Of a DNA stretch of 64,000 bases, positions 1-64,000 are shown piece after piece. Under the pieces are notes generated by a model, which ran no database searches, had not been told where the DNA came from, and saw only the letters and a program-made list of their open reading frames with translations. How positions within the stretch are numbered: position 1 is the stretch's first letter; every line of letters begins with the position of its first letter. The position numbers and the translations under genes were made by a program. Origin of the DNA: Inmirania thermothiophila (GTDB lineage Bacteria; Pseudomonadota; Gammaproteobacteria; DSM-100275); assembly GCF_003751635.1 (NCBI RefSeq), contig NZ_RJVI01000001.1:1094726-1158725 (forward strand). Reading direction: 5' to 3'.

Positions 1-49
1 CGCGGCGCGGGACGGACGGTGACGACGACAGCGACGGGGAGTGACGACG

Positions 50-502
50 ATGGAAGTGATCCTGCTCGAGCGGGTGGAGAACCTGGGGCGCATCGGCGAC
101 CGCGTGCGGGTGCGCCCGGGCTATGCGCGCAACTACCTCATTCCCAAGGGCAAGGCGGCCCCGGCGACGCCGGAGAACATCGCCGAGTTCGAGAAGCGGC
201 GGGCGGAGCTGGAGGCCCGCGAGGCCGAGATCGTGGCCGCCGCCAGGGCGCGCGCCGAGCGGCTCGAGGGGCAGGTGGTGCGGGTGCAGGCGCGGGTCGG
301 GGGCGAGGGCAAGCTCTTCGGCTCGGTGGGCACCGCCGACATCGCCGAGGCCGCCAGCGCGCAGCTCGGCGTCGAGGTGGAGCGGCGCGAGGTGCTGCTG
401 CCGGAGGGGCCGTTCCGCACCATCGGCGAGTTCGAGGTGGAGCTGCGGCTGCACTCGGAGGTCAGCGCCACCATCCGGCTGGTGATCGAGCCTGAGGCCT
501 GA
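50..502 (+). CDS. rplI: 50S ribosomal protein L9
   Basis: Structural protein of the large ribosomal subunit that binds 23S rRNA near the L1 stalk. The 150-residue product has the family's usual length and opens with the typical N-terminal RNA-binding domain (VILLERVENLG, then RPGYARNYLIPKGKA around residues 24-38), a long charged helix (about 45-75) and a C-terminal domain. I start at ATG 50 because GGGGAG lies 8 bases upstream and homologues begin MxVILLE; a GTG nine bases earlier in the same frame is less likely. The gene lies 49 bp before dnaB, as in many gammaproteobacteria where rpsF-rpsR-rplI precede dnaB. The upstream ribosomal genes are outside the window. Confidence 0.95.
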   Translation: MEVILLERVENLGRIGDRVRVRPGYARNYLIPKGKAAPATPENIAEFEKRRAELEAREAEIVAAARARAERLEGQVVRVQARVGGEGKLFGSVGTADIAEAASAQLGVEVERREVLLPEGPFRTIGEFEVELRLHSEVSATIRLVIEPEA

Positions 503-551
503 GCCGCCTGTGCTATCCTCGACGGCGCCCGACGCGCCGGGAGGAGGCCCG

Positions 552-1939
552 ATGGAGTCGACGGCGACGCGCCCGGCCGCCCGCCGCGCCGATGCGCTGC
601 GGGTCGCGCCGCACTCGGTGGAGGCCGAGCAGTCGCTGCTCGGCGCCCTCATGGTGGACAACCGGGCCTGGGACGAGGTCGCCGACCGCGTCGGCCCCGA
701 CGACTTCTACCGCCGCGAGCATCGGCTCGTCTACGAGGCGATCCAGGCCCTGGCCGAGGCCGGCGAGCCCTTCGACGCCGTCACCGTCAGCGACCGCCTG
801 CGCGAGCGCGGCGAGCTCGAGGCGGTCGGGGGGCTCGCCTATCTCGCCGCCCTCGTGGAGGGCACGCCCACCGCGGCCAACGTCCGCGCCTATGCGCAGA
901 TCGTGCGCGACCGCTCGGTGCTGCGCCAGCTCATCCACGTGGGCACCCGCATCGCCGACGCCGGCTTCAACCCCGAGGGGCGCGACACCCGCGAGCTCCT
1001 CGACTACGCCGAGCGGCTCGTGTTCGAGATCGCCGAGCAGGGCAGCCGCATCCAGGCCGGCTTCACGCCGCTCAAGGACCTGCTCACCGCCGCGGTGGAG
1101 CGCATCGAGCGCCTCTACGAAGAGGGCAGCGCCATCACCGGCGTGGCCACGGGCTTTGCCGACTTCGACGAGCTGACCTCGGGGCTGCAGCCCTCGGACC
1201 TGGTGGTGGTGGCGGGGCGCCCGTCCATGGGCAAGACCACCTTCGCCCTCAACATCGCCGAGCACGTGGCGATCAAGGGGGGGCGGCCGGTGGCGGTCTT
1301 CAGCATGGAGATGCCGGGCGAGCAGCTCGCCCTGCGCCTGATGTCCTCGCTGGGGCGGGTCAACCAGCAGCGGGTGCGCACCGGGCGGCTCGAGGACGAG
1401 GACTGGCCGCGCATCACCTCGGCGGTGACCCTGCTCGCCCAGGCGCCCATCTACATCGACGACACCCCGGCCCTGAGCCCGACGGAGCTGCGGGCGCGGG
1501 CGCGGCGGCTGCAGCGCCAGTTCGACGGCGGGCTCGGGCTGGTGGTGGTGGACTACCTGCAGCTGATGCAGGTGCCGGGCGGGAGCGAGAACCGGGCCAC
1601 GGAGATCTCGGAGATCTCCCGCTCGCTCAAGGCCCTGGCCAAGGAGCTGCACGTGCCCGTGATCGCGCTGTCGCAGCTCAACCGCAATCTCGAGCAGCGG
1701 CCCAACAAGCGCCCGGTGATGTCGGACCTGCGCGAGTCGGGCTCCATCGAGCAGGACGCCGACCTCGTGGTCTTCATCTACCGCGACGAGGTCTACAACC
1801 CGGAGAGCCCCGACAAGGGCACCGCCGAGATCATCGTCGCCAAGCAGCGCAACGGCCCCACCGGGACGGTGCGGCTGACCTTCCTCGGCCAGTACACCCG
1901 CTTCGAGAACTTCGCCCACGACCCCTACGCCGACGAGGC

Positions 1940-1943
<4 letters not shown>
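552..1943 (+). CDS. dnaB: Replicative DNA helicase DnaB
   Basis: Hexameric 5'-3' helicase of the replication fork. The 463-residue product has the DnaB N-terminal domain (about 20-125, SVEAEQSLLGALM), a linker, and a RecA-like C-terminal domain with Walker A GRPSMGKTT near residue 222, Walker B VVVDYLQLM near 331 and the SGSIEQDADLVVF stretch. ATG 552 is preceded by GGAGGAGG at proper spacing; an in-frame GTG at 510 would add 14 residues unlike the family and has no ribosome site. There is no sign of an intein. The stop overlaps the alr start (ATGA), so the two are translationally coupled. Confidence 0.96.
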
Positions 1944-3043
<1,100 letters not shown>

Positions 3044-3181
3044 TCTCCTGTAGGCCCAGGCTTACAGAGGCGGCGGATCCGACAAAAACCCTTGATGAAT
3101 CCGCGACCTGCGCGGACCGCGTCCGTTCCGGGCGACGGCACGTGGGGACGGCGGCGGGTGCGTGGGCGGGGCGGCCGCGTC
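3044..3181 (+). other. Gene-free stretch between alr and the putative small RNA
   Basis: I see no open frame with a ribosome site here. The only structure is a short imperfect inverted repeat just after alr (CTGTA...TACAG). The stretch probably carries the upstream part of the promoter for the downstream transcript, although no good -35 hexamer stands 16-18 bases before the TATAAT at 3182. Confidence 0.4.
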
Positions 3182-3192
3182 TATAATCCCGC

Positions 3193-3298
3193 ACAGGACA
3201 TAGGGATCCGGTTCGAGGAGCTCACCAGGGATCGGGCCGGGCTGGGAGGCCCAGGAAGGGAGACCGGGAGGGCGGCGCGCGTGCCGCCCTCCTTCTTT
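3193..3298 (+). ncRNA. Candidate small RNA or radA leader ending in an intrinsic terminator
   Basis: A perfect TATAAT at 3182-3187 is followed about 105 bases later by a strong intrinsic terminator (3267-3298). Between them lies no convincing reading frame, but there are inverted repeats such as CTGGG-AGG-CCCAG. A compact non-coding transcript of about 100 nt, or a terminated leader for radA, would explain the layout. The sequence does not show the conserved apical domain of 4.5S RNA, and I do not recognise 6S RNA or tmRNA. The missing -35 box lowers confidence. Confidence 0.35.
3267..3298 (+). terminator. Rho-independent terminator
   Basis: The arms GGAGGGCGGC (3267-3276) and GCCGCCCTCC (3283-3292) form a perfect 10-bp stem with loop GCGCGT, followed by TTCTTT. 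It is the only hairpin seen between genes in the window that also has a clear T-rich tail. It lies 66 bp before the radA start and so ends either the alr transcript or a separate small RNA. Confidence 0.85.
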
Positions 3299-3363
3299 GT
3301 GCCGGGGCGGTCCCGCCCCGCGCTGTGCTAGGCTTGCCGCCGGTCCGGGACGAGGAGCCGAGC

Positions 3364-4716
3364 GTGGCGCGGGCGCGCACCGTCTACCGCTGCACCGCCT
3401 GCGGCGCCGAGCACCCCAAGTGGAGCGGGCGCTGCGGGGAGTGCGGGGAATGGAACACCCTGGCCGAGGAGGCGGCGTCGGCTCCCCGGCGCGGCGGCGG
3501 CTACTCGGGGCTCGCCGACGGGGCGGTGCTGGATCTCGCCCGCGTGGCGCCGCAGGAGGCGCCACGCATCCCCACCGGCATCGACGAGCTGGACCGCGCC
3601 CTCGGCGGCGGCCTGGTGCGGGGCTCGGTGGTCCTCATCGGCGGCGACCCCGGGATCGGCAAGTCGACCCTCCTCCTGCAGGCCTGCGCGGCGCTTGCCG
3701 CCGGCACCCCCACCCTCTACGTCACGGGCGAGGAGTCGCCCGCCCAGGTGGCCCTGCGGGCGCAGCGCCTGGGGCTGGCCCCGGCGGGGCTGCGCCTGCT
3801 CGCCGAGACCCGCCTGGAGGCGATCCTGGAGGCGGCGCGGCGCGAGCGGGCGGGGGTGCTGGTGGTGGACTCGATCCAGACCGTGCACACCGAGGCGCTG
3901 CAGTCGGCGCCTGGCTCGGTGGGGCAGGTGCGCGAGTGCGCGGCGGAGCTGGTGCGGCTGGCCAAGGGCGCGGGCTGCGCGGTCTTCCTGGTGGGGCACG
4001 TGACCAAGGAGGGGCAGCTCGCCGGCCCCCGGGTGCTGGAGCACATGGTGGACACGGTGCTCTATTTCGAGGGCGATGCCGGCGGGCGGCTGCGCGTGGT
4101 GCGCGCGGTCAAGAACCGCTTCGGCGCGGTCAACGAGCTCGGCGTCTTCGCCATGACCGACCGCGGCCTGCGTCCGGTGGGCAACCCCTCGGCGATCTTC
4201 CTCTCGCGCCCGGAGCACGCCGCACCCGGCAGCGTCGTCACGGTGACCCGCGAGGGCACGCGGCCGCTGCTGCTGGAGGTGCAGGCGCTGGTGGAGGAGG
4301 CCCACGGGGGGCCGGCGCGCCGCCTCGCCGTGGGCGTCGACCCCAACCGCATCAACCTGCTGCTGGCGGTGCTCCACCGCCACGGCGGCATCCCCCTCTA
4401 CGACCGCGACGTCTTCGTCAACGTCGTCGGCGGGGTGCGCGTGGCGGAGACGGCGGCCGATCTCGCGGTGGTCGCGGCGGCGGTCTCGAGCCTGCGCGAC
4501 CGGGCGCTGCCGCGCGACCTGGTGGTCTTCGGGGAGGTGGGCCTCGCCGGGGAGATCCGGCCCGTGCCGGGCGGGCCGGAGCGGCTGCGCGAGGCGGCCA
4601 AGCACGGCTTCCGCCGCGCCGTGGTGCCGAAGGGCAACGCCCCGCGCGGGGGGATCGAGGGCCTCGCCGTGGCGGCGGTGACGCGCCTCGCCGAGGCCCT
4701 CGAGCGGCTGGACTGA
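3364..4716 (+). CDS. radA: DNA repair protein RadA
   Basis: RecA-like ATPase that promotes branch migration and processing of recombination intermediates. The 450-residue product has three family parts: an N-terminal zinc finger with C10, C13, C24 and C27 (CTACG...GRCGEC), a RecA-type core with Walker A GGDPGIGKST near 93-102 and the RadA-specific KNRFG motif beginning at K250, and a Lon-protease-like C-terminal domain. GTG 3364 is chosen because GAGGAG lies seven bases upstream and the zinc finger then sits at the usual distance from the N terminus. An earlier GTG at 3325 lacks a ribosome site. The gene converges on the TrpB2 gene with a 15-bp gap. Confidence 0.95.
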   Translation: MARARTVYRCTACGAEHPKWSGRCGECGEWNTLAEEAASAPRRGGGYSGLADGAVLDLARVAPQEAPRIPTGIDELDRALGGGLVRGSVVLIGGDPGIGKSTLLLQACAALAAGTPTLYVTGEESPAQVALRAQRLGLAPAGLRLLAETRLEAILEAARRERAGVLVVDSIQTVHTEALQSAPGSVGQVRECAAELVRLAKGAGCAVFLVGHVTKEGQLAGPRVLEHMVDTVLYFEGDAGGRLRVVRAVKNRFGAVNELGVFAMTDRGLRPVGNPSAIFLSRPEHAAPGSVVTVTREGTRPLLLEVQALVEEAHGGPARRLAVGVDPNRINLLLAVLHRHGGIPLYDRDVFVNVVGGVRVAETAADLAVVAAAVSSLRDRALPRDLVVFGEVGLAGEIRPVPGGPERLREAAKHGFRRAVVPKGNAPRGGIEGLAVAAVTRLAEALERLD

Positions 4717-4731
4717 GCCGGCCGCGGTCCG

Positions 4732-6084
4732 TCAGCCGACCTTGGGCAGGCGCTCCAGCGCGGCCTCGATGGCCTCCTGCGGGTACTCGTAGTCCTCGAG
4801 CTCGCCCGAGAAGTACTTGTCGTAGGCGGCCATGTCGAAGTGGCCGTGGCCGGAGAGGTTGAAGAGCAGCGTCTTCGCCTCGCCCGTCTCCTTGCAGCGC
4901 AGGGCCTCGTCGATGCAGGCGCGGATGGCGTGGCTCGACTCCGGCGCGGGGATGATGCCCTCGCAGCGGGCGAAGAGGACGCCGGCCTCGAAGGTGGCCA
5001 CCTGCGGCACCGCCACCGCCTCGACGATGCCCTCGGCGTGGAGCTGCGAGACCAGGGGCGAGTCGCCGTGGTAGCGCAGGCCGCCGGCGTGGATGGCCGG
5101 CGGCACGAAGTCGTGGCCGAGGGTGTACATGCGCAGCAGCGGCGTCAGCCCCACGGTGTCGCCGAAGTCGTAGGCGTAGTGGCCGCGGGTCAGGGTCGGA
5201 CAGGAGGTGGGCTCCACCGCCACCAGGCGCACCTCGCGGCCCGCGGCCTTGTCGGCGAGGAAGGGGAAGGCGATGCCGCCGAAGTTGGAGCCGCCGCCGC
5301 AGGCGGCGAAGATCGCGTCCGGGTACTCGCCCGCCTTCTCCAGCTGCTTCTTCGCCTCGAGCCCGATCACGGTCTGGTGCAGCAGCACGTGGTTGAGCAC
5401 GGAGCCGAGGGCGTAGTTGGTGTCGTCGCGGGTCGCCGCCTCCTCCACCGCCTCCGAGATGGCGATGCCGAGGGATCCCGGGGAGTCGGGGTGCTCGGCG
5501 AGCACCTTGCGCCCGGCCTCGGTGCGGTCGGTGGGGCTCGCCAGCACCTCGGCGCCCCAGGTCTGCATCATGGAGCGGCGGTAGGGCTTCTGCTCGTAGC
5601 TGACGCGCACCATGTAGACGCGCACGTCGACGCCGAAGAGGCGGCCGGCCAGCGCCAGCGACGAGCCCCACTGGCCGGCCCCGGTCTCGGTGGTGAGGCG
5701 GTGGACGCCGGCCTCGCGGTTGTAGTAGGCCTGGGGCAGGGCGGTGTTGGGCTTGTGCGAGCCGGCGGGGCTGACGCCCTCGTACTTGTAGTAGATCCGG
5801 GCCGGGGTCCCCAGCGCCTCCTCCAGGCGGCGGGCGCGGTAGAGCGGGCTCGGCCGCCACAGCCGGTAGGCCTCGCGCACGGGCTCGGGGATCGGGATCC
5901 AGCGCTCGGCGCTGACCTCCTGCTCGATGAGCTGGGGCGGGAAGATGGCGCCGAGCTGCTCCGGACCCACCGGCTTGCCGTCCGGGCCCAGCGGCGGCGC
6001 CGGCGGGTTCGGCATGTCGGCGACGACGTTGTACCAGTGGGTGGGGATCTCGTGCTCGTCTAGGAGGATCTTGATCTGGGACAT
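4732..6084 (-). CDS. Tryptophan synthase beta-like protein (TrpB2 type)
   Basis: PLP enzyme of the TrpB2 branch, expected to condense indole with serine to tryptophan without a TrpA partner, or to act as an indole salvage enzyme. At 450 residues it is longer than ordinary TrpB (about 400), with the N-terminal extension typical of TrpB2. Visible motifs are PLP lysine K111 in [18 protein letters not shown] near 138-147 with the catalytic-type glutamate, and the phosphate-binding CGGGSNFGG. The ATG has GGGGGGAA upstream. No trpA is adjacent. The downstream neighbour in transcription direction is the convergent radA; upstream is an aldehyde dehydrogenase 71 bp away. The real substrate is uncertain. 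Confidence 0.9.
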
Positions 6085-6155
6085 CGCGTGTTCCCCCCGG
6101 CCTGGAAAGGGCATGGATTCTCGGCGATCCGGGCGGCGGCCGCAACCGCCGCTCC

Positions 6156-7652
6156 TCAGTCGCCGAAGCGGATGCCCTGGGCCAGCGGCAGGCCGCGCCC
6201 GTAGTTGACGGTGGAGGTGACCCGGCGCATGTAGGCCTTCCAGGCGTCGGAGCCGGACTCGCGCCCGCCGCCGGTCTCCTTCTCGCCGCCGAAGGCGCCC
6301 CCGATCTCGGCCCCGGAGGTGCCGGTGTTGACGTTGACGATGCCGCAGTCGCTGCCGGCCGGCCCGGTGAAGGCCTCGGCCTCGCGCAGGTCGGTGGTGA
6401 AGATGGCCGAGGACAGCCCCTGCGGGACGGCGTTGTTGAGGGCGATGGCCTCCTCCAGCTCGCGGTAGGTGAGGACGTAGAGGATGGGGGCGAAGGTCTC
6501 CGTGCGCACGATCTCGGTCTGGGCCGGCATCTCCACCAGGGCGGGGCGCACGTACCAGGCCTCGGGATAGCGCTCGGCGAGGACGCGCCCGCCGCCGTCG
6601 ACGGCGCCGCCTTCGGCGAGGGCCCGCGCCAGCGCCGCCTCCATGGCCTCGTAGGCCTCGCGCGAGACCAGCGGCCCCATGAGGGTGCCGGGCTCGAGGG
6701 GGTTGCCGATGCGGACCTGGGCGTAGGCCGAGCGCAGGCGCGAGAGCATCTCCTCGCGGACGGACTCGTGGACGATGAGCCGGCGGGTGGTGGTGCAGCG
6801 CTGGCCGGCGGTGCCCACGGCGCTGAAGAGGACCGCGCGCACGGCGAGATCGAGGTCGGCGCTGGGGGTGACGACGGCGGCGTTGTTGCCGCCGAGCTCG
6901 AGCAGGGCGCGGCCGAAGCGGGCGGCGATGCGCGGCCCCAGCGCCCGGCCCATGGCGCAGCTTCCGGTGGCGCTCACCAGGGGCAGGCGCCCATCGTCGG
7001 CCATGCGCTCGGCCAGCGCGCGCCCGCCGATCACCACCTGCACCAGCCCCTCCGGGGCCTCCTCCAGGCCCTCGGCGGCGCGCCGCGCCAGGGCCTCGCA
7101 GGCGAGCGCGGTCAGCGGCGTGCGCTCCGAGGGCTTCCACACCACCGGGTCGCCGCAGACCAGGGCCAGCGCCGCGTTCCAGGACCACACCGCCACCGGG
7201 AAGTTGAAGGCGGTGATCACCCCCACCGGCCCCAGCGGGTGCCAGAGCTCGCTCATGCGGTGCTCCGGCCGCTCCGAGGCGATGGTGAGGCCGTGGAGCT
7301 GGCGCGAGAGGCCCACCGCGAAGTCGCAGATGTCGATCATCTCCTGGACCTCGCCGAGGCCCTCCTCGAGGATCTTGCCGGTCTCGATGCTGACCAGCCG
7401 CCCGAGGGCCTCCTTGTGGGCGCGCAGCAGCTCGCCGAGGCGGCGCACGAGCTCGCCGCGCCGCGGCGCCGGGACCCGCCGCCAGGTCTCGAAGGCGGCG
7501 ACCGCGCGCGCCACCGCGGCGTCGTAGGCCGCCTCCGAGGTCTCCGCGACGTGGGCGATGACGCTGCCGTCGATGGGGGTGCGCACGGCGAGGCCCTCGC
7601 CCCCGAGGCGGTCGCCGAGGCCGAGGGCGGCGATGAGGTGGTCGATGTCCAT
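6156..7652 (-). CDS. Aldehyde dehydrogenase, ALDH7 (alpha-aminoadipic semialdehyde dehydrogenase) type
   Basis: NAD(P)-dependent aldehyde dehydrogenase closest in motif pattern to ALDH7/AmaB, which oxidises alpha-aminoadipate semialdehyde / piperideine-6-carboxylate in lysine breakdown. It has 498 residues, the ALDH7-type [16 protein letters not shown] stretch, general-base E252 in ELGGNN and nucleophile C286 in GQRCTTTRR, spaced 34 apart as usual. I take ATG 7652, preceded by GGAGAAG at good spacing; an ATG at 7673 overlaps the upstream stop (ATGA) and would allow coupled initiation instead. The lysine substrate is inferred from family resemblance. It is co-directional with the CorC gene. 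Confidence 0.85.
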
Positions 7653-7669
7653 GGTCTTCTCCGTCTGGG

Positions 7670-8941
7670 TCATTCGCGCCGGCGGCGGCGCGGGTAGATG
7701 CGGGCGGTCTTCACCATGTTGTCCTGGGTCTGCAGGATCTCCACCGGGTAGCCGGCGATGAGGATGCTGGTGCCCGGCTCGGGGATCTGCTCCAGGTGCT
7801 CCAGCACGAGCCCGTTGAGGGTCTTCGGGCCGTCGGTGGGCAGATGCAGGCCGAGGCCGCGGTTGAGCTCGCGCACGCTGGCGCCGCCCTCCACCACCCA
7901 GCTCCCGTCCTCCTGGGGGTGGGCCTCGGGGATGCTGCCGAGCGGGTCGGTGGTGAACTCGCCCACGATCTCCTCCAGCAGGTCCTCCATGGAGACCAGC
8001 CCGAGGATCTCGCCGTACTCGTCCACCACCAGGCCGACCCGCTCCCGGGTGCCCTGAAACTGCAGAAGCTGGCGGTTGAGGGGCGTGTGCTCGGGGATGA
8101 ACAGGGGCGGGCGCGCCAGCGCGGCGAGGGCCTCGGGGGTGATCTCCCCGCCGTCGAGGAGCAGCCGCATGGCGTCGCGCACGTGCAGGATGCCCGTGAC
8201 CTCGTCGATGCTGCCGCGGTAGAGGGGGATGCGGGTGTAGGGGATGGCGCGCAGCCGCTCGGCGAGCGGCGTCTCGGTGTCCTCGAGGTCGAGGCCCACG
8301 ATCTCGGTGCGCGGGATCATGATGTCCTCGACGGTCACCCGCTCGAGGTCGAGGATGCCGAGCAGCATGCGTCCGCGCGCCCCCGGGAACATGCTCGCCG
8401 CCTCGTGCAGGACGGTGCGCAGCTCCTCGCGGCTCATGCCCTCAGCGGAGGCCGCCGCGGGGTCGACGCCGAGCAGGCGCAGGACGCCGTTGGCGAGGGT
8501 GTTGACCAGCCACACCAGCGGATAGAGCAGGCGCAGCAGCGGGGTGTAGACGTAGGCGGCGGGGAAGGCGACGCGCTCGGGGTGGAGCGCCGCCAGGGTC
8601 TTGGGCGCCACCTCGGCGAGGATCAGGATCACCAGGGTCAGCAGCCCCGCCGCCACCGCGATGCCCGCCTCGCCGAGCAGGCGCAGGGCGAGCACGGTGG
8701 CCACCGAGGAGGCGAGGATGTTGACGAAGTTGTTGCCGAGGAGGATGAGCCCGATGAGCCGGTCGGGCCGGCGCAGCAGCGCCTGCGCCAGGCGCGCGCC
8801 CCGATGCCCGTGGCGGGCGAGATGGCGCAGGCGGTAGCGGTTGAGGGTCATGAGCCCCGTCTCGGAGCCCGAGAAGAACCCCGAGAGCAGGATCAGCACG
8901 ACGAGGGCGCCGAAGAGGGCGCCGGCGGGCACTTCGTTCAA
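7670..8941 (-). CDS. HlyC/CorC (CNNM, UPF0053) family membrane protein with CBS pair
   Basis: Predicted Mg2+/Co2+ efflux-associated inner-membrane protein of 423 residues. The N-terminal DUF21 domain (1-185) has about four hydrophobic segments and begins [21 protein letters not shown], typical of this family. Two CBS domains follow (about 200-325, with [11 protein letters not shown] and [23 protein letters not shown]), then a CorC_HlyC C-terminal domain (about 340-415). The start is TTG 8941 with GGGGA upstream. The stop overlaps a possible start of the ALDH gene, suggesting one leftward transcript. The transported ion cannot be read from the sequence. Confidence 0.9.
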
Positions 8942-9014
8942 GCCGGTCCCCGGCTGCGTCCGGTCGGGGGGCCTACGTTCGGAGGACGGGCGCGGCTTGT
9001 CAAGCCCGTGCGCC

Positions 9015-9746
9015 CTACCAGTCGGCGTGGCAGGCGCGGCAGAGGGTGCTCTGGTCGTTCTCGACGCGCAGGAAGAGCCGGGTCTCGCTGTGCGGGTCGT
9101 GGCAGCTCGCGCACTCGACGAAGGGCACGGCCTCGTTCTCGTTGAGGATGCGGCTGTAGAGCTGGACGTCGGTGCGCTGCCGGCCCGGCTCGCCGGTGTC
9201 CACCCACCACACCGGCACGGCGTCGATGATGGAGAAGTCGGCGCGCCGGAAGCCGGACAGGTTCTTCAGGAAGCGGGCCGGGCGGAAGGGCGTGAACTGG
9301 CTGATCTCGCTCATGATCTCGGCGCGGCGGGCGGGGTCGATGACCTCCCCCCGGTAGGGCACCCCGAAGGGGTGGGAGTCCTGGGGCGAGACCTCGGGGG
9401 CCTGGGTCTGGTCGTGGCAGGACAGGCAGGCCATGGAGACCGAGCCCACCGCCACGTCCCGGCCCACCGCCGAGCGGCCGAGGCTGTCGTAGGTGAGGAA
9501 GCTCATGCCGGCCCCCGCCTGCTCCGCCGGCACGCGCATCCAGCGCGGCTCCTGGGCGCGCCCGCCGTGGCCCTGCGGCGTGTGGCAGAAGACGCACAGC
9601 GCCGGTCCCTGCTGGGGCGTGCCGCGCACGAGGTTGTGCTTGGTGTTCTCGACCCCGGCCCAGCCGCCCCAGGGCGCAAGCAGGGCGAGCGCCGCGGCCA
9701 GCGCCGCGGCCCGCCACCCATGTCGCTTCCCCGCCCGCTCGGTCAT
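9015..9746 (-). CDS. Periplasmic tetraheme cytochrome c (doubled CXXCH type)
   Basis: Exported multiheme electron carrier of 243 residues. The N terminus is a signal peptide (basic start, hydrophobic AALAAALALLAPWGG, cleavage near residue 30). Four CXXCH motifs are present: CVFCH, CLSCH, CASCH and a C-terminal CRACH. The last two form a doubled-CXXCH module (CASCHDPHSE...LCRACH). Redox partners are unknown; no oxidase or reductase gene is adjacent. The -10 box of its likely promoter is enclosed in an inverted repeat (9768-9786). The precise physiological role is unassigned. Confidence 0.85.
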   Translation of the reverse strand: MTERAGKRHGWRAAALAAALALLAPWGGWAGVENTKHNLVRGTPQQGPALCVFCHTPQGHGGRAQEPRWMRVPAEQAGAGMSFLTYDSLGRSAVGRDVAVGSVSMACLSCHDQTQAPEVSPQDSHPFGVPYRGEVIDPARRAEIMSEISQFTPFRPARFLKNLSGFRRADFSIIDAVPVWWVDTGEPGRQRTDVQLYSRILNENEAVPFVECASCHDPHSETRLFLRVENDQSTLCRACHADW

Positions 9747-9767
9747 CCGGGTCGTCCATCATCCAAT

Positions 9768-9786
9768 GCGCTGATTATAACAGCGC
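9768..9786 (-). promoter_or_regulatory. Inverted repeat enclosing a -10 box before the tetraheme cytochrome gene
   Basis: GCGCTG (9768-9773) and CAGCGC (9781-9786) flank ATTATAA, which reads TATAAT on the minus strand. The arrangement fits a promoter whose -10 box lies inside an operator, 22 bp upstream of the cytochrome start. No good -35 hexamer is visible; a run of five T's on the minus strand near 9800 may instead help end the fimX-like transcript. Confidence 0.4.
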
Positions 9787-9830
9787 GAATCTTGAGAAAA
9801 AGTGAAGCCCGTCCGGGTCCCACGCGGCGA

Positions 9831-11900
9831 TCACGGGCCGGTCAGGTCCGCCCCCTCGCCGGCGTCGAACACGAGCTCTTCCGACGGCTCCTGGAGGAAG
9901 TGCCCCTGCACGTAGTCGACGCCGCACTCCCAGAGTATCGGCAGGGCCATCGCATCCTCGACCCGTTCGGCCACCGTGCGCACGCCCGCCTCGCGGGCGC
10001 GCTCGCAGATGCGGGCGATGGCCGGCCGGCCCTCGCCGGCGAGCTCGCGCAGGAAGGACGGATCGATCTTGACGAACTGGACCGGCAGCTGTTCGAGGAG
10101 GCCGAGGCTGCCGAGGCCGCCGCCGAAGCGGCCGATGGCAAGGCGGCAGCCCGCCGCGCGCAGCCCGTTGGCGAGGCGGCGGGCGGCGGCGAGATGGGCC
10201 ACCACCGCCGGCTCCATGACCTCGAGGATCACCGCGCCCGCCGCGAGGTGCGCCGCGCGCAGCTCCCCGGCGAGCCACGGCAGGTAGGACTCGTCGACGA
10301 GGCTCGCGGCGGACAGGTTGAGGAAGACGGCCGGCCTGCGCCCGGCGTCGTGCTCGGCGGCGAGGGCGCGGATCGCCGCGGTGGCCACCGCGCGGTCGAG
10401 CCGGGCCGCCACGGGGTCGGCGTCGAGACCGCCGAGGAAGCGCCCCGCGGGCACCGTCTCGCCCTCCTCGAGGAGGCGGGCGTAGGCCTCGAACAGGCTC
10501 TCGGGCGGCCCGTGAAGGGGGCTCAGCGGCTGGTAGACCACGCCCACGCGCCCTTCCTCGACGGCGGCGGCGATTCGCTCGCGCCAGCTGCCCGCGTCCT
10601 CCTTCGGGGCCGGCGGGCGGTAGCGCACGACGCGGCCGCCCCCCGCCTCGCGCGCCGTGTGCAGCGCCTCGCCGGCACGGCGCAGGATCTCGCGCGCCCC
10701 GCCCGCCTCCTCGCTGACGAGGGCGAGGCCGATGCTGGCCGCGATGGGGGCGCCGCGTCCGTCGACCTCCACCACGCGGCCCGAGAGGGCGGCGAGGAGC
10801 CGCTCGGCCTGCCCCTCGGCCGCCTCGGGCGTCGGCGCCGGCAGCAGCACCGCGACCTCGGTGTCGGCGATGCGGCCGGCGGGCGCATCGGCGGGCACCT
10901 GGCTGCGGATGATCCCGGCGATCGCCTGGAGCACGGCGTCGACGGCGTCGATGCCCACCGTGCGCGCGATCGCATCGACGCCGTCGAGGCCCACCGAGGC
11001 GAGGGCGACCGGGGCGCCGCCCTCGACGGCGGCGCTGGCCGCCTCCTCCAGGGCCTCGATGAAGGCCTGGCGGGCGAGCAGGCCGGTGAGCGGGTCCTCG
11101 CGCCCCGGCACCGCGGCGGTCGGGGCCTCCGGCTGCGGGGGGCGGATCACGATCTGCAGGCAGGGCTCGCCGTCCACGCTGGAGGGGGCGTAGGCGAGGG
11201 TGAGAGGGATCTCGTCGCCGTCCGCGCGCCGGCCGTGGACCGTGACCTCCCCCTCGGGCTCGCCGGCGGCGCCCGCGCGCAGCAGCCGCTTCATGGTGTC
11301 GTGGTCGCGCGGGGCGATGAGGTCCAGCAGCGGCAGGCCCTCGATCTCGTCGAAGGACGCATAGCCGAAGAGCTCGAGCCAGGCGCGGTTGGCGTAGACG
11401 TGCATGCCGTCGACGGCGTAGGCGATGGCGTCGCGGGAGCTGTCGAGGAGGGCGCGGTTGCGCCGTTCGAGCTCGCGGTAGCGCCGCTCGGCGCGGCGCA
11501 GGGCGCGGCGGTCGGTGAGGGCGGCGAGCTCCCGCGCCACCACGAGGCAGAGCTCGCGCTCGCGCCCGCGCGCCACCACCGCCCGCACGCCCGCCTCCAT
11601 CAGGCGCACCACCTCGGGCTCGCCGGCGCTGCGCAGCACCGCCACCACCGGCACGTCCTTCTCCATGTCGGCGAGGACCGCCACCGCCTCCGCCGGGTCC
11701 AGGGCGGGGGCCCCATCGGTGGCCAGCACGAGGTCGGCGGGCTGGGCCGAGAGGAGCTCGCGCAGCCCCTCGGCGTCGTCGACCCGCGCCGGGCGCACGG
11801 CGTGGCCGGCGCTGCGCAGGATGCTCACGTAGCGCTCGGCCTCGTTGAGGGATTCCTCGACGATGACGAGATGCAGGATGGGGTCGCCTTCGCCTGCCAT
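9831..11900 (-). CDS. FimX-like protein: REC-like, PAS, degenerate GGDEF and degenerate EAL domains
   Basis: Likely c-di-GMP receptor controlling type IV pili or a similar surface process, not an enzyme. The 689-residue product has a receiver-like N terminus (8-125), PAS (about 145-255), GGDEF-like (270-430) and EAL-like (445-680) domains. The GGDEF signature is replaced by RIADTE, so cyclase activity is not expected. In the EAL domain the signature is EAY and the metal-binding DD pair is GR (AIGRFGGG), while NLS, KID and AERVE survive; this pattern predicts binding without hydrolysis. ATG has GGAGGAG upstream and lies 12 bp after the PilZ gene. Equivalence to Pseudomonas FimX is inferred. 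Confidence 0.8.
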   Translation of the reverse strand: MAGEGDPILHLVIVEESLNEAERYVSILRSAGHAVRPARVDDAEGLRELLSAQPADLVLATDGAPALDPAEAVAVLADMEKDVPVVAVLRSAGEPEVVRLMEAGVRAVVARGRERELCLVVARELAALTDRRALRRAERRYRELERRNRALLDSSRDAIAYAVDGMHVYANRAWLELFGYASFDEIEGLPLLDLIAPRDHDTMKRLLRAGAAGEPEGEVTVHGRRADGDEIPLTLAYAPSSVDGEPCLQIVIRPPQPEAPTAAVPGREDPLTGLLARQAFIEALEEAASAAVEGGAPVALASVGLDGVDAIARTVGIDAVDAVLQAIAGIIRSQVPADAPAGRIADTEVAVLLPAPTPEAAEGQAERLLAALSGRVVEVDGRGAPIAASIGLALVSEEAGGAREILRRAGEALHTAREAGGGRVVRYRPPAPKEDAGSWRERIAAAVEEGRVGVVYQPLSPLHGPPESLFEAYARLLEEGETVPAGRFLGGLDADPVAARLDRAVATAAIRALAAEHDAGRRPAVFLNLSAASLVDESYLPWLAGELRAAHLAAGAVILEVMEPAVVAHLAAARRLANGLRAAGCRLAIGRFGGGLGSLGLLEQLPVQFVKIDPSFLRELAGEGRPAIARICERAREAGVRTVAERVEDAMALPILWECGVDYVQGHFLQEPSEELVFDAGEGADLTGP

Positions 11901-11912
11901 GGCTCCTCCGCT

Positions 11913-13616
11913 TCAGTCCCCCACCGCCCGGCCGGGGGCGGCCTCGCCCCCGCCGCGGCCCCGCTCGAGCTCGAAGCGGGCGTAGAGACGTCCGCCCTCG
12001 AGCCGCCGGCCGAGCCGGGCGGGCACGGGCTCGCCGCCGGCGTCGACGGTGACGTGCTCGCCGCTGCGAAAGAGGCGCGCCGGCAGCACCAGGCTCGCCG
12101 GCTGGGCGAGCGCGGGCAGCGGCGGCAGCAGCAGCGCGCGGCAGGCGCGTGCGCCCTCGCCGGACCGCTCGCGCACCGTCGCCGCCACCGCGCTGGGGGC
12201 GATGAGCTGGACGCCGAAGCGGGTCCGCGCGTCGTCCTCGCGGCGCACCCACCGCACCATGCCGATGGTCCACTCGACGGCGGCGGGCTCGCGACGCAGG
12301 GCGCAGACCTCGCCGATGCGAAGCTCGCCGCCGCGGTCGCCCGCGGTGAGCTCGAAGCAGTAGCCGCCTGCACTCTCGTCGACGGCGCGGGCGGTGGCCG
12401 GCGCCGGGCGCGGCGGCGCCGGGCGTGGCGCGGGGTCGGTGCGCGCCTGGGCGGGCAGGCCGTAGACGCGGCTCCAGACGTCGTCCGCCTCCGGGTCGAA
12501 GAGATACTCGCCGGGGTCGCGGGGGCGGTCCTCGGAGAGGACGTCGAGCTCGATCCCGTGGGGGCTCGGCCCCCGCGGGGCGTCGTCGGGCGCGAGGGCG
12601 GCGTGGACCGCGCTCAGGCCGAGCACGATCTCCATCGCCTGGTCGCTGCGGCTGCGCGAGAAGCCGCGGCGCGCGGCGGACGACCATGCCCGCACCAGGC
12701 GCGCCAGCAGCTCCTCGCGGGCCGTCGGCAGGGGGCCGGCGAGGGCCTCGAGGGAGCCGTTCTCCTGGCGCAGCCGGCCGACCAGCGGCCGCGTGTCGAG
12801 CAGCCGCTGGAACGGCCCCAGGGTCTGGGTCGGGGCGGGCAGGGGCTGGGGCGGGGCGTCGGCGAGGAGATCCACCATGAAGAGGCCGTCCCGCTCGTCG
12901 GCCCGGCGCTCGTCGAGAAGCAGGCAGCGCGGTGCCAGCGCCCCCGCGAGCGCCCAGACCCACTGCAGCTCCTCCAGCGAGAGCTGCCACGGGGAGGCGA
13001 GGTGGAGCAGGGCCGCGCGGCGGTAGCCGTCGGCTGGGGTCGGCGGCAGGGTCGCGGGGACGTCGGGGCGCCGCGCGGCGATGGCGAGGCCCTCGGCGTT
13101 GAGCAGGAGCTGGTTGAGCTCGAGCCAGAGTCCGGCGGGGCAGGGATGGTAGGCGCGGCAGGCGCTCACCAGGACCTCGGCGAGATGGCCGACGGCGCCG
13201 CAGTGCGCGAGCGCGAGGGCGCCGCGCGACAGCCGCCCCAGCAGGCCCGCCCGGCCGTGATCCAGGATGGCGTGCTTGTAGGCGACGGCGGCCTCCCGGT
13301 GCAGCGCCCCGCACAGCGCCAGGAGGCGGTCGCGGCCGCCGCCTTCGCGCAGCCGCCGCAGCAGGGCCGCGCCCAGGTCCCCGAGGACGGGCTCGAGCAG
13401 CAGGACGAAGCGCAGCCGGTCGCCGGGGCGCGCCGGGCGGCGGTTGCTCTCGCCGAGGGCGCGCAGCACCTCGGTGCCGGCGCGGGCGGGGTCCGCGAGC
13501 GGCAGCTCGCCGATCCACCCGCGCGCCCGCCGCGGCGATTCCACGAGCGGATGGGGCCGGTCGCCCTCGGTCCGGGGGACCCGCAGCAGCGGGATCTGTC
13601 CTTCGCCCGTCGTCAA
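11913..13616 (-). CDS. PilZ-domain protein with long uncharacterised N-terminal region
   Basis: Predicted c-di-GMP binding protein of 567 residues. A PilZ-type barrel lies near 395-490: the DxSxxG motif is D413-S415-G418 (VDESAGG), followed by a typical GMVRWVRR strand. Arginines upstream (near 408) may supply the RxxxR element. Residues 1-390 are helical, rich in Leu, Ala and Arg, without recognised domain. The start is TTG 13616 with GAGGG upstream; no internal ATG fits better. It is the first gene of a pair with the FimX-like gene, and a promoter overlaps the end of epmB. A joint role in c-di-GMP signalling is inferred from adjacency. Confidence 0.75.
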   Translation of the reverse strand: MTTGEGQIPLLRVPRTEGDRPHPLVESPRRARGWIGELPLADPARAGTEVLRALGESNRRPARPGDRLRFVLLLEPVLGDLGAALLRRLREGGGRDRLLALCGALHREAAVAYKHAILDHGRAGLLGRLSRGALALAHCGAVGHLAEVLVSACRAYHPCPAGLWLELNQLLLNAEGLAIAARRPDVPATLPPTPADGYRRAALLHLASPWQLSLEELQWVWALAGALAPRCLLLDERRADERDGLFMVDLLADAPPQPLPAPTQTLGPFQRLLDTRPLVGRLRQENGSLEALAGPLPTAREELLARLVRAWSSAARRGFSRSRSDQAMEIVLGLSAVHAALAPDDAPRGPSPHGIELDVLSEDRPRDPGEYLFDPEADDVWSRVYGLPAQARTDPAPRPAPPRPAPATARAVDESAGGYCFELTAGDRGGELRIGEVCALRREPAAVEWTIGMVRWVRREDDARTRFGVQLIAPSAVAATVRERSGEGARACRALLLPPLPALAQPASLVLPARLFRSGEHVTVDAGGEPVPARLGRRLEGGRLYARFELERGRGGGEAAPGRAVGD

Positions 13617-13671
13617 GCGATCGTCCCTCGGGGGTGTTCCGCGGCCGCGCGTCGGTGGCGTATCCCGCCGG

Positions 13672-13701
13672 ACTATAGTCGCGACGCATCCGCGGCTTCA
13701 A
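13672..13701 (-). promoter_or_regulatory. Promoter for the PilZ / FimX-like pair
   Basis: On the minus strand TTGAAG (13701-13696) is separated by 18 bases from TATAGT (13677-13672). The -10 region also forms the palindrome GACTATAGTC. The promoter overlaps the 3' end of epmB and would start transcription about 50 bp before the TTG start of the PilZ gene. Confidence 0.5.
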
Positions 13702-14689
13702 CCGCGGCGGCAAGCTCCCGCTTGGCCGCATCGCCGGGTACCTCGCGCACCAGCCGCGGCACCAGGTAGCCCGGCAGGCGGGCGCGCAGCGCCCGGTGCA
13801 GGGCCAGGGCCTCGGCGTCCGGGACGCCGAAGTGGGCGGCCCCGCGCACGGGGTCAAGCTGGTGCAGGTAGTAGGGCAGGACCCCGTGGTCGAGGAGGGC
13901 CTCGGAGAGCGCGGCGAGGGCGGGGACGCTGTCGTTGACGCCGCGCAGCAGCACGGCCTGGTTGAGGAGGACGACGCCTCCGCCGCGCAGGGCGGCGAGC
14001 GCCGCCGCCGCATCGGGCCCGAGCTCGGCGGCGTGGTTGACGTGCAGGACCACCACGCAGCGGGCGCGCAGGGCGGACAGCATCGCCACGAGCGGCGCGC
14101 CGATGCGCGCGGGCAGGACCACCGGCACGCGGGTGTGGATGCGGATGCGGCGCACGGTGGCCACGCCGTCCACGGCCGCGAGCAGGCGTCGCAGGGGCGG
14201 GTCCGGCAGCACCAGGGGATCGCCGCCGCTCAGGATCACCTCGTGCAGGCCCGGGTCGGCGCGCAGCCTCGCCGCCACCGCCTCCGGGCGGGCGCCGTCG
14301 CGGTGGGGGTAGTGGCGGCGGAAGCAGTAGCGGCAGTGGACCGCGCACGCCGTGGTGGGCATCACCAGGAGGCGGCCCCGGTACTTCTGCAGCAGTCCGG
14401 GGCCGCGGCGGGCGGCGAGGTCGCCCACGGGGTCGTCCACGAAGCCGGGCACGGGCGCGAGCTCGGCCGCGGCGGGGAGGAACTGGGCGAGGACGGGGTC
14501 GGCGGGGTCGCCGCGGCGGATGCGCTCCAGCACCGTGGCGGTCACGCGCACGGGGAAGTCGGCCGCGGCGGCCCGCTCGGCCTCGGCCGGCGCCCCCAGT
14601 CCGGCCGCCGCCCGCAGGGCCTCGGGCGTGCGCAGCGCGGCGGCGAGGGCGCGGCGCCAGTCGCCGACGGCGGGGGCGGCGCCGGTCAT
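13673..14689 (-). CDS. epmB: EF-P beta-lysylation protein EpmB (lysine 2,3-aminomutase)
   Basis: Radical SAM, PLP-dependent enzyme that converts L-lysine to (R)-beta-lysine for modification of EF-P. The radical SAM cluster motif is CAVHCRYCFRR; SGGDPL, the PYYLHQLDPVRGAAHF stretch and a short C terminus with PGYLVPRLVRE match EpmB rather than full-length KamA. I prefer ATG 14689 (338 residues): the alternative ATG at 14710 coincides with the predicted transcription start of the TATAAT at 14722-14717 and has no ribosome site. The gene is divergent from efp and epmA, its substrate protein and partner ligase, which makes the assignment firm. Confidence 0.93.
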   Translation of the reverse strand: MTGAAPAVGDWRRALAAALRTPEALRAAAGLGAPAEAERAAAADFPVRVTATVLERIRRGDPADPVLAQFLPAAAELAPVPGFVDDPVGDLAARRGPGLLQKYRGRLLVMPTTACAVHCRYCFRRHYPHRDGARPEAVAARLRADPGLHEVILSGGDPLVLPDPPLRRLLAAVDGVATVRRIRIHTRVPVVLPARIGAPLVAMLSALRARCVVVLHVNHAAELGPDAAAALAALRGGGVVLLNQAVLLRGVNDSVPALAALSEALLDHGVLPYYLHQLDPVRGAAHFGVPDAEALALHRALRARLPGYLVPRLVREVPGDAAKRELAAAVEAADASRL

Positions 14690-14715
14690 CTCGTGCGAAG
14701 GCGGGGGCATCGAGC

Positions 14716-14722
14716 TATTATA
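14716..14722. promoter_or_regulatory. Overlapping -10 boxes of divergent epmB and efp promoters
   Basis: TATTATA reads TATTAT on the plus strand toward efp and TATAAT on the minus strand toward epmB. Neither strand shows a strong -35 hexamer. The shared box suggests the two directions compete or are balanced. Confidence 0.4.
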
Positions 14723-14784
14723 CGCGGCCGCCGCGGGGGGGCGCCCTGCGGCCAGGGTGACAGACAGCGAGGTGTGAGGGGGCG

Positions 14785-15354
14785 ATGGCGACGGTCAGCA
14801 CCAACCAGTTCCGCAGCGGTCTCAAGGTCCTGCTTGACGGCGAGCCCTGCGTCATCGTGGAGAACGAGTTCGTCAAGCCGGGCAAGGGCCAGGCCTTCAA
14901 CCGGGTGAAGTTCCGCAACCTCCTCACCGGGCGCATCCTCGACCGCACCTTCAAGAGCGGAGAGTCGGTGGAGCTTGCCGACGTGCACGAGACCGAGATG
15001 CAGTACCTCTACCACGACGGCGAGCAGTGGCACTTCATGGTCCCCGAGACCTTCGAGCAGTACGCCGCCGACGAGGCCGCCGTGGGTGACGCCGCCAAGT
15101 GGCTCAAGGAGCAAGACCTCTGCCAGGTCACGCTGTGGAACGACCGCCCGATCGCGGTCACGCCCCCCAACTTCGTGGTCCTGGAGATCGTCGAGACCGA
15201 CCCCGGGGTGCGCGGCGACACCGCCACCGGCGGTACCAAGCCGGCGACCCTCGAGACCGGCGCCGTGGTGCGGGTGCCGCTCTTCGTCGAGGCGGGCGAG
15301 CGGATCAAGGTCGACACCCGCACCGGCGAATACGTCTCCCGCGCCAAGGAATGA
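14785..15354 (+). CDS. efp: Elongation factor P
   Basis: Translation factor that relieves ribosome stalling at proline runs. The 189-residue product has the three beta-barrel domains of bacterial EF-P. The modified lysine is K34 in FVKPGKGQA, exactly the position lysylated in Escherichia coli by EpmA after EpmB makes beta-lysine. The ATG is preceded by GAGGGGG. The gene is followed 16 bp later by epmA and is divergent from epmB, so the protein and its modification enzymes are encoded together. EpmC (the hydroxylase) is not in the window. Confidence 0.97.
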
Positions 15355-15370
15355 GCCCGCGCCGGGCGCC

Positions 15371-16330
15371 GTGAGCGCGCCGGACTGGGGCCCGGCCTGC
15401 TCCCGCGCCGTCCTCGAGGCGCGCGCGCGCCTGCTCGCCGCCGTGCGCGCCTTCTTCGCCGCGCGCGGGGTGCTGGAGGTGGAGACGCCGCTGCTGTCCG
15501 CCGGCACCGTCACCGACCCCGCCCTCGAGCCCCTGCGCACCCGCGTCGGCGGGCGGCGCCGCCACCTCCAGACCTCGCCCGAGTTCCACATGAAGCGCCT
15601 GCTGGCGGCGGGCAGCGGCGACATCTACCAGATCACCCGCGCCTTCCGCGGCGGCGAGCGGGGGGCGCGCCACAACGTCGAGTTCACGATCCTCGAGTGG
15701 TACCGCGTGGGCTGGGACCACCACCGCCTCATGGACGAGGTGGAGGCCCTGCTCGCGGCGGTGGCGCCGGGACGGTTCGCGCCCGCCGAGCGGCTCACCG
15801 TGCGCGAGGCCTGGCGCCGCCACCTGGGGCTCGATCCGCACCGGGCCGGGCGGGCGGCGCTGCGCGCGGCGGCGGCCGCGGCCGGGGTGGTGCTGCGCGG
15901 CGACGAGCCGCGCGAGGTCCTGCTCGACGCCCTCACCGCGCTGTGGGTGCAGCCGCGGCTCGGGCGCGGCGGCCGTCCCGCCTTCCTCCACGACTACCCG
16001 GCCTGCCAGGCGGCGCTGGCGCGCGTGCGCGGCGCGGGCGCCGACGCGGTGGCCGAGCGCTTCGAGCTCTACCTCGACGGCATGGAGATCGCCAACGGCT
16101 TCCACGAGCTCACCGACCCGGCCGAGCAGGCCCGGCGCATGATCGCCGAGCGGCGCGCGCGGCGGCGCGCGGGGCGCCCGGGGGGCGGCGACCGGCGGCT
16201 GCTCGCGGCCCTGCGCGCGGGGCTTCCCGCCTGCGCCGGGGTCGCCCTCGGCCTCGACCGCCTGCTCATGGTCCTCGCCGGTGCGCGCACCATCGACGAG
16301 GTCCTCGCCTTCCCGGAGGGGCGCGCCTGA
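15371..16330 (+). CDS. epmA: EF-P--(R)-beta-lysine ligase EpmA
   Basis: Class II lysyl-tRNA synthetase paralogue lacking the anticodon-binding domain; it attaches (R)-beta-lysine to K34 of EF-P. The 319-residue product covers only the catalytic core: motif 2 region LQTSPEFHMKRLL and ITRAFRGGERGARHNVEFTILEWY, and motif 3 region VALGLDRLLMVLAG near the C terminus. The start is GTG 15371, giving nearly the length of E. coli EpmA (325). The efp stop is only 16 bp upstream, so the two are co-transcribed. Confidence 0.93.
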   Translation: MSAPDWGPACSRAVLEARARLLAAVRAFFAARGVLEVETPLLSAGTVTDPALEPLRTRVGGRRRHLQTSPEFHMKRLLAAGSGDIYQITRAFRGGERGARHNVEFTILEWYRVGWDHHRLMDEVEALLAAVAPGRFAPAERLTVREAWRRHLGLDPHRAGRAALRAAAAAAGVVLRGDEPREVLLDALTALWVQPRLGRGGRPAFLHDYPACQAALARVRGAGADAVAERFELYLDGMEIANGFHELTDPAEQARRMIAERRARRRAGRPGGGDRRLLAALRAGLPACAGVALGLDRLLMVLAGARTIDEVLAFPEGRA

Positions 16331-16354
16331 CCGCCGCCCCGCGGCCGCTATAAT
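16327..16354 (+). promoter_or_regulatory. Promoter of the acyl-CoA dehydrogenase gene
   Basis: CTGACC (16327-16332), a 16-base spacer and a perfect TATAAT (16349-16354) precede the GTG start by 35 bp. The -35 box overlaps the end of epmA. Confidence 0.6.
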
Positions 16355-16389
16355 GGGCCGATTCAATCCCTTGATGGAGGAGAGGGACG

Positions 16390-18177
<1,788 letters not shown>

Positions 18178-18193
18178 GGACGGCGGGCGGCGC

Positions 18194-19474
18194 TCACCAC
18201 AGCCGGAGGCTGTCGCGGAAGACGGCCTCGAGCAGCGCCGCGTCCACCGCCACCGGCGCGTTCACCAGCAGCCGCTGCTGGGCCAGCGTGCCCTCCACCA
18301 GGGCCGGGATGTCGGCCGCCGTGTAGCCCACCTCGGCGAGGCCGTTGGGCAGCTCCAGCTCGCGCAGCAGTGCCGTCATCCACTCCGCCAGCGCCGCCCC
18401 GGCCTCCTCCGGGGCCACCGCCCCGGCGTCGCCGCCGAGGTGGCGCAGGGCCTCGCGGGTGCGCTCCGGGGCGTGGGGGCCGAGGTGGCGGAAGCTCGCC
18501 GGCGTGCCGAGGGCCACCGAGATCCCGTGCGGCACCAGCGGCCCCTCGCCCGGCCAGCCGCGGGGGCGGAAGCCGCGCACCAGCCCCGCGATGGGGTAGG
18601 ACATGGCATGGGGCAGGTGCACGCCGGCGTTGCCGAAGCCCATGCCCGCGTAGGTGGCGGCGAGCATGAGACGGGTGCGGGCCTCGCGGTCGCCCGGCTC
18701 GTGGTAGGCGCGGGCGAGCCAGCGCGCCCCGAGCCGGATCGCCTCCGCCGCCCACAGGTCGCTCACCGGGTTGGCCCCCACGTAGGCGGGGCGCTGGGCC
18801 GGATCGGCGGGGGCGGGACGGCGGTCGTAGGGCAGGCTGGTGTAGGACTCGAGGGCGTGGCAGAGGACGTCGAGGCCGCAGGAGGCGGTCACCGCCGGCG
18901 GCAGGGTGAGGGTGGTCTGCGGGTCCACCACGGCGAGGCGGGGGCGCAGGTGGCGGTGCGAGACACCGGTCTTGACCTTGCGCTCGAGCAGGTCCAGCAC
19001 CGCCACCGAGGTGGTCTCGCTGCCGGTGCCGGCGGTGGTGGGGATCGCCACCAGCGGCTTGAGGGGGCCGGGCACCGGGCGGCCATCGCCCAGCGGCCGG
19101 TTGATGTAGGCCATGAGGTCGGCGGGGTGGGTGGTGTAGAGGTTCACGGCCTTGGCGGTGTCGATGGCGGAGCCGCCGCCGAGGCCGATGAAGCCGTCCC
19201 AGGCGCCCTCGCGGGCGAAGGCGATGGCCTCGCGCCAGCTCGCGTCGGTGGGCTCGCTGCGCACCCCGTCCCAGACCACCACCTCGACCCCGCAGGTCCG
19301 CGCCCGCTCGGCCACGCGCTCGGCGTGCCCGGCGGCGGCCACGCCGGGGTCGGTGAGCAGCAGCACCCGCCGCAGGCCGAGGGCGGCGAGATCGTGGCCG
19401 ATCTCGTCGAGGGCCCCCCAGCCGAACTTGAGGGGGACGGTCTCCATCGTGAAGACGCGGTTCATCTCCGCCAT
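18194..19474 (-). CDS. Hydroxyacid-oxoacid transhydrogenase (ADHFE1-like iron alcohol dehydrogenase)
   Basis: Group III metal-dependent alcohol dehydrogenase expected to oxidise 4-hydroxybutyrate to succinic semialdehyde while reducing 2-oxoglutarate to D-2-hydroxyglutarate. The 426-residue product follows mammalian ADHFE1 closely: VGGGS-type nucleotide site IGLGGGSAIDTAKAVNLY, PTTAGTGSETT, CGLDVLCHALESYTSLPYD, and GFGNAGVHLPHAMSYPIAGLV carrying metal-ligand histidines. ATG 19474 has CCGGAGGAG upstream. A succinate-semialdehyde dehydrogenase gene lies 0.5 kb away, which supports the substrate. The function is inferred from family similarity. Confidence 0.85.
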   Translation of the reverse strand: MAEMNRVFTMETVPLKFGWGALDEIGHDLAALGLRRVLLLTDPGVAAAGHAERVAERARTCGVEVVVWDGVRSEPTDASWREAIAFAREGAWDGFIGLGGGSAIDTAKAVNLYTTHPADLMAYINRPLGDGRPVPGPLKPLVAIPTTAGTGSETTSVAVLDLLERKVKTGVSHRHLRPRLAVVDPQTTLTLPPAVTASCGLDVLCHALESYTSLPYDRRPAPADPAQRPAYVGANPVSDLWAAEAIRLGARWLARAYHEPGDREARTRLMLAATYAGMGFGNAGVHLPHAMSYPIAGLVRGFRPRGWPGEGPLVPHGISVALGTPASFRHLGPHAPERTREALRHLGGDAGAVAPEEAGAALAEWMTALLRELELPNGLAEVGYTAADIPALVEGTLAQQRLLVNAPVAVDAALLEAVFRDSLRLW

Positions 19475-19505
19475 GGGCAGGCTCCTCCGGCCAGGGCTTG
19501 CAGGC

Positions 19506-19528
19506 TATTATGGTTGAATTCCCAACCG
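19506..19528. promoter_or_regulatory. -10-like box and partial palindrome between divergent genes
   Basis: TATTAT (19506-19511) would serve the thioesterase gene and, on the other strand, CATAAT would serve the transhydrogenase gene. It is followed by GGTTG-AATTCC-CAACC (19513-19528), a possible operator. No convincing -35 box is visible on either strand. Confidence 0.3.
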
Positions 19529-19542
19529 TTGCGGGGGGCGAC

Positions 19543-19980
19543 GTGAGCGCCATCAGCGCCGCCGAGTTCGAGACCATCGCGCGGGAGGAGGTGCCCTTCG
19601 TCGGCCGCCTCGGGCTGCGCGTGGAGGCCATCGAGCGGGGGCGGGCGCGCCTGCGCCTGCCCTACCGGGACGACTTCCTGCGCCCGGGCGGCACGGTCTC
19701 GGGGCCGGTGCTGATGGCGATCGCGGATGCCGCCATGTACGCCGCGGTGCTGAGCGCGCTGGGGCCGGTCAAGCTCGCCGTCACCACCAACCTCAACTGC
19801 AACTTCCTGCGCCGGCCGCGCCCGGCCGACGTCGTCGCCGAGGCCCGCCTGCTCAAGCTGGGACGGCGCCTGGCGGTGGGCGAGGTGGCCCTCTACAGCG
19901 AGGGCGACCCCGAGATGGTCGCCCACGTCACCGCCACCTACGCCATCCCGCCCGGGGCCGACGCCGGCCCTAGAGGCTGA
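19543..19980 (+). CDS. PaaI/hotdog-family thioesterase
   Basis: Small hotdog-fold acyl-CoA thioesterase of 145 residues with the PaaI-type pattern FLRPGGTVSGPVLMAIADAAMYAAV (conserved G, and D in the central helix) and later beta strands (VTTNLNCNFLRRP). I start at GTG 19543 because GGGGGG stands just upstream and a -10 box lies at 19506; the frame is open to TTG 19498 and ATG 19510, so the N terminus is uncertain. The end overlaps the 3' end of the convergent semialdehyde dehydrogenase gene by 11 bp. Its substrate is unknown; position suggests a CoA ester in the same catabolic neighbourhood. Confidence 0.8.
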   Translation: MSAISAAEFETIAREEVPFVGRLGLRVEAIERGRARLRLPYRDDFLRPGGTVSGPVLMAIADAAMYAAVLSALGPVKLAVTTNLNCNFLRRPRPADVVAEARLLKLGRRLAVGEVALYSEGDPEMVAHVTATYAIPPGADAGPRG

Positions 19981-21391
19981 TCCCGGCGACCTTGACCTCG
20001 AGGTACTCCTCGATGCCCTCGGGGCCGCCCTCGCGCCCGAGGCCGCTGTCCTTCATGCCGCCGAAGGGGGCGGCGGCGGCGGTGGGGTTGACGTCGTTGA
20101 CGCCGATGATGCCGAAGTCGAGGCCCTCCACCGTCCGCCAGGCGCGGGCGAGGTCACGGGTGTAGACGTAGGCGGCGAGGCCGTAGTCGGTGTCGTTGGC
20201 GAGCGCCACCGCCTCCGCCGGGTCGTCGAAGGGGATCACCGGGGCCACGGGGCCGAAGGTCTCCTCGCGGTAGACGGTCATCTCCGGGGTGACGTCGGCG
20301 AGCACCGTGGGGGCGTAGAAGAAGCCGCCCTCGAGCCCCTCCGGGCGGTGCCCGCCGCAGACCAGGCGCGCTCCCTTGCCCACGGCGTCGGCCACCTGCC
20401 GCTCCACCTTGGCCAGCGCCGCCGCGTCCACCAGCGGCCCCATGCCGACCCCCTCCTCGAGGCCGTGGCCGACGCGGATGCGGGCGGCGCGGGCGGCGAA
20501 GGTCTCGAGGAAGGTCCCGTAGAGGGGGCGCTGGACGTAGATGCGGTTGGGGCTGATGCAGGCCTGGCCGGCGTTGAGGAACTTCAGGGCCGCGAGCCCC
20601 TTGGCCGCGTGCACCGGGTCGGCGTCGGCGAAGACCAGCGCCGGGGCATGGCCGCCGAGCTCCATGGAGATGCGCTTGAGGTGGCGCGCGGCGCGTTCGG
20701 CGAGCCGCCGTCCCACCTCGGTGGAGCCGGTGAAGGTGATCTTGGCCACGCGCGGGTCGGCCGTGAGCACCTCGCCCACGGGCGCCGGGTCGGCGGTGGT
20801 GACGAGGTTGGCCACCCCCGGCGGCAGCCCCGCCTCGTGCAGGACCTCGAAGACGGCGCGGGCGCACAGCGGGGTCTGCTCGGCCGGCTTGAGGACCGCG
20901 GTGCAGCCGGCGGCGAGCGCCGGGCCGAGCTTGCGCGTGAGCATGGAGACGGGGTAGTTCCACGGCGTGATCGCCGCGACCACCCCCACCGGCTGCCGCA
21001 GGAGGAGGAAGCGCTGGTCGCGCCGCGCCGAGGGGATGGTGCGGCCGTAGACGCGCTTCGCCTCCTCGGCGTACCACGCGAGGAAGTCGGCGGCGTAGCG
21101 CACCTCGGCCAGCGCCGCCTTGAGGGGCTTGCCCTGCTCCCGGCTCATGAGGCGGGCGATGGCCTCGGCCCGCGCGAGCATCCCGGCGTGGGCGCGCTGC
21201 AGGAGGGCGGCGCGCTCGTAGGCGCTCGTCTCCCGCCACGCCGGGAAGGCCTCGGCCGCCGCCGCCACCGCGCGCTCGGCGTCCTGCGCGTCGCCGTTCG
21301 GGACCTCCCCGAGCCGCTCCCCGGTGGCCGGATCGTGGGAGGGGAAGCGCCGCCCCGAGGCGGCCTCGCACCATTCGCCCGCGATGTACAT
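19970..21391 (-). CDS. gabD: Succinate-semialdehyde dehydrogenase-like aldehyde dehydrogenase
   Basis: NAD(P)-dependent aldehyde dehydrogenase of 473 residues with strong resemblance to GabD along its length: ITPWNYPVSMLTRKLGP, general base E244 in MELGGHAP, nucleophile C278 in NAGQACISPN (34 apart), NDTDYGLAAYVYTRD and the C-terminal PFGGMKDSGLGREGG. It would oxidise succinic semialdehyde to succinate. ATG 21391 has GGAGGAGGG upstream. An inverted repeat overlaps its promoter (21411-21455), so it is probably repressor-controlled. With the transhydrogenase it completes 4-hydroxybutyrate to succinate. Substrate preference is inferred. Confidence 0.85.
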   Translation of the reverse strand: MYIAGEWCEAASGRRFPSHDPATGERLGEVPNGDAQDAERAVAAAAEAFPAWRETSAYERAALLQRAHAGMLARAEAIARLMSREQGKPLKAALAEVRYAADFLAWYAEEAKRVYGRTIPSARRDQRFLLLRQPVGVVAAITPWNYPVSMLTRKLGPALAAGCTAVLKPAEQTPLCARAVFEVLHEAGLPPGVANLVTTADPAPVGEVLTADPRVAKITFTGSTEVGRRLAERAARHLKRISMELGGHAPALVFADADPVHAAKGLAALKFLNAGQACISPNRIYVQRPLYGTFLETFAARAARIRVGHGLEEGVGMGPLVDAAALAKVERQVADAVGKGARLVCGGHRPEGLEGGFFYAPTVLADVTPEMTVYREETFGPVAPVIPFDDPAEAVALANDTDYGLAAYVYTRDLARAWRTVEGLDFGIIGVNDVNPTAAAAPFGGMKDSGLGREGGPEGIEEYLEVKVAGISL

Positions 21392-21410
21392 GGCGCCCTC
21401 CTCCTGCGGA

Positions 21411-21455
21411 ATGTTCGATGGCCGAACATCATAGCCGGGGCGGAGGCCGCCGCAA
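21411..21455 (-). promoter_or_regulatory. Promoter with overlapping operator for the semialdehyde dehydrogenase gene
   Basis: On the minus strand TTGCGG (21455-21450), a 16-base spacer and TATGAT (21433-21428) form a promoter. The perfect inverted repeat ATGTTCG (21411-21417), N5, CGAACAT (21423-21429) overlaps the -10 box and start point, a position typical of a repressor such as a TetR- or GntR-type protein. No regulator gene is adjacent. Confidence 0.6.
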
Positions 21456-21513
21456 GCGGCGCCGCGCGGGAGCATGGGCCAGAATGGGGGCAGCGCAGCG
21501 GGCGGAGGGCGTC

Positions 21514-22575
21514 ATGGCGAAGCAGATGGAAGCGAGGGGCGCGGCGGCGAAGCTGGGGTTGCCCCCCGGCAGCGCCGTGCATGTGGGGGCGGTGAGCGAT
21601 CCCACACGGGTGGTGGTGACCAGCTGGGGGGAGGGTCCCCCGCAGCGGCGCATCCTCGCGCCCGAGGAGGCCCCGCCGGCGCCTGCTCCGGGGCGGCTGG
21701 TGTGGGTGGACGTGGCGGGGCTCGCCGATGCGGCGCGGGTGCGCGCCCTGGCCGTGGGGTACGGCCTCGACGCCCTGCTCGTCGAGGACATCCTTCATAC
21801 CGGCCAGCGCACCCGGGTCGACGCCGAGGGGACGGGACTGTTCATGATCCTGCGCCTGCCGCGCACGGGCGACGACCCGCTGGATCTCGCCGACGAGCAG
21901 ATCGCCGTCTTCCTCGCCGAGGGGGTGGTCCTGACCTTCCGGGAGCACGACGACGAGGGCCTCTTCGCCCCGCTCGAGCGCCGATTCGGCCGGCGCGGCC
22001 ATGCCCCGTCCGGGGCCGACGTCCTCGGCCATGCCGTCGCCGACCTCGTGGTCGATCACGTCTTTCTGGTCCTGGAGCGGCTGGCGGATGTGGAGGAGGA
22101 GTTGGAGGCGCTGGTGCTGGAGCGGCCCGAGGCCTTGCCGAGGGCCGCCTTGCACCGGCTGCGGCAGGGCCTGCTGCTGGTGCGGCGGGGGATCGCCCCG
22201 CTGCGCGGCGAGCTCGCCGAGCTCGTGCGCGAGGGCCATCCCCTGCTCGGCCGCCAGGCCCGGCACTACCTCCGCGACCTTCTCGACCACGTCCTGCGTG
22301 CGGTGGAGGAGGCCGAGGCCATGCGCGAGACCGCGGCGGGGCTCACGGACGCCTATCTCGCCGCCCTCGGCCAGCGCACCAACGAGGTGATGAAGCTGCT
22401 GTCGCTGGTGGCCACGGTGTTCCTTCCGCTCACCTTCCTCGCCGGCGTCTATGGCATGAACTTCGAGCACATGCCCGAGCTGCACTGGCGCTGGGCCTAC
22501 CCCGCCGTCTGGCTGGTGTTCGTGGCGGTGGCGGCGGGGCTGGTGTGGTGGTTCCGCCGCCGCGGGTGGCTTTGA
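21514..22575 (+). CDS. CorA-family divalent cation transporter
   Basis: Pentameric Mg2+/Co2+ (or Zn2+) channel-type transporter. The 353-residue product has a large cytoplasmic N-terminal domain (1-285) and two C-terminal membrane helices; the first ends in the hallmark pore motif YGMNF near residue 315, and the second is rich in V and W before a basic tail. ATG 21514 is preceded by GGAGGG; the frame is open further upstream but those starts lack ribosome sites. It converges on the transporter gene at 22589 with a 13-bp gap. The GMN-loop sequence continues EHMPEL, common in CorA/ZntB-like proteins, so the exact ion is open. Confidence 0.9.
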   Translation: MAKQMEARGAAAKLGLPPGSAVHVGAVSDPTRVVVTSWGEGPPQRRILAPEEAPPAPAPGRLVWVDVAGLADAARVRALAVGYGLDALLVEDILHTGQRTRVDAEGTGLFMILRLPRTGDDPLDLADEQIAVFLAEGVVLTFREHDDEGLFAPLERRFGRRGHAPSGADVLGHAVADLVVDHVFLVLERLADVEEELEALVLERPEALPRAALHRLRQGLLLVRRGIAPLRGELAELVREGHPLLGRQARHYLRDLLDHVLRAVEEAEAMRETAAGLTDAYLAALGQRTNEVMKLLSLVATVFLPLTFLAGVYGMNFEHMPELHWRWAYPAVWLVFVAVAAGLVWWFRRRGWL

Positions 22576-22588
22576 GCCGGCGGCGGCC

Positions 22589-23809
22589 TCAGCGCAGGAA
22601 GGCCCAGTAGAGGAGGAGCTGGAGGAGGGTCAGGGGCGCCCCGGCACGCACGAAGTCGCGCTGGCGCAGGCGCTGCCCGGCGCGGGCGGCGCGCTGGACG
22701 ATGATGACGTTGCTGGCGGCGCCGAGAAAGAGCAGGTTGCCGGCGACGGTGCTTCCGGCGGCGAGGGCGAGGAGGGTCTCGGTGCCGGCCCCGTGCAGCA
22801 GCGGCAGGTAGAGGGCCACGAGGGGGACGTTGGAAAGGACCTGGCTCAGGCCTGCGGAGACGGCGAGGACTGCGGCCGGGGTGCGCGCGGGGCCGGCGAT
22901 GGCCTCCACGCCCGCGCGCACGAGCGGGCTGCGCCAGGCCGCGGCGACGACGATGAAGAGGCAGGCGAAGAAGAGGAGGGTGTGCCAGTCGATGCCCCGG
23001 ATCAGCTCGCGCCGGCGGGGGGAGGCGAGGAGGGGGGCGGCGGCGACGAGGGCCATGGCTCCGAGGGGCAGCGGCGCGGCGAGGCCGCTGGCCGCAAGGG
23101 CGATGCGGCCGAGCACGAGGACGACCAGGATGGCCATGGAGAAGGCCGCGAGGAGGGCGAGGCGCCGGTCGGAGACGACCACCGGCCGCAGGGTGAGGGG
23201 GCCGGTCCGGAAGTCGCCGGGGAAGGCGAGCCTCAGCACCAGCCAGGCAAGCAGCAGTGCCAGCAGCGTCGCCGGGCCGAGGCCGGCGAGGAAGGCGAGG
23301 AAGGGCTGGGGCAGGGCCGCCTGCGTGGCGATGAGCAGGTTCTGGGGGTTGCCGATGGGGCTCATGACAGAGCCGGTGGTGATGCCGTAGGCGAGGGCGA
23401 GCAGCAGGAGGCGTGGCGGCAGCCGGTGCTCGCGGGCGAGGTGCAGGGCCAGCGGGGTGCCTACCACCGCCAGGGTGTCGTTCATGAGCAGGGCCGAGGC
23501 GACACCGCTGGTGAGGACGACCCCGAGGACGAGGCCGTCGGCGCTGCGCGTGCGGGCGAGGAGGGCGTGAGCGCCCGCCTGCAGCAGGCCGCTCCGTGCG
23601 AGTCCCTCCCCGATCAGGAACATGCCGGCGAGGAAGGCGATCACCTCGAGGTCGATGGCGCGCAGGGCCTGGGCCGGCCCGATGGCGCCGGTGAGGACCG
23701 CGGCCGCGGCGCCAGCGGCCATGACCTGCCAGATGGCAAGGCGCAGGGGCCCCAGCCGGCGCAGCAGGACGAGGCCGAAGGTGGCGACGAGGACGGCGAG
23801 GCCGGCCAT
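22589..23809 (-). CDS. ArsB/NhaD-type (ion transporter superfamily) membrane permease
   Basis: Polytopic inner-membrane transporter of 406 residues with about 11-12 hydrophobic segments. It has the internal-repeat signatures of the ion transporter superfamily: MSPIGNPQN near 155-165 and LSNVPLVALYLPLL in the second half. ATG 23809 lies two bases after the GNAT stop and has GGGGACC upstream, so translation is probably coupled. The gene is last in the kamA / ATP-grasp / GNAT operon, which suggests it moves the operon's product or a precursor, or balances Na+/H+; the substrate cannot be read from sequence. Arsenite export is not supported by any ars neighbour. Confidence 0.8.
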   Translation of the reverse strand: MAGLAVLVATFGLVLLRRLGPLRLAIWQVMAAGAAAAVLTGAIGPAQALRAIDLEVIAFLAGMFLIGEGLARSGLLQAGAHALLARTRSADGLVLGVVLTSGVASALLMNDTLAVVGTPLALHLAREHRLPPRLLLLALAYGITTGSVMSPIGNPQNLLIATQAALPQPFLAFLAGLGPATLLALLLAWLVLRLAFPGDFRTGPLTLRPVVVSDRRLALLAAFSMAILVVLVLGRIALAASGLAAPLPLGAMALVAAAPLLASPRRRELIRGIDWHTLLFFACLFIVVAAAWRSPLVRAGVEAIAGPARTPAAVLAVSAGLSQVLSNVPLVALYLPLLHGAGTETLLALAAGSTVAGNLLFLGAASNVIIVQRAARAGQRLRQRDFVRAGAPLTLLQLLLYWAFLR

Positions 23810-23811
23810 GC

Positions 23812-24378
23812 TCAGGTCCCGAGGTCGCGGCAGTAGATCGCCTTGCCGTCGCCCTCGGCGTAGAAGTCGGCGAGGGTCGCCGCGCGCCGGTAGCCGTGGC
23901 GCCGGTAGAAGGCCCGCGTGGGTCCGTAGGCGGGCTGGGTCGAGGTCTCGACGTAGATCCTCCTGCCGCCGTCGGCCCGCACCGCCTCCTCCACCCTCCG
24001 CAGGAGGGTGGTTCCGATGCCTCGGCGCTGGTGGCGGGGGTCGACTGCGATCCAGTAGAGGTCGTGGCGGCCGTCGGTGGCGGGGATGGGGCCGTGGCAC
24101 GCGAACCCCACCGGCGTGCCGGCGGCCTCGGCGACCAGGAAGCGGTAGTCGCTGGCCGGCCCGCGGGTGAGCCGGTCCCGCATAAGCTCGGCGGCGACCG
24201 CGAGCTCCGCCTCCCGGAAGCGGCCGGTGCGCGCCAGCAGGTCGAGGAGCAGGGGGATGTCCTCCGGCAGCAGCTCCGGACGCACGGTCACCGCGCCGGC
24301 ATGTTCGGTGGTGCGGCGCGCCTGCCTCCTGCCGCGGGCGGGGGTGGCGTCGCTGCGAAGCGGGTGCTTGCGGGACAT
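23812..24378 (-). CDS. GNAT-family N-acetyltransferase
   Basis: Acetyl-CoA-dependent acyltransferase of 188 residues. The GNAT core runs from about residue 30 to 185, with the acetyl-CoA loop VDPRHQRRGIGTTLL (R-R-G-I-G) near 120-134 and a C-terminal AFYRRHGYR strand. The first 28 residues are basic. ATG 24378 is 14 bp after the upstream ATP-grasp stop, without a strong ribosome site. By position it resembles AblB, which acetylates beta-lysine in methanogens alongside lysine 2,3-aminomutase AblA, but I cannot show orthology. An alternative is acetylation of a beta-lysine-containing conjugate made by the two ligases. Confidence 0.85.
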   Translation of the reverse strand: MSRKHPLRSDATPARGRRQARRTTEHAGAVTVRPELLPEDIPLLLDLLARTGRFREAELAVAAELMRDRLTRGPASDYRFLVAEAAGTPVGFACHGPIPATDGRHDLYWIAVDPRHQRRGIGTTLLRRVEEAVRADGGRRIYVETSTQPAYGPTRAFYRRHGYRRAATLADFYAEGDGKAIYCRDLGT

Positions 24379-24392
24379 GGTCGGCGACGCCT

Positions 24393-25415
24393 TCAGCGCC
24401 CGGCGGCGGCCGCAGCGCGGCCTGTGAGGCTTACGCCGGCGCTGGCGAGGATGTGCGCGATCAGCCCCTCGTAGGTGAGGCCCGCATGAGCCGCGCATGC
24501 CGCCATGCCGGCGTCCGGCGCGAGGCCGGGGTTGGGATTGACGTCGATGACCCAGCAGCGCCCGCTGCCGTCCACACGCAGGTCGATGCGGGCGTAGCCG
24601 CGCAGGCCGAACAGCGTCCAGCAGCCGCGGGCGAGGTCTGCGGCGCGGGCGATCAGCGCCGGCTCCGCCTGCGGGTCGACGAAACGGCGCGGGGTGGCGA
24701 GGTCGGCCGGCGAGCCCGGCCGCCACTTCGCCTCGTAGCCGACGATGCGGGGGCAGCCCGGCGGGAGCCCCTCGAAGCCGATCTCGGCGACGGCCAGCAC
24801 CCTCGCCCCCCCGCCGCCGTCATCGAGGAGCGCGACATTGAGTTCGCGGCCTTCCACGTAGCGCTCGGCGAACCACTCGCCGCCGTACGCCGCCGTCATC
24901 CGCCCGATCCGACGTCGGGCCGAGTCGAGGTCCGGGCAGAGCGCTTCCGCGTCCAGGCCGCGGGAGGCGTGATCCCATGCCGACTTGACGATCCACGGCC
25001 CGCCGCCCCCCGACGTCCCATGCCCCGGATCCCGGTCGGGGGTGGGAAGCCCGGCGGCGTGCAGGAGGCGTTTGACCGTGGGCTTGTGGGCACAGGCGAG
25101 CAGGGCCGCCGGGGGCGCCCCCGTGATGGGCAGGCCGCAGCCGGCGGCGACGAGGGCGGCCACCGGCGCCAGGGCGTCCTGGCCGCAGAGATCGTCGACG
25201 AGGTTGAAGACGGCATCGACCGTGGCCGCTCGCAGGCGGGCGGCGGTGGCGGCGAGATCGAGATCCGCCACCACCGGTACCGGCTCGGCACCGAGGTGGC
25301 GCAGCGCCGCTGCGACGGCCTCCCGCTGGACCAGCGTGTCCACCTGGTCCGGGGGGGCGTCCGCGGCCACCGCCCCGTGGAGAAGCGCCACGCGTGTGCA
25401 CGCCGACGCCGTCAT
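24393..25415 (-). CDS. ATP-grasp ligase of the D-Ala-D-Ala ligase superfamily (second copy)
   Basis: ATP-dependent carboxylate-amine ligase of 340 residues. It keeps the ATP-grasp layout: N-terminal preATP-grasp domain with VFNLVDDLCGQDAL, adenine-side lysines (HKPTVKRLL, WIVKSAWDHASRG), and the Mg-binding end RIDLRVDG...VIDVNPNPGLAP, where the usual Glu of the EIN/EVN motif is Asp. The ATG overlaps the stop of the first ligase (ATGA). It is clearly a paralogue of that ligase rather than a housekeeping Ddl, and sits in the kamA operon. I infer that it joins an amino acid, perhaps beta-lysine, to another group; the product is unknown. Confidence 0.82.
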   Translation of the reverse strand: MTASACTRVALLHGAVAADAPPDQVDTLVQREAVAAALRHLGAEPVPVVADLDLAATAARLRAATVDAVFNLVDDLCGQDALAPVAALVAAGCGLPITGAPPAALLACAHKPTVKRLLHAAGLPTPDRDPGHGTSGGGGPWIVKSAWDHASRGLDAEALCPDLDSARRRIGRMTAAYGGEWFAERYVEGRELNVALLDDGGGGARVLAVAEIGFEGLPPGCPRIVGYEAKWRPGSPADLATPRRFVDPQAEPALIARAADLARGCWTLFGLRGYARIDLRVDGSGRCWVIDVNPNPGLAPDAGMAACAAHAGLTYEGLIAHILASAGVSLTGRAAAAAGR

Positions 25416-26413
25416 GCCTCGGCCGCGAGGTCGTGCCGGCCGAGCCTGGCCGAGGCACTGGCGAGGATCTCCGCGATCAGCTCGCGGTAGCCCATGCCGC
25501 GCAGCGAGGCCAGGATCGCGAGATCGGAGCGCGTCGGGTGGAGCCCGGCCAGGGGGTTGATCTCGAGGAAGCATGGTCGGCCCTCGGCATCGAGGCGCAG
25601 GTCCACGCGGGAGGCGTCGCGGCAGCCGAGGACGCGGTGGACGGCAAGCGCGATCTCGGCCGCGGCGGTGGCGTCGGCGTCGTCGACGAGCCGGTAGCGG
25701 ACCCGTTCCTCGTAGTGCTCCTTGGTCTCGAAGCCGTAGATCCCGCCGTCACGGGGGTCCCGCAGCAGCACCTCCATCACGCCCAGCACCCGTGCGTACG
25801 GTCCGGTGCCGAGGATCCCCACGGTGAACTCGCGACCGGGCAGGAAGCACTCCACCAGCGCGGGCTGGGCGTGGCGCACCCACACCCGCCGCACCGCCTC
25901 CTCGAGGGCCCGGGCGGACTCGACCCGGGAGGCGGTGCCGATCCCCTTGCTGGTGCCCTCGGCCACCGGCTTGACGAAGAGGGGGTAGGGGAGGGTCGCC
26001 GCCCGCGCCAGGTCCGCCTCCTCGGCGACCACGGTGAAATCGGGCGTCGGCAGGCCGGCGTCGCGCACGACGTGCTTGGCCATGCCCTTGTGGAGGGCGA
26101 CGGCGAGGGTGAGGGCGTCGGAGAACACGAACGGGATCCCCCACCCCTCGAGGAGGGCCGGCACCTGCGCCTCGCGGGCGTAGCCGCGGAGCCCCTCGGC
26201 GATGTTGAACACCAGATCCCAGCGCTCGCCGCGGGCGAGCCGAGGGACGAGGTCGTGCAGCGAGCCAATGCGCACCGGGGTGTGGCCGAGGGCCGAGACG
26301 GCCTCGGCGAGGGCGTCGATGGTCTCGGGGCGGTCGAACTCGGCCGCCTCCTCCTCGCCGAGGCCGCGTGCCAGGTGCTCGTCGCGCAGGTCGTAGGTCA
26401 GGCCGACGCGCAC
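25412..26413 (-). CDS. ATP-grasp ligase of the D-Ala-D-Ala ligase superfamily (first copy)
   Basis: ATP-grasp enzyme of 333 residues that would activate a carboxylate as acyl phosphate and couple it to an amine. Features are VFNIAEGLRGYAREAQVPALLE (the Ddl-like NxxEG motif), PLFVKPVAEGTSKGI in the ATP site, ECFLPGREFTVGILG, and the complete metal triad D...E-I-N in RVDLRLDAEG...LEINPLAG. The start is GTG 26413 with GGGGAGGGGGG upstream; it overlaps the end of kamA by 16 bp. It lacks the strongly conserved context of cell-wall ddl (no mur/fts neighbours), so a specialised peptide or amide bond is more likely. Confidence 0.83.
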   Translation of the reverse strand: MRVGLTYDLRDEHLARGLGEEEAAEFDRPETIDALAEAVSALGHTPVRIGSLHDLVPRLARGERWDLVFNIAEGLRGYAREAQVPALLEGWGIPFVFSDALTLAVALHKGMAKHVVRDAGLPTPDFTVVAEEADLARAATLPYPLFVKPVAEGTSKGIGTASRVESARALEEAVRRVWVRHAQPALVECFLPGREFTVGILGTGPYARVLGVMEVLLRDPRDGGIYGFETKEHYEERVRYRLVDDADATAAAEIALAVHRVLGCRDASRVDLRLDAEGRPCFLEINPLAGLHPTRSDLAILASLRGMGYRELIAEILASASARLGRHDLAAEA

Positions 26414-27714
26414 GTGCCCCCCTCCCCCCGGTTTTCCGGAGTCACGGGATCCGGGTAGCGGTAGACGCGCCCCTCGTAGTTGCGCAGAAGAAGCTCGTCG
26501 CCGGCGCGCCCCACCACGGGGTCGGGCTGGAGCGGGATCTTGCCGCCGCCGCCCGGTGCATCCACCACGAAGGTCGGCAACGCGTAGCCGCTGGTGTGGC
26601 CGCGCAGACCCCGGATCAGCTCGAGGCCGCGGGCCACGGGGGTGCGGAAGTGCGCGGAGCCCGCGATGGGGTCGCACTGGTACAGGTAGTAGGGACGCAC
26701 GCGCAGGCGCAGCAGGCCGTGGAAGAGCGCGCGCAGGGTCGCGACGTCGTCGTTGATGCCCTTCAGGAGCACGGTCTGGCTCCCGAGGGGGATGCCGGCG
26801 TCGGCGAGGCGCGCGCAGGCCGCGGCCACCTCGGGGGTGAGCTCGTCGGGGTGGGTGAAGTGCAGGCTCATCCACAGGGGGTGGAAGCGGCGCAAGGTCT
26901 GCACCAGGCCACGGGTGATGCGCTGGGGCAGGACCGCCGGCAGCTTGGTGCCGATGCGGATGATCTCGACGTGGGGGATCGCCCGCAGCCGAGCGAGAAT
27001 CCACCCCAGCCGCTCGTCGTCGAGGGTCAGCGGGTCGCCGCCGGAGATGAGAACGTCGCGGACCTCCCGATGGGCCTCGATGTAGGCGATGGCGGCCTCG
27101 AGATCGCTGCGGCGCAGGGCATGCTCCCCGCCGTCCCCCACCATGCGGGCCCGGGTGCAGTAGCGGCAGTAGACGCCGCAAAGGCTGGTGGCGAGGAACA
27201 GGACACGGTCCGGATAGCGGTGGACGATCCCGGGCACCGGGCTCGTGTGCTCCTCACCGAGGGGATCGGTGGCCTCGCCCGGGGTCACGACGAACTCGCA
27301 CAGCGAGGGCATCACGGCGCGGCGCAGCGGCTGGTCGGCGGCCAGGGGATCGAGCAGGCTCGCGTAGTAGGGCGTGATGCCGAGGGGGAGCGCGCCGCGG
27401 TGGCGACGGATCGCCTCGCGCTCGCTCTCGGTCAGTTGAAGGACGCGCTCCACCGCCCCCAGGCTGCGCAGGCGGTTGCGCATCTGCCAGCGCCAGTCGT
27501 TCCAGTCGCGGCGGCTCGCGCCGGGAAAGTGTCGGCGGCGGAAGGCGTCGCCGGGGCTTGTCGACGGGCGTCTCGGTGTCCGGACAGGGCGAGGGCTGGT
27601 CTGCGGGAGGGAAAGATCGGCGATGGCGGCCGGTGCCGCCTCGGCGGGGGCGACGGACAGCGGCACGCCGCCGTCTGGCGGCTCTTCCTCGAGGCTTGCG
27701 CTCTGCTCGCGCAT
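26398..27714 (-). CDS. kamA: KamA-type radical SAM aminomutase, predicted lysine 2,3-aminomutase
   Basis: Radical SAM and PLP enzyme that moves the 2-amino group of an amino acid to carbon 3. The 438-residue product has cluster cysteines C179, C183 and C186 (CGVYCRYC), SGGDPLTLDD, PYYLYQCD and the PLP lysine K392 in VVDAPGGGGK. D348 and D385 align with the two aspartates that hold the lysine epsilon-amino group in clostridial lysine 2,3-aminomutase; as I recall, glutamate 2,3-aminomutases have Lys and Asn there, so lysine is the likelier substrate. About 90 N-terminal residues are extra and low-complexity. ATG 27714 has AAAGGAG upstream. It leads a five-gene operon and is a paralogue of epmB in the same window. 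Confidence 0.88.
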   Translation of the reverse strand: MREQSASLEEEPPDGGVPLSVAPAEAAPAAIADLSLPQTSPRPVRTPRRPSTSPGDAFRRRHFPGASRRDWNDWRWQMRNRLRSLGAVERVLQLTESEREAIRRHRGALPLGITPYYASLLDPLAADQPLRRAVMPSLCEFVVTPGEATDPLGEEHTSPVPGIVHRYPDRVLFLATSLCGVYCRYCTRARMVGDGGEHALRRSDLEAAIAYIEAHREVRDVLISGGDPLTLDDERLGWILARLRAIPHVEIIRIGTKLPAVLPQRITRGLVQTLRRFHPLWMSLHFTHPDELTPEVAAACARLADAGIPLGSQTVLLKGINDDVATLRALFHGLLRLRVRPYYLYQCDPIAGSAHFRTPVARGLELIRGLRGHTSGYALPTFVVDAPGGGGKIPLQPDPVVGRAGDELLLRNYEGRVYRYPDPVTPENRGEGGTCASA

Positions 27715-27789
27715 GGGGGTCGCTCCTTTCGTCGATCGGCCGGGCCATCACGCGATGCCCGCCCCGGCCCGCGGGCACACCGGCGCGCG

Positions 27790-27817
27790 AATCTAGCACA
27801 GCGGCGGCCGCACGCAA
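27790..27817 (-). promoter_or_regulatory. Promoter of the kamA operon
   Basis: On the minus strand TTGCGT (27817-27812), a 16-base spacer and TAGATT (27795-27790) lie about 75 bp before the kamA start. No inverted repeat overlaps it. Confidence 0.5.
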
Positions 27818-27870
27818 GGGGTTTCTGCGCCGCCCCGCACGGCTCCGGAGGCACCCGTCGGGGTGTCCCG

Positions 27871-28761
27871 CTAGCGCCCGCCGGCCGGGGCCTCGGGGTT
27901 GGCGATCGGGGGCAGGCTCAGGAGGTAGCGGGCGATGGCCTCGAGGTCGGCGTCGGTGAGGTGGCTCGTCCCCTCGTCGATCACCTCCCCCATGGCGCCG
28001 CCGACGAAGTCGCCGTCGGGGAGCATGCCGCTGCGCAGGACCTCGACGAGGTCGCCGACGCGCCAGCGGCCGATGCCGGTCTCGCGGTCCGGCGTGATGT
28101 TGGGCACCACCTCGCCCTCGGGGCCGTCCGGGTTGCCGGCGAGGAAGCGGTCCTCGTCCATGGCCCCGGCGAGGTTGCGCGGGGAGTGGCACTCGCCGCA
28201 GTGGCCGAGGGCGCGCACCAGGTAGCGGCCGCGGTTCCACCAGGCCGGCCGCGACGGGTCGTCGACGAGCGGTCCGGGCTCGAAGAAGAGCCGCTTCCAC
28301 GGCCCGAGCAGCCAGCGCTGGCTGACCGGGAAGGGCAGCGCGTGGGGCCGGTTGGGCCGCCGCACCGGCGGCAGCGAGAAGAGGTAGGCCTTGATGGCGA
28401 GGAGGTCCTCGTCGCGGATGCCGGTGTAGGAGGTGTAGGGGAAGGCCGGGTAGTAGTGGCTGCCGTCCGGGGCCAGGCCCTCGCGCAGGGCGCGCACGAA
28501 GTCGCGGTCGCTCCAGCGGCCGATCCCGGTCTCGGGGTCGGGGGTGATGTTGGGGGTGTGGAAGGTCCCGAACGGGGTCTCGAGGGCCCGCCCTCCGGCG
28601 AAGGCGGGCCCGCCCTCGGCGGTGTGGCAGGCCTTGCAGCCGGCCGCGCGCACCAGATAGGCCCCGCGCGCCACGGCGTCGGCGGCACCGGCCCCATCCG
28701 CGGCCGGTGCAGGCCCCGCCGCGAGCAGGGCGAGGAGCAGCGTCGTGCAGGCGTGGCGCAT
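27871..28761 (-). CDS. Diheme cytochrome c, alcohol-dehydrogenase-subunit type
   Basis: Exported c-type cytochrome of 296 residues with signal peptide (LLLALLAAGPAPAAD) and two cytochrome c domains. Heme motifs are CKACH (about 42-46) and CGECH (about 190-194), each followed by the NITPDxETGIGRW pattern that supplies the methionine-ligand region in cytochrome subunits of membrane-bound dehydrogenases. No dehydrogenase subunits are adjacent, so it may be an orphan carrier. It lies 37 bp downstream of the cytochrome c' gene and is probably co-transcribed with it. Confidence 0.85.
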   Translation of the reverse strand: MRHACTTLLLALLAAGPAPAADGAGAADAVARGAYLVRAAGCKACHTAEGGPAFAGGRALETPFGTFHTPNITPDPETGIGRWSDRDFVRALREGLAPDGSHYYPAFPYTSYTGIRDEDLLAIKAYLFSLPPVRRPNRPHALPFPVSQRWLLGPWKRLFFEPGPLVDDPSRPAWWNRGRYLVRALGHCGECHSPRNLAGAMDEDRFLAGNPDGPEGEVVPNITPDRETGIGRWRVGDLVEVLRSGMLPDGDFVGGAMGEVIDEGTSHLTDADLEAIARYLLSLPPIANPEAPAGGR

Positions 28762-28798
28762 GGACGCGGCGGCCGGGCCCCGGCCCGGCCGCCTCCGC

Positions 28799-29254
28799 TC
28801 ACGGCTTCTTCTTTTCCTTGCGGTAGTCGTCGTGGCAGCCCTTGCAGGCCTTGCCCACCTTGCCGAACTGCTGCTTGAAGGCGGTGAGGTCGCCGGCCTC
28901 GGCGAGACGCGCAAGCTCTGCGCTCTCCCGCTGCAGGGTCTCGGCCTTGGCCTTGAAGTCGTCCCAGTTGTCCCAGATCTCGGGCTTGGCGTTGGTCTCG
29001 CCGAGGTCCGAACCCTCCGGGAAGAGGTCCAGCAGGAGGGTGGCGGTCTCGGCGAGGGCGCGGGCGTGGACCTTGAGGTGGGCGGTGTGCTCCACCTTGC
29101 CCCGGACCACCGCGGCCATGGAGGCCATGTGGCCGCCGAGGGCCTTCATCCCGGCCTGGCGGTAGTCGATCTGGTCCTGGGGGTCGGCGGCGAGCGCGGC
29201 GCCGCCGGCAAGCGCGGCGGCAGCCGCCAGGGCGAGCCATCGCTTTCCTCTCAT
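28799..29254 (-). CDS. Cytochrome c' (c-556 family)
   Basis: Periplasmic four-helix-bundle cytochrome of 151 residues with a signal peptide (LALAAAAALAGGAALAA) and a single C-terminal heme site CKGCHDDYR. Its length, helical makeup and heme position identify the cytochrome c' family, which binds NO and protects against it in many proteobacteria. ATG 29254 has GAGGAGGAG upstream. A palindrome resembling a CRP/FNR-family site (29347-29361) lies in the divergent upstream region and would suit NO- or redox-dependent control. Confidence 0.9.
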   Translation of the reverse strand: MRGKRWLALAAAAALAGGAALAADPQDQIDYRQAGMKALGGHMASMAAVVRGKVEHTAHLKVHARALAETATLLLDLFPEGSDLGETNAKPEIWDNWDDFKAKAETLQRESAELARLAEAGDLTAFKQQFGKVGKACKGCHDDYRKEKKKP

Positions 29255-29346
29255 GCTCTGCTCCTCCTCTGCATCCTGGGCGATCCCGTCCCCGTCGGGA
29301 ACGCCGTCCAGCGGACAGTATTCCACAGGCTGGGTGCGCCGGCGTC

Positions 29347-29361
29347 TGTGACGAAGTCACA
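29347..29361. promoter_or_regulatory. Palindrome TGTGAC-GAA-GTCACA in divergent promoter region
   Basis: Perfect 6-bp arms with a 3-base centre, resembling a CRP/FNR-family operator but with one base fewer than the CRP consensus spacing. Its centre is about 43 bp upstream of a start predicted from AATACT (29322-29317, minus) for cytochrome c' and about 61 bp upstream of the start predicted for the hydrolase gene on the plus strand; both are classical activator positions. Confidence 0.4.
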
Positions 29362-29380
29362 CAGCCCCGCCCTCGGGGGA

Positions 29381-29408
29381 TTGCGGTCTTGTTGCAGAGC
29401 AGTACACT
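29381..29408 (+). promoter_or_regulatory. Promoter of the MBL-fold hydrolase gene
   Basis: TTGCGG (29381-29386), a 16-base spacer and TACACT (29403-29408). The leader then holds two GGCGCGCC copies (29420-29427, 29432-29439) able to form an 8-bp hairpin directly before the ribosome site GGGAGAAG. Confidence 0.5.
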
Positions 29409-29451
29409 GCCCGTCCCGAGGCGCGCCCTGGGGCGCGCCGGGAGAAGCGCC

Positions 29452-30507
29452 GTGCCAGAGACGAACGAAGCCGCCGCCCGGCCGCTGCCGGCCGGTGTGG
29501 CCGCCTACCCCTTCGCGGGCCCGCCCGCGCCCGGGGAGACCGTCGAGGTGGCCCCGGGCGTGCGCTGGGTGCGCATGCCGCTGCCCTTCGCCCTCGACCA
29601 CGTCAACCTGTGGCTGCTGGAGGACGGCGACGGCTGGGCGGTGGTGGACACCGGCTACACCCGCGACGAGGTGCGCACGCTGTGGGCGGCGGTGCTCGGC
29701 CGCCTCGGCACCCCGACGCGGCTGCTGGTCACCCACGGCCACCCGGACCACGTGGGCATGGCCTGGTGGCTGCAGGAGCAGACCGGCGCCGGGCTGTGGA
29801 TGAGCGACGCCGAGTTCCTTCATGCCCATCTCTGCGCCCGCGACCTGGCCGCCGCCGACGTCGAGGCCCGCTGCCGCTTCTTCCGCCGCCACGGGCTGGC
29901 CAACGGCCGCCTCCGCGCCATCGCCGCACGCGGCAACCACTATCGCCGCGGGGTCCCGGCGGTGCCCGAGACCTACCACCGCCTCGCCGACGGCGACACC
30001 CTGGAGATCGGGGGGCGGCGCTGGCGGGTGATGATCACCCACGGCCACTCCCCCGAGCACGCCGTCCTCCACTGCGGGGAGCTGGGGGTGCTCATCTCGG
30101 GCGACCAGGTCCTGCCGCGCATCACCACCAACGTCAGCGTCTGGCACCCCGAGCCCGAGGCCGACCCGATCCGCCGCTACCTGGACTCGCTCGAGCGGCT
30201 GCGCGCGCTGCCCGCCGACACCCTGGTCCTGCCCTCCCACGGCCGCCCCTTCCGCGGGCTGCACGGACGCATCGACGCCCTCGTCGAGCACCACCGCCGC
30301 CGCCTCGCCGAGGTCCTGGCGGCGTGCCGGGCGCCCTGCACCGCGGCGGACATCGTCCCCGTGATCTTCCGCCGCGAGCTGGACGTCCACCAGCTCAGCT
30401 TCGCCATGGGCGAGGCCATCGCCCATCTCAACCACCTCGCCGCCCAGGGCCGGCTCGAGCGCAGGATCGACGACGACGGCGTCATCCGCTTCGCCGCCGC
30501 GGGCTGA
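29452..30507 (+). CDS. Metallo-beta-lactamase-fold hydrolase
   Basis: MBL-fold hydrolase of 351 residues with the dinuclear metal motif THGHPDHVG (HxHxDH) near residue 102, a second-shell histidine in ITHGHSPEH, an aspartate in ISGDQVLPR and a histidine in LPSHGRPF. A C-terminal winged-helix-like segment (about 285-345) is typical of LACTB2/PksB-like relatives. GTG 29452 follows GGGAGAAG. It converges on the SDR gene with a 7-bp gap. Possible substrates are acyl-CoA or other thioesters; the sequence does not decide. Confidence 0.85.
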   Translation: MPETNEAAARPLPAGVAAYPFAGPPAPGETVEVAPGVRWVRMPLPFALDHVNLWLLEDGDGWAVVDTGYTRDEVRTLWAAVLGRLGTPTRLLVTHGHPDHVGMAWWLQEQTGAGLWMSDAEFLHAHLCARDLAAADVEARCRFFRRHGLANGRLRAIAARGNHYRRGVPAVPETYHRLADGDTLEIGGRRWRVMITHGHSPEHAVLHCGELGVLISGDQVLPRITTNVSVWHPEPEADPIRRYLDSLERLRALPADTLVLPSHGRPFRGLHGRIDALVEHHRRRLAEVLAACRAPCTAADIVPVIFRRELDVHQLSFAMGEAIAHLNHLAAQGRLERRIDDDGVIRFAAAG

Positions 30508-30514
30508 TCGGGGC

Positions 30515-31339
30515 TCAGTCCAGGAAGAGGTCGCGCTGCGGCGGCGCGGTGGGGTCCACGGCCCAGGCCGAGAAGTCGCTGACGCCCTCCTCCCGCAGCA
30601 CCTCCTCGTCGATGCAGAAGCGGCCCGTGAAGGCGCGCGAGGGGCGCGCGAGGATGGCCCGCGCCGCCTCGGCGACGATCTCCGGGCGGCGGCTTCGCCG
30701 CAGGACCTCGGGCGGGAAGTGGACCTCGATGGCGGCGGTGGCGATGGTGGTGGCCGGCCAGAGGGAGTTGACGGCGATGCCGTCGGCGGCGAGCTCGGCG
30801 GCCATGCCGAGGGTGCACATGGACATGCCGTACTTGGAGATGGTGTAGGCGACGTGGTCGCGGAACCAGCGCGGATCCATGTTGAGGGGCGGGGCGAGGT
30901 TGAGGATGTGGGGGTTGGCGGCGCGGCGCAGGTGCGGGATGCAGGCCTGCGAGCAGAGGAAGGTGGCGCGGACGTTGACCGCCATCATGAGGTCGAAGCG
31001 CTTGGCCGGGGTCGCCTCGGTGCCCGCGAGGTGGATGGCGCTGGCGTTGTTCACCAGCGCATCGATGCCCCCGAAGGTCTCCGCCGCCTGCGCCACCGCG
31101 GCGGCGACGGCCTCCGCGTCGCGCACGTCGAGGCGGATGGCGAGGGCCTCGCCGCCGGCCGCGCGCACCGCCTCGGCGACCTCGTGGATGGTGCCCTCGA
31201 GCCGGGGATGGGGCGCGTCGGTCTTGCCCGTGACGACGATGCGCGCGCCCTCGCGGGCGAGGCGCAGGGCGATGGCGCGGCCGATGCCGCGGCTTGCCCC
31301 GGTGATGAAGACGGTGCGGCCGGCGAAGGTCTCGCTCAT
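30515..31339 (-). CDS. Short-chain dehydrogenase, HSDL2-like
   Basis: NAD(P)-dependent oxidoreductase of 274 residues. It has the Rossmann motif [15 protein letters not shown], and the catalytic YxxxK as Y165 and K169 in [11 protein letters not shown]. The stretches [13 protein letters not shown] and [14 protein letters not shown] match the N-terminal domain of eukaryotic hydroxysteroid dehydrogenase-like 2 proteins, which are tied to fatty-acid metabolism, but the sterol-carrier domain is absent. ATG 31339 follows GGAGGAGCC. The substrate is unknown. Confidence 0.85.
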
Positions 31340-31374
31340 GGTGGCTCCTCCCTCGGTGGATCGACGGACGGTCC

Positions 31375-33852
31375 TCAGGTGCCGCGCAGGACCGCCAGCG
31401 GCGGCGTAGTCAGGGCCTCGCGGGTGCCGGCGAGGCCGGCCAGGGTGATGCCCGCGGCGCCCGCGGCGGCGCCGGCGAGCCAGAGGAGCGGGCGCGGCCG
31501 GTAGGCGAGATCCAGCACGCCCTCGGCGACGCCGACGCCGGCGCCGGCGGCGACCGCCGCAGCGGCCAGCCCCGTGGCGAGGCCGAGCAGCAGGTACTCG
31601 GTCAGGCAGGCGGCGAGGACGGTCCCGCGGCGCGCGCCCAGCGCCCGCATCAGGGCCGCGGCCTCGCGCCGCTCGGCGGCGGTGGCGCGGGCGCCGGCGT
31701 AGAGCACGGTGATGCCGGCGAGCACGGTGAGGAGGAAGACCACCTGGACCGCCCCGGCCAGACGGTCCATGACCCCGCGGACCTGGGCCACGAGGGCGGA
31801 GACGTCGAGCACCGTGACTCCCGGGAAGCGCGCGTGGAGCGCCGCCTCCAGGCCCTGCCGTCCCGGCGGCAGGCGGAAGGCGGTGATCCAGGTCGCCGGC
31901 CGCCCCTCGAGGGCGCCGGGCTCGGCGAGGACGAAGAAGTTGACGCGCATGGACCCCCAGCGCACGGTGCGCAGGCTCGTCACCACCCCCTCCAGGGGCT
32001 CGCCCGCGATCTCGAAGCGCAGGCGGTCGCCGAGCCGGATCCCCAGGGTCTCGGCGAGCCCCGTCTCCACCGAGAACTCCGTCCCGGGGTCGGCGCCCCA
32101 CCAGCGCCCGGCGGCGAGGGCGTTGCCCTCGGGCGGGGCCTCGCTCCAGGAGAGGTTGAAGTCGCGCACGGCGAGGCGGCGCGCACGCGGGTCGTGGTAG
32201 TCCTCGGGGCGCACGCGGCGCGCGCCGATGGCCACCAGGCGGGCGCGGACCATGGGGTAGAGGGGGGCGTCGGCGATGCCGTGGCGGGCGAGGAACGCGC
32301 GCAGCGCCTCCACCTCCGAGGGCTGGATGTTGATCAGGAAGCGGTCCGGCGCGTCGTGGGGGAGGTCGCGCTGCCAGGCGGCGAGGAGGTCGCCGCGCAC
32401 GAGGCCCACCAGCAGCACCGCGGCGAGGGCGAGCCCGAACACCGTGGCCTCGGCGAGGTGCAGCCGCCTGTGGCGCAGCAGGAAGGCGAGGCCGAGCCGC
32501 CAGGCGGGGCCGCTGCGCCGCGCGAGCGGCGCGCCCAGATGCATGAGCCCGGCCGTGGCGGCGGCCACTGCGGCCGCCGCCAGGGCGAGCCCGCCGCCGG
32601 CCCAGAGCACGGTGCGCAGGTCTCCACCCACGTGGAGGGCGAGGGCGGCGACGGCGAGGACCGCGGCGAGGCGGGCGAGGGCGGCGGCGGGGGGCAGGGG
32701 CGCCGGGGTCGCGCGCAGGGTCTGCATCGGCGGTGTCGCCGCCGCCTGCAGCGCCGCCGGCAGGCCGAAGGCGAGGACCGCCACCGCCCCGGCGGCGGCC
32801 GCCGTGAGCAGAGGCCCCGCCCCCGGCGGCGGCAGGGCCGGCCCCACGAGGCCGCCGGCGAGGCGCAGCAGGGCGAGATGGGCGAGGAGGCCGAGGGCGA
32901 GGCCGGCGGCGCTCCCCGCGGCGGCGATCCCGGCGAGCTGGGCGAGGGCCGCCGCGAGCACCGTCCGCCGCCCCGCACCGAAGGTGCGAAGGAGGGCGAG
33001 CGCGGTCGCCTCCCGCGCCAGATGGCGGCGCAGGCCGAGGCCCGCCCCGGCGCCGGCGAGCAGCAGGGTCGCCAGGCCCGCGAGCCCCAGGTAGCGCCCG
33101 GCCCGCTCCATCGCCAGGCGCAGCTCCGGGCGGGCGTCCTCGACCCCGGCCCAGCGCAGGGCGGGGTCCTCCCCCTCGTGGGCGGCGCGCAGGCGCGCCA
33201 GGGCCGCGCCCGGCCCGGCGAGGAGGAGGGCGTGGTGGGCGTGGCTTCCGGGGGCGAGGAGCCCCGTCGCCGCCAGGTCCTCCAGGCGGATGAGCACGCG
33301 CGGGCCGATGGAGAGGAGGTCGCCGCCGCGGTCCGGCTCGTACGTGAGCACCGCGGTCACCCGCAGCGAGGCCTCGCCGAGCCGGATCTCGGCCCCCGGG
33401 GCGAGGCCGTCGGCGGCCAACCGCGCGTCCACCCACGCCTCGCCGGGGGCGGGCGGGGCGGCGGCGGGCCGGTCGGGGGCGAAGGGGGCGTCGGCGACGC
33501 GCAGGCGCCCGCGCAGCGGATAGCCGGCCGAGACCGCCTTGAGCTCCACCAGGCGCAGCCCGCCGCCGGCGGCCACCATGGTCCGGGTCTCGGTCCAGCG
33601 CGCGGCGGCGAGGCCCGCCGCCCCCGCCTCGGCCTCCAGCGCCGGCGGCGGCGGGGCATGGCCGGTGACCGCGAGATCGGCGGCGAGCAGCTCCGCGGCG
33701 CCGAGGCGCAGCCCACGCTGGATGCGGTCGGTGGTGGTGCCCACCGCGGCCAGCGCCGCCACCCCCACCGCCACCGCGGCCACCACCACCCCGAGGGTGC
33801 CGCCGCGCGCCTCCCGCGCGAGCATCCGCAGGCCGAGGCGGAAGGCCTTCAT
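31375..33852 (-). CDS. ybbP: ABC transporter permease of the YbbP (FtsX/MacB-like) type
   Basis: Large inner-membrane permease of 825 residues with the duplicated FtsX layout: an N-terminal transmembrane helix, a long periplasmic domain (about 45-250), a cluster of helices near 260-440, a second periplasmic domain (about 500-690) and three C-terminal helices around 700-815 ([45 protein letters not shown]). ATG 33852 overlaps the stop of the ATPase gene by four bases. Homologues with YbbA are thought to extract or export lipids or hydrophobic molecules; TesA is divergent next door, as in E. coli. Confidence 0.88.
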
Positions 33853-34556
33853 CCGCCCGCGGCCCGGCGTCGCCCCGCCTCGTGGAGGCGCCCGCCGGCG
33901 AGCTCCAGGACGCGGTCGCAGGGGCGGGCGATGCGGGGGTCGTGGGTGACGAGGACGAGGGTGGTGCCGTGCTCGCGGTTGAGGGCGAAGAGCAGCTCCG
34001 CCACCTCGCGGCCGGTGGCCTCGTCCAGGTTGCCGGTGGGCTCGTCGGCGAAGAGGATCGCGGGCCGCGGGGCGAAGGCGCGGGCGAGGGCGACCCGCTG
34101 CTGCTCGCCGCCGGAGAGCCGCCCCGGGGTGTGGCGGAGGCGGTCGGCGAGGCCGACGCGGGCGAGGGCCTCGCGGGCGCGGGCCTCGGCGTCGGCGGCG
34201 CCGGCGAGCTCCAGGGGCAGCATCACGTTCTCCAGCGCGGTCAGCGCCGGCAGGAGCTGGAAGTTCTGGAACACGAAGCCGACGCGGCCGGCGCGGGCGG
34301 CGGCGCGCCCCTCCTCGTCGAGGGCGGTGAGCTCGACGCCGTCGAGGCGCACCCGGCCGCGGGTCGGCAGGTCGAGGCCGGCGAGCAGCCCCAGCAGGGT
34401 CGACTTGCCCGAGCCCGAGGCGCCGAGGATGGCGAGGCGCTCGCCCCGCGCCACTGAGAGGTCGACGCCGTCGAGGATGGTGAGCTCGCCGCCGGGGGCG
34501 GCGACGCGCTTGACGAGGCCAGACGCCTCGATGGCGGGCGGATCGCTTGCGGGCAT
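33849..34556 (-). CDS. ybbA: ABC transporter ATP-binding protein YbbA
   Basis: ATPase partner of the YbbP permease, 235 residues. Walker A is GASGSGKST (about 44-52), Q-loop [11 protein letters not shown], signature [14 protein letters not shown], Walker [13 protein letters not shown] and the switch histidine in VTHDPRIA; the set matches the LolD/MacB subfamily. I start at ATG 34556, although the frame is open to 34616. It is divergent from tesA with 40 bp between starts, the same ybbA-ybbP / tesA arrangement seen in enterobacteria. Confidence 0.92.
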
Positions 34557-34596
34557 GGGCGCTCCGGCTGACGGAATCGGGTTAGGATAGCCCACC

Positions 34597-35205
34597 GTGC
34601 GTCGACTGCCGCTCATCGTCCTCGCGCTCGTCCTCGCCGCCGCCGGCGCCGGCGGGCGGCCGGTGCTGCTCGTCCTCGGCGACAGCCTGAGCGCGGGCTA
34701 CGGGCTCGCCCCCGGCCAGGGCTGGGTGGATCTGCTCGGGCGGCGCCTGGCCGAGCGCGGCTACCCGCACCGGGTGGTCAACGCCAGCGTCAGCGGCGAG
34801 ACCAGCGGCGGCGGTCTCGAGCGGCTGCCGGCGCTGCTCGCCCGCCACCGGCCCGCGGTGGTGGTGGTGGAGCTCGGCGGCAACGACGGCCTCCGCGGGC
34901 TGGGCCTCGAGCGGACGCGGGCCAACCTCGCCGCCGTCGTCCGGCGCGCCCGCGCCGCCGGGGCCCGCGTCCTCCTCGTGGGGATGCGCCTGCCGCCCAA
35001 CTACGGGCCCCTCTACACCCGCCGCTTCGCCGCCCTCTACCGCGAGATCGCCCGCGACGAGGGCGTGCCCCTGGTGCCCTTCCTGCTCGAGGGGGTGGCG
35101 CTCGCGCCGGGGATGATGCAGGCCGACGGCATCCACCCCACCGCGGCGGCGCAGCCGCGGCTGCTGGACAACGTCTGGCCGCACCTCGAGCCGCTGCTGC
35201 GCTGA
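34597..35205 (+). CDS. tesA: Arylesterase / lysophospholipase, TesA-like GDSL hydrolase
   Basis: Periplasmic SGNH-family esterase of 202 residues with a short signal peptide (LPLIVLALVLAAAGAGG). The four SGNH blocks are visible: GDSLSAGYG (nucleophile Ser), NASVSGETSGGG, LGGNDGLRG and DGIHPTAAAQP (Asp-His). E. coli TesA hydrolyses acyl-CoA, esters and lysophospholipids. The start is GTG 34597, 40 bp from the divergent ybbA. It is followed 9 bp later by azlC. Confidence 0.92.
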   Translation: MRRLPLIVLALVLAAAGAGGRPVLLVLGDSLSAGYGLAPGQGWVDLLGRRLAERGYPHRVVNASVSGETSGGGLERLPALLARHRPAVVVVELGGNDGLRGLGLERTRANLAAVVRRARAAGARVLLVGMRLPPNYGPLYTRRFAALYREIARDEGVPLVPFLLEGVALAPGMMQADGIHPTAAAQPRLLDNVWPHLEPLLR

Positions 35206-35214
35206 GGGGGCGGG

Positions 35215-35934
35215 GTGCTGCAGCAGGTCCCGGCCTCCGCTCCGCACTTCCCGGCCGCCTCGCTGGCGCGGGGGGCGCGCGAGAGCGCGGCCCTGGCGGC
35301 GGTGGTGGCGGCCTACGGGGTGGTGCTGGGGGCGATCGCGGCGGGGCGCGGCCTCGCCCTCGGCGAGCTCCTGGGGATGGGGGCGGCGGTCTTCGCCGGG
35401 GCGGCGCAGTTCGTGGCCGTGGGCCTGTGGGAGCGGCCGCTGCCGGTGGCGGAGATGGTCCTCGCGGTGGCCGCGGTGAACCTGCGCTACCTGCTCATGT
35501 CGGCGGCGCTCGCGCCGCTGTTCGAGGGTCGCCCCCTGTGGGCGCGGCTTGCCGGGGTGCACCTGGTGGCGGACGAGAACTGGGCCGTGACCATGGCCGC
35601 GATGCGCCGCGGCGGCGCCGACCCGGGCTTCCTCCTCGGCGGCGGCCTCGCGGTGCTGGGAGGGTGGCTTGCGGGCTGCGCCGCAGGCCACGCCCTCGGC
35701 GCGGTGCTTCCGCGGCCGGAGCGGCTCGGGCTCGATTTCGCGGTCACGGCGGTGTTCCTCTGCCTGCTGCGCGGGCTGTGGCGCGACGCCCGGCGCGATG
35801 CGGCCCCCTGGCTGGTGGCGGCGCTCGCCTCGGCCACCGCCGCCGCGGTCCTGCCGGGGCGCTGGTACGTGCTCGCGGGGGCGCTGGCGGGGGCCCTGGT
35901 GGCGGCGGTGGACGACGGGGAGGCGGCGGCGTGA
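35215..35934 (+). CDS. azlC: AzlC-family branched-chain amino acid exporter, large subunit
   Basis: Inner-membrane protein of 239 residues with about five hydrophobic segments; AGAAQFVAVGLW and NLRYLLMSAALAP are typical of AzlC/YgaZ. With AzlD it exports branched-chain amino acids or analogues. The start is GTG 35215 after GAGGGGG. The stop overlaps azlD (GTGA). In this genome it may balance the branched-chain amino acid pathway encoded at 45-63 kb, which is an inference. Confidence 0.9.
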   Translation: MLQQVPASAPHFPAASLARGARESAALAAVVAAYGVVLGAIAAGRGLALGELLGMGAAVFAGAAQFVAVGLWERPLPVAEMVLAVAAVNLRYLLMSAALAPLFEGRPLWARLAGVHLVADENWAVTMAAMRRGGADPGFLLGGGLAVLGGWLAGCAAGHALGAVLPRPERLGLDFAVTAVFLCLLRGLWRDARRDAAPWLVAALASATAAAVLPGRWYVLAGALAGALVAAVDDGEAAA

Positions 35935-36230
35935 GCGACGGGGCGTGGCTTGCCATCGCGGCGATGGCGGCGGCCACCTACGGGCTGCGGGCCACGGGGC
36001 TGCTCGCAGGCGCGCGCTTGCCCCGGGACGGGGCCTGGGGGCGGGCCCTGGAGGCGCTGCCCGGGTGCGTGCTGGCGGCGGTGGTGGCGCCGGCGGTGGC
36101 CTCGCTGGGCACCCTCGGGCTGCTCGCGGCGGCCGCGGTCTACGGCGTGTACCGCGCGAGCGGCAGCGTCATGGCGGCGATGGCGGCGGGCGCGGCGCTG
36201 GTCGCCGCGGCGCGGCAGCTGGGAGGGTGA
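35931..36230 (+). CDS. azlD: AzlD-family branched-chain amino acid exporter, small subunit
   Basis: Membrane protein of 99 residues with three to four hydrophobic helices, including ATYGLRATGLL and LPGCVLAAVVAPAV, the YgaH/AzlD pattern. GTG 35931 overlaps the azlC stop by four bases, so the subunits are made together. It ends five bases before the DapA-family gene. Confidence 0.88.
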   Translation: MSDGAWLAIAAMAAATYGLRATGLLAGARLPRDGAWGRALEALPGCVLAAVVAPAVASLGTLGLLAAAAVYGVYRASGSVMAAMAAGAALVAAARQLGG

Positions 36231-36234
36231 GGAC

Positions 36235-37164
36235 ATGGGGGCGGACGGGCCGGTCTCGGGGATCTGGTCGCCGACGCTGACGCCGCTCGGCGACGACGGC
36301 GCCATCGACGTCGCGCGCCTTGCGGCGCACGTGCGCTGGCAGCTCGAGGGAGGGTGCCACGGGGTGGTCCTCTTCGGCACCACCGGCGAGGGGCCCTCGT
36401 TCACGGCGGCCGAGCGCATGCAGGCGCTGGAGGGGCTGCTGGCGCAGGGCGTCGATGCCCGCCGGCTGGTGGTGGGCACGGGCTGCTGCGCGCTGCCGGA
36501 CACGGTGACGCTGACGCGCCACGCGCTCGCCTGCGGCTGCCGCGCGGTGCTGGTGCTGCCGCCCTTCTACTTCAAGGACGTGAGCGCCGAGGGGCTGCGC
36601 GCCGCCTTCGCCCAGGTGGTCGAGGCGGTGGGGGATGCGCGGCTGCGGATGCTCCTCTACCACTTCCCGCGCCTGTCCGGGGTGCCGATCCCGCCCGCGG
36701 TGCTGGGGCGGCTCGCCGCCGACTTCCCGGGCGTGGTCTGCGGGGTCAAGGACAGCTCAGGCGACCCGGACTCGCTGCACGCCTTCCTCGGCGCGGGCGA
36801 GGGGCTCTGCGTGCTGCCCGGCACCGAGGCCCTGCTCCTTGCGGGGCTGCGCGCCGGGGCCGCGGGCTGCATCAGCGCCGGGGCCAACGTCAACCCCGGC
36901 GGCCTGCGGGCGGTGTGGGCGGCCTGGCAGGCCGGCGACGAGGCCGCGGCGGAGGCGGCCCAGGCCGCGGCCGGTGCGGTGCGCGCGGCCCTCGCCGGTG
37001 CGCCCATGATCCCCGGGCTCAAGGCCCTCACCGCGCGGCGCACCGCCGACGCCGCCTGGCTCGCCGTGCGCCCGCCGCTTCGGCCGCTGGATCCGGAGGC
37101 GGCGGCGAGGCTTGCGGCGGCGGTGGCCGCCGTCCGCCCCGGGGGCGGCGGCCCTGCCCGATAG
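36235..37164 (+). CDS. Dihydrodipicolinate synthase-family (NAL) aldolase/lyase
   Basis: TIM-barrel class I lyase of 309 residues. The Schiff-base lysine is K172 in CGVKDSSGD, the catalytic tyrosine Y142 in LLYHFPR, and GTTGEGPSF is the family's carboxylate-binding loop. It opens SGIWSPTLTPL. The context is not lysine synthesis (it follows azlCD by five bases), so a 2-keto-3-deoxy-sugar-acid aldolase or similar lyase is as likely as DapA. ATG 36235 follows GGGAGGG. Confidence 0.85.
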   Translation: MGADGPVSGIWSPTLTPLGDDGAIDVARLAAHVRWQLEGGCHGVVLFGTTGEGPSFTAAERMQALEGLLAQGVDARRLVVGTGCCALPDTVTLTRHALACGCRAVLVLPPFYFKDVSAEGLRAAFAQVVEAVGDARLRMLLYHFPRLSGVPIPPAVLGRLAADFPGVVCGVKDSSGDPDSLHAFLGAGEGLCVLPGTEALLLAGLRAGAAGCISAGANVNPGGLRAVWAAWQAGDEAAAEAAQAAAGAVRAALAGAPMIPGLKALTARRTADAAWLAVRPPLRPLDPEAAARLAAAVAAVRPGGGGPAR

Positions 37165-37295
37165 GCGGCGGAGTCGCCCCGCAAGGCACCGCGCGTCGGG
37201 GCCGTGCAGCCAGGGACATGAGCTGCTAAGGTCATAGGTCCACCCCGGGGGCGAGCGCCGCCGCCTCCGGACGGGGGCGGTGCAGGTGGTGGAGC

Positions 37296-38492
37296 ATGCA
37301 GGACGAGGGACGCCGAAATCCGAAGGTGCTGGTGGTGGACGATGACCCCTTCCAGCGCGAGCTCATGGCGGCGCTGCTGCGGGCGGAGGGGGTCGGGGAG
37401 GTCCTCGAGGCGGCGAGCGGGGCCGAGGCCCTGGCCATGCTCGCGCGGGAGGCACCGGCCCCGGATCTGATCCTGTGTGACCTCCAGATGCCGGGAATGG
37501 ACGGGGTGGAGCTGCTCCGCCATCTCGCGGATCGGGGCTGCCGCAGCGCCCTCGCCCTCATCAGCGGACAGGACACGGCCATCCTCAAGACCGCGGTGGC
37601 CATCGCGCGGGAGCGCGGCCTCGCCGTGGCGGGGGGGGTTGCGAAGCCGGTGACGCGGGAGGCGGTGGCGGCGCTCCTGTGCAGGGGGCCGAACCGGCAC
37701 GCGGCGCGCGCGCCGGTGGCGGTGGAGGTGGAGGCCCTGCGCCGGGGCATCGTGGGGGGCGAGCTGGAGCTGCACTACCAGCCCAAGGTCCGGGTCGAGG
37801 ACCGCACCCTCGCCGGGGTCGAGGCCTTGGTGCGATGGCGCCGGGCGGACGGCCGGCTGGTGCCCCCGGATGCGTTCATCCCGGTGGCGGAGCGCCACGG
37901 CCTCATCGACGCCCTCACCGCCGAGGTGCTGCGGCTCGGCCTCGCCCAGGCCGCCCGCTGGCGGGGCGGGGGGCTCGCGGTCCCGGTGGCCATCAACCTT
38001 TCCATGGACAACCTGCGCGATCCAGCCGTGGTGGGGCGCATCGTCGAGGCCGTGGCCGCGGCTGGCCTCGAGCCGGACGCCCTCGTGCTGGAGATCACCG
38101 AGAGCCGCCTCGCCCAGGAGCTGACTCTGGTCAAGGAGATCCTGGCGCGACTGCGGCTCGCCGGCTTCGCGCTGGCGATCGACGACTTCGGCACCGGCTT
38201 CTCCTCCCTCAAGCAGCTCCAGGATCTACCCTTCACCGAGCTCAAGATCGACCGCGCCTTCGTCGCGGGGGCGGCGGAGGATGCCTCGCGTCAGGCGATC
38301 CTCGAAGCAAGCGCTTCCATCGGCGCCCGTCTCGGCCTCACCGTGGTGGCGGAGGGGGTCGAGGACGCCGAGGACTGGGGTGCGGTGGCCGCCGCCGGCT
38401 GCCATCTGGTCCAGGGCTGGCACGTGGCGCGGCCCATGCCGGCGGCGGAGTTCGAGCGCTGGGCGGGGCTGCGGGGTCCGGATGGAGGATAG
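37296..38492 (+). CDS. Response regulator with EAL c-di-GMP phosphodiesterase domain
   Basis: REC-EAL protein of 398 residues, RocR/PvrR-like. Phospho-acceptor D62 lies in [12 protein letters not shown] with the switch lysine in GGVAKP. The EAL domain (about 148-390) keeps every catalytic element: EAL in [24 protein letters not shown] and AEGVE, so an active phosphodiesterase is expected. The ATG follows GGTGGTGGAGC. Its stop lies inside the start of the hybrid kinase gene (11-bp overlap), which makes that kinase the probable phosphodonor. Confidence 0.92.
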
Positions 38493-41400
38493 GCTGTCAC
38501 GGAGGGGCCGTCTCCTCATGGGCGCGGCCGTGCTGCTGTCCCTGGCCGTCACCGGCGGGGCGGTGCTGGCCGAGTACTTCTGGCTGCGTGAGCGGGCGGT
38601 GGCCGCGGACGAGCGCCGGCTCGATCGGGGGGGCGCCCTCCTCGTCCAGGAGCTCAAGACCCTACGCGCGCTGCTTCGGGGACCGGCGGCGATGCCGGTC
38701 GCCGGGCTCGAGCCGTCGCCGCCCCGCTTGCCCGTCTTCGCCCGCCGCATGGTCGAGGAGCATCCCGTGGTGCGGGCCATGGGCTGGGCCTGGCGCGAGG
38801 GGGGGGCGGCGCGCGTCGTCCTTGTCGCCGGGGAGGCGCCGGTGCGTCCCGGGGAGCCCCTGTCGGCCATCGCCGGGGAGGCCGCCGAGGGCTGCACCGC
38901 GGCGCTGCTCGTTCGGCCGGGCGGCGGCGACGGGCGCGTCCTGATGCTGGAGCCGGCCCGGGATGCCGCGGGCCGGTGTGCCGGCATGCTCTTCGCGCTC
39001 CTGGATCTCGCCGCACTGGAGCGCACGGTGACGGTGGCGGCGGGGACCGAGGTCCGGCTGCGGGCGGGGGTTTCGCCGCCGCCGGAGGCGGGGCGGGTGC
39101 GGCGCGTGCTCGAGTTCGGGGGCCTTCCCTGGAGCCTGGAGCTGGCGCGGTCGCCGGTGCGCTGGCGCCTGCCCGCGATCCTCTTCCCCCTGGCGCTACT
39201 CGCGGGCGGGCTGGGGGTGAGCCTGCTCCTGGCAATGCACCTGCGGGCGCGGGGGCGGCTCGAGCGGCGCCTGCGGGACGAGGCGGCGGCACACCGGCGC
39301 GAGCTGGAGCTGCGGCGGGCCCTGCTGGCGGAGGCCCCGGATGGTGTCCTGCTGGCGGACGAGGGCGGGCGCATCCGCGAGGTCAACGCGGCCCTGTGCC
39401 GCATGCTGGGCTGGGCGCCGGAGGCGCTGGTGGGGCAACCGGTGGAGGTGCTGGTTCCGGAGGCGCGGCGCGAGGCGCACCGGCGCTGGTGTGCCGACTT
39501 CACCGCGCAAGGCGACAGCGCGGGTCGCCGCATGGCGCAGGGCCGGGGGCTCCAGGCGCGCGCCCGCGACGGCAGCCCGGTGGAGGTGGAGGTGGGGCTT
39601 GCGCGCGTGCGCGGCGACCACGGCACTGTGGTGGTGGCCTTCGTGCGGGACGTACGCGCGCGGCTCGAGGCGGAGCGGCGCAGCCGCATGCTCGCCGCCA
39701 TCGTCGAGGCCAGCAGCGACTTCGTGGGTATCGCCGACGAGACGGGGCGCGTGGTCTACATGAACCCGGCCGGCCGGCGCATGGTGGGCTTGCCCGAGTG
39801 CGGCCCCCTAGGGGAGGTGGACGCGGCGGCGCTGGCGCCGGCGTGGGCGCTGGAGCGGATCCGGCGCGAGGGGTCGCCGACGGCGAAGGCGCGGGGGCAC
39901 TGGGTCGGGGAGACCGCCCTGCGTGCCCTGCACGGGCGGGAGATCCCGGTCTCGCAGCTCATCCTGCACCTGCCGGAGGGGCCGGACGGGCGGCCCTACA
40001 TGGCCACCGTCTGCCGCGACATCTCGGCCTACCGGGAGCTCGTCCAGAAGCTGCGCGAGAGCGAGGCGCATTTGGCCGAGGCGCAGCGGCTGGCGGGGGT
40101 GGGCTCCTGGGAACTCGATCTCGTCCGCGGCCGCCTGCGCTGGTCGGCGGAGGTGTACCGCCTCTTCGAAGTGGCGCCGGAGGCGTTCGGGGCGAGCTAC
40201 GAGGCCTTCCTCGAGCGGGTCCACCCGGAGGATCGGGAGGCGGTGGATCGGGCCTACCGGGAATCCGTGGCTCAGCACACCCCCTACCGCATCCGCCATC
40301 GCATCGTCCTGCCGGACGGGCGCATCCGCCACGTCGAGGAGCGCGGCGAGACCTTCTACGCGGAGGACGGAACGCCGCTGCGCTCCATCGGCACGGTGCA
40401 GGACATCACCGACGAGGTGGAGGCGGAGCGGCTGCGCGAGGAGAAGGCGGCGGCGGAGGCGGCGAACCAGGCCAAGAGCGCCTTCCTCGCCATGATGAGC
40501 CACGAGATCCGCACCCCCCTCCACGGCATCCTGGGGACGCTGGAGCTGTTGCACCGAACCGACCTCGACGCGACCCAGCGGGAGATGGTGGAGCGGGCCC
40601 GCCTCTCCTCGCAGAATCTCCTCGGGATCATCTCGGACGTGCTCGACTTCTCCAAGATCGAGGCCGGGGCGCTGGAACTCGCGCGGGAGCCGTTCCCGCT
40701 TCGCCGCACCGTGGAGGAGTGCGCCATCAGCCTGGGACAGCTCGCCCTCGTGCGGGGGGTGCGCCTGCTGGTGGACGTGCCCAGCGCCCGGGACGAGGTG
40801 GTGCTCGGCGACGGGCCGCGCCTGCGCCAGATCTGTGCCAACCTCCTCAGCAACGCGGTCAAGTTCACCGCCGGGCGCGAGCGCGCCACGGTGCGTCTGC
40901 GCTTGCGGTGGACGAGGGAGGAGGAGACCGTCCGCGCCCGCATCGAGGTGCAGGACAACGGCATCGGCATGACCGCCGAGCAGCAGCGCAAGGTGTTCGA
41001 ACCCTTCGCCCAGGCCGAGGCGGACACCACGCGGCGCTTCGGCGGTACCGGCCTGGGGCTCGCCATCGTCTCCCAGCTGGTCGCGCAGATGGGCGGGACC
41101 ATCGCGGTGGAGAGCGAGCCCGGCCGGGGCAGCCGCTTCACGGTGGAGCTCGCCCTCCCCCGCGCGCAGGGCGCACAGGCCCCGGCCCTTCCGGAGCTTC
41201 CCGGCGTCGGGGTCTGGCTGTGGGCCGACGACGCCGACCTCGGCGCCTTGTGCCGGCGGCATCTGGAGGCGGCGGGGGCGCGGGTGGAGGTCCTCGCGCG
41301 ACGGGAGGCGATCGGGCGCAGGCTGGCGGAGGGCGGGGCAAGACCGGACCTGGTGGTGATCTGCCACGGATCCCGGGCGCGTCGGCACGGGGGGTACCTC

Positions 41401-42381
41401 GCGCGCCTCGCCCGCCTCGCCGCCCGGGGGGTGCCGGTGCTGGTGATCGCGGCCTGGCAGAGCGCCGGCGCGGAGCTACCCCCGGGGGTCGCCGTGTTCC
41501 ACCATCCCTTCCGGCTCGAAGCGCTGCTGGCTCGGGCGGCGGTGCTGTGCGGCCTCCTCGAGGAGGAGGCGGCGGTGTCCTCGCTCACCCTCCGGCTCGC
41601 CGCGGCGCCACGCAGCATCGAGGAGGCCGAGCAGGCGGGTCGGCTGGTGCTCGTCGCCGAGGACAACGAGATCAACCAGAAGGTGATCGAGGAGCAGCTC
41701 GCCCAGCTGGGCTACCGTGCCGTGATCGCCTCGGACGGGCGGGAGGCGCTGGCGCGCCTTGCCGAGCATCGCTATGCCGCCGTGCTCACCGACGCCCACA
41801 TGCCGCACATGGACGGCTACGGCCTGACGCGCGCGATCCGCGCCTCCGAGGCCGACACCGGGAGGCGTGTCCCGATCCTGCTCCTGACCGCCGATGCCAC
41901 GCCGCAGGTGGCGGGGCGCTGCCGCGACGTGGGGGCCGACGACGTCCTGATCAAGCCCCTGGCCCTGTCGGAGCTGCGGCTGGCGCTGGAGCGCTGGGTC
42001 ACGCCCGCCCCACCGCCGGGCCGGTCAGCCCCCGCCGGGTCGGCGGAGGCGGCGGACTGGGATCCGGCGACGCTCGCGCGGGTGGTGGGCGACTCGCAGG
42101 CCCTGCAGGAGCGCATCGTCGCACGCTTCCTCGCGGATGCGCCCCAACAGGTGGAGGAGATCAGGCGTCTGGCCCGCGGGGGGGATGCCGCCGCGGCCGC
42201 GGCGGCCGCCCACAAGCTCAAGTCGGCCGCGCGCAGCATCGGCGGCCTGCGCCTCGGCGATCTGTGCGAGGCCGTCGAGCGGGCGGGGCGCGCGGGGGAC
42301 GGAGCGGAGCTGCGCCGGCTCGCGGACGAGCTCGAGCCCGCACTTGAACGGCTGGTGCGCAGGATCCGAGACCGGACATGA
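38482..42381 (+). CDS. Hybrid sensor histidine kinase with three PAS, pseudo-REC, REC and HPt domains
   Basis: Membrane kinase of 1299 residues, BarA/ArcB-like in layout. Two transmembrane helices (about 11-31 and 231-253) bracket a periplasmic sensor region. Three PAS-like domains (about 275-640), HisKA with H674 in MSHEIRTP, and HATPase with [15 protein letters not shown] and GGTGLGLAI follow. A first receiver-like domain (about 905-1035) has lost its acceptor Asp ([10 protein letters not shown]); the second has D1104 ([11 protein letters not shown]); the C-terminal HPt carries H1244 in [11 protein letters not shown] 38482 overlaps the preceding gene. The signal sensed is unknown. Confidence 0.92.
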
Positions 42382-43532
42382 ACGCAAGGCCGCCGCACGC
42401 CCTCGACCACGAGGTCCTGCTCCTTTTCAGCGACGACAAGGACATCGTCGAGCACGTGGCGCAGATGCTCGAGCCCGCCCACCGTCAGGCCCTGCGGCTG
42501 GGCCGTGCCGACGAGGTGGTGCAACTGTTCGGCGAGCTCGAGCCCGGCGTCCTCCTCTATGCCTTCAGCCGGCTCGAACTCGCCGAGCGTACCCACCTCG
42601 ACCTCTACCGCAACAGCGAGCGGGTCTTCGACGTGCTGCACGAGACGGTGGTCCTGTGCGAAGGGGGCGAGGTCCACGACGCCTGGGCGTTGTGCCGGCG
42701 GGGGATCTTCGACGACTACGTGGTGGTGCGCCCGCTGCACGACCCGCATCGCCTCGACATGGCCCTGCGCCATGCCCTGGCGCGGCTCGCGTACCGCCGC
42801 GGCAGCCCCTCGCAGGGGGAGCTGCGGCGGCTCGGCGAGGAGATCGCGGCCCTGCACCGGGGGTTGCGGGAGGCGCTGGGGCGGCGGGGGCGGCTGGACG
42901 AGAGGCAGGCGGCGCTGCTCGATGGTCTGCAGCGGCGCGTCCGCGAGGAAGGCGCGCGATTGCTGGAGGCGCTGCAGCGGGACGACCGGCCGACGGCGGA
43001 CGGGCTTCTGCGGCGCTTCGCCGAGGAGGCGCTGCCGCGCGAGGTGGCGCGGGTCTCGGCCGGCATCGGCGAGGCCGTGGCGAGCTGGAGCGGCACCCTG
43101 GAGGCGGAGCTCGAGGCGCACGCGCCGGCGGTGGCGCGGCTCGCCGAGGTGGCCAGCCGTGCGCGCCCGGCGGTGCTCCTGGTGGAGGATTCCGAGATGG
43201 ACGCGGAGGTGGTCACGGCTGTGCTGGAGGAGGCGGGCTGCCGGGTGATGCGCTGTTGGGACGGTGCCTCGGCGCTGTCCAGATTGGCCGAGGAGCCGGC
43301 GGACCTGGTCCTCCTGGACGAGGGCCTGCCGGACCTGTCCGGGCTCGATGTGCTGCGCCGGATCCGCGCGAGCGGGCGTCTGGCCGAGCTGCCCGTGGTC
43401 ATGCTCACGGGGCGCGCGGAAAAGGAGGTGGTCGAAGGGGCGATCGCCGCCGGCGCCTCGGACTTCATCCGCAAGCCGCCGGCACGTGATCTCCTCCTGA
43501 GCCGGCTGCAGGCGCTCCTCGGCCGGTCCTGA
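42378..43532 (+). CDS. Response regulator with C-terminal receiver and novel N-terminal region
   Basis: Protein of 384 residues. The C-terminal receiver (about 262-384) has the acidic pair in VEDSEMDAE, acceptor D314 in [13 protein letters not shown] in MLTGR and lysine in FIRKPPA. The N-terminal half (1-130) begins with another receiver-like fold ([15 protein letters not shown]...) without a clear acceptor, followed by a helical coiled segment (130-250). Receiver at the C terminus and no output domain suggest a phosphotransfer or scaffold role. ATG overlaps the kinase stop by four bases. I do not recognise the N-terminal family; it may resemble CheZ-like helical regulators. Confidence 0.8.
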
Positions 43533-43540
43533 CCGGCACG

Positions 43541-43568
43541 GCGGGCCCCGGGCCGGAACGGGGCCCGC
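43541..43568 (+). terminator. GC-rich hairpin after the signalling operon
   Basis: GCGGGCCCCG (43541-43550) and CGGGGCCCGC (43559-43568) form a perfect 10-bp stem with an 8-base loop, 8 bp after the stop. There is no T tract now or in the reconstructed pre-insertion sequence (GTTTG follows). The IS element is inserted at its 3' base. Confidence 0.5.
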
Positions 43569-43570
43569 GT
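43566..43570 (+). repeat. Target-site duplication, left copy
   Basis: CGCGT immediately left of the IS end; the identical CGCGT is found immediately right of the other end (44672-44676). Confidence 0.8.
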
Positions 43571-43596
43571 TGACCAGGTTCAGAGACATGTGAGAC
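43571..43596 (+). repeat. IS left terminal inverted repeat
   Basis: It begins TGACCAGGTTCAG and matches the reversed right end TGTCCTGGTTCAG at 11 of 13 positions. After a 1-base gap the match continues through ACAT and GAGAC. Confidence 0.85.
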
Positions 43597-43696
43597 GTTG
43601 AAGGCCGAAGAGCGGGGCCCTCATGCTGGGTGTAGGTGGAAGAACCTGGCAGAGGAGGACCCGGGATGAAGCTCTTCGGCCTTCAGGGGGAGATCC

Positions 43697-44662
43697 GTGC
43701 GCCACCGTCTTGGGGTGGTGGAGCGGTTCGAGTATCTGCGTCGGCGCGGGCTGAGCGCGGCCGAGGCGGCGGCGGTGCTGGGGGTGAGCCGCGCGACGGT
43801 GCATCGGTGGCGCAGGCGGCTGGCCGAGCGGGGCTTGCGCGGTCTTCGTCCGGGCTCACGTCGCCCCCGCAGGCTGCGACGAAAAGGCTGGGATCGGCAC
43901 CTGGTGGAGGCCGTCGAGCGTCTCCATGCAAGCTTTCCTGCCTGGGGCAAGGAGGAGCTGGTGGTGCTGCTGCGCACGCAGGGCTTTGCGGTCTCGGCCA
44001 GCACCGTGGGCAGGATCCTGGCCTGGCTCAGGCAGCGGGGACGGATCCCGGCAGCGCCCCTGGCGGGCGGTGGCGGGCGGCGCCGGGGCAGGCCCTGGCG
44101 CCGGCGCTGGGCACGGCGAAGCCGGACCCGCCTTCGTGGCAAGGCCCCCGGCGACGTGGTGCAGTTGGACACCCTGGAGCTGCGGCTTCTGCCCGGCGTG
44201 ACGGTGTATCAGTTCACCGCTTGGGACGCGGCCAGCCGCTGGAGCGTGGCCCAGGTGTATCACCGCCCCACCAGCCGCTGCGCCGCCTGGTTTCTCGAAC
44301 ACCTGCGCGCCCAGTGCCCGTTTCCCATCCGGGCGCTGCAGGTCGATGGCGGCAGCGAGTTTGCCGGCCGCTTCGAAGCGGCGTGCGAGGCGGCCGGCAT
44401 CCCGCTGTATGTGCTGCCGCCCCGAAGCCCCAAGCTCAACGGAGGGGTGGAACGCACCCAGGGGAGCTGGCGCTACGAGTTCTATGCCTGCTACCCCTTG
44501 CCCACCACCCTGGCCGAGCTTCGCCCGCTGGTGCAGTGGTGGCAGCACGTCTACAACCACCTGCGGCCCCACCAGGCCTTGCAGGGGCTCACCCCCGCCG
44601 AGTACCTTCGCCAACACACCCAGCACCCCGCCCCGCGCGTGGTCGTGTCTCCTATGTACTGA
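43697..44662 (+). CDS. IS481-family transposase
   Basis: DDE transposase/integrase of 321 residues. The N-terminal helix-turn-helix (LSAAEAAAVLGVSRATVHRW, about 19-38) is followed by a basic region and an rve-type catalytic core with D158 (VVQLDTLEL), D217 (LQVDGGSEF) and E252 (GGVERTQG); the last two are 35 apart, the DD(35)E spacing of the IS3/IS481 group. The end has the typical YNHLRPHQALQGLTPAEYL. The start is GTG 43697 after GGGGGAG. The single-frame gene excludes a two-frame IS3 arrangement. Confidence 0.93.
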   Translation: MRHRLGVVERFEYLRRRGLSAAEAAAVLGVSRATVHRWRRRLAERGLRGLRPGSRRPRRLRRKGWDRHLVEAVERLHASFPAWGKEELVVLLRTQGFAVSASTVGRILAWLRQRGRIPAAPLAGGGGRRRGRPWRRRWARRSRTRLRGKAPGDVVQLDTLELRLLPGVTVYQFTAWDAASRWSVAQVYHRPTSRCAAWFLEHLRAQCPFPIRALQVDGGSEFAGRFEAACEAAGIPLYVLPPRSPKLNGGVERTQGSWRYEFYACYPLPTTLAELRPLVQWWQHVYNHLRPHQALQGLTPAEYLRQHTQHPAPRVVVSPMY

Positions 44663-44671
44663 ACCAGGACA
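44647..44671 (-). repeat. IS right terminal inverted repeat
   Basis: Read on the minus strand it begins TGTCCTGGTTCAGTACAT, the counterpart of the left end. The transposase stop codon lies inside it. Confidence 0.85.
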
Positions 44672-44676
44672 CGCGT
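44672..44676 (+). repeat. Target-site duplication, right copy
   Basis: CGCGT directly after the right IS end, identical to 43566-43570 and directly abutting the -35 box TTGACA at 44677. Confidence 0.8.
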
Positions 44677-44706
44677 TTGACAGCCGCGATGCGGCGGGCG
44701 TAGATT
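44677..44706 (+). promoter_or_regulatory. Promoter of the ferredoxin oxidoreductase operon
   Basis: A perfect TTGACA (44677-44682), an 18-base spacer and TAGATT (44701-44706). The IS target duplication ends one base before the -35 box, so the promoter is intact but its upstream region has been replaced by IS sequence. Confidence 0.6.
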
Positions 44707-45040
44707 GCGCCGCGGCGGCGAACCCGCCGAAAAGGAGAGCGCGACGGCCGCCGGCCCCACAAGGGCGCAGGCCGGACGAGGAGGCACGGCAGCGATCCTG
44801 CCGTGGAGGAGTGGGCGATGCGCCACCACCCGCCCGCAGGGCCCGTCCCGGGCCCGAGCCAGCGACACGCGTCCCGGCCGAGGACGCGGCTCCCCCACGT
44901 GCCCGACGATCCGCGCCCGCGTTGCGCGCGCCCTGCGCCGACGCGGGCGGGCCGTGCCCTGCCCCGGCCCCGGCGGCGGTAGCAAGGCAACGGCGCGCCG
45001 GGTGATCCCCGGCGACGCGGGCAACGAGGAGGAGTCCGAC
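44707..45040 (+). other. Long structured 5' leader of the ferredoxin oxidoreductase gene
   Basis: About 330 bases between the promoter and the first large gene. It holds CCGGCC...GGCCGG, a perfect 8-bp hairpin CACGGCAG-CGATC-CTGCCGTG (44785-44805), a small frame with a good ribosome site (44818-44982), GGGCCC-GTCCC-GGGCCC inside it, and GCCCGCGT...ACGCGGGC near its end. I do not recognise a known riboswitch: no TPP (CTGAGA) or cobalamin box is seen. Attenuation or translational control is possible. Confidence 0.4.
44818..44982 (+). CDS. Possible 54-residue leader peptide
   Basis: ATG 44818 follows GGAGGA at normal spacing and directly follows a perfect hairpin. The peptide begins MRHHPPAGPVPG and is rich in Pro and Arg, which is also what random GC-rich sequence encodes, so coding status is unsure. 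It ends 58 bp before the main gene. Consecutive His codons and proline runs could stall ribosomes, and EF-P acts on proline runs; this is speculative. Confidence 0.25.
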   Translation: MRHHPPAGPVPGPSQRHASRPRTRLPHVPDDPRPRCARPAPTRAGRALPRPRRR

Positions 45041-48000
45041 ATGACCCTGGCCGCAGTGCGTGCGGACGACATCTACACGCTCGAATCCGGGCGCGTCTTC
45101 CTCTCCGGCATCGAGGCCCTGGTGCGGCTGCCCATCATGCAGCGGCGGCGCGACCGCGAGGCCGGTCTCCACACCGCCGGCTTCGTCTCCGGCTACCGCG
45201 GCTCGCCCCTGGGCGGGCTGGACCAGGCCCTGTGGCGGGCGCGCGAGCACCTCGAGCGCCACCACGTGCGCTTCCAGCCGGCGGTGAACGAGGATCTGGC
45301 CGCCACCGCCGTCTGGGGCACGCAGCAGGTGAACCTGTTCCCCGGGGCTCGCTACGACGGCGTCTTCGCCATGTGGTACGGCAAGGGGCCGGGGGTGGAC
45401 CGCAGCGGCGACGTCTTCAAGCACGCCAACGCCGCCGGCACCTCGCGCCACGGCGGGGTGCTGGTGATCGCCGGCGACGACCACGGCTGCAAGTCCTCCA
45501 CCCTGCCGCACCAGAGCGACTACGCCTTCATGGACGCCATGATTCCGGTGCTCAACCCGGCGGGGGTTCAGGAGATCCTGGACTACGGCCTCGTCGGCTG
45601 GGCCATGTCGCGCTACAGCGGCTGCTGGGTGGCGATGAAGACCATCGCCGAGACGGTGGATTCCTCGGCCACCGTGGACGTGGACCCGGGGCGCGTCCGG
45701 CTGGTGCTGCCCGAGGACTTCGAGCCGCCCCCGGAGGGGCTCAACATCCGCTGGCCCGACCCCCCGCTGGCGCAGGAGTTGCGCCTGCACCGCCACAAGC
45801 TCTACGCCGCCCTGGCCTTCGCCCGCGCCAACCGGCTCGACCGGGTGGTGATGGACAGCCCGCGCCCGCGCCTCGGCATCGTCACCACCGGCAAGTCCTA
45901 CCTGGACGTGCTGCAGGCGCTGGACGACCTCGGCATCGACGCGCGCCTTGCCGCCGAGATCGGGCTGCGGGTCTACAAGGTGGGCATGGTCTGGCCCCTG
46001 GAGCGCGAGGGGGTGCGCGCCTTCGCCCGCGGCCTCGAGGAGATCCTCGTGGTGGAGGAGAAGCGGGCGGTGATCGAGAACCAGCTCAAGGAGCAGCTCT
46101 ACCACTGGGACGCGGGCGAGCGGCCGCGGGTGATCGGCAAGTTCGACGAGGCCGGCCGCTGGATCCTGCCCTCGGCGGGGGAGCTCACACCGGCGCGCAT
46201 CGCCCGCGCCATCGCCGCCCGCATCCAGCGCTTCCACACCAGCGAGCGCATCCGCGAGCGGCTCGCCTTCCTCGAGGCCAAGGAGCGCGCGCTGGCCGGG
46301 CGCCCGGCGGTGCTGGAGCGCACCCCGCACTTCTGCTCCGGCTGCCCGCACAACACCTCCACCCGGGTGCCCGAGGGCAGCCGCGCCCTCGGCGGCATCG
46401 GCTGCCACTACATGGCCACCTGGATGGAGCGCGCCACCCACACCTTCACCCAGATGGGCGGCGAGGGGGCGACCTGGATCGGCCAGGCCCCCTTCACCGA
46501 GACCCGCCACGTCTTCCAGAACCTCGGCGACGGCACCTACTACCACTCGGGCCTGCTCGCCATCCGCGCCGCGGTCGCGGCCGGCGTCAACATCACCTAC
46601 AAGATCCTCTACAACGGCGCCGTGGCCATGACCGGCGGCCAGCCGGTGGACGGGCCGCTGACCGTGCCGGGCATCGCGCGACAGGTGTGCGAGGAGGGGG
46701 TGCAGCGCATCGCCGTCGTCAGCGAGGAGCCGGCCCGCTGGCGCGCCGCGCGCGACCTGCCCGAAGGCACCACCGTCCATCACCGCAGCGAGCTCGACGC
46801 CCTGCAGCGCGAGCTGCGGGAGACGCCCGGGGTGTCGGTGCTGATCTACGAGCAGACCTGCGCCGCCGAGAAGCGCCGCCGGCGCCGGCGCGGCGAGTAC
46901 CCCGATCCGCCGGTGCGGGTGTTCATCAACCCCGAGGTCTGCGACGGCTGCGGCGACTGCTCGGTGCAGTCCAACTGCCTCTCGGTGGTGCCGGTGGAGA
47001 CGCCCTTCGGGCGCAAGCGCGCCATCGACCAGTCGGCGTGCAACAAGGACTACACCTGCCTCGAGGGCTTCTGCCCCAGCTTCGTCACCGTGCACGGCGG
47101 GCGGCTGCGCCGCCGCGGCGGGGTGGAGGTGCCCTTCGAGGCCCTGCCGGAGCCGCGCCGTCCCGCCCTCGACCGGCCCTACAACATCGTCATCACCGGC
47201 ATCGGCGGCACCGGCGTGGTGACCATCGGCTACCTCTTAGGCATGGCCGCCCACCTGGAGGGCAAGGGCGCGACGGTCCTGGACATGACGGGCCTGGCGC
47301 AGAAGTACGGCGCGGTGGTGAGCCACGTGCGCATCGCCCGCGAGCCCTCCGAGATCCACGCGGTGCGCGTCGCCGCGGGCGGGGCCGACCTGCTGCTCGC
47401 GGCCGACCTCGTGGTGGCCTCGGGCTTCGAGGCCCTGGCCAAGCTCGCCGCGGGGCGCAGCCGCGCGGTGGTCAACACCTGGCGGCAGATGCCGGCGGCC
47501 TTCACCCGCGACCCCGATCTGCCGTTCCCGGACGCGGAGATGCTCGGGCGCATCCGCGAGGCCGTGGGCGGGGACGGGGCGCTGTGGGCCCTCGACGCCC
47601 ACCGCCTCGCCACCGCCCTGCTCGGCGACGCCATCGGCGCCAACCTCTTCCTGCTCGGCTTCGCCTACCAGAAGGGGCTGGTGCCGGTGTCGGAGGCGGC
47701 CATCCTGCGGGCGGTGGAGCTCAACGGCGTGGCGGTGGCGTTCAACCGCCAGGCCTTCCTCTGGGGGCGGCGCGCCGCCCACGACCTCGCCGCGGTGGAG
47801 CGCATCACCCGCCCCGCGCGCGAGGCGGACGCCGAGGAGGGGCTCGAGGCGCTGGTGGAGCGCCGCGCGCGGCACCTCGCGGCCTACCAGGACGAGGCCT
47901 ACGCGCGGCGCTACCGGGCGCTGGTGGCGCGGGTGCGCGAGGCCGAGCAGCGGGTCGTGCCGGGCTCGGAGGCGCTGACGCGGGCGGTGGCGCGCGGCTA

Positions 48001-48496
48001 TCACCGCCTGCTCGCGATCAAGGACGAGTACGAGGTGGCGCGCCTGCACACGGACCCGGCGTTGCGCGCCGCCCTGGAGGCGCAGTTCGAGGGCGACTAC
48101 CGCATCGTCCACCACTTCGCGCCGCCGCTGCTCGCGCGCCCCGACCCCCGCACCGGGCGGGCGCGCAAGCGCCGCTTCGGGCCCTGGGTGCGGCCGCTGC
48201 TGCGGGTCCTGGCGGCGATGCGCCGGCTGCGCGGCACCCCCTTCGATCCCTTCGGCCGCAGCGCCGAGCGGCGCATGGAGCGGGCCCTGATCGGCGAGTA
48301 CGAGGCCGTGGTCGGCGAGCTCGTCGAGGGGCTGCGCCCGGACAACCACGCCCTCGCGGTGGAGATCGCGGCGGGCGCCGAGCGCGTGCGCGGCTTCGGC
48401 CCCGTGAAGCGGGCCAACATCGAGCGCGTGCGCGCCGAGCGCGAACGGCTGCTTGCGCGGCTGCGCGGCGGGCGGGGGCTGGACGCGGCGGCCTGA
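45041..48496 (+). CDS. Indolepyruvate ferredoxin oxidoreductase-family protein (fused subunits)
   Basis: Thiamine-diphosphate, iron-sulfur 2-oxoacid oxidoreductase of 1151 residues that would convert a 2-oxoacid plus CoA to acyl-CoA and CO2. The IorA-like part occupies about 1-700, including [11 protein letters not shown] at the pyrimidine-domain start and CSGCPHN; cysteine groups [13 protein letters not shown] and [12 protein letters not shown] provide cluster ligands; the IorB-like gamma domain starts near 710 ([17 protein letters not shown]) and a family-specific C-terminal region follows. ATG 45041 has GAGGAGGAG upstream. Proximity to leucine dehydrogenase suggests branched-chain 2-oxoacids as substrates, although aryl-pyruvates are the named substrate of the family. 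Confidence 0.9.
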
Positions 48497-48531
48497 GGGC
48501 CGGGGCGGGTGCGGACCGAGGAGGAGCGATC

Positions 48532-49608
48532 ATGAAGCTGTTCACGCATCCGGAGTTTGCGGGCCACGAGCAGGTGGTCTTCGGTCATGACGAGGCGAGC
48601 GGCCTGCGCGCCATCATCGCCGTGCACAACACCCACCGCGGCCCCGCCCTGGGGGGGCTTCGCATGTGGCCCTACGCCGACGAGGGTGAGGCCCTGACCG
48701 ACGTGCTGCGCCTGGCCCGCGGCATGACCTACAAGTCGGCCATGGCCGAACTGCCGCTCGGCGGCGGCAAGTCGGTGATCATCGGCGATCCCCGCCGCGA
48801 CAAGAGCGAGGCCCTGATGGAGGCCATGGGGCGGCTCGTGGACGGGCTCGGCGGCCGCTACATCGTGGCCGAGGACTCGGGGACGACGGTGACCGACATG
48901 CGCGTGATCGCGCGCCGCACCCGGCACGTGGCCGGGCGGCGCGAGCGCCCGGGCTACGACGGACGGCCCTCCGACGGCGATCCCTCGCCGGCTACCGCCT
49001 ACGGCGTCTTCGTGGGCATCCGCGCCGCGGTGGCGCACCGCCTCGGGCGCAGCGACCTCGAGGGTCTGCGCGTGGCGGTGCAGGGCGTGGGCAGCGTCGG
49101 GCGCAGGCTGGCCGCGCACCTTGCCGCCGCCGGCGCGCGGCTGTGGGTGACCGACATCGATCCCGAGCGCCGCGGGCAGGCGGCGGAGACGCTGGGCGCC
49201 GAGGCGGTGCCGCCCGAGGCCGTCTACGACCTCGACGTGGACGTCTTCGCCCCCTGCGCGCTGGGGGCGGTGATCAACGACGCGACGGTGCCGCGGCTGC
49301 GCGCGAAGGTGGTCGCGGGCGCCGCCAACAACCAGCTCGCCGCGCCGCGCCACGGGGAGGCGCTCGCCCGCCGGGGGATCCTCTACGCCCCCGACTACGT
49401 CATCAACGCCGGCGGGGTCATCGACGTCTGCTACGAGCACCTGGGGCTCGACCCGGCGGGGCTGCGCGCCCACATCGAGCGCATCGGCGACAACCTCGCC
49501 GAGATCTTCCGCCGCGCCGAGCGCGAGGGGCGGCCGACGGCCTGGGTCGCCGATCGCATCGCCGAGTCGCGCTTCGCCGCGGGGCTGCACCGGGCGGCGG
49601 GCTTCTGA
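48532..49608 (+). CDS. Leucine (branched-chain amino acid) dehydrogenase
   Basis: NAD-dependent amino acid dehydrogenase of 358 residues in the Leu/Phe/Val group. Catalytic lysines K68 (MTYKSAM) and K80 (LGGGKSVI) fall at exactly the numbering of Bacillus leucine dehydrogenase; the Rossmann motif is VQGVGSVG and GAANNQL follows. It deaminates Leu, Val and Ile to 2-oxoacids. ATG 48532 has GAGGAG upstream, 35 bp after the oxidoreductase gene, so the two are co-transcribed and would act in sequence. A strong hairpin follows the stop. Confidence 0.92.
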
Positions 49609-49631
49609 GGCCGGGGGCGCCGCCCCCGGCC
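49609..49631 (+). terminator. GC-rich hairpin after leucine dehydrogenase
   Basis: GGCCGGGGGC and GCCCCCGGCC form a perfect 10-bp stem with a 3-base loop directly after the stop codon. No T tract follows. The same arm sequence recurs at 62193-62220. Confidence 0.5.
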
Positions 49632-49636
49632 CCGGT

Positions 49637-49665
49637 TTGACGTTTACGTAAACGTTTCGCAGAAT
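49637..49665 (+). promoter_or_regulatory. icmF promoter with perfect palindromic operator (LiuR-like)
   Basis: TTGACG (49637-49642), a 17-base spacer and CAGAAT (49660-49665). The 16-bp perfect palindrome ACGTTTACGTAAACGT (49640-49655) covers the -35 end and most of the spacer. It shares ACGTAAACGT with the operator at 55832-55845. Its form agrees with what I recall of LiuR, a MerR-family regulator of branched-chain amino acid degradation; the regulator gene is not in the window. Confidence 0.65.
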
Positions 49666-49709
49666 CCCGCCATCTCCGGGCCGGGAGCCGTCACAGGAGG
49701 AGCAAGCCC

Positions 49710-52700
49710 ATGGCCGAGACGAGCACCCGCGCGGGCCGCGACGAGGCGGCGGACGGCGCGCCGCGCCTGCGGCACAAGATCCGCTTCGTCACCGCGGCGA
49801 GCCTCTTCGACGGGCACGACGCGTCCATCAACATCATCCGCCGCCTGCTGCAGTCGAGCGGCGCCGAGGTGGTGCACCTCGGCCACAACCGCGCCGCCGG
49901 CGAGATCGTCCGCGCCGCGATCCAGGAGGACGTCCAGGGCATCGCCGTCAGCTCCTACCAGGGCGGCCACATGGAGTTCTTCAAGTACATGGTGGACCTG
50001 CTGCGCGAGCAGGGGGCGGGGCAGATCCGCGTCTTCGGCGGCGGCGGCGGCGTCATCGTGCCGGCGGAGATCCGCGAGCTGCAGGCCTACGGCGTCGAGC
50101 GCGTCTACTCGCCCGAGGACGGCGTGGCGCTGGGCCTCAAGGGCATGATCGAGGACATGCTGCGGCGGGCCGACTTCGCCCCCTGGGAGACGCCGCCGGA
50201 GCGCATCGAGGCCCTCGCCGAGGGCGACTTCCGCGCCCTCGCGCGGGTGATCTCGATGCTGGAGAACGACACCATGCCGGCCGAGCTGTGGCGCCGGGTG
50301 GAGGGGATGGCGGCGGGAAGCCGCACCCCGGTGCTCGGCATCACCGGCACCGGCGGCGCCGGCAAGAGCTCCCTCACCGACGAGATCGTGCGCCGCTTCC
50401 GCGCCGACCGCGACGACATCGCCATCGCCATCATCGCGGTGGATCCCTCGCGGCGGCGCACCGGCGGGGCCCTGCTCGGCGACCGCATCCGCATGAACGC
50501 CATCGACGGCCCGCGCATCTACATGCGCTCGCTGGCGACGCGCGACTCGGGCAGCGAGATCGCCGCCTGCGTGCCGCGGGTGATCGAGGCCTGCAAGGCG
50601 GCGGGCTTCGACCTCGTCATCCTCGAGACCTCCGGCATCGGGCAGGGCGATGCCGCCGTCGTGCCGCTGGTGGACCTCTCCCTCTACGTCATGACCCCGG
50701 AGTTCGGCGCCGCGAGCCAGCTCGAGAAGATCGACATGCTGGACTTCGCCGACCTGGTGGCCATCAACAAGTTCGACCGCCGCGGCGCCGACGACGCCCT
50801 GCGCGACGTGCGCAAGCAGGTGCAGCGCAACCGCGAGGCCTTCGACCGCAGCCCCGAGGAGATGCCGGTCTACGGCACGGTGGCGGCGCGCTTCAACGAC
50901 CCCGGCGTCACCGCGCTCTATCACGGCATCCTCGATCTGCTGCGCGAGCGCGGCTTCGGCCCCTGGGAGAGCCGGCTGGAGCGGCCCGAGGGCAAGGTCT
51001 CGCCGCCGGGGCAGGCGATCGTGCCGCCCGAGCGCGAGCGCTATCTCGCCGAGATCGCCGAGACCGTGCGCGGCTACCGCCGCCACGTGGAGCGGCAGGC
51101 GCGCATCGCGCGCGAGCTGCAGCAGCTTCGGCACACGCGGGAGCTGCTCGCCGAGCGCGGGGCGGCGGTGGAGGCCGTCGACGCCCTCATCGCCGAGCGC
51201 GAGGCCGGGCAGGATCCGCGTGCGCGCAAGCTCATCGAGATCTGGCCCAAGGTCCGGGAGAGCTACGCCGGCGACGAGTACGTGGTGCGCATCCGCGACC
51301 GCGAGGTGCGCACGAGCCTCAGGCACACGACCCTGGCCGGGACCCGGGTGCCCAAGGTGGCGCTGCCGAAGTGGGAGGACCACGGGGAGCTCACGCGCTG
51401 GCTGATGCTGGAGAACGTCCCCGGCAGCTTCCCCTACACCGCGGGGGTCTTCGCCTTCAAGCGCGAGGGCGAGGAGCCGACGCGCATGTTCGCCGGCGAG
51501 GGCGACCCCTTCCGCACCAACCGCCGCTTCCACTACCTCTCGCGCCACTCCGAGGCCAAGCGGCTCTCCACCGCCTTCGACTCGGTCACCCTCTACGGCT
51601 TCGACCCCGACGAGCGCCCGGACATCTACGGCAAGATCGGCAACGCCGGCGTCTCGGTGGCGACGCTGGACGACATGAAGGCCCTCTACGAGGGCTTCGA
51701 CCTCTGCCATCCGCTGACCTCGGTCTCCATGACCATCAACGGGCCGGCCCCGGCGATCCTCGCCATGTTCTTCAACACCGCCATCGACCAGCAGCTCGAG
51801 AAGTTCGAGCGCGACAACGGCCGCCCGCCCACGGACGAGGAGATCGAGAAGATCCGCGCCTGGGTGCTCTCCACCATCCGCGGCACGGTGCAGGCGGACA
51901 TCCTCAAGGAGGACCAGGGGCAGAACACCTGCATCTTCTCCACCGAGTTCGCCCTGCGCATGATGGCCGACGTGCAGGAGTGGTTCGTCCAGCACGACGT
52001 GCGCAACTTCTACTCCGTCTCCATCTCCGGCTACCACATCGCCGAGGCCGGCGCCAACCCCATCACGCAGCTCGCCTTCACGCTGGCCAACGGCTTCACC
52101 TACGTGGAGGCGTATCTGGCGCGGGGGATGCACATCGACGAGTTCGCGCCCAACCTCTCGTTCTTCTTCTCCAACGGCATGGACGCCGAGTACTCGGTGA
52201 TCGGCCGGGTGGCCCGGCGCATCTGGGCCATCGCCATGCGCGAGCGCTACGGCGCCAACGAGCGCAGCCAGAAGCTCAAGTACCACGTGCAGACCTCGGG
52301 GCGCTCGCTGCACGCCATGGAGATGGAGTTCAACGACATCCGCACCACGCTGCAGGCCCTCATCGCCATCTACGACAACTGCAACAGCCTGCACACCAAC
52401 GCCTACGACGAGGCCTACACCACGCCCACCGAGGCTTCGGTGCGCCGGGCGCTGGCGATCCAGCAGATCATCAACAAGGAGTGGGGGCTGGCGAAGAACG
52501 AGAACCCCAACCAGGGCAGCTTCATCATCGAGGAGCTGACCGACCTGGTGGAGGAGGCGGTGCTCGCCGAGTTCGAGCGCCTGTCCGAGCGCGGCGGGGT
52601 GCTGGGGGCCATGGAGCGCGGCTACCAGCGCGGCAAGATCCAGGAGGAGTCGCTGCACTACGAGACCCTCAAGCACGACGGCACCCTGCCCATCGTCGGC

Positions 52701-52982
52701 GTCAACACCTTCCTCGACCCGGACGCGCCGCCGGCCGAGGAGCGCACGCTGGAGCTGCGCCGCTCCACCGAGGAGGAGAAGCAGAGCCAGCTGCGACGCC
52801 TGCGCGCCTTCCACGAGCGCCACCGCGAGGAGGCCGGGCCCATGCTGGAGCGCCTCAAGGAGGCGGCGCGGCGGGGCGAGAACACCTTCGCCGTGCTCAT
52901 GGACGCGGTGCGCTGCTGCTCGCTGGGGCAGATCACCCGGGCCCTGTTCGAGGTGGGCGGCCAGTACCGGCGCAACATGTAG
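49710..52982 (+). CDS. icmF: Fused isobutyryl-CoA mutase IcmF
   Basis: Adenosylcobalamin enzyme that interconverts isobutyryl-CoA and n-butyryl-CoA. The 1090-residue product has the IcmF order: B12-binding domain with H36 in DGHDASIN, a MeaB-like GTPase chaperone domain (Walker [11 protein letters not shown] near 211-220), a linker, and the large mutase domain with [12 protein letters not shown] and [11 protein letters not shown]594 ([10 protein letters not shown]) and Q738 (QGQNTCIF) match, including their 144-residue spacing, the Phe/Gln pair that separates IcmF from methylmalonyl-CoA mutase (Tyr/Arg). The ATG follows AGGAGGAGC. Palindromic operator upstream. Confidence 0.95.
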
Positions 52983-52984
52983 GC

Positions 52985-53030
52985 GCCCCCGCGCGCCGCG
53001 GCGTGCCCGCGCGGGCCGCGGGCGGGGGGC
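52985..53030 (+). terminator. Possible weak terminator or attenuator after icmF
   Basis: GCCCCC (52985-52990) can pair with GGGGGC (53025-53030) around further self-complementary GC sequence; TTCGCTTT follows. It lies between icmF and the next gene 77 bp away and might reduce readthrough. Confidence 0.3.
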
Positions 53031-53059
53031 TTCGCTTTGCCTGAGAAGGGGGGAAGCAG

Positions 53060-53911
53060 ATGGAGATCGAGGTCATCGGCGTCATCGGTGCCGGCACCAT
53101 GGGGCACGGCATTGCCCAGGTCTTCGCCGTCGCGGGCCATCCCGTGCGCCTCTACGACGTCTCGGCCGAGGCGCTGGAGAAGGGGGTGGCGCGCATCGGC
53201 GCCAACCTCGCGCGCCAGGTGGAGAAGGGGCGCATGGACGAGGCCGCGCGCGAGGCCGCCCTCGCCCGCATCCAAGCCGGCACCGAGCTCGGCGCCATGG
53301 GGGAGGCCGACCTGGTGGTGGAGGCCGCCACCGAGAACGAGCCTCTCAAGCTCGAGCTCTTCGCGCGCCTGGACGAGATCTGCCGGCCGCAGGCGATCCT
53401 CGCCTCCAACACCTCGTCCATCTCCATCACCCGCATCGGGGCCGCGACGCGCCGGCCCGAGCGCGTCATCGGCATGCACTTCATGAACCCGGTGCCGGTG
53501 ATGAAGCTGGTGGAGGTGGTGCGCGGGCTGCGCACCGCCGACGAGGTCCACGCCGACGTCGTGCGCGTGGCCGAGGCGCTGGGCAAGGTGCCGGTGACGG
53601 TGAACGACGCCCCCGGCTTCGTCTCCAACCGGGTGCTGCTGCCCATGATCAACGAGGCGATCTACGCCCTGCACGAGGGCGTGGCCGAGCCCGAGGCCAT
53701 CGACACCGTGATGCGGCTGGGCATGAACCACCCCATGGGGCCGCTGGCGCTCGCCGACCTCATCGGGCTGGACACCTGCCTCGCCATCCTTGAGGTCCTC
53801 CACGAGGGGCTCGGCGATCCCAAGTACCGGCCCTGCCCGCTGCTGCGCAAGATGGTGGATGCGGGCTTCCTCGGGCGCAAGACCGGCCGCGGCTTCTATC
53901 GCTACGCGTGA
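53060..53911 (+). CDS. 3-hydroxybutyryl-CoA dehydrogenase
   Basis: NAD-dependent 3-hydroxyacyl-CoA dehydrogenase of 283 residues, the single-function Hbd/PaaH type. Rossmann motif [13 protein letters not shown] at the N terminus, catalytic H140 in IGMHFMNP with the partner glutamate in [20 protein letters not shown], and the C-terminal domain [13 protein letters not shown] with a final GRGFYRY. It would oxidise 3-hydroxybutyryl-CoA to acetoacetyl-CoA, the last step after IcmF-derived butyryl-CoA. ATG 53060 follows GGGGGGAAG. The next gene starts 20 bp later. Confidence 0.93.
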
Positions 53912-53931
53912 GCGCAAGGGAGGAGAAGGCC

Positions 53932-54717
53932 ATGTCCGAACCCGTGGTCCTCTACGACGAGCCGGAGGCCGGCATCGGCCGCCTCACCATCAACCGCCCG
54001 CGCGTGCTCAACGCGCTCAACCGCGAGACCCTCGAGGCCCTGCGCGGCCGGCTCGAGGCCCTGCGCGGCCGCGACGACCTGCGCGCCCTCATCGTCACCG
54101 GCGCGGGCGAGAAGGCCTTCGTCGCCGGCGGCGACATCGCCGAGATGCGGACCATGAGCGCGGTGCAGGCGCGGGCCTTCTCGGAGCTCGGGCTCGCCAC
54201 CCTGCGCCTGCTGGAGACGATGCCGGTGCCCGTGATCGCGGCGGTCAACGGCTACGCCCTCGGCGGCGGCTGCGAGCTCGCCCTCGCCTGCGACTGGATC
54301 GTCGCCTCGGAGCGCGCGGTGCTGGGCCAGCCCGAGGTCAACCTCGGCGTCACCCCGGGCTTCGGCGGCACCCAGCGCCTGCTGCGCCGCGTCGGCACGG
54401 CGCGCGCCCTCGAGCTCGTCACCACGGGCCGCCAGGTCAAGACCGAGGAGGCGCTGCGCATCGGCCTCGTCAACCAGGTGGTGGCGCCCGAGGCGCTCAT
54501 GGACACGGTGCTCGCCCAGGCGCGCATGATCGCCGCGCGCGGGCCGGTGGCGGTGCGTCTGGCCAAGGAGGCGGTGCAGCGCGGGCAGGATCTCGACCTC
54601 GACAACGCCTGCGTCCTCGAGCGCGAGATCTTCGCCCTGTGCTTCGCCACCGAGGACCAGAAGGAGGGGATGGGCGCGTTTCTCGAGAAGCGCGCGGCGC
54701 GCTTCGCGGGCCGCTGA
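53932..54717 (+). CDS. Enoyl-CoA hydratase
   Basis: Crotonase-family hydratase of 261 residues. The two catalytic glutamates are E115 (GGGCELAL) and E135 (QPEVNLGVTPGFGGTQR), 20 apart as in rat mitochondrial hydratase E144/E164; the oxyanion loop is AFVAGGDIAEM. It would hydrate crotonyl-CoA to 3-hydroxybutyryl-CoA, the step before the preceding gene's reaction. I start at ATG 53932 with GGGAGGAGAAGG upstream; an in-frame start at 53908 is weaker. Confidence 0.93.
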   Translation: MSEPVVLYDEPEAGIGRLTINRPRVLNALNRETLEALRGRLEALRGRDDLRALIVTGAGEKAFVAGGDIAEMRTMSAVQARAFSELGLATLRLLETMPVPVIAAVNGYALGGGCELALACDWIVASERAVLGQPEVNLGVTPGFGGTQRLLRRVGTARALELVTTGRQVKTEEALRIGLVNQVVAPEALMDTVLAQARMIAARGPVAVRLAKEAVQRGQDLDLDNACVLEREIFALCFATEDQKEGMGAFLEKRAARFAGR

Positions 54718-54795
54718 GGCGGCGCGGACGCGCTTGCCGCGCCGGCGGCCGCCCCCTATCTTTGCCGGCAACGGCCAAGGAGCAGGAGAAGCGAC

Positions 54796-55641
54796 ATGGC
54801 GATCCGCGACATCCTCGTCCACCTCGACCCCACGCCGCGCTGCCGCGCCCGCCTCGAGCTCGCCCTCGCCCTCGCCTCGGCGCACGGGGCGCGGGTGGTG
54901 GGGCTCTACGCCGTGGCCGCGCCCTACGTGCCGGATTTCGTGCCGGGTGTCGCCCCGGAGCAGCTGCGCGAGGCCGACCGCGCCAAGGCCGCCGAGGCCG
55001 AGCGCGCCTTCCGCGAGGCCGCGGGGCGGGCCGGCGTCGAGCACGAGTGGCGCGGCCCCGACGGCCGGCCGCTGGGTCTGGCGGACGTCATCGACGAGGT
55101 GGTGGTCCACGCCCGCCACGCCGACCTCGCCATCGTCGGCCAGCACGACGACGACGACGCCCTCGGCCTGGTCCCGGCGGACCTGCCCGACCAGGTCCTG
55201 CTCGATGCGGGACGCCCGGTGCTCGTGGTGCCCTACGCGGGGCAGTTCCGCAGCGTCGGCGAGCGGGTGATGGTGGCCTGGAACGCGAGCCGCGAGGCCA
55301 CCCGCGCGGTGCACGATGCGCTGCCGCTGCTGCGGGCGGCGAAGAAGGTGGTGGTGCTGGCCGTGAATCCGGGCGAGGCGCCGGGCGCAGGCCACGGCGA
55401 GATCCCCGGCGCCGACATCAGCGCCCATCTCGCCCGCCACGGGGTCAAGGCCGAGGCCGAGCACGTCCACGCCGACGACATCCAGGTGGGCGACATGCTG
55501 CTGTCGCGCGCCGCCGACGAGGGGGTCGACCTCATCGTCTGCGGCGGCTACGGCCAGCCCCGCCTGCGCGAGGTGGTCCTCGGCGGCGTCACCCGCCACC
55601 TCCTCAAGCAGATGACGGTGCCCGTCCTGTTCTCGCACTGA
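54796..55641 (+). CDS. Tandem-domain universal stress protein
   Basis: Cytoplasmic UspA-family protein of 281 residues with two Usp domains (about 1-145 and 150-281). The second domain carries the ATP-binding-type pattern near its end: DLIVCGGYGQPRLREVVLGGVTRHLL (G-x2-G-x9-G-S/T form, here ending in GGVTR). The first domain is more degenerate. The ATG follows AGGAGCAGGAGAAG. It sits last before a strong hairpin and the next promoter. A role in the pathway is not evident; two-domain Usps often respond to energy or oxygen state. Confidence 0.88.
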   Translation: MAIRDILVHLDPTPRCRARLELALALASAHGARVVGLYAVAAPYVPDFVPGVAPEQLREADRAKAAEAERAFREAAGRAGVEHEWRGPDGRPLGLADVIDEVVVHARHADLAIVGQHDDDDALGLVPADLPDQVLLDAGRPVLVVPYAGQFRSVGERVMVAWNASREATRAVHDALPLLRAAKKVVVLAVNPGEAPGAGHGEIPGADISAHLARHGVKAEAEHVHADDIQVGDMLLSRAADEGVDLIVCGGYGQPRLREVVLGGVTRHLLKQMTVPVLFSH

Positions 55642-55654
55642 GCGCGCGGGGCGC

Positions 55655-55689
55655 GGCCGCCCCCGTCACCGTCGGTGACGGAGGCGGCC
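55655..55689. terminator. Strong hairpin after the universal stress gene
   Basis: CCGTCACCG-T-CGGTGACGG (55663-55681) is extended after one mismatch by GGCCGCC (55655-55661) and GGCGGCC (55683-55689). It has no T tract. It may end transcription of the icmF operon or act as an operator. Confidence 0.45.
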
Positions 55690-55793
55690 CGCGACGTCAC
55701 CTTCCGTAACCCCGCGGGTGGCGTCCGGCCGCCGACGCGGCCGCGGATCGCTGGCGCGATCCCTGCATGGCCCGGGCCGGTGCCCGGCGCGCC

Positions 55794-55821
55794 TTGACCG
55801 ATGCTGCGGCGCCGGTATGAT
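55794..55821 (+). promoter_or_regulatory. Promoter of the acyl-CoA synthetase / Liv operon
   Basis: TTGACC (55794-55799), a 16-base spacer and TATGAT (55816-55821). Transcription would start near 55828, directly before the palindromic operator. Confidence 0.65.
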
Positions 55822-55831
55822 TGGCCGACGT

Positions 55832-55845
55832 TGACGTAAACGTCA
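55832..55845. promoter_or_regulatory. LiuR-like operator
   Basis: TGACGT-AA-ACGTCA, perfect 6-bp arms, just downstream of the predicted transcription start, where a bound repressor would block initiation. It shares ACGTAAACGT with the icmF operator. Confidence 0.6.
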
Positions 55846-55856
55846 CGTGCGACCCT

Positions 55857-55874
55857 GACGCGGACGTCCACGTC
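55857..55874. promoter_or_regulatory. Second palindrome, possible auxiliary operator
   Basis: GACG-C-GGACGTCC-A-CGTC is symmetric except for one position pair and lies 27 bp centre to centre from the first operator. Confidence 0.35.
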
Positions 55875-55966
55875 GGTGCGCGGCCGGGGCGTCGACGGGC
55901 CGCGGCATGAGCGCAGGAAGCGAGAGAACAGAGCCGCCCTCGAGCGGCCGCAGCCGGATGGAGGCC

Positions 55967-57961
55967 ATGAGCGAGAGCGAAGCACAGCCTCGGGCATCGG
56001 CCGAGGCGAGCCTCGACACCTTCCCCAAGCTGCTCCTTCATCACGCCCGCGTGCGCCCGGACCGGCCCGCGATCCGCGAGAAGGACTACGGGATCTGGCA
56101 GACCTGGACCTGGCGGGAGGTCGCCGACGAGGTGCGGGCGCTGGCCTGCGGGCTGGCGGCGATGGGCTTCCGCCGCGGCGACATGCTGGCCATCGTCGGC
56201 GACAACCGCCCCCGCCTGTACTGGTCGATGGCCGCCGCCCAGGCCCTCGGCGGGGTGCCGGTGCCGCTCTACCAGGACAGCGTCGCCGAGGAGATGCAGT
56301 ACGTCCTCGACCACTCGGGGGCGCGCTTCGCGGTGGTGGAGGACCAGGAGCAGGTGGACAAGCTGCTCGAGATCCGCGGCCGCTGCCCGGCGCTCGAGCA
56401 CATCATCTACGACGACCCGCGCGGCCTGAAGCTGCACGAGGCCTACCGGCGCGACGACCTCCACGACTACGAGGACGTCATCGCCCGCGGCCGCGCGCAC
56501 GACGCCGCCCACCCGGGGTTCTTCGAGGGGGAGGTGGCCGCAGGCCGCGGCGGCGACCTCTCCATCATCCTCTACACCTCGGGCACCACCGGCAAGCCCA
56601 AGGGCGTCTGCCACACTCACGAGGCCTTCATCTTCGCCGCCCGCGGCGGGGTCGAGTTCGACCGCCTCGGGCCCGACGACAACGTCCTGTCGTACCTGCC
56701 CATGGCGTGGGTGGGCGACCACCTCTTCTCCTACGCCCAGGCGCTGGTGGCGGGCTTCGCCATCAACTGCCCCGAGTCCGGCGACACCGTGATGATCGAC
56801 ATGCGCGAGCTCGGGCCCAGCTACTACTTCGCCCCGCCGCGCATCTACGAGAACCTGCTCACGCAGGTGATGATCCGCATGGAGGACGCAAGCCGCATCA
56901 AGCAGGCCATGTTCCACTACTTCATGGGCGTGGCCCGGCGCTGCGGCGCCGACCTCCTGGCGGGGCGTCCGGTGCCGCTCAAGGACCGCCTGCTCTACGC
57001 CCTCGGCCGCTGGCTGGTCTACGAGCCGCTCAAGAACGTCCTCGGCATGAGCCGGCTGCGGGTGGCCTACACCGCGGGCGCGGCCATCGGGCCGGATCTC
57101 TTCCGCTTCTACCGCTCGCTGGGGATCAACCTCAAGCAGCTCTATGGCTCCACCGAGACCTGCGCCTACGTCTGCCTGCAGCCCGACGACGACGTCAAGC
57201 TCGACACCGTGGGGGTGCCGGCGCCGGGGGTGGAGCTGCGCATCGCCGACAACGGCGAGGTGCTGGTGCGCGGCCCGATGCTCTTCAAGGAGTACTACAA
57301 GCGCCCGGACGCCACCGCCGAGGCGCTGGACGAGGAGGGCTGGTTCCACACCGGGGACGCCGGCATCCTCGACGAGGACGGCCACCTCAAGATCATCGAC
57401 CGCGCGAAGGACGTCGGCCGGCTCAACGACGGCTCCATGTTCGCGCCCAACTACATCGAGAACAAGCTCAAGTTCTTCTCCTACATCAAGGAGGCGGTGG
57501 TCTTCGGCAACGGTCGCGACTTCGTCGCCGCCTTCGTCAACATCGACCTGGAGGCGGTGGGGAACTGGGCCGAGCGGCGCGGGCTCGCCTACGGCGGCTA
57601 CACCGATCTCGCCGCCAAGCCGGAGGTCTACGACCTCGTCCACGGCTGCATCGAGCAGGTCAACCGCGACCTCGCCGGCGAGCCGGGGCTGGCGAGCTCG
57701 CAGATCCGCCGCTACCTCATCCTGCACAAGGAGCTCGACGCCGACGACGGCGAGCTGACGCGCACGCGCAAGGTGCGCCGGCGCTTCATCGCCGAGAAGT
57801 ACGGCGACCTCATCGAGGCGCTCTACGACGGCAGGCCGCAGTGCCACGTGCGCACCGAGGTCACCTTCGAGGACGGGCGCAAGGGCGTGATCGAGGCCGA
57901 CGTGCGCATCCGCGACGTGGAGGCGCTGCCGCCGGCCGAGCCCATGCGCAAGGCGAGCTGA
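55967..57961 (+). CDS. AMP-dependent acyl-CoA synthetase
   Basis: Adenylate-forming fatty/carboxylic acid-CoA ligase of about 664 residues. AMP motif YTSGTTGKPKG near residue 202, then YGSTETCAYVC, GWFHTGDAGILDEDGHLKIIDRAKDV and a C-terminal lysine region. It belongs to the group of long synthetases often found with branched-chain-type ABC importers. The N terminus is uncertain: ATG 55967 has GGAGG very close, and ATGs at 55958 and 55907 are in frame. First gene of the operon with livGHMKF; together with the PaaK-like gene it suggests the importer's ligand is a carboxylic acid to be CoA-activated. Confidence 0.88.
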   Translation: MSESEAQPRASAEASLDTFPKLLLHHARVRPDRPAIREKDYGIWQTWTWREVADEVRALACGLAAMGFRRGDMLAIVGDNRPRLYWSMAAAQALGGVPVPLYQDSVAEEMQYVLDHSGARFAVVEDQEQVDKLLEIRGRCPALEHIIYDDPRGLKLHEAYRRDDLHDYEDVIARGRAHDAAHPGFFEGEVAAGRGGDLSIILYTSGTTGKPKGVCHTHEAFIFAARGGVEFDRLGPDDNVLSYLPMAWVGDHLFSYAQALVAGFAINCPESGDTVMIDMRELGPSYYFAPPRIYENLLTQVMIRMEDASRIKQAMFHYFMGVARRCGADLLAGRPVPLKDRLLYALGRWLVYEPLKNVLGMSRLRVAYTAGAAIGPDLFRFYRSLGINLKQLYGSTETCAYVCLQPDDDVKLDTVGVPAPGVELRIADNGEVLVRGPMLFKEYYKRPDATAEALDEEGWFHTGDAGILDEDGHLKIIDRAKDVGRLNDGSMFAPNYIENKLKFFSYIKEAVVFGNGRDFVAAFVNIDLEAVGNWAERRGLAYGGYTDLAAKPEVYDLVHGCIEQVNRDLAGEPGLASSQIRRYLILHKELDADDGELTRTRKVRRRFIAEKYGDLIEALYDGRPQCHVRTEVTFEDGRKGVIEADVRIRDVEALPPAEPMRKAS

Positions 57962-57971
57962 GGGCATCGGC

Positions 57972-58763
<792 letters not shown>

Positions 58764-58779
58764 AGGAGGAGTCCACGAC

Positions 58780-59676
58780 GTGCTCTTCTTCCTGGAGACC
58801 ACCATCAGCGGGCTGATGAGCGGCGTCATGTACGCCCTCGTCGCCCTCGGCTTCGTCCTCATCTACAAGGCCTCGGGCGTGTTCAACTTCGCCCAGGGCG
58901 TGATGGCGCTCTTCGCCGGGCTCACCCTCGCCGGGCTGATGGAGCGCTTCGGGCTCCCGGCCTGGCTCGCCATCCTCGCCACCGTCGCAGTGATGACCGT
59001 GCTCGCCGTGGCCATCGAGCGCGTCGTGCTGCGCCCGCTGGTGGGCCAGCCCCACATCATCCTCTTCATGGCCACCATCGGCCTCGCCTACGTCCTGGAG
59101 GGGGCGGGCGACCTCATCTGGGGCTCCGACGTCAAGGTCCTCGAGATCGGCCTGCCCCAGGGCGCGAGCGACCTGCTCCTGGACAAGTACGGGCTCTACG
59201 TGGAGAAGCTCGAGGCGGTGGCGGCGGTGACCGCGGCGGTGCTGGTGGCGGCGCTCGCCTTCTTCTTCCAGAAGACCAAGGTGGGGCGGGCGCTGCGGGC
59301 GGTGGCCGACGATCACCAGGCGGCGCTCTCGGTGGGGATCAACCTCAACACCATCTGGGTGATCGTGTGGGCGGTGGCCGGGGTGGTGGCGCTGGTGGCC
59401 GGGATCATGTGGGGCGCCAAGTCCGGGATCCAGTTCTCGCTCTCCCTGATCGCCCTCAAGGCGCTGCCGGTGCTGATGCTCGGCGGCTTCGAGTCGGTGG
59501 CCGGGGCCATCGTCGGCGGCATCATCATCGGCATCGGCGAGAAGCTCGCCGAGGTCTACGTGGGCCCGTTCGTGGGCGGGGCCATCGAGTCGTGGTTCGC
59601 CTACGTGCTCGCCCTCATCTTCCTGCTCTTCCGGCCCCAGGGGCTGTTCGGCGAGCGCATCATCGAGCGCGTCTGA
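58780..59676 (+). CDS. livH: Branched-chain amino acid-type ABC transporter permease LivH
   Basis: Inner-membrane permease of 298 residues with about eight hydrophobic helices; opening SGLMSGVMYALVALGFVLIYK and later GRALRAVADDHQAALSVGI and ESVAGAIVGGIIIGIGE are family hallmarks. The start is GTG 58780 after AAGGAGGAG. It forms the channel with LivM. Confidence 0.93.
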   Translation: MLFFLETTISGLMSGVMYALVALGFVLIYKASGVFNFAQGVMALFAGLTLAGLMERFGLPAWLAILATVAVMTVLAVAIERVVLRPLVGQPHIILFMATIGLAYVLEGAGDLIWGSDVKVLEIGLPQGASDLLLDKYGLYVEKLEAVAAVTAAVLVAALAFFFQKTKVGRALRAVADDHQAALSVGINLNTIWVIVWAVAGVVALVAGIMWGAKSGIQFSLSLIALKALPVLMLGGFESVAGAIVGGIIIGIGEKLAEVYVGPFVGGAIESWFAYVLALIFLLFRPQGLFGERIIERV

Positions 59677-59691
59677 GCGAGGAGGCGGGGC

Positions 59692-60768
59692 ATGTTCTAT
59701 CGCGAGGCAGGGCAGTTCAAGACCAGCTACGCCGCCGACCAGGCCATCTTCCCCATCGCCCAGGACCGCTGGTTCATCGCCGCGCTGCTGGCGGTGGCCT
59801 ACGTGGTCGTCCCCCTCACCGCCGACGAGTACTGGTTCCAGGCGCTGCTCATCCCCTTCCTGGTCTACTCGGTGGCCGCCATCGGCCTCAACATCCTCAC
59901 CGGCTACTGCGGCCAGCTCTCCCTGGGCACGGGCGGCTTCATGGCCGTGGGCGCCTACGCGAGCTACAAGCTCATGACCGCCTTCCCGGAGCTCAACCTC
60001 ATCGTCGTCTTCCTGCTCTCGGGGCTCATCACCGCGGCGGTGGGGGTCCTCTTCGGCATTCCCTCGCTCCGCATCAAGGGCTTCTACCTGGCGGTGGCGA
60101 CCCTCGCGGCCCAGTTCTTCCTCGTCTGGCTCTTCAACAAGGTGCCGTGGTTCTACAACTACAGCGCCACCGGGCAGATCACGGTGCCGGAGGCGGCGCT
60201 GTTCGGCATCACCCTCACCGGGCCCGCCGCCTCGCCGGTGGCCAAGTACCTCTTCGTCCTGGCGACGGTGACGGCGCTTGCGCTCTTCGCCAAGAACCTC
60301 GCGCGCAGCCGCACGGGACGGTGCTGGATGGCTATCCGCGACATGGACATCGCCGCCGAGATCATCGGCATCCGTCCGCTGGCGACGAAGCTCACCGCCT
60401 TCGCCGTCTCCTCCTTCTACGTCGGCATCGCCGGGGCGCTGATGTTCGCGGTCTGGCTGGGCTCGGCCGAGCCCACCGAGGCCTTCAACATCGACAAGTC
60501 GTTCCTGGTCCTCTTCATGATCATCATCGGGGGCCTGGGCACCATCCTCGGCTCCTTCTTCGGCGCCGCCTTCATGGTGGTGATGCCCATCGCCCTCAAG
60601 AACCTCATGGTGGACGCGCTCGGCTTCTCCACCGGTGTGGCCGAGCACGTGCAGATCATGCTCATGGGGGCGCTCATCGTCTTCTTCCTGATCGTCGAGC
60701 CGCACGGAATGGCGCGGCTGTGGCAGATCGGCAAGGAGAAGCTGCGCCTGTGGCCGTTCCCGTACTGA
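59692..60768 (+). CDS. livM: Branched-chain amino acid-type ABC transporter permease LivM
   Basis: Second permease, 358 residues, about nine to ten hydrophobic segments. LNILTGYCGQLSLGTGGFMAVGAY and RIKGFYLAVATLAAQ match LivM, with GGLGTILGSFFGAAF in the C-terminal half. Its roughly 50-residue N-terminal extension precedes the first helix. ATG 59692 lies 15 bp after livH. Confidence 0.93.
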   Translation: MFYREAGQFKTSYAADQAIFPIAQDRWFIAALLAVAYVVVPLTADEYWFQALLIPFLVYSVAAIGLNILTGYCGQLSLGTGGFMAVGAYASYKLMTAFPELNLIVVFLLSGLITAAVGVLFGIPSLRIKGFYLAVATLAAQFFLVWLFNKVPWFYNYSATGQITVPEAALFGITLTGPAASPVAKYLFVLATVTALALFAKNLARSRTGRCWMAIRDMDIAAEIIGIRPLATKLTAFAVSSFYVGIAGALMFAVWLGSAEPTEAFNIDKSFLVLFMIIIGGLGTILGSFFGAAFMVVMPIALKNLMVDALGFSTGVAEHVQIMLMGALIVFFLIVEPHGMARLWQIGKEKLRLWPFPY

Positions 60769-60878
60769 GGGGCGCGGGGGCGTACCGCAGGGGCTTTCGC
60801 CCCGGGGCCTGCTAGGCTTCGGGGATGACGGGCCGGGGGGTCCCCGGCCGGCAACCAGAGAGAGAGGGAGGAGAGCAC

Positions 60879-62186
60879 ATGAAGCTGAAGACGCTCCTGG
60901 GGGGTGCCCTGGCGGCGGCCGTGCTCACGGGCACGGCCTCGGCCGAGCTGGTGATCCCCACGCTGGACTACCGCACCGGGCCCTACGCCCCCAATGGCAT
61001 CCCCTTCGCCAACGGCTACAGCGACTACTTCACGCTGCTCAACGAGCGCGACGGCGGCATCGAGGGCGTCAAGATCCGCCTCGAGCCCTGCGAGACGGCC
61101 TACAACACGCAGAAGGGCGTGGAGTGCTACGAGAAGACCAAGAACGTCGGCTCCGGCGCCCTCGTCTACCAGCCGCTCTCCACCGGCATCACCTACCAGC
61201 TCATCCCCAAGGTCACCGAGGACCGCATCCCGATGCACACCATGGGCTACGGGCGCACCTCGGCGGCCAACGGGCGCATCTTCGAGTGGGTCTTCAACTT
61301 CCCGCTCACCTACTGGGACGGCGCCACCATCGCGATCCAGTACATCGCCGACCAGGAGGGCGGCTTCGACCGCCTGCGCGGCAAGAAGATCGCCCTGGTC
61401 TATCACAACTCGGCCTACGGCAAGGAGCCCATCCGCACCCTCGAGGTGATGGCGGAGAAGTTCGGCTACAAGCTGCTGCTGCTGCCGGTGGACCATCCGG
61501 GGCAGGAGCAGAAGGCCACCTGGCTGCAGATCCGCCGCGAGCGGCCCGACTGGGTCCTGATGTGGGGCTGGGGCGTGATGAACCAGGTCGCGATCAAGGA
61601 GGCGGCCTCCATCCGCTATCCGATGGACCGCTTCATCGGGGTCTGGTGGTCGGGCTCGGAGAACGACGTCCTGCCGTCGGGGATGGCGGCCAACGGCTAC
61701 AAGTCGCTGGCCTTCCACGCCGCGGGGGCGGACTTCCCGCTGCACAAGGACATCCTCAAGTACGTCTATGACCGCGGCAAGGCGGTGGATCCGGGCTTCC
61801 GCGACCGCGTCGGCGAGGTCCTCTACAACCGCGGTCTGATCGCCGCGGTGTGGGCGGCCGAGGCGATCCGCACCGCGATGCGGATCCACGGCACCAAGAA
61901 CGTCACCGCGGCCATGGTGCGTGACGGCTTCGAGAACCTCGAGGTGAGCGAGCAGCGCCTGGCGGAGCTGGGGCTGCCGGGCTTCACTTTCGGGATCAAG
62001 ATCAGCTGCGCCAACCATCGCGGCGCCGGCAAGGCCGCCGTCCAGCAGTGGGACGCCAGGGCCAAGAAGTGGAAGATCGTGAGCAAGTACTACAGCCCGC
62101 TGGAGGACGTGGTCTGGCCGCTCATCGAGGAGGACTCGATGAACTACGCCAAGGAGCACGGCATCACGCCGCGCGACTGCAAGTGA
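60879..62186 (+). CDS. ABC transporter substrate-binding protein, branched-chain type
   Basis: Periplasmic binding protein of 435 residues. The signal peptide is clear (MKLKTLLGGALAAAVLTGTASA, cut after residue 22). The mature part has the two-lobe type I fold (GKKIALVYHNSAYGKEPI, WVLMWGWGVMNQVAIKEA). At about 413 mature residues it is longer than LivJ/LivK (about 345) and diverged from them, resembling binding proteins of the synthetase-linked importers whose ligands include aromatic or short-chain acids. ATG 60879 has GGGAGGAG upstream. A strong hairpin follows. Confidence 0.88.
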   Translation: MKLKTLLGGALAAAVLTGTASAELVIPTLDYRTGPYAPNGIPFANGYSDYFTLLNERDGGIEGVKIRLEPCETAYNTQKGVECYEKTKNVGSGALVYQPLSTGITYQLIPKVTEDRIPMHTMGYGRTSAANGRIFEWVFNFPLTYWDGATIAIQYIADQEGGFDRLRGKKIALVYHNSAYGKEPIRTLEVMAEKFGYKLLLLPVDHPGQEQKATWLQIRRERPDWVLMWGWGVMNQVAIKEAASIRYPMDRFIGVWWSGSENDVLPSGMAANGYKSLAFHAAGADFPLHKDILKYVYDRGKAVDPGFRDRVGEVLYNRGLIAAVWAAEAIRTAMRIHGTKNVTAAMVRDGFENLEVSEQRLAELGLPGFTFGIKISCANHRGAGKAAVQQWDARAKKWKIVSKYYSPLEDVVWPLIEEDSMNYAKEHGITPRDCK

Positions 62187-62192
62187 GGATGC

Positions 62193-62220
62193 GGCCGGGG
62201 GCGGGCCGCCGCCCCCGGCC
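62193..62220 (+). terminator. Perfect 12-bp hairpin between binding protein and livF
   Basis: GGCCGGGGGCGG (62193-62204), loop GCCG, CCGCCCCCGGCC (62209-62220). There is no T tract and livF follows in the same direction, so it more likely stabilises the binding-protein mRNA or partly terminates than ends the operon. Confidence 0.45.
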
Positions 62221-62245
62221 CCGAGGACCGACCCCGAGGCATCCC

Positions 62246-63088
62246 ATGGCCGAACCCGCACGCCAGGAGGCGGCCGCCGCCGCGGCCGAGCCCATCCTCT
62301 CCGTCAACAACATCGAGGTCATCTACGACCACGTGATCCTGGTCCTCAAGGGCGTCTCCCTGGAGGTGCCCAAGGGCGGCATCGTCGCCCTCCTGGGCGC
62401 CAACGGCGCCGGCAAGACGACGACGCTGAAGGCGATCTCGAACCTGCTGCGGGCCGAGCGCGGCGAGGTCACCAAGGGCAGCATCGTCTTCGAGGGCGAG
62501 GAGGTGACGCACCTCACCCCCTACGAGCTGGTGCGCCGCGGCTGCATCCAGGTCATGGAGGGGCGGCACTGCTTCGAGCACCTCACGGTGGAGGAGAACC
62601 TCCTCACCGGCGCCTACACCCGGCGCGCAAGCCGCGCCGAGATCCGCCGCGACCTGGAGATGGTCTATCACTACTTCCCGCGCCTGAAGGAGCGGCGCAA
62701 CGCCCAGGCCGGCTACACCTCGGGCGGCGAGCAGCAGATGACCGCCATCGGGCGTGCGCTCATGGCGCGCCCGCGCATGATCCTCCTCGACGAGCCCTCC
62801 ATGGGGCTTGCGCCGCAGCTCGTGCAGGAGATCTTCGAGATCGTGCACCGGCTCAACGTGGAGGAGGGGGTGAGCTTCCTGCTCGCCGAGCAGAACACCG
62901 CCGTCGCCCTGAGGTACGCAAGCTACGGCTACATCCTGGAGACGGGGCGGGTGGTGCTGGACGGCGACGCCGCCACCCTCTCGGAGAACGAGGACGTCAA
63001 GGAGTTCTACCTCGGCATCAGCGGCGGCGAGCGCAAGAGCTTCCGCGACGTCAAGCACTACCGCCGGCGCAAGCGCTGGCTGAGCTGA
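62246..63088 (+). CDS. livF: Branched-chain amino acid-type ABC transporter ATP-binding protein LivF
   Basis: Second ATPase of the importer, 280 residues. Walker A GANGAGKTTTLKAIS, RRGCIQVMEGRHCFEHLTVEENL, signature SGGEQQMTAIGRALM, Walker B MILLDEPSMGLAP and the H-loop replaced by LLAEQNTAVAL as usual for LivF. A basic tail (HYRRRKRW) follows the family end. ATG 62246 has only a weak GAGG upstream. Confidence 0.92.
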   Translation: MAEPARQEAAAAAAEPILSVNNIEVIYDHVILVLKGVSLEVPKGGIVALLGANGAGKTTTLKAISNLLRAERGEVTKGSIVFEGEEVTHLTPYELVRRGCIQVMEGRHCFEHLTVEENLLTGAYTRRASRAEIRRDLEMVYHYFPRLKERRNAQAGYTSGGEQQMTAIGRALMARPRMILLDEPSMGLAPQLVQEIFEIVHRLNVEEGVSFLLAEQNTAVALRYASYGYILETGRVVLDGDAATLSENEDVKEFYLGISGGERKSFRDVKHYRRRKRWLS

Positions 63089-63128
63089 GCGCGAGGCGCT
63101 CTCCGCCGCCCAGGGAGCGAGGCCCCAC

Positions 63129-64000
63129 ATGCGCGAGCACTACGACGAGCTGGAGACACGGGATCCCGAGGTACGCGAGCGCGGGCTCTTCTCCGCCCTG
63201 CCGGGGCTCATCGCCGCCGCCAGGGAGCGCGCGCCGGCCTGGGCGCGCATCCTCGCCGGGGTGGATCCCGCCGAGGTCACCGACCGCGCGGCGCTCGCCC
63301 GCCTGCCGGTGACGCGCAAGTCCGCGCTGCTCGCGATGCAGCGCGAGGCGCTGCCCTTCGGCGGCCTCACCACCGTGGCCCCCGGGGAGCTGGCCAGGAT
63401 CTTCGCCTCGCCGGGCCCCATCTACGACCCGGAGGGGCGCCGCCCGGACTACTGGCGCATGGGCCGGGCGCTCTTCGCCGCCGGCTTCCGCCGCGGCGAG
63501 GTGATCCAGAACTGCTTCTCCTACCACATGACCCCCGCGGGCTCCATGCTCGAGGGGGGCGCGGCGGCCCTCGGCTGCGCCGTCATCCCGGCCGGCGTGG
63601 GCCAGACCGAGCTGCAGGCCCAGGTGATGGCGGAGGTGCGCCCCGACGGCTACGTGGGCACGCCCTCCTTCCTCAAGATCATCCTCGAGAAGGCCGACGA
63701 GCTCGGCCGCGACTGCTCCAGCGTGCGCAAGGCGCTGGTCTCGGCCGAGCCCTTCCCGCCGAGCCTGCGCCAGTACTTCGCCGGCCGCGGCATCACCGCG
63801 CGGCAGTGCTACGCCACCGCCGACGTGGGGCTCATCGCCTACGAGTCCGAGGCCGAGGAGGGGCTCATCGTCGACGAGGGGATCCTCCTCGAGATCGTGC
63901 GCCCCGGCACCGGCGATCCGGTGGCCGAGGGCGAGGTGGGCGAGGTGGTGGTGACCGTCCTCAACCCGGAGTATCCCCTGATCCGCTTCGGCACCGGCGA
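63129..64000 (+). CDS. PaaK-like phenylacetate-CoA ligase (partial, cut by window end)
   Basis: Adenylate-forming ligase; 290 codons are visible with no stop. It opens MREHYDELETRDP, continues with the PaaK-type LPVTRKSALLAMQ, then ASPGPIYDPEGR in place of the usual SSGTTG loop, YHMTPAGSMLEGG, YVGTPSFLKIILEKA and ends within EYPLIRFGTGD. The altered SSGTTG loop (here ASPGPI) is notable. The ATG lies 41 bp after livF, so it belongs to the operon. It probably activates an imported carboxylic acid. Confidence 0.85.
   Translation, partial: MREHYDELETRDPEVRERGLFSALPGLIAAARERAPAWARILAGVDPAEVTDRAALARLPVTRKSALLAMQREALPFGGLTTVAPGELARIFASPGPIYDPEGRRPDYWRMGRALFAAGFRRGEVIQNCFSYHMTPAGSMLEGGAAALGCAVIPAGVGQTELQAQVMAEVRPDGYVGTPSFLKIILEKADELGRDCSSVRKALVSAEPFPPSLRQYFAGRGITARQCYATADVGLIAYESEAEEGLIVDEGILLEIVRPGTGDPVAEGEVGEVVVTVLNPEYPLIRFGTG

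Follow-up and report, generated by a model that had tools for sequence, protein, structure and literature searches.

The window analysed here is a 64,000-nt stretch of the Inmirania thermothiophila genome in which an IS481-like insertion sequence (IS) lies between a response-regulator protein gene and the promoter that precedes an indolepyruvate ferredoxin oxidoreductase family gene (Table 1). A first-pass annotation had described a clean insertion of an IS481-type element, flanked by a genuine target duplication of 5 bp, and this description holds: CGCGT is repeated perfectly on both sides, and the transposase ORF is intact, with no internal stop. The insertion had also been called recent, which may be so; the 35 other genomes sampled are related to the host at class level only and supply no relative with an empty site. 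The left terminus, TGACCAGGTTCAG, and the right terminus, TGTCCTGGTTCAG (reverse complement), are identical at 11 of the 13 terminal bases. The TG-starting inverted repeats (TGACCAGG/TGTCCTGG) and short duplication by which the IS481 family is recognized are both present, the duplication measuring 5 bp in the window, as is a DDE/rve core with an acidic triad. We infer that the acidic residues D158, D217 and E252, invariant in 7/7 aligned proteins, are the catalytic residues of the transposase.

Assignment of the transposase to a family is less straightforward. Its Pfam matches are to rve_3 (55.7 bits) and to rve (30.3 bits, under the rve cut-off of 32.6), and no match to LZ_Tnp_IS481 (PF13011) is found in it at E 0.001; the relative L126 shows a weak PF13011 match (23.7 against a cut-off of 22.2). 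By far the best NCBIfam model is NF033577 (transpos_IS481; 204.8 bits, E 1.9e-60), the IS3 model reaching 99.2 bits. NF033577 is an equivalog model with a curated cut-off of 224 bits, below which the window transposase falls, and the element is therefore named IS481-like rather than IS481; the relatives in two alphaproteobacterial metagenome-derived genomes introduced below (MAGs G036 and G038) miss this cut-off as well (0/3 genomes). The catalytic core also resembles retroviral integrases in sequence (best E 6.8e-8). Within its own 2.6-Mb genome, the window element is the sole full copy. A single 46-bp right-end remnant (91% identity) is found elsewhere, followed by GCGGC, TTGACA, 17 bp, AATAAT and a tRNA-Arg gene, with a promoter score of 17.5 on the scale described below. 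A third match to TGAACCNGGACA was rejected: it is apparently coding sequence, and the remainder of the element end is absent.

The promoter beside the right end, TTGACA-N18-TAGATT, is the only sigma70-like site between 43000 and 45200 in a consensus scan (1 found against a mean of 0.0 in 50 shuffles). Its score at offset 5 is 16.0, which places the element within the promoter-targeting clade proposed here. As had been stated earlier, the core promoter is spared and upstream sequence removed; the insertion keeps the -35 and -10 boxes, and all sequence upstream of about -40 is separated from the promoter. The oxidoreductase gene is presumably transcribed from this promoter. Between the predicted transcript start and that gene lie about 330 G+C-rich leader bases (44713-45041) without an Rfam family match, and at gathering scores no Rfam family is found anywhere in the window.

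On the other side of the element, a hairpin beyond the response-regulator gene had been taken for a terminator. It is indeed stable, lying within a 49-nt fold of -31.3 kcal/mol (z -2.5), and it overlaps the left duplication, its last three stem bases falling inside CGCGT, while the insertion leaves it whole. The terminator part of the claim is not borne out: no T-run is present, and the same consensus scan returned 0 terminator-like sites.

Table 1. Features around the insertion, in window coordinates
Feature	Position	Strand	Remark
Response-regulator protein gene	42378..43532	+	upstream of the element
Hairpin past the response-regulator gene	43541..43568	+	incidental neighbour, no T-run
Target duplication CGCGT (5 bp), left copy	43566..43570	.	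perfect match with right copy
IS481-like insertion sequence	43571..44671	+	1101 bp, bounded by perfect duplications
Left terminal inverted repeat	43571..43596	+	TGACCAGGTTCAG...GTGAGAC
Predicted RNA hairpin at left end	43597..43687	+	encloses Shine-Dalgarno region and upstream ATG (43666); z -4.4
Transposase	43697..44662	+	321 aa; HTH domains and rve/DDE core
Right terminal inverted repeat	44647..44671	-	end facing the target promoter
Target duplication CGCGT (5 bp), right copy	44672..44676	.	perfect match with left copy
-35 box TTGACA of target promoter	44677..44682	+	first base adjoins right duplication
-10 box TAGATT of target promoter	44701..44706	+	spacer 18
Indolepyruvate ferredoxin oxidoreductase family gene	45041..48496	+	downstream of the element

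Relatives of the transposase and their left ends

A transposase scan of 84,980 species genomes yielded 80 candidate stretches, 39 of which encode a relative. Most of these (35/39; L030-L064) reside in one alphaproteobacterial MAG (CATOSZ, hereafter G036), and the remainder comprise L065 in a Rhodospirillales MAG, L068 in another alphaproteobacterial MAG (G038) and two distant proteins (24-25%). The protein of L031 from G036 shares 50% identity with the window transposase. Six G036 copies measure 1056 bp and 28 measure 1118 bp, and L063 is truncated by the contig end. Matches to the transposase occur in 6/369 genomes of the class at E <= 1e-40 and in 2/398 genomes of the phylum at E <= 1e-50, the own genome included in both counts, and in 2/96 relatives of G036, with G036 itself included; the clade is thus patchy and rare. 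From viral contigs came one useful right end, L149, whose contig also carries L151, and a distant relative at 28%, L150. In a tree of 11 proteins, eight clade proteins (including L124 and L167) stand apart from the ISKpn28 and Nomurabacteria rows, a split with support of 89/95 that counts as an open fork under the rule of the tool.

The left ends of these elements share further features. Hairpins occupy the same place as the predicted left-end hairpin of the window in five relatives (L031, L065, L126, L119 and L073), the z-test having been applied to that of the window alone, and the stems differ in sequence between the six element types (GGGGAUCUCC/GGAGAUCCCC and similar). Lying immediately ahead of the upstream start codon, such a predicted structure would mask the Shine-Dalgarno site of transcripts that read through into the element. 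A conserved leader start, MKxFGL/MQVFGL (43666-43720 in the window), was seen by eye in the transposase frame of L031 and L065, both of which contain a palindromic segment. In the window it is out of the transposase frame, as it is in the six L034-type MAG copies of 1056 bp (62 bp shorter); a frameshift or the use of a different start is likely.

Target sites in G036

All G036 copies with both ends (34/34) are flanked by perfect 5-bp duplications, each copy by its own, and the right flanks of the 35 copies all differ. As the earlier description had implied, the repeat therefore belongs to the target and not to the element, and the insertions are independent. When these right flanks are lined up at their junction with the element, with positions numbered from the first base after the duplication, a -35 part emerges at +1 to +5 (T 33, T 25, G 33, A 20 and C 25, each of 35), together with a -10 part (T 19 at +24, A 27 at +25 and T 21 at +29, each of 35). 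A weaker signal is given by C at the last duplicated base (25/35), and little is seen at other positions. This logo is that of a sigma70-type promoter whose boxes are 17 bp apart, TTGAC occupying +1 to +5 and TAxxxT +24 to +29.

Promoter scores were obtained with a matrix of approximate E. coli frequencies that may miss weak promoters, and were set against a background of 400 kb of G036, which was used for every set and is less apt for other hosts. At offset 5, a score of at least 6 is attained by 24/35 G036 flanks, compared with 2205 of ~797,600 background strand-positions (0.28%), and the mean score is 8.2 at this offset against -9.0 over the remaining offsets 0 to 60. The same threshold is passed by at most 1/35 flanks at offsets other than 4, 5 and 6 (up to 60) and, on the left side, by an outward promoter at offset 5 in 0/34 G036 copies. 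The 11 right ends below 6 (L032, L035, L036, L038, L039, L040, L047, L048, L050, L054 and L057) all score above 0 (0.4 to 4.7). A control was provided by a different repeated G036 element, distantly similar to the IS481 model and with six distinct flanks: to its left and to its right, no offset between 0 and 60 has more than 1/6 flanks with a score of at least 6. Clear ends were not found in another group of three loci.

The sites were also placed relative to genes with our own simple gene caller. Although 89% of the MAG background is called coding, 26/35 G036 sites are called intergenic, and three further sites (L031, L044 and L049) sit right where the upstream gene ends; there we infer from the sequence that the stop of that gene is supplied by the TTGA of the -35 box. 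Such a distribution, with 29/35 sites intergenic or at gene ends, could arise if insertion were random and selection then kept the copies in harmless or activating positions. However, selection would hardly fix a base-exact position and orientation, and the offset scan contradicts this explanation, since offsets 4 and 6, a single base off, retain scores of at least 6 in just 4/35 and 3/35 flanks; it is accordingly regarded as extremely improbable.

Another alternative is that only a short TTGAC-like sequence, similar to the TGAC at the tip of the element itself, is recognized, with the -10 box hitchhiking because insertions survive mainly between genes. This would fit the presence of TTG at +1 in 23/35 G036 sites (background 0.95%) and in 11/13 sites of the second MAG, as well as the left tip TGAC of the window and MAG copies. 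The -10 box, however, is enriched beyond what such hitchhiking predicts. Its quality at 22 intergenic TTG sites is far better than at intergenic TTG positions in general (P = 5e-11), and 29 sites likewise surpass intergenic DNA that precedes a gene in the same direction (P = 7e-16). A -10 box also stands at the correct distance in 12 sites without TTG (P = 4e-9) and in six sites called inside genes (P = 3e-5). One of the latter, L051, is doubtful as an intragenic site, with a good forward gene beginning 72 bp downstream; the five others, compared with all background, give P = 1.5e-4. Moreover, element tips in the Thermaceae are TGAAC and TGTAAT, yet the flanks on a plasmid of Allomeiothermus (Meiothermus) silvanus (Deinococcota; L119, L136, L137 and L138/L139) carry TTG at +1 in 3/4 and a -10 box in 4/4. 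Recognition of TTGAC alone is largely contradicted by these data and is considered very improbable.

The two boxes are spaced as in real promoters, with 16, 17 and 18 bp between them in 5, 35 and 8 of 48 sites, respectively. L052 combines a poor -35 box (TTCCAA) with a perfect TATAAT; because -35 and -10 quality are not correlated (rho -0.08), compensation between boxes is not evident as a trend and is seen only in single sites such as this one. tRNA genes directly follow 3/35 sites (Ser, Glu and Asp), ARAGORN finding no others in these loci. Further tRNA genes stand next to L131 (Thr) and L149 (Ser), on the downstream side, as well as after the remnant in the I. thermothiophila genome. Among 48 candidate downstream proteins, 20 were scanned in Pfam, and 17/20 match a family at E <= 1e-10, including ribosomal L28 and S6, glycyl-tRNA synthetase alpha, carbamoyl-phosphate synthase small chain and various oxidoreductases. 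By eye, L126 lies upstream of a gene with an acpP-like start and L128 upstream of a cold-shock-like gene.

The first-pass annotation had further raised the question whether terminator hairpins are preferred targets, an idea that agrees with the stable hairpin overlapping the left duplication in the window. Nevertheless, the left flanks of the other copies contain no sequence signal outside the duplicated base, and their structure is no greater than that of control promoter-like sites (28 vs 33, P = 0.21). The T-run is absent in the window, and 20 of the 26 intergenic sites have an upstream gene that points away from the element, an arrangement in which a terminator would not be expected. Hairpin targeting thus retains almost no credibility. 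The position of TTGACA right beside the duplication is no coincidence but the usual case, the promoter itself being the target.

Target sites in other hosts

In the second MAG (G038), where most copies lie at contig ends and the count rests on right ends, 11/13 distinct right ends score at least 6, the best offset again being 5; L153 and L154 fall below. A mixed set drawn from Gammaproteobacteria, Thermaceae and others, the window included, contains 18 right ends, of which 11 score at least 6 and 7 fall below. Multiple loci of one copy were counted once, and L164 was excluded, its flank duplicating that of L163. Matching duplications at both ends were recognized by eye in the window, L065, L126, L119, L137 and the recombined pair L139/L138. 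Five of these six copies score at least 6, the exception being L139/L138, whose right end (L138) has a poor -35 and a good -10 box and scores below 6. L128, L129, L130, L131, L136 and L149, in which the left duplication is uncheckable or non-matching, all score at least 6. The other copies below 6 (L127, L132, L134, L148, L124 and L167) are mostly damaged, at a contig edge or terminally different: L127 and L132 are edge or chimeric copies, L134 has a decayed left end, and L148, represented by its right end, shows TTGCGA one base early, while L124 from Octadecabacter and L167 from genome G781 group with the clade but differ in their terminal sequences and do not fit the pattern. With 11/35, 2/13 and 7/18 right ends below 6 in the three sets, either recognition is not strict or the matrix misses weak promoters.

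Two of these loci have additional peculiarities. The outer ends of L138, L139 and L140 (NC_014213.1 330041-333401) share the duplication TATGC, and another IS-like ORF lies between them; one copy seems to have inserted into another, with subsequent recombination. L124 (Octadecabacter arcticus plasmid, 1408-2388) is a sister element with TATACA-type ends upstream of gvpA, and its TTGACG box stands 10 bp instead of 5 bp from what seems to be the end of the element; no clear duplication is seen.

In both alphaproteobacterial MAGs the insertions hold a base-exact position and a single orientation and use the -35 and -10 boxes jointly, and cases matching this pattern occur in other Proteobacteria and in Thermaceae.

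Candidate targeting mechanism and known systems

Taken at the level of sequence, the clade targets core promoters in one orientation, with its right end towards the promoter. The best explanation, which is held to be fairly probable, is that this IS481-like clade is aimed at sigma70-type core promoters by docking on promoter-bound holoenzyme. A complex of transposase and IS ends would dock on holoenzyme already sitting on the promoter, and strand transfer would then put the 5-bp duplicated target directly upstream of the -35 hexamer, with the right end (behind the transposase stop codon) oriented towards the promoter. Calculated from the spacing, the duplicated bases cover approximately promoter positions -40 to -36. 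This is where sigma region 4 has its upstream edge, close to class II activator and alpha-CTD sites. The core promoters of, for example, tRNA, ribosomal-protein and aminoacyl-tRNA synthetase genes would be spared, and host cost should be small because the core promoter is retained.

The main rival proposes that the transposase complex itself reads promoter DNA, both -35 and -10, without RNA polymerase. A strong bipartite signal with near-fixed spacing (17 bp in 35/48) is compatible with such reading, and an asymmetric target read by one element end would explain the orientation. However, the signal is one-sided and reaches 29 bp from the cut, spacings of 16-18 bp are tolerated, sites with one good box occur, and transposases of only about 45-50% identity have this type of target in common. 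Direct DNA reading is therefore a serious but rather unlikely alternative. Guidance of the transposase complex by bound RNA polymerase holoenzyme, instead of by DNA reading of its own, is favoured as the reasonably probable course, since the one-sided 29-bp reach, the 16-18 bp tolerance and the acceptance of poor boxes resemble the way in which the polymerase reads promoters. No additional domain that could contact RNA polymerase or sigma was identified in the transposase.

Known bacterial target choices include short sequences, attTn7, hairpins and guide RNAs. Base-exact finding of core promoters would, if true, constitute a new principle of target choice and could explain how an IS attains dozens of copies with little harm. 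Insertion sites may furthermore serve as natural genome-wide promoter marks in uncultured bacteria, given that the sites alone rebuild the -35/-10 logo, and the system could yield a tool that places cargo just upstream of promoters. No description of an IS targeting -35 boxes was found in searches of an open-access collection, which leaves subscription papers and preprints mostly outside. The relevant passages of PMC3281130, PMC9208149, PMC9330008, PMC10892881 and PMC10045372 describe none, and the main text of a Thermus IS survey (PMC6352166) contains neither the word IS481 nor the word promoter.

The window element shares with the IS481 family a single transposase ORF with HTH and rve/DDE regions, TG-starting imperfect inverted repeats and a short duplication. 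IS481 itself prefers CTAG targets, whereas the target here is a promoter. According to passages of PMC10045372, target duplications in the family range from 2 to 15 bp and measure 6 bp in most IS481 elements, in contrast to 5 bp in this clade. IS5, IS256 and others, which form fusion promoters or insert near promoters (passages of PMC9330008), likewise affect the neighbouring gene; there the element supplies a -35 box or regulatory DNA. In the present clade, by contrast, the native core promoter is targeted as a whole and remains beyond the end of the element.

A functional likeness may be drawn to the yeast elements Ty3 and Ty1, which also insert at a fixed distance from initiation sites, do little harm downstream and have tRNA genes among their targets. 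These elements are tethered to RNA polymerase III factors, and Ty3 lands beside RNA polymerase III initiation sites; retroviral integrases likewise rely on host tethers. It appears somewhat more than an even prospect that the transcription initiation complex (RNA polymerase-sigma70) acts as an IS landing pad, a form of Ty3-like safe-site targeting extending from Proteobacteria to Thermaceae. Unlike Ty3 and Ty1, which are eukaryotic retroelements, the agent here would be a bacterial DNA element at sigma70-type promoters.
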